Below are positions 1 through 40,517 of a stretch of 40,517 nucleotides of DNA, in pieces. The notes under the pieces are model-generated. The model saw only the letters and a list, made by a program, of their open reading frames with translations, ran no database searches and was not told where the DNA came from. Source of the stretch: Candidatus Woesearchaeota archaeon CG10_big_fil_rev_8_21_14_0_10_44_13 (GTDB taxonomy: Archaea; Nanobdellota; Nanobdellia; Woesearchaeales; UBA12501); assembly GCA_002762985.1 (NCBI GenBank), contig PCXZ01000011.1, positions 1 through 40,517 of the forward strand. The letters are read 5' to 3'. The translations under genes and the position numbers were made by a program. Each line of letters starts with the position of its first letter. Positions within the stretch are counted from its first letter, which is position 1.

Positions 1-449
1 TTTTGTTGTCGGTCGTCGATAACCACAATCCCGTGATGGTTCTGCTGGTCTCTTATGTACGCTGCTGATTGCTCGAAGTCTTTTCTTCCCGCTGATTCGT
101 GGTGTTCGTAGCCGCTCCAGAAACTTCCGCGAGGATATCGCTTCCTGAAACCAGGATGTTTCTCAAATATCCGTCGAGAAGAGAGTGATTTCAACATTAT
201 CTCCGCATCCATCAGAGAATACTTTTTTGGGACATCCACTTGAAAATGAACATGGGTTCCAGCAAAACCCATTGTCCCGAACTCGAAGCCAAACGCTTCG
301 AGTTCCAGAAAAGCAGCTGTGCACGTATCGATATGAGACTGCTTGCCGAAACAATTGTAGCGATATTTGGTCACGAACATCATTGTGACCCAGTTGTTGC
401 GCGTGTCGCGACCGATAGATTTAAAGCTCCCGCTAGTTATGCTTGTCAT
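1..449 (-). CDS. tnpA: IS200-type Y1 transposase TnpA, C-terminus cut by window edge
   Basis: Translation from the ATG at 449 gives 149 residues that run off the left edge with no stop. The protein has the HUH nuclease signature as HVH (residues 66-68, in GTHVHFQVDVP), then the PKKYS segment typical of IS200 transposases, a basic stretch ending in RGSFWSGYE, and Tyr131 (in AAYIRDQQ) as the likely catalytic tyrosine that forms the 5'-phosphotyrosine link. Full-length TnpA is about 130-155 aa, so only a few C-terminal residues should be missing. The reading frame is intact, so the copy may be active. Function (single-strand excision and insertion) is known for the family; activity here is inferred. 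Confidence 0.85.
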   Translation of the reverse strand, partial: MTSITSGSFKSIGRDTRNNWVTMMFVTKYRYNCFGKQSHIDTCTAAFLELEAFGFEFGTMGFAGTHVHFQVDVPKKYSLMDAEIMLKSLSSRRIFEKHPGFRKRYPRGSFWSGYEHHESAGRKDFEQSAAYIRDQQNHHGIVVIDDRQQ

Positions 450-459
450 GTTATAGTCT

Positions 460-500
460 CCATAGCCCTGAGGCGCCGCGCTAGCGGCGCGCGGCTATGG
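460..500. repeat. Subterminal hairpin of the IS200-like element
   Basis: CCATAGCC (460-467) pairs perfectly with GGCTATGG (493-500), and inside it GCGCCGC (473-479) pairs with GCGGCGC (484-490) around a GCTA loop. The unpaired bases on the 5' side make an asymmetric bulge, as in TnpA recognition hairpins. It sits 11 nt before the tnpA start codon, so it could also limit transposase translation by structure. Confidence 0.75.
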
Positions 501-613
501 TTGCTTCTGAAGAATAATGGGAATATAAAAACTGCGGCAGCCTTTCAACTGCGGGTCTTCGCTAATCGCTCAGACCGCGCAGAATTCCCGGCTGCGATTA
601 AAAAGGTGATATT

Positions 614-892
614 ATGAAAAAAACAATATTGGTCTTGTTGGTTTTGAGTATGTTGGTTTTAATTAGTGGTTGTGGAAAACTCAGTAATATTAGGAATACT
701 GATGTAAGTGTGAAATGCGGTAATAGTGTATGTGAAACAACTTCGGGTGAAAATGTTGGAAATTGCATACAAGATTGCCCACCAATAAAAGGATGTAATT
801 CAAATGATGATTGTAGACAAGGAGAAGTTTGTTCAACACAAACTGACCCAAAAGATAATGTATGTGTACAGGGCGGTGGGGGTCAACAATGA
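614..892 (+). CDS. Small Cys-rich lipoprotein
   Basis: The 92-residue product starts with a lysine-led hydrophobic signal and a lipobox (LISGC, Cys near residue 20), so it is probably exported and lipid-anchored. The mature part carries CGNSVCE...GENVGNCIQDC and CNSNDDCRQGEVC, a cysteine spacing common in short extracellular repeats of uncultured archaea and bacteria. AGGTGATATT before the ATG acts as ribosome binding site. It overlaps the next lipoprotein gene by ATGA, so the two form a translationally coupled pair. The function is unknown. The gene is AT-rich compared with the adjacent IS element. Confidence 0.8.
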   Translation: MKKTILVLLVLSMLVLISGCGKLSNIRNTDVSVKCGNSVCETTSGENVGNCIQDCPPIKGCNSNDDCRQGEVCSTQTDPKDNVCVQGGGGQQ

Positions 893-1125
893 AAAAAGCA
901 ATATTAATCTTAATGGCTGTTGCACTGTTAGTTTTTAGTGGTTGTAATCAAGGAGGGCAAGTTGAATGTAATTCTGACAGTGATTGTGGTTCACCTTTAG
1001 TTTGTGTAAATAATCATTGTGTTAGATATGCACCAACACCGTGTAATTCATTAAATCCATGTAAGGGTGCAGATGAAACTTGTGAAGAAGGGATATGCGT
1101 TAAAACAAGACCAACTTCCCAGTAA
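889..1125 (+). CDS. Small Cys-rich lipoprotein, second of pair
   Basis: The start is taken at 889, inside the ATGA overlap with the preceding gene, because it begins a proper signal peptide (MKKAILILMAVALLVFSGC). An ATG nine codons earlier would put a polar tail in front of it. The 78-residue product has a lipobox Cys near residue 19 and three further paired-cysteine units (CNSDSDCG..LVC, CNSLNPC, CEEGIC). It resembles its upstream neighbour in layout but not closely in sequence, which suggests an old duplication. No enzymatic motif is visible; a small surface-exposed disulfide-rich protein is the best description. Confidence 0.78.
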   Translation: MKKAILILMAVALLVFSGCNQGGQVECNSDSDCGSPLVCVNNHCVRYAPTPCNSLNPCKGADETCEEGICVKTRPTSQ

Positions 1126-1206
1126 GTGTGGATGGTTTAAATAGCGAAAAAGAGAAGATTATAAGAATAATCCCAAGTCATCGGCCTTTGTTACGACATT
1201 CTTCAA

Positions 1207-1231
1207 TAACCTTAGTTATCGCCTAAGGTTA
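1207..1231. repeat. Hairpin in the 1126-1340 intergenic stretch
   Basis: TAACCTTAG (1207-1215) and CTAAGGTTA (1223-1231) form a perfect 9-bp stem with a 7-nt loop. It lies about 80 nt after the second lipoprotein stop, in a stretch where no other gene is seen. It could end that transcript or be a remnant of the right side of an inserted element. A 24-codon open frame on the minus strand (about 1304-1233) was seen here but could not be assigned. Confidence 0.5.
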
Positions 1232-1340
1232 CGCCAGATATTTCCCTATCTTCACAGCAGTCTTTACACTCTCTGAACTCATCACAGCATTAGCTGCCTT
1301 GAGCATGGCAAAGATTATAACTCCCACCCAAACCACAACC

Positions 1341-1380
1341 TTTATATATAACCTGATACTTAATAAGTATCAATTGATAC
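1341..1380 (+). promoter_or_regulatory. TATA box and overlapping GATAC palindromes (putative TA operator)
   Basis: A TATA box (TTTATATATA, 1341-1350) is followed at once by GATACTTA-A-TAAGTATC (1355-1371) and the perfect palindrome GTATCAATTGATAC (1367-1380), which shares its left GTATC with the first. The result is three alternating GATAC/GTATC half-sites where transcription should begin (about 26 nt after TATA). This is the expected place for an autorepressing antitoxin to bind. Confidence 0.6.
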
Positions 1381-1394
1381 TATCGAGGCAAAAC

Positions 1395-1700
1395 ATGCAA
1401 AAACTCCAATTCAACCAGACTGAGATGATTGAGAAAAAGAACCACAAGACTTCCAGGTATCCTAACCTCAATACTGTGCTTATGGTGGAGGATTTCCTGA
1501 AAGGGCATAGGGATATCCCCATGAAGATCTCTGAGATAAAGGAAAAGCTCCCAAAACAGGTGATGCACAAGACCCTCAAGATAATCCTTGAATACCTTTT
1601 CAGGAGCGGAAAGATCATATATGGGCCAAGAGGCATCCAGTGGATATACAGTGAGCCCGAGCATCTGAAAAAGATGCTTGAGAACACTGTGGAGATCTGA
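1395..1700 (+). CDS. Putative antitoxin, winged-helix-like DNA-binding protein
   Basis: The start at 1395 is preferred because the TATA box at 1341-1350 and the operator palindromes lie inside the longer open frame, and GAGG sits about 10 nt before this ATG. The 101-residue product has a basic N-terminus (KKNHKTSRYPNLNTV), then a helix-turn-helix-like part (KISEIKEKLPKQVMHKTLKIILEYLFRSGKI) ending in YGPRGIQWIY, which reads like the wing of a winged helix. It is placed two bases before a RelE-like toxin gene, the normal antitoxin position. The antitoxin role is inferred from context; the fold is a pattern call. Confidence 0.65.
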   Translation: MQKLQFNQTEMIEKKNHKTSRYPNLNTVLMVEDFLKGHRDIPMKISEIKEKLPKQVMHKTLKIILEYLFRSGKIIYGPRGIQWIYSEPEHLKKMLENTVEI

Positions 1701-1702
1701 TC

Positions 1703-2044
1703 ATGTTCTTCGGGAAAGAAGTCAGGATATTATTGAAGGATAAAGCTAAAGAGAGCTATCTTGAGCTGAAAAAAAGAAAGGATGGAGAAGCCAAAAGCAT
1801 CCTTAATTCCATAGAGAGAATAAAAACAATCCTGAAAGACAATCCCCAATATGGGGACCCCATCCCTAAGAGATTGATACCAAAAGAGTTTATCAAACAG
1901 GGAATCCAGAATCTTTATAGGGTTGAATTATCGAATTATTGGAGGATGATTTACACGATAGAAGGAAATAAAATAGAGATATTCTTGTTTGTCCTGAATA
2001 TTGTAGACCATAAAGAATATAATAAACTATTCGGATATAATTAA
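1703..2044 (+). CDS. RelE/ParE-superfamily toxin-like protein
   Basis: The 113-residue product begins with a charged helical part (LLKDKAKESYLELKKRKDGEAKSILNSIERI) and ends with the typical RelE strand pattern: NLYRVELSNYWRMIYTIEG, then IEIFLFVLNIVDHKEYNKLFGY. The order of basic residues and the final VDHKEYNKLFG stretch match ribosome-dependent mRNA interferases or ParE-like proteins; the target cannot be told from sequence. It starts two bases after the putative antitoxin stop. The frame is intact, so the module is probably functional. Confidence 0.8.
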   Translation: MFFGKEVRILLKDKAKESYLELKKRKDGEAKSILNSIERIKTILKDNPQYGDPIPKRLIPKEFIKQGIQNLYRVELSNYWRMIYTIEGNKIEIFLFVLNIVDHKEYNKLFGYN

Positions 2045-2087
2045 TTCAATAGCAACCTTTAAATAAAAACCCCTCTTTCAGCCCCTT

Positions 2088-2348
2088 ATGGGAGCAGAAG
2101 GACTCATCGCTGGCGGGATCGTGCTGATCTGCCTTATCATATTCTTGGTTATATTAATCATAAGCTTAGCCATAGCGGCCACAGTCTTCTGGATCCTCAT
2201 GATAATAGACTGCGCAAAGAGGGAATTCAGGGATGAATCGACAAAGATAGTCTGGATAGTCGTCCTTGTGCTGCTGGGCATTGTCGCAGCGATAGTCTAT
2301 TATTTCGCCGTCAAAAGGCAAGAGGACATGAAAAGGAAGAAGAAGTGA
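2088..2348 (+). CDS. Small membrane protein with PLDc_N-like domain
   Basis: The 86-residue product has two membrane segments (about 7-33 and 53-75) separated by IDCAKREFRDESTKIVWIVVLVLLG, the core of the PLDc_N domain first described at the N-terminus of phospholipase D nucleases but usually found alone in short proteins. The C-terminus is basic (KRQEDMKRKKK). A TATA-like CCTTTAAATAAA lies about 27 nt before the ATG, suggesting a leaderless transcript. The function of free-standing PLDc_N proteins is not established. Confidence 0.75.
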   Translation: MGAEGLIAGGIVLICLIIFLVILIISLAIAATVFWILMIIDCAKREFRDESTKIVWIVVLVLLGIVAAIVYYFAVKRQEDMKRKKK

Positions 2349-2361
2349 TCAAGGGTTTTCT

Positions 2362-3243
2362 ATGAAAGAAGAAGTATATACTGCAGGCGGCCAGGCTGTG
2401 ATTGAAGGTGTGATGATAAGGACCAGGCATGATATAGCGATTGCGATCAGGAAAAGCGACGGCAAGATAAAGGTCAAGAAAAGGAAATTCACCCCCCTGT
2501 CAGACAAGTACCCTGTCCTGGGCTGGCCACTCGTGAGGGGAGTCGTAAATCTCTTCGAGATGCTTATTGTTGGGATAAAGGCGCTTACATATTCCGCGAA
2601 TGAGGCCATGGACGAGGTTGAGGAAGACCTTACATTGCTACAGATCATCTTCAGCCTTGCATTGGCGCTTGGTTTTGCGCTGCTCCTGTTCAAGTTCATC
2701 CCTTTGATACTCACCCAGCTCATAACAAAGAGGGTCCAGTTAATCCAGGAGAATTATGTCATGTTCAATATACTTGACGGGATGATAAAGATACTGTTCT
2801 TCGCAGCATACATCTTTTTCATATCGTTCATGGAAGACATAAACAGGGTCTTCCAGTACCACGGAGCAGAGCATAAGGTCGTCAACTGCTATGAGGAAGG
2901 CAGGAAAGTTACCGTGAATAATGCCAAAAAATTCCCTACATTGCATCCGAGATGCGGGACGAGCTTCATCCTCATAGTTTTCGTAGTGAGCATATTCGTG
3001 TATTCATTCATACCGCAAGGCTTCTCTTTCTGGATGAAGCTGCTTTTCAGGATCCTGCTCCTGCCTTTGATCGCAGGGATCTCCTATGAATTCCTCAAGC
3101 TCAGCGGAAAGATGAGGCACAATTGGCTAGTGCATGCGATAATCTCGCCGGGCCTGCTGATAGAGAGGCTTGCTGTCAGGGAGCCCGACAAGGCTCAGCT
3201 AGAGGTTGCTGTGAAGGCGATGAACGCTTCTTTGAAGAATTAA
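2362..3243 (+). CDS. yqhQ: YqhQ-like DUF1385 membrane protein
   Basis: All landmarks of the DUF1385/YqhQ family are visible in the 293 residues: GGQAVIEGVMIR near the N-terminus, YHGAEHKVVNCYE near residue 170, HPRCGTSF near residue 197, and hydrophobic segments around 85-115, 133-155, 203-220 and 225-245. The conserved His, Cys and Glu residues have led to its description as a predicted metal-dependent enzyme; its reaction is unknown. It begins 13 nt after the PLDc_N gene and is probably cotranscribed. The family is mainly bacterial, so this may be an acquired gene. Confidence 0.88.
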   Translation: MKEEVYTAGGQAVIEGVMIRTRHDIAIAIRKSDGKIKVKKRKFTPLSDKYPVLGWPLVRGVVNLFEMLIVGIKALTYSANEAMDEVEEDLTLLQIIFSLALALGFALLLFKFIPLILTQLITKRVQLIQENYVMFNILDGMIKILFFAAYIFFISFMEDINRVFQYHGAEHKVVNCYEEGRKVTVNNAKKFPTLHPRCGTSFILIVFVVSIFVYSFIPQGFSFWMKLLFRILLLPLIAGISYEFLKLSGKMRHNWLVHAIISPGLLIERLAVREPDKAQLEVAVKAMNASLKN

Positions 3244-3264
3244 GGCTTACAATCTTAGATTAGG

Positions 3265-3516
3265 CTATCTCCTGTTGCTGGAGTTCTTGGTCATGACCTT
3301 GCCCCATTTGATCCTGTCCCAAACCCTTTCATGGGCATAATATCCCACAGTAGTGTAGATGTTGCTGATCACCATGAAACCCAATGCGATATCATATCTT
3401 CTTGTCAGGATATAGACGACTGTGAAATCAAGGAGGAGAATGAAAACCCTGTAAACTGCTGCTTTTGCCAATGATCTTTTCCATGGTTCCTTGAAATGGT
3501 GCTTGTATTTTCCCAT
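3265..3516 (-). CDS. DUF2061 membrane protein
   Basis: The 83-residue product matches the DUF2061 pattern: RSLAKAAVYRVFILLLDFTVVY, a second hydrophobic segment (DIALGFMVISNIYTTVGYY), and the closing HERVWDRIKWG. Two membrane helices are expected. It stands 28 nt after the aldolase gene on the same strand and could be its distal operon partner. The family is sometimes fused or adjacent to sulfur-assimilation enzymes in bacteria; nothing here supports such a role. Confidence 0.78.
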   Translation of the reverse strand: MGKYKHHFKEPWKRSLAKAAVYRVFILLLDFTVVYILTRRYDIALGFMVISNIYTTVGYYAHERVWDRIKWGKVMTKNSSNRR

Positions 3517-3544
3517 TTTTCAGTTCTTTCAGAAAAGACCACAA

Positions 3545-4459
3545 TCATGCTTTTCCTCTGCCCCCAAACACACCTATCCTGTGCTCGACAACTTCCTGGA
3601 CGAATTCCTTTGCAGGGCCGAGGTAATGCCTTGGGTCGAACTCTGCAGGGTTCTTCCTGAAGCTCTCCCTGATGACAGAAGTGAATGCTATCCTGAGGTC
3701 AGTATCAGTGTTTATCTTGTTTATCCCAAGCCTGACTGCCTGGCTTATCTGGGAATCAGGGACGCCTTCCGCTTTTCCGAGCCTCACGCCGTTCCTTTTA
3801 GCCCTCTGCACGACCTTTGCAGGAAGGCCTGATGCCCCATGGAGGACCAAAGGCATATCGAGCTTCTTCTTTATCTCTTTGAGGACATTGAGATTCAATC
3901 TTGCGGCGCCTGCAAACTTGTATGCCCCGTGCGAAGTGCCTATGGCGACAGCAAGGCTGTCTATGCCTGTCCTTTCTACAAAATCAACCGCTTTTTCAGG
4001 ATCAGTATAGATTATCTTCCTTGCAGATATCTTTTCCTCTACCCCTCCTATGGTCCCGAGCTCAGCCTCTACGCTGACACCTTTCCTGCAGGCCCATTGG
4101 ACGACTTGTTTTGTAGTCTTTATATTAGCATCATATTCAAGATGGGAGGCGTCTATCATGACAGAAGTATAACCTATGTCGATGCACTTTTTTATCACGT
4201 CCATGTCCCTGCCATGGTCGAGATGGAGGACAACAGGGACTTTGGCATTCTCTGCTGCGCAATAGACCATGTTCTTGAGCAGGCATAATCCTGCATATTT
4301 TATGGCCCCTTCAGAAGTCGCTATCATCACGGGGCTTTTCATCTTCTCTGCGGCCGAGACTATCGCCTGCAGGAATTCCATGTTGTTTATGTTGAAAGCG
4401 CCGACTGCATAATTGCCCTTGTTGGCCTTCTGTAGAACCTGTCTGCCTGTTGCTAGCAA
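3545..4459 (-). CDS. fba: Class II fructose-1,6-bisphosphate aldolase family protein
   Basis: The enzyme splits fructose-1,6-bisphosphate into dihydroxyacetone phosphate and glyceraldehyde-3-phosphate, or a related ketose bisphosphate, with a zinc ion. Seen in the 304 residues: GAFNINNMEF at the start, catalytic Asp81 with zinc ligand His82 in LHLDHGRD, Glu133 in EAELGTIGG, His177 in GTSHGAYKF and His207 in LHGASGLP, then NKINTDTDLR for phosphate binding. Length and motif order fit the bacterial class II family (FbaA/GatY/KbaY group), whereas most archaea use a class I aldolase or the bifunctional FBP aldolase/phosphatase. With pgk at 17153 it supports a working lower glycolytic or gluconeogenic route. 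Confidence 0.9.
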   Translation of the reverse strand: MLATGRQVLQKANKGNYAVGAFNINNMEFLQAIVSAAEKMKSPVMIATSEGAIKYAGLCLLKNMVYCAAENAKVPVVLHLDHGRDMDVIKKCIDIGYTSVMIDASHLEYDANIKTTKQVVQWACRKGVSVEAELGTIGGVEEKISARKIIYTDPEKAVDFVERTGIDSLAVAIGTSHGAYKFAGAARLNLNVLKEIKKKLDMPLVLHGASGLPAKVVQRAKRNGVRLGKAEGVPDSQISQAVRLGINKINTDTDLRIAFTSVIRESFRKNPAEFDPRHYLGPAKEFVQEVVEHRIGVFGGRGKA

Positions 4460-4540
4460 GATATCACCTTTTTGGGGGATGTGGGTTCAAGATTATATAA
4501 AGATTTCTGAAAGAAAATGAGGGAATTGGTTTTTATCAGC

Positions 4541-4711
4541 CGCACGCCACCATCATGTCGGCTCAACGGTCTCCTCACTTCGTTCGGAGCCCTACTCGCC
4601 ACCCCGTAGGGGGCAACCCCCGGCTCGTCGAGCGCCATGGTGGCGTGCGCGAGGCTGGGGATGGGCCCTCCGGGCTGCCGAGCAGGGCAAAACCGAGCAA
4701 AGCGAGGTTTT
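4541..4711. repeat. GC-rich structured intergenic element with inverted repeats
   Basis: This gene-free stretch (4460-4798) contains a 13-bp perfect inverted repeat, CGCACGCCACCAT (4541-4553) with ATGGTGGCGTGCG (4637-4649). Inside are the small hairpin CTCC-TCACTTCGTTC-GGAG (4571-4589) and a CCCC-GTA-GGGG hairpin; after it comes AAAACC-GAGCAAAGCGA-GGTTTT (4689-4711). The CCCCGTAGGGGGCAACC core recurs in the MITE at 12616-12778, and the 11-nt loops belong to a family found five times in this window. Composition is much richer in G+C than the flanks. No target-site duplication was found, so an insertion is suspected but not shown. Confidence 0.65.
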
Positions 4712-4798
4712 GACCGTAGCACCGCCACCCATGGCGCAATCTATATTAAAATCAACTACTACACAAAATTTATATATCAAATAAACTAATATTTCCCA

Positions 4799-4984
4799 AT
4801 GGTATGCAAAGACTGCCTCAAATACAAGCAGCACAAGGAAGCGTGCTGGTTCTACTGGAAGGAGAAGAGGGCATGCTCGAGGTTCGAGGACAGCATGGGC
4901 GAGAGGTTCAAGGATGCCTCAGAGAACACGGAGATAGAGATGCAGAATATCCTTGAAGAGAACAAGAACGGGAACAAACAATAA
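4799..4984 (+). CDS. Small Cys-rich protein, possible zinc-binding
   Basis: The 61-residue product starts MVCKDCLKYKQHKEACWFYWKEKRACSRF, giving CxxC, a histidine, and two more cysteines, enough for a small zinc site; the rest is acidic and helical. A TATA box (TTTATATATC, about 4769-4778) lies 26 nt before the ATG, so the mRNA is probably leaderless. I recognise no named family. The clean promoter spacing and conserved-looking cysteine pattern argue that it is a real gene. Confidence 0.65.
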   Translation: MVCKDCLKYKQHKEACWFYWKEKRACSRFEDSMGERFKDASENTEIEMQNILEENKNGNKQ

Positions 4985-5008
4985 ATTCTGATTCATTCAT
5001 AACTATAT

Positions 5009-5554
5009 TTATTTATTGAACACTTTCCTCAGGAGGTCCGATTTTGTTATTATGCCTTTAAGCCTGCCTTTCTCTGCTACAACGACAAGAGGATAATGCC
5101 TCAGGAGGTCCGAGACCACGACAATAGAGGCGTCTTTTGACACCAGGGGAGGGGCATCTTCCATTATCTCCCTTATCGCGCCTTTCTTGTTGTTCAGGAT
5201 TGCGTAAAGGAGGATGGATTCAGAGACGATGCCTATGAGACTGTTCCCCTCGACAACGGGCAGCTGCGAGATCTCATATCTCTTCATCTTCTTCACGACA
5301 TCTGCTGCCGTCTCTTCCGGATCCGCAAAGACGATCTTTGTCTCCATTATCTCCCATGCCTTGAGCTCTTTTTTCCTGGCGATGCTGTCAAGGGCATTGA
5401 ATATCTTCTTCGCGTTGGAATATGTGGGGTCAAGGCTGCCTGCCTCCATCTTCGCTATCAATGACTGTGAGACATCGGCCCTTTTGGCCAACTCTGACTG
5501 TGTCAATCCCAATTTCTTCCTTATATGCTTGATCTCGCTTATTTCGTATGGCAT
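5009..5554 (-). CDS. XRE-type HTH regulator with paired CBS domains
   Basis: Residues 8-60 form an XRE helix-turn-helix (IRKKLGLTQSELAKRADVSQSLIAKMEAG). Residues 65-180 hold two CBS repeats (WEIMETKIVFADPEETAADVVKKM... and IREIMEDAPPLVSKDASIVVVSDLL...), each ending in the usual GIVSES or GIITKSDLL. CBS pairs bind adenosyl nucleotides, so the protein probably senses energy state or a related ligand and controls transcription. This HTH-CBS architecture is widespread in archaea. A TATA-like ATATAAATAAC lies about 26 nt upstream, consistent with a leaderless start. The target genes are not evident. Confidence 0.88.
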   Translation of the reverse strand: MPYEISEIKHIRKKLGLTQSELAKRADVSQSLIAKMEAGSLDPTYSNAKKIFNALDSIARKKELKAWEIMETKIVFADPEETAADVVKKMKRYEISQLPVVEGNSLIGIVSESILLYAILNNKKGAIREIMEDAPPLVSKDASIVVVSDLLRHYPLVVVAEKGRLKGIITKSDLLRKVFNK

Positions 5555-5606
5555 AAATGAGAATAATAAGGGGTTATTTATATTATTATCGGAATATGGT
5601 CTTATT

Positions 5607-6236
5607 TTAGTTTTGCTTAATCTGTCTTTTCTTCTCCTTCACTATATTCCCTGCCTCTATCTCGATAGAATCCGCCTTCCTGAGGCCGGAGATCTGCTTC
5701 CTGTTCAGGATAGGGATATGCTTCACTTCTGCAAGATAATTAGGGATATCCCAAACATCATCCTCGTCTGTCATCCATTCTATGCCCGACCTGTCGAACC
5801 TTGAGAGATCGACAGGATTAGAATAAGACCTCAATGTCTTCTTCCCATTGTCCTTGTAATATTCATTGAAGTATGACATCACAAGCTCGCGGACCGTCTT
5901 GTATATCGGATCCCGGTACCTCAGGACAGCATGGTTCGATTTCGATATCGCACCCCAGCAGCCATGCTGCCTGAACACGGCAATTACATGGTCTTCATCA
6001 TCGCATGTAGTGGTCAGATCTACGACCAATGGCTTTTTCCCGTTCACCCTGAGGGCTGCTGCTGCGAGCATGGCTGCCTCCATGCAGTGCGCTTTCTTCC
6101 TCTTAAGGACTGTGCGGGGAGAGAAGCATGTCTCATCCTCAAAATTCGTCTTCAATGTCTCCAGAAAATCCTGGATCTTGCGCGGGGTGTCCAGGGATTT
6201 TAATATTGTAAGCTCTTTCTTCGTGAGATTATGCAT
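5607..6236 (-). CDS. Transglutaminase-like cysteine protease-fold protein
   Basis: The start at 6236 is chosen because a TATA box (6259-6267, minus strand) lies about 27 nt before it; an ATG six codons earlier would fall too near that box. The 209-residue protein shows a transglutaminase-like triad: Cys51 in KKAHCMEAAMLAAAALR, His83 in DEDHVIAVF and Asp109 in YRDPIY. The N-terminus is helical and the C-terminus strongly basic. Members of this superfamily act as proteases, amidases or transglutaminases; the substrate is unknown. It has no signal peptide, so it should be cytoplasmic. Confidence 0.75.
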   Translation of the reverse strand: MHNLTKKELTILKSLDTPRKIQDFLETLKTNFEDETCFSPRTVLKRKKAHCMEAAMLAAAALRVNGKKPLVVDLTTTCDDEDHVIAVFRQHGCWGAISKSNHAVLRYRDPIYKTVRELVMSYFNEYYKDNGKKTLRSYSNPVDLSRFDRSGIEWMTDEDDVWDIPNYLAEVKHIPILNRKQISGLRKADSIEIEAGNIVKEKKRQIKQN

Positions 6237-6257
6237 TGGGGGCATTAACCTCATGTT

Positions 6258-6296
6258 TTTTATAAATATTGCTGAAAAAAAGAAAAATATTTAAGC
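6258..6296. promoter_or_regulatory. Back-to-back divergent promoters
   Basis: Minus-strand TATTTATAAA (about 6258-6267) sits 27 nt before the transglutaminase-like start, and plus-strand AAATATTTAAG (about 6285-6295) sits 28 nt before the start of the next gene. The two boxes are about 20 bp apart, so initiation on one strand could affect the other. Confidence 0.6.
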
Positions 6297-6317
6297 AGGG
6301 CATAAATCATATGGCCA

Positions 6318-7082
6318 ATGATATTCGTGCATGAGCTAAAGGCGCTGAATCCTAAATCTGCAGACATAGAGAGCGTCCCAATAATAAGAGCCCTGAGAGA
6401 GAACATAAGGCTTCCTGTGACAGAAGAGCATGTCATCTCTGATTTTGCAAGATTCATGGTAAAACATTCTGACATAGCAGAGATGGAGAAGACAGCAGGG
6501 CTTCTTCCCCTGGCCATGCAGGAGATAATCTATCTTTCCAAGAGAAGCCAGAATGCAGAACAGATAAACCTGAAGAGGGCATATACTGATCTCCAGGAGA
6601 TGCAGAAGCATCTTAATGCCAGCATAGAGTTTGCAAAGCTGATCTTCTCATGGCAGTTCCCCGCGACAGGAAAGATAGCCGGGCTCATAAACAAGATGCC
6701 CTCGCTCAAGACAAGGGAAGACAAGACGAGGTTCAATTCAGAGATAAGCCCTGTCTTCGAGACCATCCTGCGCAACAAGAATTTCAATCTCCTGTTCTGG
6801 GATATGGTGCATGAGGCCCATACTGAGAGCATAAAGGCGATCGTCCAGGGGATGGAAGAGGGGACATTCTTCCATGTCGATGTTGATGAGCATCTGAAGA
6901 GGACAAGCTTCGCCGAGAGGAGGAACAGGCTGCCGCAGGATGAGCTTGCTATCTTCGACAGCATAGCGAAGAAGACATATGAAATAAAGAAAGGCGTTGA
7001 TGTCGCTTATGACATCAATATGAGGATGATAATGTTCGCCATCCAATTGTATTCTTATATGAAATGGCTGGGCGGGATCTGA
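6318..7082 (+). CDS. Conserved-looking helical protein, function unknown
   Basis: The 254-residue product is mostly helical with no membrane segment or catalytic motif that I recognise. Noticeable parts are FLVH-free N-terminal MIFVHELKALNPKSADIESVP, a central SWQFPATGKIAGLINKMPSLKT and NLLFWDMVHEAHTESIKAIVQGMEEG. The TATA box at 6285-6295 sets a leaderless start. Its end overlaps the end of the convergent radical SAM gene by 28 bp. Codon use matches the neighbours, so it is a resident gene. Confidence 0.7.
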   Translation: MIFVHELKALNPKSADIESVPIIRALRENIRLPVTEEHVISDFARFMVKHSDIAEMEKTAGLLPLAMQEIIYLSKRSQNAEQINLKRAYTDLQEMQKHLNASIEFAKLIFSWQFPATGKIAGLINKMPSLKTREDKTRFNSEISPVFETILRNKNFNLLFWDMVHEAHTESIKAIVQGMEEGTFFHVDVDEHLKRTSFAERRNRLPQDELAIFDSIAKKTYEIKKGVDVAYDINMRMIMFAIQLYSYMKWLGGI

Positions 7083-8551
7083 AAATTCCTGGATCTTGTC
7101 TCTTTCCTGCCTGCACCTGTCCTGATTGCCCTTCTCTCCTGGACTGCAACCTCATAATCCTCGTCAACAATGCTCACTACATCCAGGCCTTCTTTCTGCA
7201 GCCTCCTGACAAACCACCTAACCTCCTTTTCAGGCGAATTCTTGGGGCCATAAGGCCTTATATTCCTCATATGATTGTGCATCTCAGCCAGGGGCGTTCC
7301 TTCCACAGGGACATATCTTGAGACAAGGATCTTGCCTGTCTTGCCATTGTAAGAATTCCCCATTGTCTGCTTCAGCCATGCTGCCGTCTCCTCAAGGCCT
7401 TCCCTGCCGCTTACAAACCTGCCGCCATGATAGAAACCTTCGCCTACGGCGCCTACCTGCACTATCACCTTTACCTTGAAACCGGCCTTCTGAAGCATTG
7501 TTATTGCCCTTGTCTTGTCCTCTGCAGTCTCTTTCTTGCCCAGGAATCTTGATGTTGGATTATGCGCTGATTCTATGCCGACAAGAACCCTGTTTATGCC
7601 CTCTGCATTATTGAACAGCTCACTGAGATATCCTTCGCTTGTCGCATTCGTCTCAGGCACGCCCATGAAAGTGTATATCTTCTCAAGGTGAGGGAAATGC
7701 TCCCTGAATACGCCAACGATGTCCTTTGGGTCAGGTATGATTCCCTTTGCGCCTCTTCTGACAAGCTCTTTCAGGCGGATTGTGCTTTTCTCTCCGAAAA
7801 GGTTTGCCCTTCCAAGAAGGTTCTCGATGCAGGGATTATCCTCCTTTATCTCCTCTCTCCATGCCTTATCATCAAGATATCGGCCTGCAAGATGGAACCA
7901 TAGTATGCTTGATGTGTTAAGGAACCCTTCGTTCATCTCATTGATGAATCTGCCGTGGTATTTCTCATGAAGATTCTTTGCCATGGACATATTATGGGTT
8001 ATCGTGTCCATATCATAAAGCTGGATGCCCTGTGCGCTCGGTTCAGGGCAGTATATGCATGCCCTCGGGCAGCTTTTTGAGATCTTGGCTATGACCATAG
8101 TATCATTGTATTCTGGAACAATGTCTTTCTCATCATAGAGCTGCTTCATCTCGCCGAACCTTGCGATGATCTGGTCAGCCCTCCAGCCAAAAAGTTCCTT
8201 GTGCCTGGGATCATTGAATTCGAAGCCGGATATCGAATCATAGGCTGCAGCCAGAAGCCTCTCGACAGGCTGGCCTGTGTAAGACCTGAAATTCCCATAA
8301 CCATTCTTCCTTTCAAGCAGATGCTCACGCTTGTGCCCGCGGATCATGGAGACAGACTGCACAATCCCTGTAAGCCCCAGTGTTGTGAGGGTTATGTTCT
8401 TGCCTTTTTTTTCTATGAGCCAGTACTGCGGGTCATTGCCAGTATCTTTGCCATGGACATAACAGAGCTCTGCATCTGCGCCTCTTGCCAGGACTGTATG
8501 GACTGGCGAGAATCCCCCAACCAGATCTATCAGCCTGCTGTATGCTTCCAT
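7055..8551 (-). CDS. Radical SAM superfamily protein
   Basis: The 498-residue protein has the radical SAM cluster motif CxxxCxxC at Cys161, Cys165 and Cys168 (SCPRACIYCPEP), followed by a barrel-like region with GINRVLVGIESAHNPTSRFLGK (where these enzymes contact SAM) and KVKVIVQVGAVGEGFYHGGRF. About 150 residues precede the cluster and do not resemble a family I can name; the C-terminus (VSIVDEDYEVAVQERRA) is probably a small extra domain. It should bind a 4Fe-4S cluster and cleave SAM to a 5'-deoxyadenosyl radical. The substrate is unknown. The gene converges on 6318-7082 with a 28-bp overlap. Confidence 0.85.
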   Translation of the reverse strand: MEAYSRLIDLVGGFSPVHTVLARGADAELCYVHGKDTGNDPQYWLIEKKGKNITLTTLGLTGIVQSVSMIRGHKREHLLERKNGYGNFRSYTGQPVERLLAAAYDSISGFEFNDPRHKELFGWRADQIIARFGEMKQLYDEKDIVPEYNDTMVIAKISKSCPRACIYCPEPSAQGIQLYDMDTITHNMSMAKNLHEKYHGRFINEMNEGFLNTSSILWFHLAGRYLDDKAWREEIKEDNPCIENLLGRANLFGEKSTIRLKELVRRGAKGIIPDPKDIVGVFREHFPHLEKIYTFMGVPETNATSEGYLSELFNNAEGINRVLVGIESAHNPTSRFLGKKETAEDKTRAITMLQKAGFKVKVIVQVGAVGEGFYHGGRFVSGREGLEETAAWLKQTMGNSYNGKTGKILVSRYVPVEGTPLAEMHNHMRNIRPYGPKNSPEKEVRWFVRRLQKEGLDVVSIVDEDYEVAVQERRAIRTGAGRKETRSRNFQIPPSHFI

Positions 8552-8617
8552 ACAGGAACTTTTTCCCTGCTGTTATTTAAAACTGATTGAGGGTATTATT
8601 CTTAAAAGAATAAAAAA

Positions 8618-8693
8618 CGGACATTCGAGACAGCCAATTTTATACCTTTCGGACTTTCGACACATGATTTTTTCTTACCAATCGGACTTTCGA
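8618..8693. repeat. Three spaced copies of CGGACWTTCGA, period 32-33 bp
   Basis: The 11-mer occurs as CGGACATTCGA (8618-8628), CGGACTTTCGA (8650-8660) and CGGACTTTCGA (8683-8693). The intervening 21-22 bp are unrelated AT-rich sequence. The copies lie just upstream of the radical SAM gene (minus strand) and in front of the palindromic repeat at 8710. They could be binding sites on one face of the helix (about three turns apart). Three short copies are not a CRISPR array. Confidence 0.5.
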
Positions 8694-8709
8694 GCATGCA
8701 ATTGTAAAG

Positions 8710-8769
8710 AAAATCCCGACTCACGAACTCGTCTGGGATTTTCAGACTTGCAAAAGTTCTTTCGCAAGT
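8710..8769. repeat. Dispersed palindromic repeat (AAAATCCC...GGGATTTT)
   Basis: AAAATCCC (8710-8717) pairs with GGGATTTT (8735-8742). This 33-bp unit is repeated in reverse orientation at 29137-29169 with only about three mismatches, all in the centre. A second small hairpin, ACTTGC (8746-8751) with GCAAGT (8764-8769), follows directly. The family is therefore dispersed in the genome, with another degenerate copy at about 29187-29277. Confidence 0.7.
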
Positions 8770-8817
8770 GACAAGAAGTTGATAAGGGGATTTATATATC
8801 GGGAGATTCCAGTGGTC

Positions 8818-8922
8818 ACTGGACATGCCAACATAATAAAAATTGCCCATTTGAATTGCAAGCTTTATCTCCGCCCTGAAGGGCGGAGTATTATGGACTT
8901 GCTATGATTGGGCAATTTTTAG
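8818..8922 (+). ncRNA. Candidate small hairpin RNA with its own promoter
   Basis: A TATA box (GATTTATATATC, about 8789-8800) predicts a start near 8818. The sequence after it folds as one long nested hairpin: AAAAATTGCCCA (8838-8849) with TGGGCAATTTTT (8909-8920), then GCAAG (8858-8862) with CTTGC (8898-8902), then CTCCGCCC (8869-8876) with GGGCGGAG (8881-8888) closed by a TGAA tetraloop. The 3' side ends in a T run. No convincing protein is encoded on either strand. It sits directly before the nucleotidyltransferase pair. A terminal-inverted-repeat element is the main alternative. Confidence 0.45.
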
Positions 8923-8926
8923 TCTT

Positions 8927-8953
8927 GAAAATCTCGCAAATGGCGAGATTTTC
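8927..8953. repeat. Perfect 11-bp hairpin before the nucleotidyltransferase promoter
   Basis: GAAAATCTCGC (8927-8937) pairs with GCGAGATTTTC (8943-8953) over a 5-nt loop, immediately before the TATA box (about 8958-8967) of the next gene. It could be a terminator for the upstream candidate RNA or a regulator site for the promoter. The GAAAATCTCG arm also occurs in the repeat at 29226-29253. Confidence 0.6.
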
Positions 8954-8984
8954 AATAAGATTTATATATGCTGAAGCCCTTATT

Positions 8985-9584
8985 ATGAATATGACAAAAG
9001 GATACAATATAAAAGGTGATTTGATAATTATCAATAGAGAATTAACAGAATTAGACATATTTCTTAGGGATTTCCTTAAGGTATTAAAGAAATATGCCGA
9101 TTATCTTGTCGTAAGCGGTTTTGTCAGCATCTCAACAGGCAGGGCAAGAGGAACCGAGGATATTGATGTTCTTGTTCCAAAATTTGAAAGAAAAAGGTTC
9201 AGTGATTTGTTCGATGATCTGCTGAAAGCAGGATTTTGGTGCTATCAAGGGGATACATCTGAAGAGGCTTTTTCTTATGTCGGGAAGATGGACCATATAA
9301 GATTTGCCAGGAAGAATGAGATGTTCCCGAATATTGAGTTCATCCCTGTCGATCATACCAAGAAAGCCCAGTTCTTTGAGTTCAATCATCCGCAGAAGAT
9401 AAAAGTGAAGGATTTTGAATTCAAGATTCCGCCCATAGAATTTGAGATATTATACAAAGAGATGATACTGGCAGGAAAGAAGGATATTGAGGATGCAAGG
9501 CATTTAAGGGCGTTTTTTTCAGATATCCTAAAGCAGGAGAAATTCAGGGAATATGAAAAGATCATAAAGGCGGAACTGAGATGA
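8985..9584 (+). CDS. Nucleotidyltransferase-fold protein (AbiEii/MNT-like)
   Basis: A TATA box at about 8958-8967 puts transcription near 8985-8991, so one of the two ATGs there is the start and the longer open frame is not used. The 199-residue product has the nucleotidyltransferase core VVSGFVSISTGRARGTEDIDVLVP: a glycine-rich strand turn, then the paired acids of TEDIDV that bind metal and NTP. Later parts (HIRFARKN...IEFIPVDHTKK and IPPIEFEILYKEMILAGKKDIEDARHL) match the typical third acid and C-terminal helices. Such proteins act as toxins or antitoxins that nucleotidylate tRNA or partner proteins, or as resistance enzymes. Its ATGA overlap with a small gene suggests a two-gene module. 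Confidence 0.8.
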   Translation: MNMTKGYNIKGDLIIINRELTELDIFLRDFLKVLKKYADYLVVSGFVSISTGRARGTEDIDVLVPKFERKRFSDLFDDLLKAGFWCYQGDTSEEAFSYVGKMDHIRFARKNEMFPNIEFIPVDHTKKAQFFEFNHPQKIKVKDFEFKIPPIEFEILYKEMILAGKKDIEDARHLRAFFSDILKQEKFREYEKIIKAELR

Positions 9585-9778
9585 GACCGAAGACCGATCT
9601 GGATTATGTGGAACTGTACGCTAAAAAACTCAAAGAGGATAACAGCTCATTCAAGCAGCAGAAAAAGCTCATTGAATCCCAGCTGAAGAGCAGCTCTTCT
9701 CTCTTTAGGAACATGTTCGGGAAGGCTGATTTCAAGGAGAAGGCAAGGAAATACATTAAAAGTGTTTCTTCTGGATAA
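9581..9778 (+). CDS. Small partner protein of the nucleotidyltransferase
   Basis: The 65-residue, highly charged helical product (KTDLDYVELYAKKLKED... ending KARKYIKSVSSG) starts inside the stop of the nucleotidyltransferase gene (ATGA), so translation should be coupled. I do not recognise a family. The size, charge and coupling fit the smaller member of a toxin-antitoxin-like pair. It is followed by 163 nt with the metK promoter. Confidence 0.65.
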   Translation: MRPKTDLDYVELYAKKLKEDNSSFKQQKKLIESQLKSSSSLFRNMFGKADFKEKARKYIKSVSSG

Positions 9779-9838
9779 TATCATCCATAAATGGATAATA
9801 GGTTTTTTATTCTTATCGGAATATTTTGAGCAGAAGGA

Positions 9839-9941
9839 TTTATAAATGCCCCTGAAAAACACAATCTGGCTCTTCCATATGTACTGTCTGAAAGAGCAGA
9901 TATGCGTAAACAAATATGGATAAAAAACAGGGGGAATAAAA
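9839..9941 (+). promoter_or_regulatory. metK promoter and structured leader
   Basis: A TATA box (TTTATAAATG, 9839-9848) predicts a start near 9868, giving a leader of about 70 nt, which is long for a window where first genes are mostly leaderless. GCTCTT (9869-9874) can pair with AAGAGC (9892-9897) at the very 5' end. AGGGGGAAT just before the ATG is a ribosome binding site. No known SAM riboswitch fold was recognised, but a SAM-responsive leader is possible. Confidence 0.5.
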
Positions 9942-11165
9942 ATGACAAGAAAAGGAAGATACCTTTTTACATCTGAGAGCGTGACTGAAGGCCATCCTGA
10001 CAAGATGTGCGACAAGATTTCTGATGCAGTATTGGATGCGATATACAAAGATGACCCTAATGCGAGGGTGGCGTGCGAGACGCTGACAAAGACGGGCCTT
10101 GTGATCATTGCCGGAGAGATAACGACAAATACCTATGTCGACATGCAGAAGGTCGTCAGGGATACGATAAGGGAGATAGGCTACGATGACCCGTCATACG
10201 GCTTCGATGCAGACAGCTGCGGGGTATTGGTATCATTAAGCGAGCAGAGCCCTGATATCGCGCAGGGAGTCAATGAATCTGCTGCCGCAGGAAAAGAGGG
10301 CGCAGAGCAGGGTGCAGGCGACCAGGGAATGATGTTTGGGTATGCGACGAATGAGACACCTGAATTCATGCCTCTTCCGATAGTCATGGCGCACAAACTC
10401 TGCCAGAAACTTGCCGAAGTGAGGAAGAAAAAACTTCTCCCGTACCTCAGGCCTGACGGGAAGAGCCAGGTGACAGTCGAATATCTTGACGGCGTTCCGC
10501 AGAAGATAACTACTGTGGTCATTGCAGCGCAGCATGATCCTGACGTGAGCATAGAAAAGCTCAGAGAAGAGATAAAAGAGAAGGTCATAAAGCCTGTCTG
10601 CGGGAAATGGATAGACGGCGATACTAAATACATCATAAACGGCACAGGAAAATTCGTTGTAGGCGGCCCAGTAGGCGATGCAGGCCTTACAGGAAGGAAA
10701 ATAATCGTAGATACTTATGGGGGCCATGGCGCGCATGGAGGCGGGTGCTTCTCAGGGAAAGACCCTTCGAAGGTCGACAGGTCCGCCGCATATATGGCGA
10801 GATATGTCGCTAAGAACATTGTCGCTGCAGATCTTGCAGACAAATGCGAAGTGCAGCTGGCATACTGCATCGGTGTTGCAGAGCCTGTCTCGATCCTTGT
10901 GCACACTTTTGGCACAAACAGGATACCTGAGGAAAATATTTCAGAGCTTGTCAGGATAACATTCCCGCTGAAGCCTGCTGCATTGATAAAACACCTCAAT
11001 CTGAGGAGGCCAATCTTCAAGAAGACGGCAGCATACGGCCATTTCGGAAGGAATGATCCGGATTTCACGTGGGAGAAGACCGACATGGTCGAAATCCTGC
11101 AAAAAGAGGCTGGGAAGATGGGTCATCCTATCAAATCCGGCGCCCAGGTGCCTTTGGATGGGTAA
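9942..11165 (+). CDS. metK: S-adenosylmethionine synthetase, bacterial type
   Basis: MetK makes SAM from methionine and ATP. The 407 residues carry the classical bacterial/eukaryal signatures: [22 protein letters not shown] with the ATP-binding His and Asp, [10 protein letters not shown], the hexapeptide-like [35 protein letters not shown], and [28 protein letters not shown] (the common ...GGGAFSGKD here has Cys for Ala). This is not the divergent archaeal MAT family normally found in archaea, so gene replacement by transfer is likely. It has its own promoter and supplies SAM for the radical SAM protein and RsmI. Confidence 0.95.
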
Positions 11166-11177
11166 ACCATAAAACTT

Positions 11178-11714
11178 TTATTTTGTCTCTCTTTTCTTAT
11201 CTTCTTCCATTCTTAGTTTCCTCTCTGCAATCTGGACAAAAGAAGATACTCCCTGAGAAGCATTGTTTACATAATGAAGCTCATAATTCCCCGGCGTTGC
11301 AGCTTCATTGGCGCTTCTTCCTAATTTTTTTATCCTCTCGTCCATTTTGGCAAGATAAGGGGCGTATTTTTTTGCAATCGTCATCATCTTTCTAGGGTTA
11401 CCCCCTATGGAAAGCAGTCTGTTAAACTCAGCATCATCTCCCGCAAACTCTGATCTCATTCCGGCGGGGAGCTCCTTGAGAAGATATTCCTGCACGATAA
11501 TCCCCGCAAGACATGATCCAAGAGTTTTCTGGGGCTCTTTCTGTTCCCGTATTGACTTTATCCCCTTTATAAGATAGGCCATATATCTTATATCCTCTGC
11601 GCCTAAAGAATAATCATGCGTCCTAAGATACCGGTCAAGGCCTTCAAGGCCTTCTTTGCTGTCTTCAACCAGACCATCTGGATATGATTCAATTATCTCC
11701 TGGAGAGGTTTCAT
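11178..11714 (-). CDS. Helical protein of unknown function, paired with a response regulator
   Basis: The 178-residue product is soluble and mostly helical (LEGLDRYLRTHDYSLGAEDIRYMAYLIKGIKSIREQ..., MMTIAKKYAPYLAKMDERIKKLG), with a charged tail. No family is recognised. It follows the receiver-domain gene by 41 nt on the same strand, so it may be that protein's output partner. It converges tail to tail with metK, 12 nt apart. Confidence 0.65.
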   Translation of the reverse strand: MKPLQEIIESYPDGLVEDSKEGLEGLDRYLRTHDYSLGAEDIRYMAYLIKGIKSIREQKEPQKTLGSCLAGIIVQEYLLKELPAGMRSEFAGDDAEFNRLLSIGGNPRKMMTIAKKYAPYLAKMDERIKKLGRSANEAATPGNYELHYVNNASQGVSSFVQIAERKLRMEEDKKRETK

Positions 11715-11755
11715 TTGGACATTATTTTCGATTTGCAGACCGCAAAAACTTTATC

Positions 11756-12178
11756 TTATTTTTCCATCCTTTTTTGGTATGTCTGGTAACCCTTATTTAT
11801 CTCTGCAGCAAGCACCTTTAAGGACACAGGTTTAGAAAGGCATGAATCAGCGGCTGTGCCAGTCAATCTGGTTATATCTTCCTCTACGAATCTGCCGCTT
11901 TGTATGATCGTATAAAGTGAAGGATCGACCGCTTTTAATTCTTGAATGAGCTTTATCCCTTCATCTTCTTGAGGCATATCATTATCTGTGATAAGCACAC
12001 CCACATATTTTCCCTCAGAACATAACTTATTAAATAAGGTTATGGCTTCACTCCTGTTTCCTGCTTTATGCGCAGCAAGATTACACATTCTTTCGGCAAT
12101 CATTGCACTTGTCTTTAGAACAAGAGGTTCATCATCAACTACAAGTACATTCGCATAATCTGGTTTCTTATCATCCAT
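11756..12178 (-). CDS. Single-domain response regulator (receiver)
   Basis: The 140-residue protein is one CheY-like receiver domain: acidic pair Asp15-Asp16 (VLVVDDEPLVLKT), phospho-acceptor Asp65 (VLITDNDMPQ), the switch Ser in TIIQSGRF, and Lys in SCLSKPVS. No DNA-binding or enzymatic output is attached, so it should signal through a partner, perhaps the helical protein encoded next to it. No histidine kinase lies in the window; the dCache-PAS sensor at the right end lacks a kinase domain. A TATA box (CTTTATATAGG) lies about 30 nt upstream of the start. Confidence 0.88.
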   Translation of the reverse strand: MDDKKPDYANVLVVDDEPLVLKTSAMIAERMCNLAAHKAGNRSEAITLFNKLCSEGKYVGVLITDNDMPQEDEGIKLIQELKAVDPSLYTIIQSGRFVEEDITRLTGTAADSCLSKPVSLKVLAAEINKGYQTYQKRMEK

Positions 12179-12205
12179 AGGATCAACCTTATCCTTAATC
12201 TGATT

Positions 12206-12266
12206 GACCCCTATATAAAGGTTTCTATTTTAACTACTGTATGGTAGTTTATAACAAACTATTTAA
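12206..12266. promoter_or_regulatory. Divergent promoter region with AACTAC inverted repeat
   Basis: Minus-strand CTTTATATAGG (about 12210-12220) serves the response regulator, and plus-strand ACTATTTAAAC (about 12258-12268) serves the next gene 26 nt further on. Between them, AACTAC (12232-12237) and GTAGTT (12244-12249) form an inverted repeat, well placed for a regulator acting on both genes. Confidence 0.5.
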
Positions 12267-12291
12267 ACTCATATCCTTATTTAACAAGAAT

Positions 12292-12600
12292 ATGGCTACA
12301 ACAGAGGATATAAATGCATTGAACCGGATCAAGCAGCACATGCTGAATGAGAGGGATACTGTCTTTTTCAACATCAGGCCTATTGCAGAGCAGTTCGGCT
12401 TAGACCTGGATTCGATCATGGAAGATGTTATTGAGATCTGTGGAACAAAGCAGTATAAGGTAGGATGGCATATGAACTGCACGAGAGCCAATGTCATACC
12501 TAAATACGAGCAGACAAACGAACTTTCCCTTGATATCGACCATCTTCAGGGCATCAAGGATATCCTCAAGGTCGATATGGGATTGATATCTGATTATTAG
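12292..12600 (+). CDS. Small protein of unknown function
   Basis: The ATG at 12292 is chosen because the TATA-like box at 12258-12268 lies inside the longer open frame and is correctly spaced for a leaderless start. The 102-residue product begins with a helix (EDINALNRIKQHMLNERDTVFFNIRPIAEQFGLDLDSIMEDVIEICG), possibly a helix-turn-helix-like fold, and continues with YKVGWHMNCTRANVIPKYEQ. No family was recognised. It is divergent from the response regulator and shares its intergenic control region. Confidence 0.6.
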   Translation: MATTEDINALNRIKQHMLNERDTVFFNIRPIAEQFGLDLDSIMEDVIEICGTKQYKVGWHMNCTRANVIPKYEQTNELSLDIDHLQGIKDILKVDMGLISDY

Positions 12601-12606
12601 AGCGTT

Positions 12607-12787
12607 ATTTCTTCCGGCTCTGTCCTAAATCTCGCTTCGCTCGGGTTAGCATCGGTTCGGCTTCTGCTTATTCAACTTAAGGCCGAGATTCCCCGTAGGG
12701 GGCAACCTTCTTCTCGTCTTGATTCCCATATGGAAGAAGCCTCACAAATTGATGCTAACCTTCATTTAGGACAGAGCCATTTCTTCC
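12607..12787. mobile_element. MITE with 15-bp terminal inverted repeats and 9-bp target duplication
   Basis: GGCTCTGTCCTAAAT (12616-12630) and its exact reverse complement (12764-12778) bound a 163-bp element. ATTTCTTCC is repeated directly on both outer sides (12607-12615 and 12779-12787), a 9-bp target-site duplication. Inside is a second perfect inverted repeat, GGTTAGCATC (12644-12653) with GATGCTAACC (12751-12760), the loop motif TCGCTTCGCTC (12632-12642) and a CCCCGTAGGGGGCAACC core also found near 4600. There is no coding capacity, so it must have been moved by a transposase encoded elsewhere. It lies a few bases before the glmS TATA box. Confidence 0.85.
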
Positions 12788-12823
12788 ACAACTTTTAAAT
12801 ATAAACCTCCTATTTTGGTCTTT

Positions 12824-14572
12824 ATGTGCGGCATAATAGGTTATATAGGGGATAAAGAAGCTTATCCTATACTTGTGAACGGCCTTAAAAGGCTTGAATA
12901 CCGCGGATATGATTCTGCCGGCGTTGCCATCATATCAGGCAAAAAGCTGGCGATAAACAAGGTTGTCGGAAGGGTTGAGAACCTTGCAAAGACAGACGGG
13001 AAGAAGATGCATGGCAGCATAGGCATAGCCCATACAAGATGGGCCACGCACGGAAAACCGAGCATCGAGAATGCCCATCCTCATCTTGATTGCTCCGGGA
13101 AGATCGCAATCATACATAATGGCATAATAGAGAATTATCTTGAGCTGAAGAACAGGCTGAAAAAGCACAAGTTCTCTTCTGAAACGGATTCTGAGGTCAT
13201 CGCCCATCTGGTCGAAGAGAATTACAAGAGCAGCAAAGGTAATCTTAAGGATGCTGTTAGCGCAACGATAAAAGAGCTCTACGGAACCTATGCACTATGC
13301 ATAATCCATTCTGAGAAAGAAGAGATAGTTGTCGCAAGGAACGGAAGCCCGATCGTCATAGGGATCGGGAAAGGCGAAAACCTGATCGCAAGCGATGTTT
13401 CTGCAATTGTCGAATATACAAAAAAGATAATCTACCTTGATGATTTTGAGATGGCTCTCGTGAAAAAGGATTCTGTCAGGATATTCGACAAGAACGGAAA
13501 GGAGATCAAGAAGGAGATAAGGGCGATAGACTGGGACCTTACCATGGCTGAGAAGCAGGGATATGAGCATTTCATGCTCAAGGAGATATGCGAGCAGCCC
13601 GATGTGATAAGGAACACCCTCAATGTCGAGATAAAGGGCATGAAAGCGGACGCCATAAGGAGGATATTTGTCGTTGCATGCGGAACAGCATATCATGCAG
13701 GATTAGTGGGAAAATATATAATCGAGAAGGTTGCAGGGATACCTGTTATCGTCGACGCAGCCTCTGAATTCAGGTACAGGGACCCATTGATCGGGAAAGG
13801 CGACCTTTTCATAGCCGTATCACAATCAGGGGAGACAGCAGACACCCTTGCGGCATTGAGGCTTGCGAAGCAGAAAGGGGCCAAAACGCTAGGGATAATA
13901 AATGTGATGAATTCGACGATCGCCCGCGAAGCAGATTCTGTCATATATACCCGGGCAGGCATTGAGATAGGCGTCGCATCGACGAAGGCATATACCTCCC
14001 AGATGATAATATTCTATCTTCTCGCAGAGAAGCTCGCAAAAAAAGAGATAAGGGGATTGAAAGAATTGCCCATCCTCATGCAGAAGATCATAGAAGGCAA
14101 CCAGATTGATAAGATAGCAAAGAAATATTTTAAGGTATATAATTTCATATTCATGGGCAGGAACATCAACTATCCAACGGCGCTTGAAGGCGCATTGAAG
14201 CTCAAGGAGATATCATATATACATGCTGAAGGATATGCAGCAGGAGAGATGAAGCATGGGCCGATAGCCCTGGTCACAGACCAGGTGCCGACAGTCGCGA
14301 TAGCAGTGAAGGATTCTGTCTACTCAAAGATGGTCAGCAATATGCAGGAAGTGAAGGCGAGGAACGGCAAGATAATAGCCATAGCGACAGAAGGCGACAA
14401 GGAGATAGGGAAATATGCAGATGATGTCATATTCATCCCTAAAACTGACGAGATACTCACGCCTGTCCTTGCAGTCGTGCCCCTCCAGCTGCTGGCTTAT
14501 AAGATCGCAGAGATGAGGGATTGCGATATCGACAAGCCGAGGAATCTGGCTAAGTCAGTGACTGTGGAGTAA
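12824..14572 (+). CDS. glmS: Glutamine--fructose-6-phosphate aminotransferase
   Basis: GlmS makes glucosamine-6-phosphate, the entry to amino-sugar and glycan synthesis. The start at 12824 exposes Cys2 (MCGIIGYIG), the N-terminal nucleophile that releases ammonia from glutamine; an ATG three codons earlier would bury it. A TATA box at about 12791-12801 fits a leaderless start here. The glutaminase domain shows RWATHG and HNGIIENY. Two SIS sugar-isomerase domains follow (VACGTAYHAGLVGK, SQSGETADTLAAL, then NYPTALEGALKLKE and AEGYAAGEMKHGPIAL), and the protein ends with DKPRNLAKSVTVE as usual. Length is 582 aa, slightly below the usual 600. Confidence 0.96.
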   Translation: MCGIIGYIGDKEAYPILVNGLKRLEYRGYDSAGVAIISGKKLAINKVVGRVENLAKTDGKKMHGSIGIAHTRWATHGKPSIENAHPHLDCSGKIAIIHNGIIENYLELKNRLKKHKFSSETDSEVIAHLVEENYKSSKGNLKDAVSATIKELYGTYALCIIHSEKEEIVVARNGSPIVIGIGKGENLIASDVSAIVEYTKKIIYLDDFEMALVKKDSVRIFDKNGKEIKKEIRAIDWDLTMAEKQGYEHFMLKEICEQPDVIRNTLNVEIKGMKADAIRRIFVVACGTAYHAGLVGKYIIEKVAGIPVIVDAASEFRYRDPLIGKGDLFIAVSQSGETADTLAALRLAKQKGAKTLGIINVMNSTIAREADSVIYTRAGIEIGVASTKAYTSQMIIFYLLAEKLAKKEIRGLKELPILMQKIIEGNQIDKIAKKYFKVYNFIFMGRNINYPTALEGALKLKEISYIHAEGYAAGEMKHGPIALVTDQVPTVAIAVKDSVYSKMVSNMQEVKARNGKIIAIATEGDKEIGKYADDVIFIPKTDEILTPVLAVVPLQLLAYKIAEMRDCDIDKPRNLAKSVTVE

Positions 14573-14614
14573 ATCACCCTAAGATTAGATAGTTCTGAAT
14601 TTGGCGCAGAGCCA

Positions 14615-14776
14615 TCATTTATTTGGCGGCGGGACCATCATGCTCAAAGAAAGCATTATGAATGCCCCTGCCAGGACTACGACAGCAAGATAATTCAGGA
14701 AATAGTCCTTTATATAGAAAAGCTCAATCAGGGATATGGCTGCAAGCACCAAAAACTTGATTATGTTGAAGAGCAT
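14615..14776 (-). CDS. Small two-helix membrane protein
   Basis: Minus-strand translation from 14776 gives 53 residues with two hydrophobic segments (LFNIIKFLVLAAISLIEL and NYLAVVVLAGAFIMLSLSMM) and a short polar tail. A TATA-like ATTTACATATCC lies 20-30 nt upstream. The codon pattern is like that of neighbouring genes. No family is recognised; such short proteins are easily missed in annotation. Confidence 0.6.
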   Translation of the reverse strand: MLFNIIKFLVLAAISLIELFYIKDYFLNYLAVVVLAGAFIMLSLSMMVPPPNK

Positions 14777-14829
14777 GGAAGGATGAAAGAAAAGGGATAT
14801 GTAAATGTTTCGGTTTTTTCATGACAAGA

Positions 14830-15213
14830 TCAAGGATCAGGCGAGGATGCAGCCGGAAAAGCACCCAATATATTCAGGCTGCCAGCCAGGTTTGTTTTAT
14901 GCTCTTTAAGTCCTGCCCTCTCGGCGACATCAAGCGCAACCTCATATCTCAATCTTAAATCAGGATTGAAAGGAGCTCCTGCCTTGATATAAGGCTGGTG
15001 ATATAGATCAAAAATCTCCAGCATCCTTGCCAGTAAGGCATTGTCGCCAGTGTGGTGGGTGTCATCAAGAAACTCGATATAGCCATTGGCCAGGCCTATG
15101 CATCTCTTAGCGGATTCCTCATTTACGGGCATGCCCATGACTATCTCCCTCAGTTTTTTCTCCTTATTCTGAAGATCGGTCCTGTAATCGCATTCGCCGC
15201 TCTGTGTGATCAT
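14830..15213 (-). CDS. Helical protein of unknown function
   Basis: The 127-residue soluble product has helices with regular charge (KEKKLREIVMGMPVNEESAKRCIGLANGYIEFL, and LRLRYEVALDVAERAGLKEHK) and a Ser/Pro tail. AGGGA about 10 nt before the ATG may act as ribosome binding site. Its upstream region holds the structured element at 15262-15351, which would be part of its 5' untranslated region if transcription begins in the AT-rich stretch near 15390. No family was recognised. Confidence 0.6.
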   Translation of the reverse strand: MITQSGECDYRTDLQNKEKKLREIVMGMPVNEESAKRCIGLANGYIEFLDDTHHTGDNALLARMLEIFDLYHQPYIKAGAPFNPDLRLRYEVALDVAERAGLKEHKTNLAGSLNILGAFPAASSPDP

Positions 15214-15261
15214 TTTTTACGTCCCTTCCCAGGTCATTCTTTTATGGTCTGATTATTTTTT

Positions 15262-15351
15262 GATCCAGATGATCATAGCGAGGCAGGACACAAGATGAGC
15301 ATGATCTGTGGATCACCCCCCTTTGTTTTCGTGTCCCGCCTCATTTTTTTT
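15262..15351. other. Structured region with two mutually exclusive stems
   Basis: This sits in the 320-nt gene-free gap 15214-15534. GAGGCAGGACAC (15280-15291) pairs with GTGTCCCGCCTC (15331-15342) with one mismatch and is followed on the plus strand by eight T (15344-15351), like an intrinsic terminator. A second pairing joins GATCCAGATGATCAT (15262-15276) to ATGATCTGTGGATC (15301-15314), with one small internal irregularity. The arms interleave, so both can form only as a pseudoknot or by switching. The rest of the gap is very AT-rich. Confidence 0.45.
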
Positions 15352-15457
15352 CAAAAAAACCAAAGCAGATTAGTTCTTTATCTTTTAAATATTTTTTTGG
15401 TGTTTTAGTTAAAATTTGTAAATTAAAAAGCAAAAAATTTAAATATTTGTTAATATA

Positions 15458-15534
15458 ATGATATATAAAACAGTTAAGATTTAACAAATGTTAAGCTTGA
15501 AAATGCCTAAAAAGGCCATTAACATAACTTAAAG
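15458..15534 (+). promoter_or_regulatory. Lrp-gene promoter with 9-codon mini-ORF in the leader
   Basis: GATATATAAAAC (about 15459-15470) is a good TATA box, predicting a start near 15486. The leader then contains ATG at 15503 opening a nine-codon frame (MPKKAINIT) that stops at 15532, two bases before the regulator's ATG at 15535. A mini-ORF with the same first four codons (MPKK) precedes the small-gene operon at 23369. It may be a leader peptide, or chance. Confidence 0.4.
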
Positions 15535-15990
15535 ATGGAACCAAGCAACACAATAACCAAGACAGATGAAGGCATTCTCAATGCCCTGCTCGAAGACCCG
15601 AGGCTTTCCTACAGGGAGATAGCCAAAAAAGCAGGGGTTTCTGTAGTCACAGCGATGAACAGGGCAAAAAAGCTCGAGAAAGAGGGGATAATAAAGGGTT
15701 ATACCACTAAGCTTGATTATGAGAGGATAGGCTATGAGTTCCATGTGATGATAGACATGAGGGTGTCAAAGGGCAGATTCAATGAGGTTGAATCAAAGAT
15801 AGCGAAAAGCCCAAATGTAGTCGCATGCTATGATGTGACTGGCGATTTTGATGCGGCAATAATCGCAAGGTTCAGGAACAGGAGGGGCCTTGACGAGTTC
15901 CTCAAGAGGATACAGAAGCTTGATTTCGTCGAGAGGACGAACACCAAGCTCATATTGAGCACAGTCAAGGAGAAAGAGATGGGTGTCTGA
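15535..15990 (+). CDS. Lrp/AsnC-family transcription regulator
   Basis: The 151-residue protein has the N-terminal AsnC helix-turn-helix (TDEGILNALLEDPRLSYREIAKKAGVSVVTAMNRAKKLEKEGIIKGY) and a C-terminal RAM/ligand-binding domain (FHVMIDMRVS..., VVACYDVTGDFDAAIIARFRNRRGLDEFLKRI). Lrp-type proteins form octamers or dimers that sense amino acids and regulate metabolism. The gene stands alone between the AT-rich control region and the tRNA-Ser locus. Which genes it regulates cannot be told. Confidence 0.93.
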   Translation: MEPSNTITKTDEGILNALLEDPRLSYREIAKKAGVSVVTAMNRAKKLEKEGIIKGYTTKLDYERIGYEFHVMIDMRVSKGRFNEVESKIAKSPNVVACYDVTGDFDAAIIARFRNRRGLDEFLKRIQKLDFVERTNTKLILSTVKEKEMGV

Positions 15991-16023
15991 TCCCTCCCGG
16001 AAGGAATAGGGATAAAAAAGAAA

Positions 16024-16116
16024 ACGCCACGACTCGGTAAAGATAATCTACCGGAGATTTTTAGAAAAAATCTCGTAAAAACTCAGGCGGCTCCTAGTTG
16101 CTCAGCAACCGGAGCC
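16024..16116. repeat. tRNA-Ser 3'-end copy and two strong hairpins
   Basis: The 14 bp ACGCCACGACTCGG at 16024-16037 repeat the 3' end of the tRNA-Ser gene (same bases at 16123-16136). Between the two copies are a hairpin GAGATTTTT (16054-16062)/AAAAATCTC (16066-16074) and a composite hairpin GGCTCC (16089-16094)-GTTGC-TCA-GCAAC-GGAGCC (16111-16116). The stretch follows the Lrp gene and the 3' end of the tRNA gene, so the hairpins could end both transcripts. Confidence 0.65.
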
Positions 16117-16123
16117 ACCACTA

Positions 16124-16235
16124 CGCCACGACTCGGATTTGAACCGAGAGATGCCGAAGCAAAGCAGTTCTCTGTTGCAGACCTTTTCAAGCCGCTATTC
16201 GAGACTGCCGCCCTACCGGATTAGGCGATCGTGGC
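16124..16235 (-). tRNA. tRNA-Ser(CGA) with 28-nt intron
   Basis: Reading the minus strand, GCCACGA (16235 downward) pairs with TCGTGGC, and discriminator G is at 16124. There is a D arm (GCCT/GGGC), anticodon stem GCAGT/ACTGC with loop CTCGAA|A giving anticodon CGA, a long variable arm with a TGC-TTCG-GCA stem as in class II tRNAs, and T arm CTCGG-TTCAAAT-CCGAG. The anticodon stem pairs fully only if 28 nt (16170-16197) are removed after position 37, the standard archaeal intron site. The mature length is 84 nt and CCA is not encoded. A TATA-like box lies near 16262-16272. Confidence 0.88.
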
Positions 16236-16369
16236 ATGAAATCATGGATAACTGTTATTATTAATATATTTATTACTTATTCGGACCACCGAGCAAAGCG
16301 AGGTAATCCTTGCTGTTGCATCCGAGGCGGGCGTAACCAGCTCCTGCGATTAGGCGATCGTGGCATGAA
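16219..16369. repeat. 22-bp direct repeat of the tRNA-Ser 5' end
   Basis: The 22 bp at 16219-16240 (first 17 nt of the tRNA gene plus 5 nt upstream) recur exactly at 16348-16369, 129 bp away. The interval contains the tRNA promoter and the hairpin 16283-16309, whose loop GAGCAAAGCGA belongs to the fixed-loop family. With the 3'-end copy at 16024 the gene is flanked on both sides by pieces of itself. No gene lies between 16236 and 16402. Confidence 0.75.
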
Positions 16370-16402
16370 TATGATTTTGTATATGGTTGGATGAAGTATC
16401 AC

Positions 16403-17062
16403 TCATTCCAGAACAATAACCATTTCCCCTTTTAAATTTTTATCTTTTATCCTGGCAAAAACTTCCTTTGCCGTGCCCCTTATGAATTCCTCATGCATCT
16501 TTGTAAGCTCCCGTGCGATGCATATCCTGCTTTCAGGGATGAGTTCTGCAATGAGCTTGATGGTCTTTTCAATCCTATAAGGGCTTTCATAGAATATCTT
16601 CGTCTCTTTCCTGCCATTCATCTCTTCAAGGAATCTCCTTTTCTCGCCTTCTTTCTTAGGCGCAAAGCCATAGAATGTGAATTTCCCGGTCAGAAGGCCT
16701 GAGCATACCAAAGCAGAGATTATTGCGCTGGGCCCTGGGACAGGAGAGACAGCGATTCCTGCAGCAACTGCCTCCTTTACCAGATATTCGCCGGGATCAT
16801 TTATCCCTGGAGTCCCGGAATCGGATACTAAGGCGATATTCTTCCCTTCCTTAAGCTCTGCGAGGATGTAAGGCGTCTTCCTTCTCTCGGAATGCCTATC
16901 AAAAGAGGTCATCCGTTTCTTCCCTATACCAAGATGTTTGAGGAGGTTTATCGTCCTTCTTGTATCCTCTGCCACTATGAGGTCTGCGGCCCTCAGAGAA
17001 TCTATAGCTCTTTGTGATATATCCCCTAGATTGCCTATGGGTGTTGAGATAATATAAAGCAT
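16403..17062 (-). CDS. rsmI: 16S rRNA (cytidine-1402-2'-O)-methyltransferase RsmI
   Basis: RsmI uses SAM to methylate the ribose of C1402 in the decoding centre of bacterial 16S rRNA. The 219 residues show the tetrapyrrole-methylase fold signatures of this family: YIISTPIGNLGDISQRAI, VAEDTRRTINLLKHL, SFDRHSERRK, VSDSGTPGINDPGE, PVPGPSAIISAL, FYGFAPKK and YESPYRIEKTI. The bacterial enzyme is usually about 280 aa; the C-terminal extra domain is missing here. The family is rare in archaea, so transfer from a bacterium is likely. It diverges from pgk. Confidence 0.92.
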   Translation of the reverse strand: MLYIISTPIGNLGDISQRAIDSLRAADLIVAEDTRRTINLLKHLGIGKKRMTSFDRHSERRKTPYILAELKEGKNIALVSDSGTPGINDPGEYLVKEAVAAGIAVSPVPGPSAIISALVCSGLLTGKFTFYGFAPKKEGEKRRFLEEMNGRKETKIFYESPYRIEKTIKLIAELIPESRICIARELTKMHEEFIRGTAKEVFARIKDKNLKGEMVIVLE

Positions 17063-17152
17063 AATCGTGCATTGCTGAAGGGGTTTATTAGGTTTTTGCC
17101 TTCAAAATCTTTTTATACCCATATCATTTAAGCCCCTTACTGAGGTGATTGC

Positions 17153-18340
17153 ATGTTCAAAACACTGAAAGATTTCGATTTCAAAGACAAGAGAGTTCTC
17201 ATAAGGGTGGATTTCAATGTGCCTATCGACAAAGAAGGCAATATAACCAATGATTCCAGGATAAAGAAGGCATTGCCTACGATAGGATATGTCCTCGACA
17301 AGGGCGCAAGACAGGTGATCCTCATGAGCCATCTCGGCGAGCCTGACAAGGCGACAGACGAAGGGAAAAAGATCCTGAAGATGGACAAGGTCTCTGAAAG
17401 GCTTGCAAAGCTCATGAAAAAGAAGGTGGAAAAACTTGATGACTGTGTGAATGTGACCCTTCCTGACCCAAAAGACAGCAGGGTCGTAATGCTGGAAAAC
17501 CTCAGGTTCTATAAGGGGGAAAAAGAGGACAATGAGGGCTTTGCAAAGGCGCTTGCTGGGCATGGGGATGTCTATGTCAATGATGCTTTCGGAACATGCC
17601 ACAGGCCTCATGCTTCTGTCCATGCGATAATGAGATTCCTGCCTGCTTGCGCAGGATTGCTTGTGGATAAGGAGATAACGATAATGGGCAAGGCGATAAG
17701 CGATCCTGAAAGGCCATTGGTCGCAATACTGGGATTTGCCAAGATCTCTGACAAGCTTGATCTCATGAAGAATCTCCTCCAGAAGGTCGACAAGGCATTG
17801 ATAGGGGGGGCAGTAGTATTCACATTCCTGAAATCGCAGGGATTCGGCATAGGAAAAAGCCTCGTTGAAGACGGAAGCCTGAAGCTCGCAAAGGACATCC
17901 TTGCAGAATATGAGGATAAGATAATCCTTCCATCAGACATAGTCGTGGCAGACAGGATAGCTGATGATGCGGACACGAAAGTTGTTGGCATAAGCGGGAT
18001 TCCTGAGGATATGATGGGCCTTGACATAGGCCCAGAGACCGTGAAATTCTTCAAGGATCAGCTGAAGAATGCAAAAACAGTGATATGGAACGGGCCATTG
18101 GGCAAGTTTGAGACAGAGAAGTTCTCCAAGGGGACAAAGGACATCGCATCTTTCCTCGCCAAGTCCAAGGCAATAACGATAATAGGCGGCGGAGACACTG
18201 CAGCAGCCATCGAGAAGCTTAGATTAGAGAAGAAAATGACCCATGTCAGCACAGGCGGAGGCGCTTCCCTTGAATTCCTTGAGGGGAAAAAGCTTCCTGC
18301 GATCGCCGCCCTTGAAGAGAACGCTGACAGTTTCGGCTGA
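17153..18340 (+). CDS. pgk: Phosphoglycerate kinase
   Basis: The enzyme transfers phosphate between 1,3-bisphosphoglycerate and ADP. The 395 residues show VLIRVDFNVPID, DSRIKKALPTI, LMSHLGEP, LENLRFYKGE, FVNDAFG-like YVNDAFGTCHRPHAS, ILGFAKISDKLDLM (where most members have GGAKVSDK), WNGPLGKFE, and IIGGGDTAAAIEKL...STGGGASLEFLEG. GAGGTGATT before the ATG is a clear ribosome binding site. With the aldolase at 3545 it belongs to the triose-phosphate part of glycolysis or gluconeogenesis. Confidence 0.95.
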   Translation: MFKTLKDFDFKDKRVLIRVDFNVPIDKEGNITNDSRIKKALPTIGYVLDKGARQVILMSHLGEPDKATDEGKKILKMDKVSERLAKLMKKKVEKLDDCVNVTLPDPKDSRVVMLENLRFYKGEKEDNEGFAKALAGHGDVYVNDAFGTCHRPHASVHAIMRFLPACAGLLVDKEITIMGKAISDPERPLVAILGFAKISDKLDLMKNLLQKVDKALIGGAVVFTFLKSQGFGIGKSLVEDGSLKLAKDILAEYEDKIILPSDIVVADRIADDADTKVVGISGIPEDMMGLDIGPETVKFFKDQLKNAKTVIWNGPLGKFETEKFSKGTKDIASFLAKSKAITIIGGGDTAAAIEKLRLEKKMTHVSTGGGASLEFLEGKKLPAIAALEENADSFG

Positions 18341-18342
18341 AA

Positions 18343-18468
18343 ATGTCAAGATATGATATCTCGAAACATCCGGATTATTCCAAGACAGAAGAGAGCAGGG
18401 CTTGGTTCTACATATTGATAGCGATAATCGTCATCCTTGTGATATGGCTGCTGAGCAAGATAAAGTGA
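18343..18468 (+). CDS. Small single-pass membrane protein
   Basis: A 41-codon frame starts just after the pgk stop. The N-terminal half is polar (MSRYDISKHPDYSKTEESRA) and the C-terminal half is one hydrophobic helix (WFYILIAIIVILVIWLL) ending in SKIK. It should be a tail-anchored protein with a cytoplasmic N-terminus. Location directly behind pgk suggests cotranscription. No family is recognised. Confidence 0.6.
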   Translation: MSRYDISKHPDYSKTEESRAWFYILIAIIVILVIWLLSKIK

Positions 18469-18509
18469 AGGCAGAAAGGATGTGATTATCGGGATTCCGG
18501 AAAGAAAAC

Positions 18510-18668
18510 TCACCATCTCCTCATCAGGAAGCTTATCCCTATCATCACGAGAAGAAGTCCTAGGGCAGCTTTCGCGAACTTCAAAACAATATCAATGGAA
18601 AGCCACAGGCCTAGCACAATAAGGACAATGCCTATGGCAACATTGAAAAGGAATTTATGGAATTTCAT
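18510..18668 (-). CDS. Small two-helix membrane protein (DUF3096-like)
   Basis: The 52-residue product starts inside the stop of the coiled-coil gene (ATGA overlap, 18665-18668), so translation is coupled. It has two hydrophobic segments, NVAIGIVLIVLGLWLSI and AALGLLLVMIGISFLM, resembling the short glycine-rich two-helix DUF3096 proteins of archaea, though that assignment is tentative. Coupling suggests it is the membrane partner of the coiled-coil protein. Confidence 0.62.
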   Translation of the reverse strand: MKFHKFLFNVAIGIVLIVLGLWLSIDIVLKFAKAALGLLLVMIGISFLMRRW

Positions 18669-19942
18669 TCTGCACCTTTCTTGCCCTTGTTATCGAATCT
18701 CACAGTGATCTCTGTGCTGAAGACTTCAAGGATATCCTTCTTTATAATATCCAATGCCGAATCGAGCTCTGGCATCTCGATGAATTTCTCAAGCTTCTCC
18801 ATGTTCTTCTCAACTTTGCCGAGCTTGTCCTGGAGGTGATTGAGCTTGTACTCGAATTCGTTCTGGGCATGGAGGGAATTGTTCATCTTGAGGCTCCTTT
18901 CCCTCTCGGAATATGTCTCTTTGATATTGTTGTATTCTGCGACTGAATCCCTCAATACCTGCGATGTTATGGCATTTATCTGGTTTATGGCCTTCTCTTT
19001 CGCCTTGTCCTTAAGCTCCAACTCGCCCCTCTCTAACAGGCCCTTCATCTTGTCCAGAAGTCCCAGAATTTTGAATTCATTGTCATCAAGGGCTGCGTTC
19101 AATGGCGACCCTGAATAAGCATTGATCAATCTCTCCCCATCAGCTGATATCTTTGCGAATTTCCTCAGCGGCCTGTCCAATGGCGCGAACAGTTCGAAAA
19201 GCCTTTTCTCGACATCCTTCATCTGCCTGGCCAGCTGTTCCTTGCTTCTTTCTGTCTCGAGGAAGAACCTGTAATCCTTCGTCTTCTTGACATCCTCGAT
19301 GCCCTTCTTGGCCTCATCTATCTGCCTGAGGAGCTCCGCCTTCTCCCTGCTATGGTCCTCCATCATTATCTCTGCTGTCTCCTTCTTCTTCAGCAGATCA
19401 TTGACCTTTGATATGTTTGATGAAAGGGTGTTTATCCTCTTATACTCATTATCAAGCATGCTCCTGACTGTGAAATCTATATCCTTCACGCTCTGCGCTA
19501 TCTCTCCGGATTCATGGGCGAAGAATTCCTGGAGGACATGGAAATTCCTTGATGACATCTTCGCGAAGGAGGTTATGTTGTTCTCAAACTGCGAGACGAA
19601 CTCCGATACTGAATTGAAATTGATCGTAGATGGAGCCTGTATCTTTCCGACGAAATTACTGACTGCATGGAGGTATGATTTCCTGTTGCCTTCCATTATC
19701 TGTATGGCCCTCTCAGGTATGTTCTCGTTCCTGAGCTTCGCTTCCTGAAGCACTGCTGAAGAGGTCTTTATCTGCTCTGAAAGCTGGTTTATCTTGTCAA
19801 GGTCCTCTTTTATGCTCTCCCTGATGTTCTCTATCCTTATCTCTGCCCTTGAATCGAACCACTGCTGCAGACCATCGACATTGACGTATGCCTTCTGGAG
19901 CTCCTGCTCCTTCTTCCTGAATATGCCTGAAAACCATCCCAT
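18665..19942 (-). CDS. Long coiled-coil protein of unknown function
   Basis: The 425 residues are almost entirely charged helices with heptad-like patterns (IRESIKEDLDKINQLSEQIKTSS..., EDHSREKAELLRQIDEAKKGIEDVKK, LARQMKDVEKRLFEL, YKLNHLQDKLGKVEKNMEKLEKF). The N-terminus MGWFSGIFRKKEQEL could be a small membrane-binding amphipathic helix. No Walker motifs are present, so it is not an SMC or Rad50 protein. Its coupled small membrane partner suggests a structural or membrane-associated scaffold. Confidence 0.75.
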   Translation of the reverse strand: MGWFSGIFRKKEQELQKAYVNVDGLQQWFDSRAEIRIENIRESIKEDLDKINQLSEQIKTSSAVLQEAKLRNENIPERAIQIMEGNRKSYLHAVSNFVGKIQAPSTINFNSVSEFVSQFENNITSFAKMSSRNFHVLQEFFAHESGEIAQSVKDIDFTVRSMLDNEYKRINTLSSNISKVNDLLKKKETAEIMMEDHSREKAELLRQIDEAKKGIEDVKKTKDYRFFLETERSKEQLARQMKDVEKRLFELFAPLDRPLRKFAKISADGERLINAYSGSPLNAALDDNEFKILGLLDKMKGLLERGELELKDKAKEKAINQINAITSQVLRDSVAEYNNIKETYSERERSLKMNNSLHAQNEFEYKLNHLQDKLGKVEKNMEKLEKFIEMPELDSALDIIKKDILEVFSTEITVRFDNKGKKGAE

Positions 19943-20190
19943 AAGAGAAAATGTATTAGAGGTGATTTATATAGTTTATGGGTTTTTATGAGGGATTTTG
20001 ATCAGCGCATTAGTTTTTGGGTATTGTGAAGATGGTGCTTTTTTCTTTCCTCAAAAACCGGCCAGCCCTTATCTATAAACACATCGATGTCCCGCCCCGC
20101 CGTCCAAATGTGCTTGATTGTATAATAAGAGAGCACCATACTTTATTATAAACAAAAAAATTATATACCCCCCAACCCAACAGAATAATC

Positions 20191-20526
20191 ATGAAACGCA
20201 GGCATTCGAAGAAACCCGCAGAGCAGAGGGCGATCGCAGAGGAAAGGATAAGGGGGCTGTTCGGCCAGGCTGAGGATATGTTCAGGAAAGACAGGAAGTA
20301 TTCTAACAGGTATGTCTCATTGGCAAGGAGAATATCCATGAAATACAAGGTCAAGATACCGCTGGGTCTCAAGAGGAGATTCTGCAAGCACTGCCATTGC
20401 TATCTCAAGCCAGGCGTGAACTGCAGGGTGAGGCTGGCAAAAGGGAATGTGATATATTATTGCCTTGAGTGCAGGAAATTCATGAGGTTCAGGATAGGTA
20501 AGAGGAAGGCAAAGAGGGAAAGATAG
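20191..20526 (+). CDS. rnp4: RNase P protein component 4
   Basis: This archaeal/eukaryal (Rpp21/Rpr2) subunit helps the RNase P RNA mature the 5' ends of tRNAs. The 111-residue basic protein has long N-terminal helices (AEERIRGLFGQAEDMFRKDRKYSNRYVSLARRISMKYKVKIP) and the zinc ribbon with Cys65-x2-Cys68 and Cys91-x2-Cys94 (FCKHC...YYCLECRKFMRF). An AATTATATACC promoter box lies about 30 nt upstream. It is one of the clearest archaeal markers in the window. Confidence 0.93.
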   Translation: MKRRHSKKPAEQRAIAEERIRGLFGQAEDMFRKDRKYSNRYVSLARRISMKYKVKIPLGLKRRFCKHCHCYLKPGVNCRVRLAKGNVIYYCLECRKFMRFRIGKRKAKRER

Positions 20527-20655
20527 GGACCATAGGGATTATGCACTAAACGGTTAGAAAAACCCCTTATTTATTTCTACTTGAAAGTACTCACCCACCA
20601 AAAGATTTAAATAGTATTTGCTAATCTATAACCCTTATTAAGGGGGGTCTAAAGG

Positions 20656-21651
20656 ATGGTTGAAGACAATAGGGCAAGGTTCATACGGCTAGACATTGCC
20701 CTGCGCGATTCTTTCTCGAAGATAAGGGATGAGATAGGGGACATCAAAGGCAAGCTGGAGATGCAGCTGGGTTCCCTCAAAGAAGTGAAGAAAGAGGTTG
20801 ATGATTCTAAGAAAGATTTTGTAGGCATAGACAAGATCAATGCCCTGAAGATAAAGATAGGCGACCTGAGGGAAGAGCTTAAGGCAGTCGAAAGGCTGGA
20901 GAAAAAGCTGAATGAGATTGAAGCCAAGGCCGCTGAAAAAGAGAAGACAGAGGCAAAGCTGGATGAGATCGAGGGCAAGATCGAGTCCATCGAAAAGGTC
21001 AGCAAGGCGGCTTCTCCAGATTCCAAGGTCGACAAATTAGTCAAGGAGATAAACGGCGAGTTCGCAGACCTAAGGAAAGCAGTGAGAGAAGTGGAGAACA
21101 AGGGCGGCTCGATAGTCGATGACAAGTTCACGAAGCTCGAGAATGATGTGAACAAGAGGACATTGAGCATAAGCAACAAGCTCAGCATGTTCATGGAAGA
21201 GCAGAAGAAATACCCCACAAAGCAGGAGATCAACCAGCTCCTCAGGATGATGAACAGGGAATTCGACGACATCAAGGAGAAGATCGATGAGATCGGCATC
21301 GTGAAGAATGACCTTAAGAACATGAGGAGGGAAAAGGTGGGCAAGAGATTCTTCGAGCAGCAGTTCGTGAGCCTTAATGGGGAGATAGGGAACCTCAAGT
21401 CGGAGATAGAGTACCTGAAAAGGAAAGGGTTCAAGGCTGCAGGAAAATCCTCTGAAAAAGGCGAGAGAAAAGCATTCAATTTCTATTTCTTGGCGAATTT
21501 CCTTATAGTCCTTGCGTTCATACTGCTCGGCGTGAGCCTGCTCCTGTTTTTCATAGGCAGGGACGCTTACATGGATTATCTTATCTATGGGGCTATAATC
21601 TCTTTTGTGATCGGCGTTCTTATGAGGATTGTCCTGGTGATTAGGGGATGA
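20656..21651 (+). CDS. Coiled-coil protein with C-terminal membrane hairpin
   Basis: About 270 residues of charged coiled coil (repeated KLE, EIE and DDIKEKIDEI patterns) are followed by two membrane helices, FYFLANFLIVLAFILLGVSLLLFF and YLIYGAIISFVIGVLMRIVLVI, with a 10-residue turn. The coiled coil is therefore held at the membrane, probably on the cytoplasmic side. A TATA-like ATTTAAATAG precedes the gene by about 55 nt. No family is recognised; it resembles the other coiled-coil genes in this window in style. Confidence 0.75.
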   Translation: MVEDNRARFIRLDIALRDSFSKIRDEIGDIKGKLEMQLGSLKEVKKEVDDSKKDFVGIDKINALKIKIGDLREELKAVERLEKKLNEIEAKAAEKEKTEAKLDEIEGKIESIEKVSKAASPDSKVDKLVKEINGEFADLRKAVREVENKGGSIVDDKFTKLENDVNKRTLSISNKLSMFMEEQKKYPTKQEINQLLRMMNREFDDIKEKIDEIGIVKNDLKNMRREKVGKRFFEQQFVSLNGEIGNLKSEIEYLKRKGFKAAGKSSEKGERKAFNFYFLANFLIVLAFILLGVSLLLFFIGRDAYMDYLIYGAIISFVIGVLMRIVLVIRG

Positions 21652-21727
21652 ATAGGCAATTGATTGTCCCATACCTTACCTGCTCACTGAATGAAAAAAA
21701 TTTAAAGCGAATTGGTGTTAAGACTTT

Positions 21728-22084
21728 ATGGGGGAAAGACTGACCGATATCCTTGAAGAAGCCACATGTTATGATTGCAGATGGAAAATAATGTTCGCTT
21801 ATATATCTGCGGGCTGCGAAGTATTGCAAGAGAGAATGGGATTGCGCCCCCCAAGGGGATTCTTCGGTCAGAAACAACAAACCTTAGAAAACGGATTTGC
21901 TAAAAGGGCGTATGGTGCAGGTCTTGAAAATTTTTCTGGGTTGGCTCCCGAAGATGCTATGAGGGAATTCTCAGATGAGATAAAAACAGCTGCTAGGAAG
22001 CTGAGAGAACCTAAATATATAAGGCATTGCGGGCAAGAACCATTAAAAATCCTAAACGAAATCCTAACGCAGATAGATAGGTGA
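21728..22084 (+). CDS. Small soluble protein of unknown function
   Basis: The 118-residue product has four cysteines (CYDCRWK early, then GCEVL and RHCGQEP) that might bind metal, and otherwise looks helical (EDAMREFSDEIKTAARKLREP). AAATTTAAAGC (about 21697-21707) lies 26 nt before the ATG, supporting a leaderless mRNA. No family is recognised. Confidence 0.6.
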   Translation: MGERLTDILEEATCYDCRWKIMFAYISAGCEVLQERMGLRPPRGFFGQKQQTLENGFAKRAYGAGLENFSGLAPEDAMREFSDEIKTAARKLREPKYIRHCGQEPLKILNEILTQIDR

Positions 22085-22144
22085 GATTCATGAACCCTGC
22101 TGCCATCAAATTTGATAAAATTTAAAAACCCGCCCCCTTCTTAT

Positions 22145-22423
22145 ATGTCCATGGCAACAAAAAAACCATCCAAAAATGCAGCTAAGCCTCAAAAGGCCGC
22201 AGCAAAGGCAACGCAGAAGATAACACCCGGGATGACATTGGGCGAAGCGATCCAGCAATATCCTGAGACTGCCGAAGTCATGTTCAAGCACGGCCTGCAT
22301 TGCATAGGCTGCCATATCTCTGCATTCGAGACCATAGAGCAGGGCGCGACAGCACATGGCATAGACCCAAAGAAGCTTATCCAGGACATGAATAAGGCTG
22401 TTGAGAAGAAAAGGAAGAAGTAG
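22145..22423 (+). CDS. Hybrid-cluster-associated redox disulfide protein (DUF1858)
   Basis: The start at 22145 fits a TATA-like AAATTTAAAAAC about 26 nt upstream. After a Lys/Ala-rich N-terminal extension of about 25 residues comes the DUF1858 domain: TLGEAIQQYPETAEVMFKHGLHCIGCHISAFETIEQGA...GIDPKKLI. Cys53 and Cys56 (CIGC) form the redox-active pair. Family members often accompany hybrid cluster proteins and iron-sulfur enzymes; no such partner is adjacent here. It is 92 aa, and the basic tail may help bind nucleic acid or partners. Confidence 0.85.
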   Translation: MSMATKKPSKNAAKPQKAAAKATQKITPGMTLGEAIQQYPETAEVMFKHGLHCIGCHISAFETIEQGATAHGIDPKKLIQDMNKAVEKKRKK

Positions 22424-22481
22424 CCAGGTTTGTTCTTAAGAATAGAAAATTTTAAAAACTTTTACTTCTTCAGAGTGGTTT

Positions 22482-23256
22482 ATGGGGGGCAGCATCACAG
22501 GAATTGTCCTCTGCGGCGCAGACAGGAGAAGCCCTGAGGAGATGGAGAATGAGAGGCTAAGATACTTGTCGTTGATGCATTCAACTCCTCTGAAGAGATC
22601 AGCAGCGTGATTGCTGTGGGCCCGGCGAAAAAACTGAATGGCCGGCTGAATGAATGCATGATTGTAGACAGCGATAGCGGATTAAGGGACAATGTGGCCA
22701 GAGGAATTGAAGCTTCAAAGAGCAAAGCGATAATTCTTGCAGCATGCGACATGCCTCTCCTGACGCCGGACTCAGTTGATTCATTCATCTATGAAAGCAG
22801 ACTGAAGGGAGGGAATGTATGCTATCCCATAGTGCATGAAATGCGTTCAGCTCTTATGGCGGCTTCAGGAATAGGCCGACGTTTACTTTGATGAAAATCG
22901 ACGGGGTGGAAAGATACAGGCTGGGAAATCTTGCCTATATGGAGCCTGAAAACACCGGAAGATTGATGGAGTATTTTGATGGGATTAGGGCATCAAGGAA
23001 ATCCCAGGATAAGGTTCCCTTCCTGAAGCTTTTGGCGCTGAATCTGAGGCTTATCGGCCCCTACATGCCCCTTTATGCCTTGGCATACTTTACAAATAAC
23101 CTCACTGTCTCAAGGTTCGAGAAGGTTTCTTCGGGGGCATTCAGGACAGAATGCAGGATCATAGAGAGCAATGATGCAAGGATAGGTATTGACATAGATT
23201 CCAAGGAAGATGTCGAAAGGCTCAGGTCAATAGGGCATGATGTGAGTTATAAGTGA
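22482..23256 (+). pseudogene. MobA-like nucleotidyltransferase, frameshifted
   Basis: Three frames are needed to read one protein. Frame one starts at 22482 (GSITGIVLCGADRR). Frame two continues from about 22553 (KILVVDAFNSSEEISSVIAVGP ... AIILAACDMPLLTPDSVDSFI), and frame three from about 22842 (SSYGGFRNRPTFTLMKIDG ... ARIGIDIDSKEDVERL). Together they match NTP-transferase-3/MobA-like proteins that load GTP or CTP onto small molecules. The usual loop GGxxxRMGxxK is replaced and some 10 codons seem lost at the first break; the second break looks like a one-base deletion. The promoter (AAAATTTTAAAAAC, 26 nt upstream) survives. Sequencing error is possible but would need two events. Confidence 0.75.
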
Positions 23257-23279
23257 ATTTCTTCTTCTGCAAAAACCGA

Positions 23280-23368
23280 AACATTTATATATTAGTATTA
23301 CTACCCATTAGTGATAAAAAGGCCCATAATGCCTAAAAAGAGCTTAAAAGGCTGTTAAAGGTGGTAAA
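23280..23368 (+). promoter_or_regulatory. Promoter and leader of small-gene operon, with 9-codon mini-ORF
   Basis: CATTTATATATTAG (about 23281-23294) is a strong TATA box. The leader carries an ATG at 23329 opening MPKKSLKGC, which stops at 23358, ten bases before the first operon gene; AAAGGTGG precedes that gene as ribosome binding site. The first four codons match the mini-ORF before the Lrp gene (15503). Confidence 0.5.
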
Positions 23369-23455
23369 ATGTCAAAAGAAGATCTTACAAGCGAGGTAAA
23401 GGTTCGCATGGAAATAGCAAAATACATGGATTACATAGCTGAGATAATGAGGTAA
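23369..23455 (+). CDS. 28-residue small protein, first operon gene
   Basis: AGGTGGTAAA before the ATG is a good ribosome binding site. The 28-residue product (starts MSKEDLTSEVKVRMEIAKYM, ends AEIMR) is a single amphipathic, charged helix. Its stop is 2 nt before the next ATG, and GAGGTAAAA at its end is the ribosome binding site of that gene. It is far shorter than usual annotation cutoffs. The spacing and signals suggest it is translated; its role is unknown. Confidence 0.5.
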   Translation: MSKEDLTSEVKVRMEIAKYMDYIAEIMR

Positions 23456-23457
23456 AA

Positions 23458-23832
23458 ATGGCACAGACAACATGCCCTGTGGTTTTTGTAATAGATTCTA
23501 AGAAGAGAGAAGTGGCTAAGATAGGGCCAACAGAGAATTATGCTCGTGTTTCACAGAGTTACCATAGTGGTGCGTCAACGCACAAAAAGAAAGGCCAGAT
23601 AGAGGTCATGAGGATAGACCAGCACCCTGATCTTAAAAGAATGCTTGATGATTTTGATGGGGAGACCTATGTATCGACGCCAAAAGGAGTATTCATTGTC
23701 GTCCCAAGAGGGCTTGAGCTTATCTTGCCGGATGAGGATGAAAAGATAATCTATGGGACACTCAATGATATCTTCACAAGAAGAAAAGGCGATATCAGGT
23801 ATATCATGCCAGGATCTGAAAATCTTCAATAA
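23458..23832 (+). CDS. Unknown protein, second operon gene
   Basis: The 124-residue soluble product shows alternating strands (CPVVFVIDSKKREVAKIG, TYVSTPKGVFIVVPRGLELILP) and a charged middle (SYHSGASTHKKKGQIEVMRID). No named family is recognised; the beta-rich pattern suggests a compact domain. It is tightly spaced between the 28-residue gene and the membrane protein gene, each with its own ribosome binding site. Confidence 0.65.
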   Translation: MAQTTCPVVFVIDSKKREVAKIGPTENYARVSQSYHSGASTHKKKGQIEVMRIDQHPDLKRMLDDFDGETYVSTPKGVFIVVPRGLELILPDEDEKIIYGTLNDIFTRRKGDIRYIMPGSENLQ

Positions 23833-23842
23833 GGAGGTAAAA

Positions 23843-24157
23843 ATGTTATCAAAAGATGAACAACAGGCTTATATCTCAGTATTGCAGGAGAAAAAAATCC
23901 CATTTGGGATAAAAGTGGCAAAAGTTTGCCTTGAAGTGGCAGTCGCTGCCGGAGTAGTTTATGTTGCGGCAACACAGGGTAAAGAGGCAGCGCAGTGCAT
24001 AGACCAGATTACTCATGCTCATGAACCATTGAAGAATGTGATAGATTTCAGCAGAGGAGAGATCTTAACCTTCTTTGTTGCTGCGCCAGCGTACATCCTG
24101 GGGACAATAGGGTGCATAGAGCACGCAGTAAAGGAAAGATACGGCAGACTGAGGTAA
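23843..24157 (+). CDS. Small membrane protein, third operon gene
   Basis: The start at 23843 is set by AAGGAGGT six bases before it, the strongest ribosome binding site in the window; a longer frame starting inside the previous gene is not used. The 104-residue product has two hydrophobic segments (VAKVCLEVAVAAGVVYVAATQG and ILTFFVAAPAYILGTIGCIEHAV) separated by about 30 polar residues. Function unknown. Confidence 0.68.
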   Translation: MLSKDEQQAYISVLQEKKIPFGIKVAKVCLEVAVAAGVVYVAATQGKEAAQCIDQITHAHEPLKNVIDFSRGEILTFFVAAPAYILGTIGCIEHAVKERYGRLR

Positions 24158-24206
24158 ATGCCTCTAAGCCGGCAAAAAGGATTATCCTGTACAAGAGGTG
24201 CGTAAG

Positions 24207-24482
24207 ATGACATCAAAACCTGCAAAACAGACTGATGAAGTCCCGGATGACTGGAGAAAAGAGAACCCCGGATTGCCGGGCAGCAGAAGGGGCATAAACA
24301 CAAACATTATAATACCCGCAGACATAATCCCTATTGATTTCATAAGGAAGAAGGAGCAGGAGAAAAGGCCTTGTCAGTATGAGATACCCGTGCCTGAGAC
24401 GGAAATTGATGAAAAAAAAGGGATGGGTTATAGGCCCCCCATAATGGAGATAGATTACACAGTAAGGATAGAGATGATATGA
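24207..24482 (+). CDS. Unknown protein, fourth operon gene
   Basis: AAGAGGTGCGTAAG before the ATG at 24207 is the ribosome binding site; three GTG/AAG codons ahead in the same frame are not needed. The 91-residue product is proline-rich and charged (DEVPDDWRKENPGLPGSRRGI, RPCQYEIPVPETEIDEKKGMGYRPP), probably extended or disordered. It is followed one base later by the next gene. Confidence 0.6.
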   Translation: MTSKPAKQTDEVPDDWRKENPGLPGSRRGINTNIIIPADIIPIDFIRKKEQEKRPCQYEIPVPETEIDEKKGMGYRPPIMEIDYTVRIEMI

Positions 24483-24483
24483 T

Positions 24484-24714
24484 ATGGCATACTACCAGAA
24501 CCAATGTCCTCCGACTTATTTCGGAGGCACGCCTGAAGAGGCTAAAAAGTTCATTGAAAAAAACATAGAAGAGGCCAAAGAAAATTTTAAAAGGGAAGTG
24601 TTTATTAGCGAGTTCAATAATCCTAATATCGGATTCAACAGGTGTGACAGGGAGTTTCCTGACGCAGCGACACTCCAGAACTATCTTCCTAAAAGCAATA
24701 TAACATTCAACTGA
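24484..24714 (+). CDS. Unknown protein, fifth operon gene
   Basis: The ATG comes one base after the previous stop. The 76-residue product starts with a short Tyr/Gln/Pro-rich part containing a Cys (YYQNQCPPTYFGG), then a charged helix (PEEAKKFIEKNIEEAKENFKREVF), then a second Cys. No family is recognised. It closes the small-gene operon; the dph2 remnant that follows has its own promoter box. Confidence 0.6.
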   Translation: MAYYQNQCPPTYFGGTPEEAKKFIEKNIEEAKENFKREVFISEFNNPNIGFNRCDREFPDAATLQNYLPKSNITFN

Positions 24715-24752
24715 CCGCAAACCTTTTAAAACTAAACTTTTTCTTTCAGCAC

Positions 24753-25019
24753 ATGTCAGGCAACATGTATGATCTGGAGCTGAATAAGGCGGTTTCTGAG
24801 ATAAAGGGGCTGAAAGCCAGGAAAGTATGCGTACAGCTTCCGGACGGCCTTAAGCCGAAGGCAGGCGAGATAACTGATTTTCTTTCAGGCCAGACAGGCG
24901 CAGATATATTCATATGGGCAGGCTCGTGCTTCGGCGCATGCGATGTCCCGCGGCAAGCGGAGAATCTCGGCATTGACCTCATGATACAATGGGGGCATTC
25001 TGGCTGGACAGACGAGTGA
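24753..25019 (+). pseudogene. dph2: Truncated diphthamide synthase Dph2, first 88 residues only
   Basis: Dph2 is the radical enzyme that starts diphthamide formation on elongation factor 2. The opening is right (VCVQLPDGLKPKAGEITDFLSGQTGADIFIWAGSCFGACDVPRQAENLGIDLMIQWGHS), including the first cluster cysteine in GSCFGACD. A stop then ends the protein at 88 residues, where archaeal Dph2 has about 320-340 and two more cluster cysteines. None of the remaining sequence is seen in any frame before the next gene, 54 nt on, so most of the gene was deleted. A TTTTAAAA promoter box 26 nt upstream is still there. Confidence 0.75.
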
Positions 25020-25073
25020 TACGGGCGGATAAAAGAGCAAGCGAGGGATACAAACGGGATCAAGAGGTGAAAG

Positions 25074-25541
25074 ATGGAATTCCTGAATTATGCTGCTGTC
25101 TCTATCATCGCATTCTCAGGGCTTTTTTGCGGGGCAATGCTCGCATTCGTATCCCCTGAAGAGATGAAGCCAGGAAGGAGGCATTTCGAGGCAATGATAA
25201 AGACAGTCTTCATAGCCATCCCGTCGCTAATGGTATTTTTCCTCGGAAGGGATAATCTCCTTCTGTCTGCCGTCTTCATCCTTCTCTGCATAGCATTCGT
25301 CTTCTATTCGAACAAGAGGTTCATCTATCCCCTTCTTGGGATATTCTTCTATATCTCTGCAAGAGATGCCGGATTATTCCCGATCATCGCAGGCCTTATC
25401 TTCATCCTCGGACTTGCAAAAGGGACTATTTTTGCGCACGAGCATGAGGGCATGAAAAAGACCAGGATATTGAGGAAGATATTAATCTGCCACGCGTTCT
25501 TCTTGTTAATCTCATTACCACTTTTCTTTTCTGATCTTTAG
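25074..25541 (+). CDS. Polytopic membrane protein of unknown function
   Basis: The 155-residue product has about five hydrophobic segments (YAAVSIIAFSGLFCGAMLAFV, VFIAIPSLMVFFLG, LLLSAVFILLCIAFVFY, GLFPIIAGLIFILGLA and KILICHAFFLLISLPLFF). AAGAGGTGAAAG before the ATG is a ribosome binding site. No family is recognised. It converges on carS with 27 bp of overlap, so the two mRNAs share a complementary end. Confidence 0.7.
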   Translation: MEFLNYAAVSIIAFSGLFCGAMLAFVSPEEMKPGRRHFEAMIKTVFIAIPSLMVFFLGRDNLLLSAVFILLCIAFVFYSNKRFIYPLLGIFFYISARDAGLFPIIAGLIFILGLAKGTIFAHEHEGMKKTRILRKILICHAFFLLISLPLFFSDL

Positions 25542-26075
25542 ATAGAAAGCGATGTGATTCGAGCTTATATGTATCAAAGGCGTCAGTATGAATAGGATCA
25601 ATATCACCTGCCATGAAGGGATGTAAACAAAAGAAACGAACATGAGCGCGCCTATCAGGAAATCAATCTGGTCGAATGGAAACCATCTTTCCCCGGATTT
25701 CACATCAAACTGCCTCTTGAAGAAACTCTTCACCATATCACCGAATATCGCCCCGAAGCCGAGCAAAAAGCCGGGCAGTATTGAATATTTTGAATATAAC
25801 ATACCATAATCAACAATGCTCCATTTCTGGAAAAATGGGAACTGATAAAGGTATTTCTGGAGCGCAAAGATAAGCATTCCAACTATAGATGCTATTATAA
25901 CACCGCGCCAGGTCTTATGGGTGCCAAGCAATGGCTTTCCCCTGAACTTCAGGCCCATGTCAACTGGCTTCGCGAGGAAATCAAGGATATTCTTTGAAAG
26001 CACAGGAGATGAGTTTGCCAGGTAGCCGGGCAGCATGAAGTAAAGCGACCTCAACACCAATAATCCCAATCCCAT
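25515..26075 (-). CDS. carS: CDP-archaeol synthase
   Basis: CarS activates unsaturated archaetidic acid (digeranylgeranylglyceryl phosphate) with CTP to give CDP-archaeol, the precursor of all archaeal polar lipids. The start at 26075 is chosen because GGAGGTTGTT lies directly before it; a longer frame would overlap the upstream gene. The 186 residues are mostly hydrophobic, with the family motif GTHKTWRG (51-58), a D-rich turn GAIFGDMVKSFFKRQ, and FPFDQIDFLIGAL. It is the last gene of the lipid operon and a firm archaeal marker. Confidence 0.92.
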   Translation of the reverse strand: MGLGLLVLRSLYFMLPGYLANSSPVLSKNILDFLAKPVDMGLKFRGKPLLGTHKTWRGVIIASIVGMLIFALQKYLYQFPFFQKWSIVDYGMLYSKYSILPGFLLGFGAIFGDMVKSFFKRQFDVKSGERWFPFDQIDFLIGALMFVSFVYIPSWQVILILFILTPLIHISSNHIAFYLKIRKEKW

Positions 26076-26088
26076 AACAACCTCCAAT

Positions 26089-26526
26089 TTATAGGGAATA
26101 AACTGCATATGCGACAATGTACCCTAACAAGCCTCCAATCAGCACTTCAGTAAAATTATGCCCAAGAAGCTCCCTCAGTTTTCTCTTGTAATCCACGCGC
26201 ATCTTCTTTATTATCTTGTTTATCGCTTCGCTCTGGAAGCCTACTGCTCTCCTCAGTGTCAGCGCATCATGGACCACTATCACGGCGAATGTGCCTGCTG
26301 CTATCGCCAGCGCAGAAACGCCCTCCTGATAGTATATCGATGCTGTAAGGGCCACAACAACCGCGGTGTGGCTGCTAGGCATGCCTCCTGTACGGGCCAT
26401 CAATGAGGCATCAAACCTTCTCTTCTTTACCGATAAAACAAGCACTTTGCCTGCCTGCGCAAGCACCAATGCCACGATCACGGATATGAAAATCCTGCTC
26501 GTCAAAAGATTGATCCAAAATCCCAT
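26089..26526 (-). CDS. Divergent PAP2-family (DUF212) membrane phosphatase-like protein
   Basis: The 145 residues show the divergent PAP2 motifs GGMPSSHTAVVVAL and VVHDALTLRRAVGFQSEAIN, then LLGHNFTEVLIGGLLG, with four membrane segments. PAP2 proteins remove phosphate from lipid phosphates; this branch has no proven substrate. Position in the operon between the archaetidylserine synthase and carS suggests it acts on an isoprenoid lipid phosphate. AAGGTGAGAAT precedes the start as ribosome binding site. Confidence 0.88.
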   Translation of the reverse strand: MGFWINLLTSRIFISVIVALVLAQAGKVLVLSVKKRRFDASLMARTGGMPSSHTAVVVALTASIYYQEGVSALAIAAGTFAVIVVHDALTLRRAVGFQSEAINKIIKKMRVDYKRKLRELLGHNFTEVLIGGLLGYIVAYAVYSL

Positions 26527-26630
26527 ATTCTCACCTTTTTTGTTTACTTATCACTTACTTATCATTTTTTTATTGTTATTTTTTGTTTTTTTACTTGATT
26601 ATCCCTTTGCAGAGTCAGATTTATACCAGA

Positions 26631-27194
26631 TTATACTATCTTCTTCACCCTGAAAGAGCTTATCATCAAAACGCCTGACAAAGCATAAACTAAAGGATAC
26701 CATTCTGCCGGCAGGCCTGCAAAATAGATTGCGGGAATAATGAGTCCGTTCATCGTTATGGGCATGCCCTGATAATATCCCTTAAGATTTGTTATATTGA
26801 ACCTCGCAAGCCTGGCAATCCCGCACAGGACGAAAAATACCAGCACGACTATGAAGACGGGCCTGTTCGAGGAGTTAGCCTCAAGGAAACAATATCCGAA
26901 CAGCGCTGATGCGAATCCGAATGATATTGCGTCTGACAGGGAGTCCAGCTCTTTGCCGTACGGATGGGCCCCTTTGAAAAGCCTTGCGACCTTTCCGTCG
27001 AGGAAATCCATCACGACTGCTGCAACAAGAAGGATGGCTGCGATCCTGAATTCACCTCTTATCGAGAATATCGCCGAGACCACGCCGCATGCTGCATTCC
27101 CGAATGTGAACAGGTCCTGCGGCCTGAAAAAACCATATATCCTCATTTTACCCTCTTTTTCATTTTTATCATTATCTTTTTTATTGTCCTTCAT
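26631..27194 (-). CDS. pssA: CDP-alcohol phosphatidyltransferase, probable archaetidylserine synthase
   Basis: The enzyme should exchange the CMP of CDP-archaeol for serine. The CDP-alcohol phosphotransferase motif DG-x2-AR-x8-G-x3-D-x3-D is complete (Asp63, Asp66, Gly67, Ala70, Arg71, Gly80, Asp84, Asp88). About six hydrophobic segments follow, with NITNLKGYYQGMPIT as in PssA subclass II. The first 16 residues are charged, and Met17 is an alternative start. The gene begins 6 nt after psd ends, matching a synthase-decarboxylase pair. Confidence 0.88.
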   Translation of the reverse strand: MKDNKKDNDKNEKEGKMRIYGFFRPQDLFTFGNAACGVVSAIFSIRGEFRIAAILLVAAVVMDFLDGKVARLFKGAHPYGKELDSLSDAISFGFASALFGYCFLEANSSNRPVFIVVLVFFVLCGIARLARFNITNLKGYYQGMPITMNGLIIPAIYFAGLPAEWYPLVYALSGVLMISSFRVKKIV

Positions 27195-27200
27195 CGGAGC

Positions 27201-27842
27201 TCACTTACCAAGGGACATGATGATTGTTTCTCCTGCCTTCAGCCTGTCGCCTTTTTTTATCTTCAGTTCGGCCTTCATCTTATGGGTCATCTTAGGGATT
27301 ATCAGGCAGCACTGGCTGCCCATCCTTATCATCCCAATCTTCTGGCCTTTTTTAATGTTCTGGTTTTCTTTTACAAAAGATACTATCCTTCGTGCTATGA
27401 ATCCTGAGACCTGTATTACTTTCATGTTGCCTAGCCTTGTCCTTATCAGAATCTGGTTGTTCTCGTTCTGCGGCCTTGGTTTTTCTGCAGACCTGAACTG
27501 GCCTTTTTTATGCTTTGAGTAGACTACTTTTCCATCGTAAGGCGCCCTCTGGTAATGGACATCAAAAGGGGTCATGAATATCGTTATCAGATAGCCGCTT
27601 TTTCCGTGAAGGATAGTATCAGAATAAACCGTCTGGATTACACCTTTGCCTTTCTTTATGTCTCCCTTGCTGTCCGGATGTATCTCCTTTATCTCTATGA
27701 TTTTGCCGTCTGCAGGCGATATTATGTTATTCCCTGACGGAGCCAGCCTTAATGGGTCCCTTAGGAACCAGAACTTGTAGAACAGCCCGAATAGGGCAAT
27801 TATCCCTGCTACAACCCCTGATAACAGCATTAAAACGCCCAT
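27201..27842 (-). CDS. asd: Archaetidylserine decarboxylase, pyruvoyl type
   Basis: This enzyme turns archaetidylserine into archaetidylethanolamine. The 213-residue protein matches the short Psd family: an N-terminal membrane helix (MLLSGVVAGIIALFGLFYKF), FFRDP-like FLRDPLR, ISPADGKI, FMTPFDVHYQRAP, ARRIVSFVKENQNIKKGQKIGMIRMGSQ. Self-cleavage between Gly175 and Ser176 would create the pyruvoyl cofactor; the usual FGSR is MGSQ here, but Gly-Ser is kept. It is the first gene of the lipid operon, behind a TATA box (CTATATATAATC, about 27866-27877). Confidence 0.9.
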   Translation of the reverse strand: MGVLMLLSGVVAGIIALFGLFYKFWFLRDPLRLAPSGNNIISPADGKIIEIKEIHPDSKGDIKKGKGVIQTVYSDTILHGKSGYLITIFMTPFDVHYQRAPYDGKVVYSKHKKGQFRSAEKPRPQNENNQILIRTRLGNMKVIQVSGFIARRIVSFVKENQNIKKGQKIGMIRMGSQCCLIIPKMTHKMKAELKIKKGDRLKAGETIIMSLGK

Positions 27843-27987
27843 AACATGCTTTATGGGCCTTGATTATATATAGTTTTCCACGTAACCATCTCTAAACGAA
27901 AGATTTATATATATGTTATCACTGAACAATAGTTATATAAGGATTATAAACCCAGATTATCATCTAAACGGACACGAGGTTGAGAAA

Positions 27988-28602
27988 ATGGCATTCGGAA
28001 CACAGAAGAAATTTGACAAGCTGAACATGCTTTTAACCAATTCTTTCGGCAATCTTAGGAATGATATCCTAAGGCTCAATCAGAGGATAGACCAGATCGA
28101 GGCCATACTTGCAAACTCTAATCTCGGAGCGATGAAGGAATTCATAGCTTTCCAGGAGAAAGAGCTTGAGACAATGAAGCAGATGATCGCAGAAGCTTAT
28201 GCCCATAACGCCCAGCCTGCTGCAGAGGCGGCACAGGAGCCACAGCAGACAGCTCAGGCAGGAGTGAGGATAATAGGCGTGCAGTTCGAAGGCCCTTCTG
28301 ACAGGGAAAATCCCAACGGAGAGTGGGTTGAGATCGAAGGATACGGCGTCAATATGTCAGGATGGATGCTTTGCGATGGGGACAACAAGCATGTATTCAC
28401 ATTCCCGGACGGATTCATAATACATGGAAAGGTCAAGGTTTTCTCAGGGAAAGGAAGGAACACATCCTCAAGATTGTTCTGGAAGAACCCTACACCGATA
28501 TGGAACAATGAAGAGGATATTGCGACATTGTTCGATACCCAGGGTAATGTGATAAGCCAGGTCAGGAGCGCAAAAGTGCATAACTTCGAGATTTTGGCTT
28601 GA
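27988..28602 (+). CDS. Coiled-coil protein with C-terminal lamin-tail domain
   Basis: Two TATA-like boxes (27902-27911 and about 27931-27939) rule out the earlier ATG at 27913; the ATG at 27988 after GAGGTTGAG is the likely start, giving 204 residues. The N-terminal half is a coiled coil (KKFDKLNMLLTNSFGNLRNDILRLNQRIDQIEAILA) and a Gln/Ala linker. The C-terminal 110 residues read as a lamin-tail Ig-like domain: ENPNGEWVEIEGYGVNMSGWMLCDGDNKHVFTFPDGF...KVFSGKG. No signal peptide is visible, so it is cytoplasmic, unlike most prokaryotic lamin-tail proteins, which are secreted. Confidence 0.75.
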   Translation: MAFGTQKKFDKLNMLLTNSFGNLRNDILRLNQRIDQIEAILANSNLGAMKEFIAFQEKELETMKQMIAEAYAHNAQPAAEAAQEPQQTAQAGVRIIGVQFEGPSDRENPNGEWVEIEGYGVNMSGWMLCDGDNKHVFTFPDGFIIHGKVKVFSGKGRNTSSRLFWKNPTPIWNNEEDIATLFDTQGNVISQVRSAKVHNFEILA

Positions 28603-28924
28603 GAAGTGAGTTTTTTATTCTGGATTTTTAATTTTGATTGTTTAAGCTCCAGATATTTTATTTCTAAGTTTTTTGCAACAAAAACAACCACCCATTCGCC
28701 TCCATCTCACAACCTTCCCATATGGCTCATGGTCGCACAACTGATTTTTGCCCATCACTTACCATATATGCACAGTAACCCAGCACAGTGCAGGAAGGGG
28801 ACGGGGGAAACCACGTTTCCCCGCAGATATGGTGGGTTTATTCTATTAACGAAAACATAGGTTTTAGAAACCTTAAATTTCTACCAAAAACTATATAAAT
28901 GAACCGCCTTATTTTCGGCTATAA
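28603..28924. other. Gene-free region with hairpin and tRNA promoter
   Basis: No gene is supported in these 320 nt. GGGGAAAC (28804-28811) and GTTTCCCC (28815-28822) make a perfect hairpin with a CAC loop, embedded in a short GC-rich patch. A TATA box (CTATATAAAT, 28891-28900) lies about 30 nt before tRNA-Asn and probably drives both tRNAs. Confidence 0.55.
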
Positions 28925-29024
28925 GCCCCTGTAGCTTAGCAGGTGGAGCGCGCGACTGTTATCCGACGGTTTGTATCGCCAGAAAGACATCGCGAGGTCG
29001 GCAGTTCAAGTCTGCCCAGGGGCG
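28925..29024 (+). tRNA. tRNA-Asn(GTT) with 27-nt intron
   Basis: GCCCCTG pairs with CAGGGGC, with discriminator G at 29024. The D arm is GCTTAGCAGGTGGAGC, the anticodon stem CGCGA/TCGCG with loop CTGTTA|A giving GTT, and the T arm GGCAG-TTCAAGT-CTGCC. The 27 nt at 28962-28988, inserted after position 37, must be spliced out, leaving 73 nt. CCA is not encoded. Confidence 0.92.
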
Positions 29025-29035
29025 TTTATTTTAAT

Positions 29036-29124
29036 GGCTCCGTAGCTTAGCCTGGCTGGAGCATACGACTGATAAGAAATTTTCAGATATCGTAAGGTCC
29101 CGAGTTCGAATCTCGGCGGAGCCA
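29036..29124 (+). tRNA. tRNA-Ile(GAT) with 14-nt intron
   Basis: GGCTCCG pairs with CGGAGCC, with discriminator A at 29124. The anticodon stem TACGA/TCGTA encloses CTGATA|A, anticodon GAT, and the T arm is CCGAG-TTCGAAT-CTCGG. A 14-nt intron (29075-29088) follows position 37, leaving 75 nt. It is 11 nt behind tRNA-Asn, so the two are probably one transcript. CCA is not encoded. Confidence 0.92.
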
Positions 29125-29136
29125 TTAAACAAAGGC

Positions 29137-29277
29137 AAAATCCCAGACGAGCTTGCGAGTCGGGATTTTGTCTTTTTTAATGCTCAATAATCCCAGACGC
29201 TTGCCGAGCTTGTCGAGGCAAGTCTGAAAATCTCGACTTTAGTCGGGATTTTCTATAAGCTTGCGAGTCGGGATTAT
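29137..29277. repeat. Two palindromic repeats between tRNA-Ile and the truncated helicase
   Basis: The 33 bp at 29137-29169 (AAAATCCC...GGGATTTT) are the reverse-orientation copy of the repeat at 8710-8742, about 30 of 33 bases identical. A larger composite follows at about 29187-29277: it opens AATAATCCCAGAC and closes GTCGGGATTATT, with inner arms CTTGCC/GGCAAG and GAAAATCTCGACT/AGTCGGGATTTTC. The repeats fill the space where the first half of the helicase gene would be. Confidence 0.7.
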
Positions 29278-29310
29278 TTTCGCATTCATATTCATTTCTT
29301 AAAACCAAAA

Positions 29311-30915
29311 ATGCCACACCAAAAAATCCTCGAAATCAGGCAGCAGACAGACAATGACACAGTGAATCTAGCCCTGGACACTATCAGCATTGGCAAGCAG
29401 GCCCTTGTTTTCGTGAACACAAAGCGCGGCGCAGAGAAGGCTGCAGAGGATATCGCTTCTAAGATCAAATTTGATGAGAACAATCCGATACTAAGGAAAC
29501 GGAAGCAGGAATGGGAGCAGACTGCTGATGAGATCATAAAGGTCCTGCCAAGGCCTACAAAACAATGCGAAAGGCTGGGGAAATGCATAAGGAAAGGCAT
29601 CGCATTCCATCATGCAGGACTGGCCCAGAAGCAGAAGACGATAATCGAGGATGCGTTCAGGCAGAACATCCTCCCGATAATATGCTGCACACCCACTTTG
29701 GCCGCAGGTATGGACCTTCCGGCTTTCAGGGTGATACTGAGGGACCTTAAGAGATACGGCCTGCATGGGCTTAACTGGATCCCTGTGCTTGAATATGAGC
29801 AGATGGCAGGAAGATGCGGAAGGCCCAAGTATGACAAGTACGGGGAAGCGATCGCAGTAGCAACAACAGAGAATGAGAAAAAGAATATAACGGATGTTTA
29901 CATCAATGGGGAGGTTGAAGAGATCTACTCGAAGCTCGCAGTCGAGCCCGTCCTGAGGACCTATATCCTTTCCCTGATCGCATCTGAATTCGTAGGCAGC
30001 GAAGAAAGCCTGTTTGCGTTCTTTGAGAAGACCTTCTGGGCCCACCAGTTCAAGGACATGAAGAAGCTCGAGAAGATCATAAGGAAGATGATAAAGCTGC
30101 TTGAGGATTTCGGGTTCATAAAGACCGAAAAGACAAGGGACGAGTTCGTATCAGCAGACAAGCTTAAGGGGGGAAGACTGGAGGCGACTATCGTCGGCAA
30201 GAGGGTTGCGCAGCTCTACATCGACCCATTGACAGCCAACGGCATAATAACTGCATTGAAAAAGGCAGAATCGAAGTCTGCCACTGATTTCTCTTTCCTA
30301 CAGCTCGCATCTAGCTGCCTTGAGATGAGGCCCTTGCTTAGGATAAAGGCTGCAGAATACGAGGATGTGAATGGGAAGCTGAACGAGCATCAGTCGGATA
30401 TCCTCATCCCCGAGCCTTCGATGTATGACCCTGATTACGAGCATTTCCTCCACTCGATAAAGACGGCCATGTTCCTTGAGGACTGGTGCGATGAGAAGGA
30501 TGAAGAGGAATTGCTGGAGAAATATTCGATCAGGCCCGGCGAGATAAGGGTCAAGCTTGAGCTTGCGGACTGGCTTCTCTATTCGACTGAGGAGCTGGCA
30601 AGGATGATGAAAAAGCACGCGATAATAAAAGATATAATCAAGGTCAGGCTGAGGCTGAAGTACGGCGTCAAAGAAGAGCTTATCACATTATTGAAGCTTG
30701 AAGGCATAGGAAGGGTAAGGGCAAGGAAGCTGTACAATAACAGGATAAAGGACCTGGGGGATGTGAAGAACGCAGACATAATGGTGCTTGTCCAGATCGT
30801 CGGGAAAAACACTGCGCTCAGCATAAAGAAGCAGGTGGGCCAGGATATTGAGAAAGAAAAGATACCTGAAGGGAAGAGGAAGGGGCAGATAAGTCTGAAG
30901 GATTATCAAATCTGA
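29311..30915 (+). CDS. Hel308-type helicase lacking the first RecA domain
   Basis: The 534 residues begin exactly where RecA domain 2 of Hel308 begins. Present are motif IV (ALVFVNTKRGAEK, 31-43), FHHAGL (99-104), motif V (TPTLAAGMDLP, 127-137), motif VI (QMAGRCGRP, 164-172), the winged-helix and ratchet region, and a C-terminal helix-hairpin-helix (LLKLEGIGRVRARKLY). Missing are about 200 N-terminal residues with the Q motif, Walker A and the DExH box, so this protein cannot hydrolyse ATP alone. The rest is undisrupted and well conserved. Either the other half is encoded elsewhere (a split gene) or this is a recent truncation. Two tRNAs and repeats stand directly upstream. Confidence 0.85.
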   Translation: MPHQKILEIRQQTDNDTVNLALDTISIGKQALVFVNTKRGAEKAAEDIASKIKFDENNPILRKRKQEWEQTADEIIKVLPRPTKQCERLGKCIRKGIAFHHAGLAQKQKTIIEDAFRQNILPIICCTPTLAAGMDLPAFRVILRDLKRYGLHGLNWIPVLEYEQMAGRCGRPKYDKYGEAIAVATTENEKKNITDVYINGEVEEIYSKLAVEPVLRTYILSLIASEFVGSEESLFAFFEKTFWAHQFKDMKKLEKIIRKMIKLLEDFGFIKTEKTRDEFVSADKLKGGRLEATIVGKRVAQLYIDPLTANGIITALKKAESKSATDFSFLQLASSCLEMRPLLRIKAAEYEDVNGKLNEHQSDILIPEPSMYDPDYEHFLHSIKTAMFLEDWCDEKDEEELLEKYSIRPGEIRVKLELADWLLYSTEELARMMKKHAIIKDIIKVRLRLKYGVKEELITLLKLEGIGRVRARKLYNNRIKDLGDVKNADIMVLVQIVGKNTALSIKKQVGQDIEKEKIPEGKRKGQISLKDYQI

Positions 30916-30955
30916 CCAGTCTTATAACCCTAATTAGGTTATGATCATTTTATGA

Positions 30956-32218
30956 TTATCTTAAATTATTCATATGCTCTGATCTCCTGAATGGCTGGAC
31001 TGCAAATTTGCTTATCTTGGCCATGTCAAGAATTCCGTTCGTAGTGTATGATTCCCCAATAGGTATCTCTTCTTCGAGGCATCTTATGACCTCGCCGAAA
31101 AAATGCGCTGTCCTTATCACAGATGTCACCTTCTTAAGATAATAAGTCATATTCCGTTCTATTGATGGATGGGAATTGGTATATATCACTTCGCTTGGTT
31201 CAGCTGCAGCTATTGTCTGCATTGCACTCTCAAAATTAAGGCCGGCATGTACTGCATGGGTGCCGTAGATCACTATGTTTGCGGGCCTTTGCCTGCCAAA
31301 TCCCTCAATCTCTATGCCATCTTCCTTTATCGTCACGCATGTAGCCTTCCTTGTTCCGGCAGTATCATCCATGTCATCTATAGTCAAGGCTGTTTTTCCT
31401 TCCAACCCTGTGTAGTTTGGGGAAACCTGCGGATTGTATATCTCCACCTTGTTCGGATCATTTGCAACTTTCCTTGTCTTGCTGAACTGTATCTTGCTTA
31501 TGCCTGTGTAGCCCAACCTATGCAGGCTGTCGTAAAGATAGTCGCCTATTGGTTTTGCGCCTAAATCCGAGAGTAAAAGGACTATGTTTGAGCCATTGTT
31601 CTTATTCAGGCCCACATTTGAGTAATGAGTTAAGTAATGGATAAGGAGAGGGACAGGACTAAGATCCATCAATACATCCCCTCTTCCATAGATCTTGCCG
31701 TATGATTCTTGGACATGTCCGCTATGCAGATGAAGTGTCAGAACGCGGTCTATCCCATTGGACATGAATGCTTTTGCCTGTGCCCTTGCAAGATTGCCTT
31801 TGCCCTTGAAAAGCTTCTTCTTCTCATCGTCAGATTTCTCGCTAAAATCTTCCGGCCCTTTGTCAGCCCTGCTGAAGTAGAGGTCTGTGGCCACCAAGGT
31901 CACATGCGCTGCGCCCCATTCCTTTGCTGCGTTTGCAGCGAATTCGGCCCTTGACTTCATCTCGCCGGGCGAGACATTATTCAGTATATTGGCAGGATCC
32001 GTAGGCACAGCGAACAGAAAGACATGCTTCCCTTTGAGGTCGCATAAGACTTCTGGGTTGAATTCGCCGCCGCTGAAATCGCCGGGATGTATTGTCTGAC
32101 TGACATCAGGCATATTGATCCCATATCTCGTCCTAAGATATTCTGCACTCTTCCTGGCAATCTTCATCGAATCCTCTGCTTTTGTCAAAGAACTTATTAT
32201 TATATCTTTAAGTGCCAT
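30956..32218 (-). CDS. prs: Ribose-phosphate pyrophosphokinase (PRPP synthase) family protein
   Basis: The start at 32218 follows a TATA box (32254-32264) by a proper distance; an open frame running further upstream covers that box. The 420 residues include FSRADKG (where others have YARQDK), VLTLHLHSGHVQESYG (others VDLHA), VLLLSDLGAK, the KTR catalytic arm (FSKTRKVAND) and the PRPP loop TIDDMDDTAGT, then TNSHPS. PRPP synthases are normally about 280-320 aa; the extra length lies in the N-terminal part and in insertions such as DKGPEDFSEKSDDEKKKLFKGKG. It should supply PRPP for nucleotide, histidine or tryptophan synthesis. Confidence 0.82.
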   Translation of the reverse strand: MALKDIIISSLTKAEDSMKIARKSAEYLRTRYGINMPDVSQTIHPGDFSGGEFNPEVLCDLKGKHVFLFAVPTDPANILNNVSPGEMKSRAEFAANAAKEWGAAHVTLVATDLYFSRADKGPEDFSEKSDDEKKKLFKGKGNLARAQAKAFMSNGIDRVLTLHLHSGHVQESYGKIYGRGDVLMDLSPVPLLIHYLTHYSNVGLNKNNGSNIVLLLSDLGAKPIGDYLYDSLHRLGYTGISKIQFSKTRKVANDPNKVEIYNPQVSPNYTGLEGKTALTIDDMDDTAGTRKATCVTIKEDGIEIEGFGRQRPANIVIYGTHAVHAGLNFESAMQTIAAAEPSEVIYTNSHPSIERNMTYYLKKVTSVIRTAHFFGEVIRCLEEEIPIGESYTTNGILDMAKISKFAVQPFRRSEHMNNLR

Positions 32219-32378
32219 TTTTCCCCAAAAATCAACCTTCAAAACCAAGAAATCATATATAAATCTTTCCATTTTTAGCACTTGGGAGTGCGGAACAAGG
32301 TGAGGCATTTAGTAAAACAGATAGAAGGATGATATTATCAATGAAAAAATAATAAAAAAAAGAAAAATAAAAAGAAGT

Positions 32379-32990
32379 TCAATCCACGCATGCGCCTGTT
32401 ATGCATTTTCCGCCTGTGCAGATCTTAGGCTCCTTGAGGACAAGGCCCTTGTTTGTTGACGGGCAAAAGTACTCCATAATCTGGTACTTATCAATGCAGT
32501 AATCCTTGTATTCTAGCATCTCTGCATCGACAACAGTGCCTGCGACATCATAATTCTTGCCGCCGTCAGAGTCTGTGCATGGAAGATTCGCTAAGACATA
32601 ACACTCGCCTTTCCTGCATACTTCCTTGCCGCTCGCGCACATCAATACCTCATCTGCCATCTCCCTCTTGCAGTATGATTTTATCGATCCGGGATTCACG
32701 CAGATGTTCTTTGTCAAGGGAGTGACCACTCCGTTCTGGAAGCAGTATCTCTCTCCGTAGACTGTCTCGCCGCAGTCAGAATCCTGCTTGCATTCGACGG
32801 CATATATGCTGTCGTCTGTTGCTGGTGCTGGCTGCTCAGTCTGTGCAGCCGGTTTCTGTGCGCTTTGTACAGGCGCAGCAGAGTCTTTCTCTGCAACCAC
32901 ATTGCCTGTGACAGTATTGCTTCTGCAGCCTGCTGCTACAAACATTAGGGCTACTCCCAATATTGCCAGTAAAATAAGCTTGTTTTTCAT
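32379..32990 (-). CDS. Cys-rich lipoprotein
   Basis: The ATG at 32990 follows GGGGTGAAAAAT, a ribosome binding site; a GTG three codons earlier is less likely. The 203-residue product has a signal peptide and lipobox (LMFVAAGC), a Gln/Ala/Pro linker, and a Cys-rich body (CKQDSDCGETVYGERYC, CKREMADEVLMCASGKEVCRKGEC, CTGGKCITGAC). It resembles the lipoproteins at 614-1125 in the DSDCG pattern. It should be anchored on the outside of the membrane. Function unknown. Confidence 0.8.
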   Translation of the reverse strand: MKNKLILLAILGVALMFVAAGCRSNTVTGNVVAEKDSAAPVQSAQKPAAQTEQPAPATDDSIYAVECKQDSDCGETVYGERYCFQNGVVTPLTKNICVNPGSIKSYCKREMADEVLMCASGKEVCRKGECYVLANLPCTDSDGGKNYDVAGTVVDAEMLEYKDYCIDKYQIMEYFCPSTNKGLVLKEPKICTGGKCITGACVD

Positions 32991-33051
32991 ATTTTTCACC
33001 CCAGAAGTAGAGAATACAAGGAAATATTTAAAGGTTTGTTTTTTGGTATTA

Positions 33052-35352
33052 TTATAGGTTGTTGCCTCTTTTTGCCCTCATCTCGACGATTACATAGGTT
33101 ATGACCAGCATAATAAGGATTATGCCGCTTAAGGCGATGTTGTTCTTGTTCTTTAGGCCGCTGCTAAGGGTTTTACCTATCTTATAGAAGGTTTGATTGC
33201 TGCCTATGCCCTCAGAAGAGTTATAGCCTGGTTCAAGGGAAAGTTCGTCAAGACCGCTTTCTAATTCAGCTGCAGCTTCCTGTTGAAGCGCCTGAGAGGC
33301 TTCTGGGCTTATAGCCTGCTCTGCAGGCGGCTGGACATCCTGCTGGCTCTCAGCTGCTGCCCCAACCTCATTATCTCCTCCTGTCTCCTGCTGTGATTGA
33401 GCTGGCGTGCTGTCACCCTCTGTTATATCCAAATCTGTATCTAAATTCAACAATCCATACAAGCCATACATGCTCAGATGGTTGATATCAGCCTCAACAT
33501 ACATCCCAGATGAGTTTATTGTGCTTGGGATCTCCTGCAGCTCATCATACTCTTCATCATAGTAATATACTGCAAGGGTGCTTTCATTCACATTTGATTG
33601 ATTGAGCGATGTCTCATTATAATAGAACCGCAGGGTGATGGAGGTTATGTTATCCTCCGGGGAATCGTCCATAGTTATATTGACCTCATTCACTGTAAAA
33701 AGCGCAGTTGATGTGTCGATCTCTGTATTTTGTATGGAGATGCTGCTGGCAGTGAAATCCACCGTTGTCTCTACCATGACCATCACTCCAGTATTCTCAT
33801 CCAGCTTATTGACATTGAACAAGCCAGGCCCAGCCTCCTGGCTTGTAGCATTGGTCATATTTGTCGGCTGGGTTGTATTTTCTGGGTTTGTAGCATTAGA
33901 TGTGTTTATGGAATCATAGATGCAATCATAAGTCATGTTTGCAGGCGGGATGTCTGAAGCGAGGCCCGTAATGTCATAACAGCCATTGCTGTCAATGTAG
34001 TAAGATGTGAATGCCTGCGTCTGGCCATCGCATGTGGTGTTATATCCTGTGGATGAAGGGGTGCAGAAATCGCAGCTGAAGGTGTTATTGCCCGGAGGAT
34101 TGTTATCTGATGAGAGGCCTGTCTGGGCATAGCAATCATTGGCATCGTTAAAATACTGATTTATCATATCCTCAACAAGGCATGATGAGTTGATATCCTG
34201 CCATGAAGGGGTGCAGAAATCGCAGTATGCATAAGTGCCATTGTCTGCAGGAAGATTCTCTGATGAATTGCAGCTGTTCGCATCAGTATAGGTCACCGGC
34301 CTTGAATCATCATTCCTGCATAGGTTGTCGTCAGGCTGCCAGTCAGGATCGCATGTACTCCTTTCGGAATAGGTTATGGTGATGTTCTTTACTATCGGCG
34401 TATCCGCTCCGTCGCTCGTGAAAAGGACCCTCAGTCTTATCTTGCCAGACGATGCAGATGCGCTGCTTATGTCTTTGCCTGCAATGTAATCCCATGTCAG
34501 GCCTGAATCTGTAGAATAATAATATTCAATGACCTGGCCATTGAGCTGCTCATCAGCAGCAATGTCCTGCCATGCGTACAGGGAATCAGGCATAAAATCT
34601 GCTGTCTCAGCAAAAGCCTGCAGCGGATAATAGCTTATGTTATGATAATGCGTAAGATTATGCTCTTTTATCGCCCTGATGTGATCGAATTTAACTTTTT
34701 TTGGAGGATCGATATTAAATCCGTTAGTCTCATCCTCCAGATTCGAGACTGTCATATTATAATATCCTGTCCCGCCGTCATAATTCACGCCGCCATATCC
34801 CGGAGCCCAGCATCTTCTTGAAAGATTGCATAGATAGATCATTATTGCATCGCTGTTCAATAGGTAGAATTGAATCATATCACCATCTGTAAGATTGCTT
34901 TTAAATGTTACATCAAATATCCTGCTCTTGTCAATATTTGCATAGTTGCCATCAATTCTCTTTATCTCTTCTGTTTTATCATATCCGTTGCTTATTGCAG
35001 ATGAGACATTGATGATCTCAGTCTCCAAAGTATCATACTGCCCTGTTTCTGTGATCAGATTCAGTTTCAGCTCATCTGCAGAGCTGTTCATCGCAGTTGC
35101 ATTGAATGAAAGTTCTGGGACGGCAAAAGAATGCGTTTTTGATCCTCCTTCATAGACGACAAAGCCGGTCATGCCGTGCCTGCCCTGGAGCGCCAACAGG
35201 AAGAATGCCAGCAATACCCACGCCGCCATCACTACCCTCCCTTCATGCTTCCTTAGCATATTCGTCCTCTTTTTCCATATCTCATTTTTCCCTGCTTTCT
35301 TTTCCCTTGTTCTTTTTTCCTTGCATTTTTCTCCTTTACCTTTTTCAATCAT
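33052..35352 (-). CDS. Large surface protein with tandem Cys repeats and two membrane anchors
   Basis: The 766-residue protein begins with about 40 basic residues, then a hydrophobic segment (VVMAAWVLLAFFLLAL) and MTGFVVY, a junction typical of archaeal surface proteins. A beta-rich ectodomain follows, then three tandem units of about 45 residues with CDFCTPS...NxC..TGL.SD (roughly 330-470), an Asn/Thr-rich stretch with many N-glycosylation sites, a further beta domain (ITLRFYYNETSLNQSNVNESTLAVYYYDEEY), a Gln/Glu-rich stalk and a C-terminal helix (IALSGIILIMLVITYVIVEM). The ATG at 35352 overlaps the RHH gene stop, supporting this start, though Met32 is possible. Confidence 0.78.
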   Translation of the reverse strand: MIEKGKGEKCKEKRTREKKAGKNEIWKKRTNMLRKHEGRVVMAAWVLLAFFLLALQGRHGMTGFVVYEGGSKTHSFAVPELSFNATAMNSSADELKLNLITETGQYDTLETEIINVSSAISNGYDKTEEIKRIDGNYANIDKSRIFDVTFKSNLTDGDMIQFYLLNSDAIMIYLCNLSRRCWAPGYGGVNYDGGTGYYNMTVSNLEDETNGFNIDPPKKVKFDHIRAIKEHNLTHYHNISYYPLQAFAETADFMPDSLYAWQDIAADEQLNGQVIEYYYSTDSGLTWDYIAGKDISSASASSGKIRLRVLFTSDGADTPIVKNITITYSERSTCDPDWQPDDNLCRNDDSRPVTYTDANSCNSSENLPADNGTYAYCDFCTPSWQDINSSCLVEDMINQYFNDANDCYAQTGLSSDNNPPGNNTFSCDFCTPSSTGYNTTCDGQTQAFTSYYIDSNGCYDITGLASDIPPANMTYDCIYDSINTSNATNPENTTQPTNMTNATSQEAGPGLFNVNKLDENTGVMVMVETTVDFTASSISIQNTEIDTSTALFTVNEVNITMDDSPEDNITSITLRFYYNETSLNQSNVNESTLAVYYYDEEYDELQEIPSTINSSGMYVEADINHLSMYGLYGLLNLDTDLDITEGDSTPAQSQQETGGDNEVGAAAESQQDVQPPAEQAISPEASQALQQEAAAELESGLDELSLEPGYNSSEGIGSNQTFYKIGKTLSSGLKNKNNIALSGIILIMLVITYVIVEMRAKRGNNL

Positions 35353-35510
35353 TTCGGACTGTTGATATCGTCCGCAAGCTCTTCCTCTGCGAGCTTCCCT
35401 ACTGCAAACTCCACAATATGGCTCCTGTTCCTGAATTTCCTTTTTTTTGAAAGTTTATCCAGAAGATCAACAATCTCCCTGTCTATTGTCACTGAGATCC
35501 TTTCTTTCAT
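35349..35510 (-). CDS. Small ribbon-helix-helix (CopG-type) regulator
   Basis: The 53-residue product has the RHH layout: strand MKERISVTID, first helix REIVDLLDKLSKKRK, turn FRNRS and second helix HIVEFAVGKLAEEELADD. A TATA box (TTTTATATATG, about 35535-35545) lies 26-30 nt before the ATG. Its stop overlaps the start of the large surface-protein gene by ATGA, so the regulator probably controls its own operon, including that protein. An antitoxin role is the alternative, but no toxin gene is adjacent. Confidence 0.8.
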   Translation of the reverse strand: MKERISVTIDREIVDLLDKLSKKRKFRNRSHIVEFAVGKLAEEELADDINSPK

Positions 35511-35652
35511 TTTGCTAGAGATTATTTATTTTCATATATAAAAATAATATTTAATATTATATTATATTACAGAATATTACTAAGTTTATAAATTTTTTGG
35601 ATGAAAAGCCAGGGCAGGGTATTTCTTACCCACCATATGGAGAAGATAGATT

Positions 35653-37488
35653 TTATTTTTTAATCCTTTTTATTTTTTTCTTGGCGAAACTGGCAAGCCT
35701 ATTTCTCAATCTTAATTCCTTTTCTTTCAGATCAGAAAGCCTTTCCCGGTATTTCAACATCAGTTTATTATAATCTTCCACAGTTATGGAATGTTGTTTA
35801 AAATATTTTCTCTGGGTCTCCTCTTCCATATATATTATCCTTTTTTCTTCCTGTTCGGTCTTTTTCAGGCTTCTTTTTAGATGAATATAATACCAGAAAG
35901 GGCTTGTTATTATTATGAAGAGCATTATGCCTGAAACGAACAGATACCAATATCTGACAATCACATTATAATAAAATAACCTGAGCTTTAATTCACGCTC
36001 GCCGATCTTTTCTACCCCTATTGCCTTGGGGGCGAGGGCAATGCTGTTTCCATAGATATCTGAGGCATTGAGCTGTAAATATGTTGCCGCCACATCCTTT
36101 TCAGTGAATAGGTAGAATGAAGAATATGTCCCTGATTCGATTTCTTCCAATCTGACTGTTTCATCGCCAATATTGGCAAAAATATCAGCTTTCTCAACCC
36201 TTGTTCCGTCAGGATATCTCAGCTCGGCTATGATCTCTGTCTGCAATCCTGTGAAAAAATCAGCTGTTCTGGGCTTGATGAGCGCCAGATTAAGGGAAGC
36301 AGTCCTTATGGTCACAGGTATTTTTGTCCCTCCTGCTCTTGTAACACCCTCCTTGGTTTTCACAGCCTGCACGGCGATATACCATGGCCCAAGGGGATCA
36401 TTGACATCGATCTTATATTCAGCAGTGTAGGTTCCCGGAGTTATTTCCTGAAGAGTTATTATCTCTGCAGTAGGATTCCTGAAATCGACGGTGGCATTTT
36501 TGACTGGTTTCCCTTCTTCTTTGATTTCGACCGTGATAGGGACGGGATTTCCCCTCTTGAATTCTGCGTTCTCAAGCGGGCTTAGGAATGTAACTGTGTA
36601 AAAAGCCACTCCTTTTGGTGTAGAAACATTTGTCAGGAGATCTGCGCTTCCTTCATTGCCGGCTTCATCTTCTGCCAGAAATTTTATTGCCCAGTCTCCT
36701 TCCGGCTCAGCGAAACTGATGAGATAGCTGTCACTGAACCCCCCATCATTATCAGACCTGATTGTCTTATTGAGAGAAAAGTCTTTTGCAGAAAAGCTTA
36801 TCTCTGCAGTGCTATTCCTGAGAGGCTGCTGGCCAAAATAGGCCATGCTCCCGATGATATTCACCCTTTCCCCCTTGAAATACTCTTTTTTGTCCAGGGA
36901 AGCGTTGAAATAGATTGTAGGATCAAATGTGATCAATATCCTCTCTTCATCGTATGTGGCTTTTTTTGCCTTTACGATGATTGCATATTGCCCTTTCCCG
37001 ATATCTTTTCCGATGACAACATTCGCCCCATAGATGCCAGAACCCCTGTTCTCAAAATTGTTTACTAAGCTGATAGTCCCGAAGATATCGGATTCCGCAG
37101 TGATTTGTATGCCTGGATTCAGGTTGTTTCCTTCAAATCCCTGCACAACAATAGGAAGGATACCTCTTTTTATGGTATCGCCTCCTTTTGGATTCTTAAA
37201 AACCGCTTTTATCGGGACTTGGGCATTATCTTCATTTTCAGTTGTTGTAGATGTTGTACCGGGCGGACAGGCTCCGCAATCGCCAGGGCAGCTTGAGCAT
37301 GTCTCGGCTCCGTTGCAGCTGCCGTCGCCGCATGTTGGAGTACAGGCTCCGCAATCGCCAGGGCAGCTTGAGCAGGTTTCAGGTCCAGTGCAGCTGCCGT
37401 CGCCGCATACGGGTGGAGCAGCATTTGCCGGAAACATGGCTGCCAGCAGCGCGAGCATAAACAGGCAGGCGAAGAATAGTCTTCTCAT
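35653..37488 (-). CDS. Secreted Ig-like membrane protein with Cys repeats and cytoplasmic coiled coil
   Basis: The 611-residue product has a cleavable-type signal (LFFACLFMLALLAAMFPANAA), two 25-residue repeats CGDGSCxGxETCSSCPGDCGAC (residues about 28-75) encoded by an almost exact 75-bp DNA duplication (period seen at 37270 and 37345), then several beta-sandwich modules with macroglobulin/filamin-like features (YFKGERVNIIGSMAYF, FKRGNPVPITVEIKEEGK). One membrane helix (WYLFVSGIMLFIIITSPFWYY) and a basic coiled-coil tail of about 70 residues follow, so the tail lies in the cytoplasm. It overlaps the KaiC-like ATPase gene by ATGA. Confidence 0.8.
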   Translation of the reverse strand: MRRLFFACLFMLALLAAMFPANAAPPVCGDGSCTGPETCSSCPGDCGACTPTCGDGSCNGAETCSSCPGDCGACPPGTTSTTTENEDNAQVPIKAVFKNPKGGDTIKRGILPIVVQGFEGNNLNPGIQITAESDIFGTISLVNNFENRGSGIYGANVVIGKDIGKGQYAIIVKAKKATYDEERILITFDPTIYFNASLDKKEYFKGERVNIIGSMAYFGQQPLRNSTAEISFSAKDFSLNKTIRSDNDGGFSDSYLISFAEPEGDWAIKFLAEDEAGNEGSADLLTNVSTPKGVAFYTVTFLSPLENAEFKRGNPVPITVEIKEEGKPVKNATVDFRNPTAEIITLQEITPGTYTAEYKIDVNDPLGPWYIAVQAVKTKEGVTRAGGTKIPVTIRTASLNLALIKPRTADFFTGLQTEIIAELRYPDGTRVEKADIFANIGDETVRLEEIESGTYSSFYLFTEKDVAATYLQLNASDIYGNSIALAPKAIGVEKIGERELKLRLFYYNVIVRYWYLFVSGIMLFIIITSPFWYYIHLKRSLKKTEQEEKRIIYMEEETQRKYFKQHSITVEDYNKLMLKYRERLSDLKEKELRLRNRLASFAKKKIKRIKK

Positions 37489-38282
37489 TTTTGTTTTTCT
37501 ATCCCTCCAAAAACTTCCCGATCAGGATATACTTCTATGCCTTTATCGGTTATCTGCATGGCAACAATCTTTTTCTGATGCTTGGCGCCCCTCATCTTAA
37601 GGACTTCGATTGCATTCTCCCTTATATTGCCGCTTTGGATGGCATAAAGCACTATGAGGCCGTCAGCAAGGAATTCCTCCACTCCCCCCGGCGAATATAC
37701 AGCAGGAAGCTGCTCTGTTTCAGATATCAAGAAGGAAGTCACTTTTAATGATTCAAAATAGTTGAACAGCTGCTGGATGAAGATACGGAAGCCTTCCTCT
37801 TTTTTGCCGAAAGCGGAAGAGATGGCAGTTACAGAATCCAAAGCGAGCCTATCCGGGTGGAATCCCTTTGGGATTATTTCCAGGACTTCGTTTATATCAA
37901 TAAGAAGCTCACCCTTCGCTTTAGCGAACATCGCTTCGATATTGGTGGTCAGGATAAATGGCTCTTTTTTTACGATCCTGAGGAGCCCTTTCTCTTCTAA
38001 TCTTCTCCAATCCCATCCAAAATCATCCATATGTTTCTTAAGTCTTTCTTCAGACTCTTCGAAACTTAAGAATATGCACTTCTCTCCATTTTTTGCTGCA
38101 TTATACAGCATCTGAAGGCAGAAGATTGTTTTTCCGGAACCGGTCCCGCCAGCTATGAGTGTGGACGTATTCTTCGGTATGCCCTTGTCAAAAAGTCCAT
38201 CAAACCCTGAAATGCCCGTCTTAATATACCCATTTGCCGGCTTTTTTTCGGGATGTGCCAAGCCGCAAGATTGCGTCCACAA
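37485..38282 (-). CDS. KaiC-like RecA-superfamily ATPase
   Basis: The protein has the single-domain KaiC/ArlH-like layout: YIKTGISGFDGLFDKGIPKNTSTLIAGGTGSGKT with Walker A near residues 45-52, the FLSFEESEERLKKHM segment, Walker B near LALDSVTAISS, and FLISETEQ. Such ATPases act in archaeal signal transduction and archaella. The start is uncertain: no ATG or GTG opens this frame before the domain, only a TTG at 38282. An ATG at 38391 with AGGAAAAG before it opens another frame that meets this one at a run of seven A (38242-38248). Its stop overlaps the start of the Ig-like membrane protein. Confidence 0.82.
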   Translation of the reverse strand: MWTQSCGLAHPEKKPANGYIKTGISGFDGLFDKGIPKNTSTLIAGGTGSGKTIFCLQMLYNAAKNGEKCIFLSFEESEERLKKHMDDFGWDWRRLEEKGLLRIVKKEPFILTTNIEAMFAKAKGELLIDINEVLEIIPKGFHPDRLALDSVTAISSAFGKKEEGFRIFIQQLFNYFESLKVTSFLISETEQLPAVYSPGGVEEFLADGLIVLYAIQSGNIRENAIEVLKMRGAKHQKKIVAMQITDKGIEVYPDREVFGGIEKQK

Positions 38283-38391
38283 CGGGCCGTCTCTGCTCGA
38301 CTATCTGGCTCCGGGGCGTGGCGTAGCCACCTGGGGTCTTCGGCTTGTTTTTTCCTTTTATCTCCTTTCTTTCCTTTCTCTCTTTTTTCAT
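38242..38391 (-). other. Possible frameshifted 5' part of the KaiC-like gene
   Basis: From the ATG at 38391 the minus strand reads MKKERKERKEIKGKNKPK, then a GC-rich repeat-like segment (centred on GGCTACGCCACGCC), and stays open to the A7 run at 38242-38248, where a +1 shift would enter the ATPase frame. The GC-rich part looks inserted. CTTTAAATAAG near 38446-38456 could be the promoter, and GCTTATATTAACATAAGC at about 38424-38441 is palindromic. Confidence 0.4.
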
Positions 38392-38461
38392 CTTTTCCTG
38401 CCTTATAATCCCTGTTTATGATGCTTATATTAACATAAGCTTATTTAAAGTTTTTCCTCAT

Positions 38462-40360
38462 TCAGATGCTCCCGTCAATTTCCCTCACAGTCGCCTGCAG
38501 ATATTTCTTTCCTCCTTCCTCAATCCTGCTCAATAGCACAGTCGCAGGGAAATTCCCCCCTTTGTATCTCTTGTGAATCCATTCAAAGAAATTCGAGCCT
38601 TCTTTCATCGCTTTCATTATCATCCTTTTCGCCTTCTCGTTCGACGGCTGCCCATCAGGCTGCTTTTTAGGGGAAAGCTCCCATGGCCCCAGGGAGATAA
38701 ATTCTTTCTCGTCTTTTGTATTGAACATCTTTATTGCCGCAGGGTTCCCTGCAGTGAATTTCCAGCTTGGGGGCTCTATGGTCATGATGGCGTCAGCAGA
38801 AGTTTCATAGAGCAACCTGTATTTATTTTCGGTCTCCTTGCGTTCGGTCACATCAATAAATATTCCCATTACCACCTTCTTGCCCCTGAAATTTTGTGTC
38901 GTGGCGCTGATATCACAGTAGATGATCTCTCCGTTCTTCCTCAAAACACGTATGTTCTCGGCTACCCTTATCTTGCCTTCTACCAGCTCATTGAATTTTT
39001 TGATCACATAATGAAGGTCCTCTTTCGGGTGCAGCATTGAGAAATCCGATCCGATGAGCTCTTTTTCAGGGTATCCTGTGATCCTGGACATCTCAGGATT
39101 CGCGAGAATGAATTTATGCGTATCCAGATCCACGATAAGGAAACCTGTTTTCACGCCATTGAAGAGCGATTCATATCTCTCTTCTGCTTCTTCCTTGGCT
39201 CTGATCGCTTCGCCCAACCCTATATCCTGTTTTCTCAGGCCCGTCTTTATCACAGCAAGCTTCAGGCTCACAAGGATCCTGTTCATTGAGGCTATGAGGT
39301 TCTGGACTTCATATATCCTGCTCGGCTTGAGCTCTATCTCAAGCCTGCCTTTTGTTATCTCAGTAACATCTTCAGCAAGATTGTTTATAGGTCTTGATAT
39401 CCTCCTGGCAAGTATGATCCCTGCCAGGATTATGAAGATGACAGCAATCATGAAAGAGTAGATGAATGATCTCAGCAATTCTTTCTCGTATGTGCCTATG
39501 GCCTCTTCTTTGTTTATCTTGACTATCAGGCACCATTCCATCAAAGGAAGATAGGCATGCGTGCCTACAACCATCACTCCCCTATAATCCGGATTGGCAA
39601 ACATTTTTTCATGTGCCTTTTTTATCTGCTCTTCTGACATCATGGGGTGCTGAAAACATGATCTTGCGTTCTGAGTATCGACCTTCTGATTCAGGGGAGC
39701 GTCTTTTACGAATCTTGAAGGAGTTACCATATAGAATTCCTTGTTCACCAAGAATGATTCCCCTGTGTTCCCCAAGCCGACATAATCACTGGCTAAGGCG
39801 TCTAAAATAAGGGTGTCATGGTATGCGACCACTACGCCCAATACCTCCTGTGTCTCATCATCTATGAAAGGATATGAATAGATCAGGGTCCTTTTGGAAT
39901 CTTCTTGATCATAATAGACGCTGTCATGATAAGGGCCTTTTTTGCCTTCGATGAAATAATCTTCATTTGATTTGTTTGTTCCAAGCTCTTTGTCTGCTGT
40001 CGAGATGACAACAATCCCTTCTTTACCAACAACAAAAATCTTGTAAACCCCTTCCTGAAGGAAAGAATTAATCCTTGTTTTGGCGGTCTCCATATCAGCT
40101 GCATAATCCTTGCTGCCAGGCGGTGTCTTCAAGAAAGAGGTTATGGACGGGCTTTCACTTATGAGGAACACGCTTTTCTGATTTTCTTCCAGGTAATAAT
40201 TTATATATGTCGCCCTTGACTCTACTGCCACTTCCATCCTATCCCTCACTTCCTGTTCAAAAACTCCCTTTGCACTTATATAAGAATAACTGAGGCTTCC
40301 TAAACCTGCCAGCAGCAGCATGATTAGAAATGCAGAAATAATTATTGTGCTCAGCTTCAT
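38462..40360 (-). CDS. Transmembrane sensor: dCache-HAMP-PAS-PAS without kinase
   Basis: The 632-residue protein starts with a membrane helix (TIIISAFLIMLLLAGLGSLSYSY), an extracellular double-Cache domain (to about 295, with GVVVAYHDTLILDALASDY), a second helix (FIYSFMIAVIFIILAGIILA), a HAMP linker (RRISRPINNLAEDVTEITKGRLEIEL), a coiled linker, and two PAS domains (ESLFNGVKTGFLIVDLDTHKFILANPEMSRITGYPEKELIG... and YRLLYETSADAIMTIEPPSWKFTAGNPAAIKMF...). It stops after the second PAS; there is no HisKA, HATPase, GGDEF or chemotaxis domain. GAGGAGAATA precedes the ATG. It must signal through a partner, perhaps the KaiC-like ATPase encoded behind it. Confidence 0.88.
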   Translation of the reverse strand: MKLSTIIISAFLIMLLLAGLGSLSYSYISAKGVFEQEVRDRMEVAVESRATYINYYLEENQKSVFLISESPSITSFLKTPPGSKDYAADMETAKTRINSFLQEGVYKIFVVGKEGIVVISTADKELGTNKSNEDYFIEGKKGPYHDSVYYDQEDSKRTLIYSYPFIDDETQEVLGVVVAYHDTLILDALASDYVGLGNTGESFLVNKEFYMVTPSRFVKDAPLNQKVDTQNARSCFQHPMMSEEQIKKAHEKMFANPDYRGVMVVGTHAYLPLMEWCLIVKINKEEAIGTYEKELLRSFIYSFMIAVIFIILAGIILARRISRPINNLAEDVTEITKGRLEIELKPSRIYEVQNLIASMNRILVSLKLAVIKTGLRKQDIGLGEAIRAKEEAEERYESLFNGVKTGFLIVDLDTHKFILANPEMSRITGYPEKELIGSDFSMLHPKEDLHYVIKKFNELVEGKIRVAENIRVLRKNGEIIYCDISATTQNFRGKKVVMGIFIDVTERKETENKYRLLYETSADAIMTIEPPSWKFTAGNPAAIKMFNTKDEKEFISLGPWELSPKKQPDGQPSNEKAKRMIMKAMKEGSNFFEWIHKRYKGGNFPATVLLSRIEEGGKKYLQATVREIDGSI

Positions 40361-40430
40361 TATTCTCCTCTTTTTTATATTGGATTATATTATATCCAGT
40401 TCAGCTTGAATCTGCCAGTGGTGTGAACTA

Positions 40431-40459
40431 CCACGGGTTTCGCTTCGCTCAACCCGTGG
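40431..40459. repeat. Hairpin with conserved 11-nt loop at right edge
   Basis: CCACGGGTT (40431-40439) and AACCCGTGG (40451-40459) form a perfect 9-bp stem around TCGCTTCGCTC. The loop is the same as, or a near variant of, those at 4571, 4689, 12625 and 16283, while the stem sequence is different. It lies upstream of the sensor gene's TATA-like region (40384-40398). No gene is supported between 40361 and the window end. Confidence 0.75.
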
Positions 40460-40517
40460 CGTCTCGTGCCTAGCATGAAAAGTTGAAGAGCGTTTTCTGC
40501 ATCTTCTGCTCTGCTGC

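What the first reader, a model, noticed from the sequence alone, without database searches (positions are those of the whole stretch)
29137..30915. Hel308 helicase without its first RecA domain: split gene or fresh truncation
The open frame starts at the RecA2 boundary and keeps motifs IV-VI, the ratchet and the HhH intact, but there is no Walker A or DExH box. The space before it is filled by tRNA-Asn, tRNA-Ile (both intron-bearing) and two palindromic repeats. An undisrupted 534-codon frame suggests it is still used. Split essential genes are known in Nanoarchaeum, so a separately encoded N-terminal half is plausible.
Basis: partly seen in the sequence, partly recalled or inferred. Interest (0 to 1): 0.7.

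Follow-up and report, generated by a model that had tools for sequence, protein, structure and literature searches.

The report
DNA helicase split across two genes
In a whole order of tiny archaea (Woesearchaeota), the DNA-repair motor Hel308 is made from two separate, unlinked genes, one per half of its ATP-burning engine, where the other solved and related Hel308 proteins are one piece.

Summary
The window frame (29311-30915, +, 534 aa) is the RecA2-winged helix-ratchet-HhH part of Hel308. The missing RecA1 domain is a free 220-aa gene elsewhere in the same genome (contig 5, 5958-6620), with intact Walker A, DEVH and SAT. On P. furiosus Hjm (2zj2) the halves align to residues 15-214 and 229-710: no overlap, only the inter-lobe linker missing. 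No other full-length Hel308 was found. The split is a fixed order-wide trait. Among 353 genomes of the order, the N-half is in 311 and the C-half in 312; every frame listed or inspected is separate, and none is fused. The halves are unlinked, and the stop and start sit at nearly the same place throughout. All 14 class-level outgroup genomes with Hel308 have it fused. Trees fit one ancient gene fission (AU test does not reject it, p = 0.32). Several C-halves carry inteins in motif V, fitting a live active site. Most likely product: an obligate two-subunit Hel308 whose ATP site forms only when RecA1 docks on RecA2. Assembly and activity are inferred. I found no report of this split in the open literature searched.

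The parts
29311..30915 (+). Hel308 C-half gene (RecA2 + winged helix + ratchet domain + HhH), 534 aa plus stop
29353..29862 (+). RecA2 lobe (motifs IV, V, VI); motif VI QMAGRCGRP at 29800-29826
   Evidence: Helicase_C match; motif VI present in 48 of 48 C-halves
29863..30123 (+). winged-helix domain (HTH_61)
30292..30666 (+). ratchet domain (Helicase_dom4_arc)
   Evidence: 104 bits against a cut-off of 27
30685..30831 (+). C-terminal helix-hairpin-helix domain (HHH_5, 26.5 bits, just under the cut-off of 27)
30886..30906 (+). C-terminal QISLKDY, PIP-box-like (possible PCNA tether); Q526 in 41 of 48 C-halves
   Evidence: PCNA binding not tested
28925..29024 (+). tRNA-Asn(gtt) with 27-nt intron, upstream neighbour, not part of the helicase
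29036..29124 (+). tRNA-Ile(gat) with 14-nt intron, upstream neighbour, not part of the helicase
29139..29167 (.). dispersed hairpin repeat (11 copies in the genome), unrelated to the split

Best explanation
The window gene is the larger half of a split Hel308. The other half, the RecA1 lobe, is a free 220-aa protein encoded on another contig of the same genome (G000:C5:5958-6620, +; L002:1426-2088). The gene most likely broke once, in or before the common ancestor of the order, in the flexible linker between the two RecA lobes, and the two pieces are now unlinked. The two proteins most likely meet after translation as a heterodimer without covalent joining. The N-half brings Walker A, DExH and SAT; the C-half brings motifs IV-VI, the winged helix, ratchet helix and HhH. 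The ATP site, which lies between the lobes, is completed only on assembly, and the complex then works as an ordinary 3'-5' Hel308 at stalled forks and D-loops. Shown: both genes, their complementarity, conserved motifs, fixation across the order, fused outgroups. Inferred: physical assembly, activity, cellular role.
For: Free RecA1 ORF in own genome: DEAD domain 115 bits; 2zj2 residues 15-214 at 4e-65. The C-half covers residues 229-710. No second C-half and no fused Hel308 in G000. Order-wide: N-half 311/353 and C-half 312/353; at >=90% completeness 173/180 and 166/180. In 108 order genomes of the phylum sample, both halves in 100, N only 5, C only 2, neither 1, close to what MAG gaps would give. 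All 14 class outgroups with Hel308 have it in one frame of 687-747 aa (G174 cut by a contig end). N-halves stop a median of 2 residues after the last RecA1 strand (57 genomes) and C-halves start a median of 26 residues before the first RecA2 block (48). Motifs: Walker A PT[AG]SGKT in 54/57 N-halves, DExH 57/57, SAT 57/57, HHxGL 48/48, motif VI 48/48. Inteins with LAGLIDADG domains in motif V of C-halves. Tree of 25 pairs plus 14 fused: one change, SH-aLRT 95. The N-half model matches the RecA1 lobe of Hjm.
Against: No direct evidence of a complex. The modelling tool takes one chain, so the pair could not be modelled. With 35 pairs the tree leaves G165 unresolved beside fused G071 and G174, so one fission is compatible (p-AU 0.32) but not proven. 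Five genomes of 96-100% nominal completeness (G015, G100, G113, G120, G129) have the N-half, but no C-half was found by a profile search; a gap is the simple reading, an independent role of the N-half is possible. No operon or shared neighbourhood links the halves.
Confidence: 0.88

Rival explanations
1. Decaying pseudogene: the gene recently lost its 5' third and the open frame is a relic.
For: The window frame alone lacks Walker A and DExH.
Against: The same frame without RecA1 is conserved at about 50-64% identity across an order, with some 80 invariant columns among 33 sequences. The missing domain is present and equally conserved.
Confidence: 0.01
2. Assembly artefact: a misjoin upstream of 29311, or a contig break, cut a normal gene.
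For: The N-half lies 118 bp from the end of a 6.7-kb contig in this assembly.
Against: The N-half ends in its own stop codon before the contig end. Relatives show the same two ends in contig interiors, including G019 (one contig, halves about 37 kb apart) and G121 (one contig, about 143 kb apart).
Confidence: 0.01
3. The two halves have parted functionally: the C-half is an ATP-independent DNA-binding protein, perhaps PCNA-bound, and the N-half a separate ATPase.
For: Unlinked genes; some near-complete genomes show only one half.
Against: The C-half keeps motif VI in 48 of 48 and a recognisable motif V; these mainly serve ATP hydrolysis with RecA1. Inteins sit in motif V. Both halves are found together in 100 of 108 genomes.
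Confidence: 0.07
4. The halves are joined again in the cell, by protein trans-splicing (split intein) or RNA trans-splicing.
For: Nanoarchaeum PolB is rejoined by a split intein (from memory); full inteins occur elsewhere in some C-halves.
Against: N-halves stop 0-8 residues after the RecA1 strand in 55 of 57 and C-halves start just before RecA2, leaving no room for intein pieces. Both halves carry their own start and stop codons.
Confidence: 0.02

Closest known systems
Hel308 / Hjm DNA helicase (PDB 2zj2, 2p6r, 2va8)
   Same: All domains and SF2 motifs are present once the two halves are taken together; the halves align end to end with the solved structures.
   Different: Encoded by two unlinked genes, broken between the RecA lobes, so the ATP site is shared by two polypeptides.
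Split protein genes of DPANN archaea and Altiarchaeales: Nanoarchaeum genes, pheT and Dph2 of Altiarchaeales (PMC6349945, PMC4975002)
   Same: Separately encoded complementary halves, a fixed split site, a lineage marker.
   Different: Here a DNA-repair motor is split through the middle of its ATPase core, and the split holds across the 353 genomes of an order. I found no report of a split Hel308.
Eta / Ski2-like helicases of about 640-660 aa
   Same: Same superfamily; the best non-Hel308 hit of the N-half in PDB is 7ujb. Many relatives hold a one-piece paralogue of this size; that it is Eta is judged from length and the 7ujb hit only.
   Different: About 30% identity; one gene; not found in the window's genome.

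Membership tests
Hel308 (archaeal Ski2-like helicase) | RecA1 with Walker A, DExH, SAT | tested here: met
   Present, on the separate N-half.
Hel308 (archaeal Ski2-like helicase) | RecA2 with motifs IV-VI, winged helix, ratchet domain 4 | tested here: met
   Present in the window gene.
Hel308 (archaeal Ski2-like helicase) | C-terminal HhH domain | tested here: inconclusive
   26.5 bits against a cut-off of 27 in the window; above cut-off in L115 and L117.
Hel308 (archaeal Ski2-like helicase) | NCBIfam equivalog cut-off for the whole protein | tested here: not met
   The C-half alone scores 475 of 887 bits (NF002654) and 306 of 1200 (NF040935), as expected of a partial protein.
Hel308 (archaeal Ski2-like helicase) | one polypeptide of about 700 aa | tested here: not met
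   Two genes, 220 and 534 aa. The pair is therefore called a split form of Hel308, not an ordinary member.
Hel308 (archaeal Ski2-like helicase) | ATP-dependent 3'-5' unwinding | not testable with these tools
   needs protein work
Archaeal split protein-coding genes | two complementary, non-overlapping halves in one genome | tested here: met
   2zj2 residues 15-214 and 229-710.
Archaeal split protein-coding genes | related lineages keep the gene fused | tested here: met
   14 of 14 class outgroups with Hel308.
Archaeal split protein-coding genes | halves assemble into a working enzyme | not testable with these tools
   inferred only

The most novel reading that the evidence does not exclude
The split is used as a switch: the C-half sits on DNA (perhaps held by PCNA through its PIP-like tail) as an idle clamp, and the motor starts only when the separately expressed RecA1 half docks, making Hel308 a conditional two-part motor in this order.
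Probability: 0.15. Interest if true: 0.78.

Novelty: new variant of a known kind. Interest (0 to 1): 0.62.

Why it matters
Hel308 is a model monomeric translocase and a homologue of human HELQ and of the POLQ helicase domain. A lineage that runs it as two proteins would show that the two RecA lobes need no covalent link, give a natural system to study lobe docking and ATP-site assembly, and offer a clean gene-fission marker for an archaeal order. Gene callers would also list the C-half as a truncated helicase and may miss that the repair helicase is present.

Tried and rejected
Pseudogene and assembly artefact: rejected. A second full-length Hel308 in the genome: none found; the other DEAD-box hits are a 528-aa protein, a 970-aa protein and weaker ones. 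Operon linkage or conserved shared neighbourhood: none; the N-half often lies near a gene that looks like ftsY (judged by eye), the C-half has no constant neighbour. Apparent long C-half frames (G049 769 aa, G360 749 aa, G379 795 aa, and G036/G048/G016/G096/G130/G108) looked like fused genes at first. They are C-terminal extra sequence, frames read past the match, or motif V inteins, not RecA1. The 429-aa N frame of G327 is only an open frame running upstream. A possible intersubunit cysteine pair was considered: C46 of the N-half is nearly order-specific (57/57 against 1/14 in fused proteins), but C86 of the C-half is conserved in fused proteins too, so it was dropped. Literature searches for a split Hel308 gave nothing; most subscription papers and preprints are not covered.

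Full report
What is there. The window frame 29311-30915 (+, 534 aa) begins at the RecA2 boundary and holds Helicase_C, HTH_61, Helicase_dom4_arc and a HhH, with no DEAD domain. It aligns with P. furiosus Hjm (2zj2) from residue 229 to 710. Upstream are tRNA-Asn and tRNA-Ile with anticodon-loop introns of 27 and 14 nt and hairpin repeats, the first of a kind that occurs 11 times in the genome.

The missing half. A DEAD-domain search of the same genome (1.515 Mb, 36 contigs, 98.5% complete) finds a free 220-aa frame on contig 5, 5958-6620, with PTASGKT, DEVH and SAT. It aligns with 2zj2 residues 15-214. The two halves are complementary with a 14-residue gap that is the inter-lobe linker. The N-half ends in its own stop codon, 118 bp before the contig end. 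Neither search with the halves finds another Hel308 in this genome.

Spread. Of 353 genomes held for the window's order, 311 have the N-half and 312 the C-half. At 90% completeness or better the figures are 173 and 166 of 180. In the 108 order genomes of the phylum sample, both halves are in 100. The order-wide tables list open frames for only part of the matches; in all listed ones the N-half frame is short and never runs into the C-half, and the long C-half frames that were opened have other causes. In 49 genomes of other orders of the class, 35 have no Hel308 at this threshold and 14 have one, always fused in one frame.

Precision and age. N-halves stop a median of 2 residues after the last strand of RecA1; C-halves start a median of 26 residues before the KQA block of RecA2. 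With 25 pairs and 14 fused proteins the split is one change on the tree (SH-aLRT 95). With ten more, mostly divergent, pairs, G165 falls in an unresolved knot with fused G071 and G174; holding all split forms together is not rejected (p-AU 0.32). One ancient fission is the simplest reading; two are not excluded. Where both halves lie on one contig they are mostly tens to hundreds of kilobases apart (for example G019 about 37 kb, G121 about 143 kb); the closest pair seen is G141, about 3.3 kb apart on opposite strands.

Still in use. In 57 N-halves DExH and SAT are in all and the strict Walker A pattern in 54; in 48 C-halves HHxGL and motif VI are in all. Full inteins with LAGLIDADG domains sit in motif V of three C-halves by Pfam, and three more have a frame interrupted at the same place. 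Since inteins of this kind settle in conserved functional sites and must splice out (general knowledge), this fits a working active site. The C-terminal Q-x-x-L-x-x-[YF] tail is PIP-box-like and common; PCNA binding is a guess.

Mechanism. In Hel308 structures the ATP site lies between the RecA lobes (established knowledge of SF2 helicases). Here each side of it is a separate protein, so assembly must precede activity. The single-chain models are consistent: the N-half folds as a lone RecA1 lobe (pLDDT 89.8, pTM 0.86; best PDB hit Hjm), and the C-half has well-predicted domains but an uncertain arrangement (pLDDT 84.9, pTM 0.58). Binding of the two was not tested. Hel308 function at stalled forks and D-loops is taken from PMC7776575.

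Known or new. Split genes are known in Nanoarchaeum and other DPANN lineages (PMC6349945) and as lineage marks in Altiarchaeales pheT and Dph2 (PMC4975002). No paper found in the held library reports a split Hel308. I rate it a new variant of a known kind: a known helicase in a two-gene form that I did not find described.

Noticed in passing
window 29139-29167 and 8712-8740; 9 further places in G000: A hairpin repeat AATCCCAGACGAGCTTGCGAGTCGGGATT occurs 11 times in the genome; two copies have paired changes on both arms (AATTCC/GGAATT, AATGCC/GGCATT), so the stem is kept.
   Followed up: partly
L114-L119 (G036, G048, G016, G096, G130, G108): Inteins (Pfam Intein_splicing with LAGLIDADG in the three scanned) inserted in motif V of the split Hel308 C-half.
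   Followed up: partly
L035:1489-3774 (G049) and L162 (G360): C-half frames with a C-terminal extension: a Methyltransf_30 domain in G049, about 190 aa of unknown sequence in G360.
   Followed up: partly
G015, G100, G113, G120, G129 (N-half only); G060, G101 (C-half only): Near-complete genomes in which only one half was found; probably assembly gaps, but worth a closed genome.
   Followed up: partly
N-half position 46 (L002): Cysteine just before Walker A is invariant in 57 split N-halves and mostly Ser or Ala in fused outgroups.
   Followed up: no
window 30956-32308 (-) and L157_17 (G121): A gene that looks like PRPP synthetase (judged by eye from sequence) lies next to the C-half, convergent with it, in two distant members of the order.
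   Followed up: no
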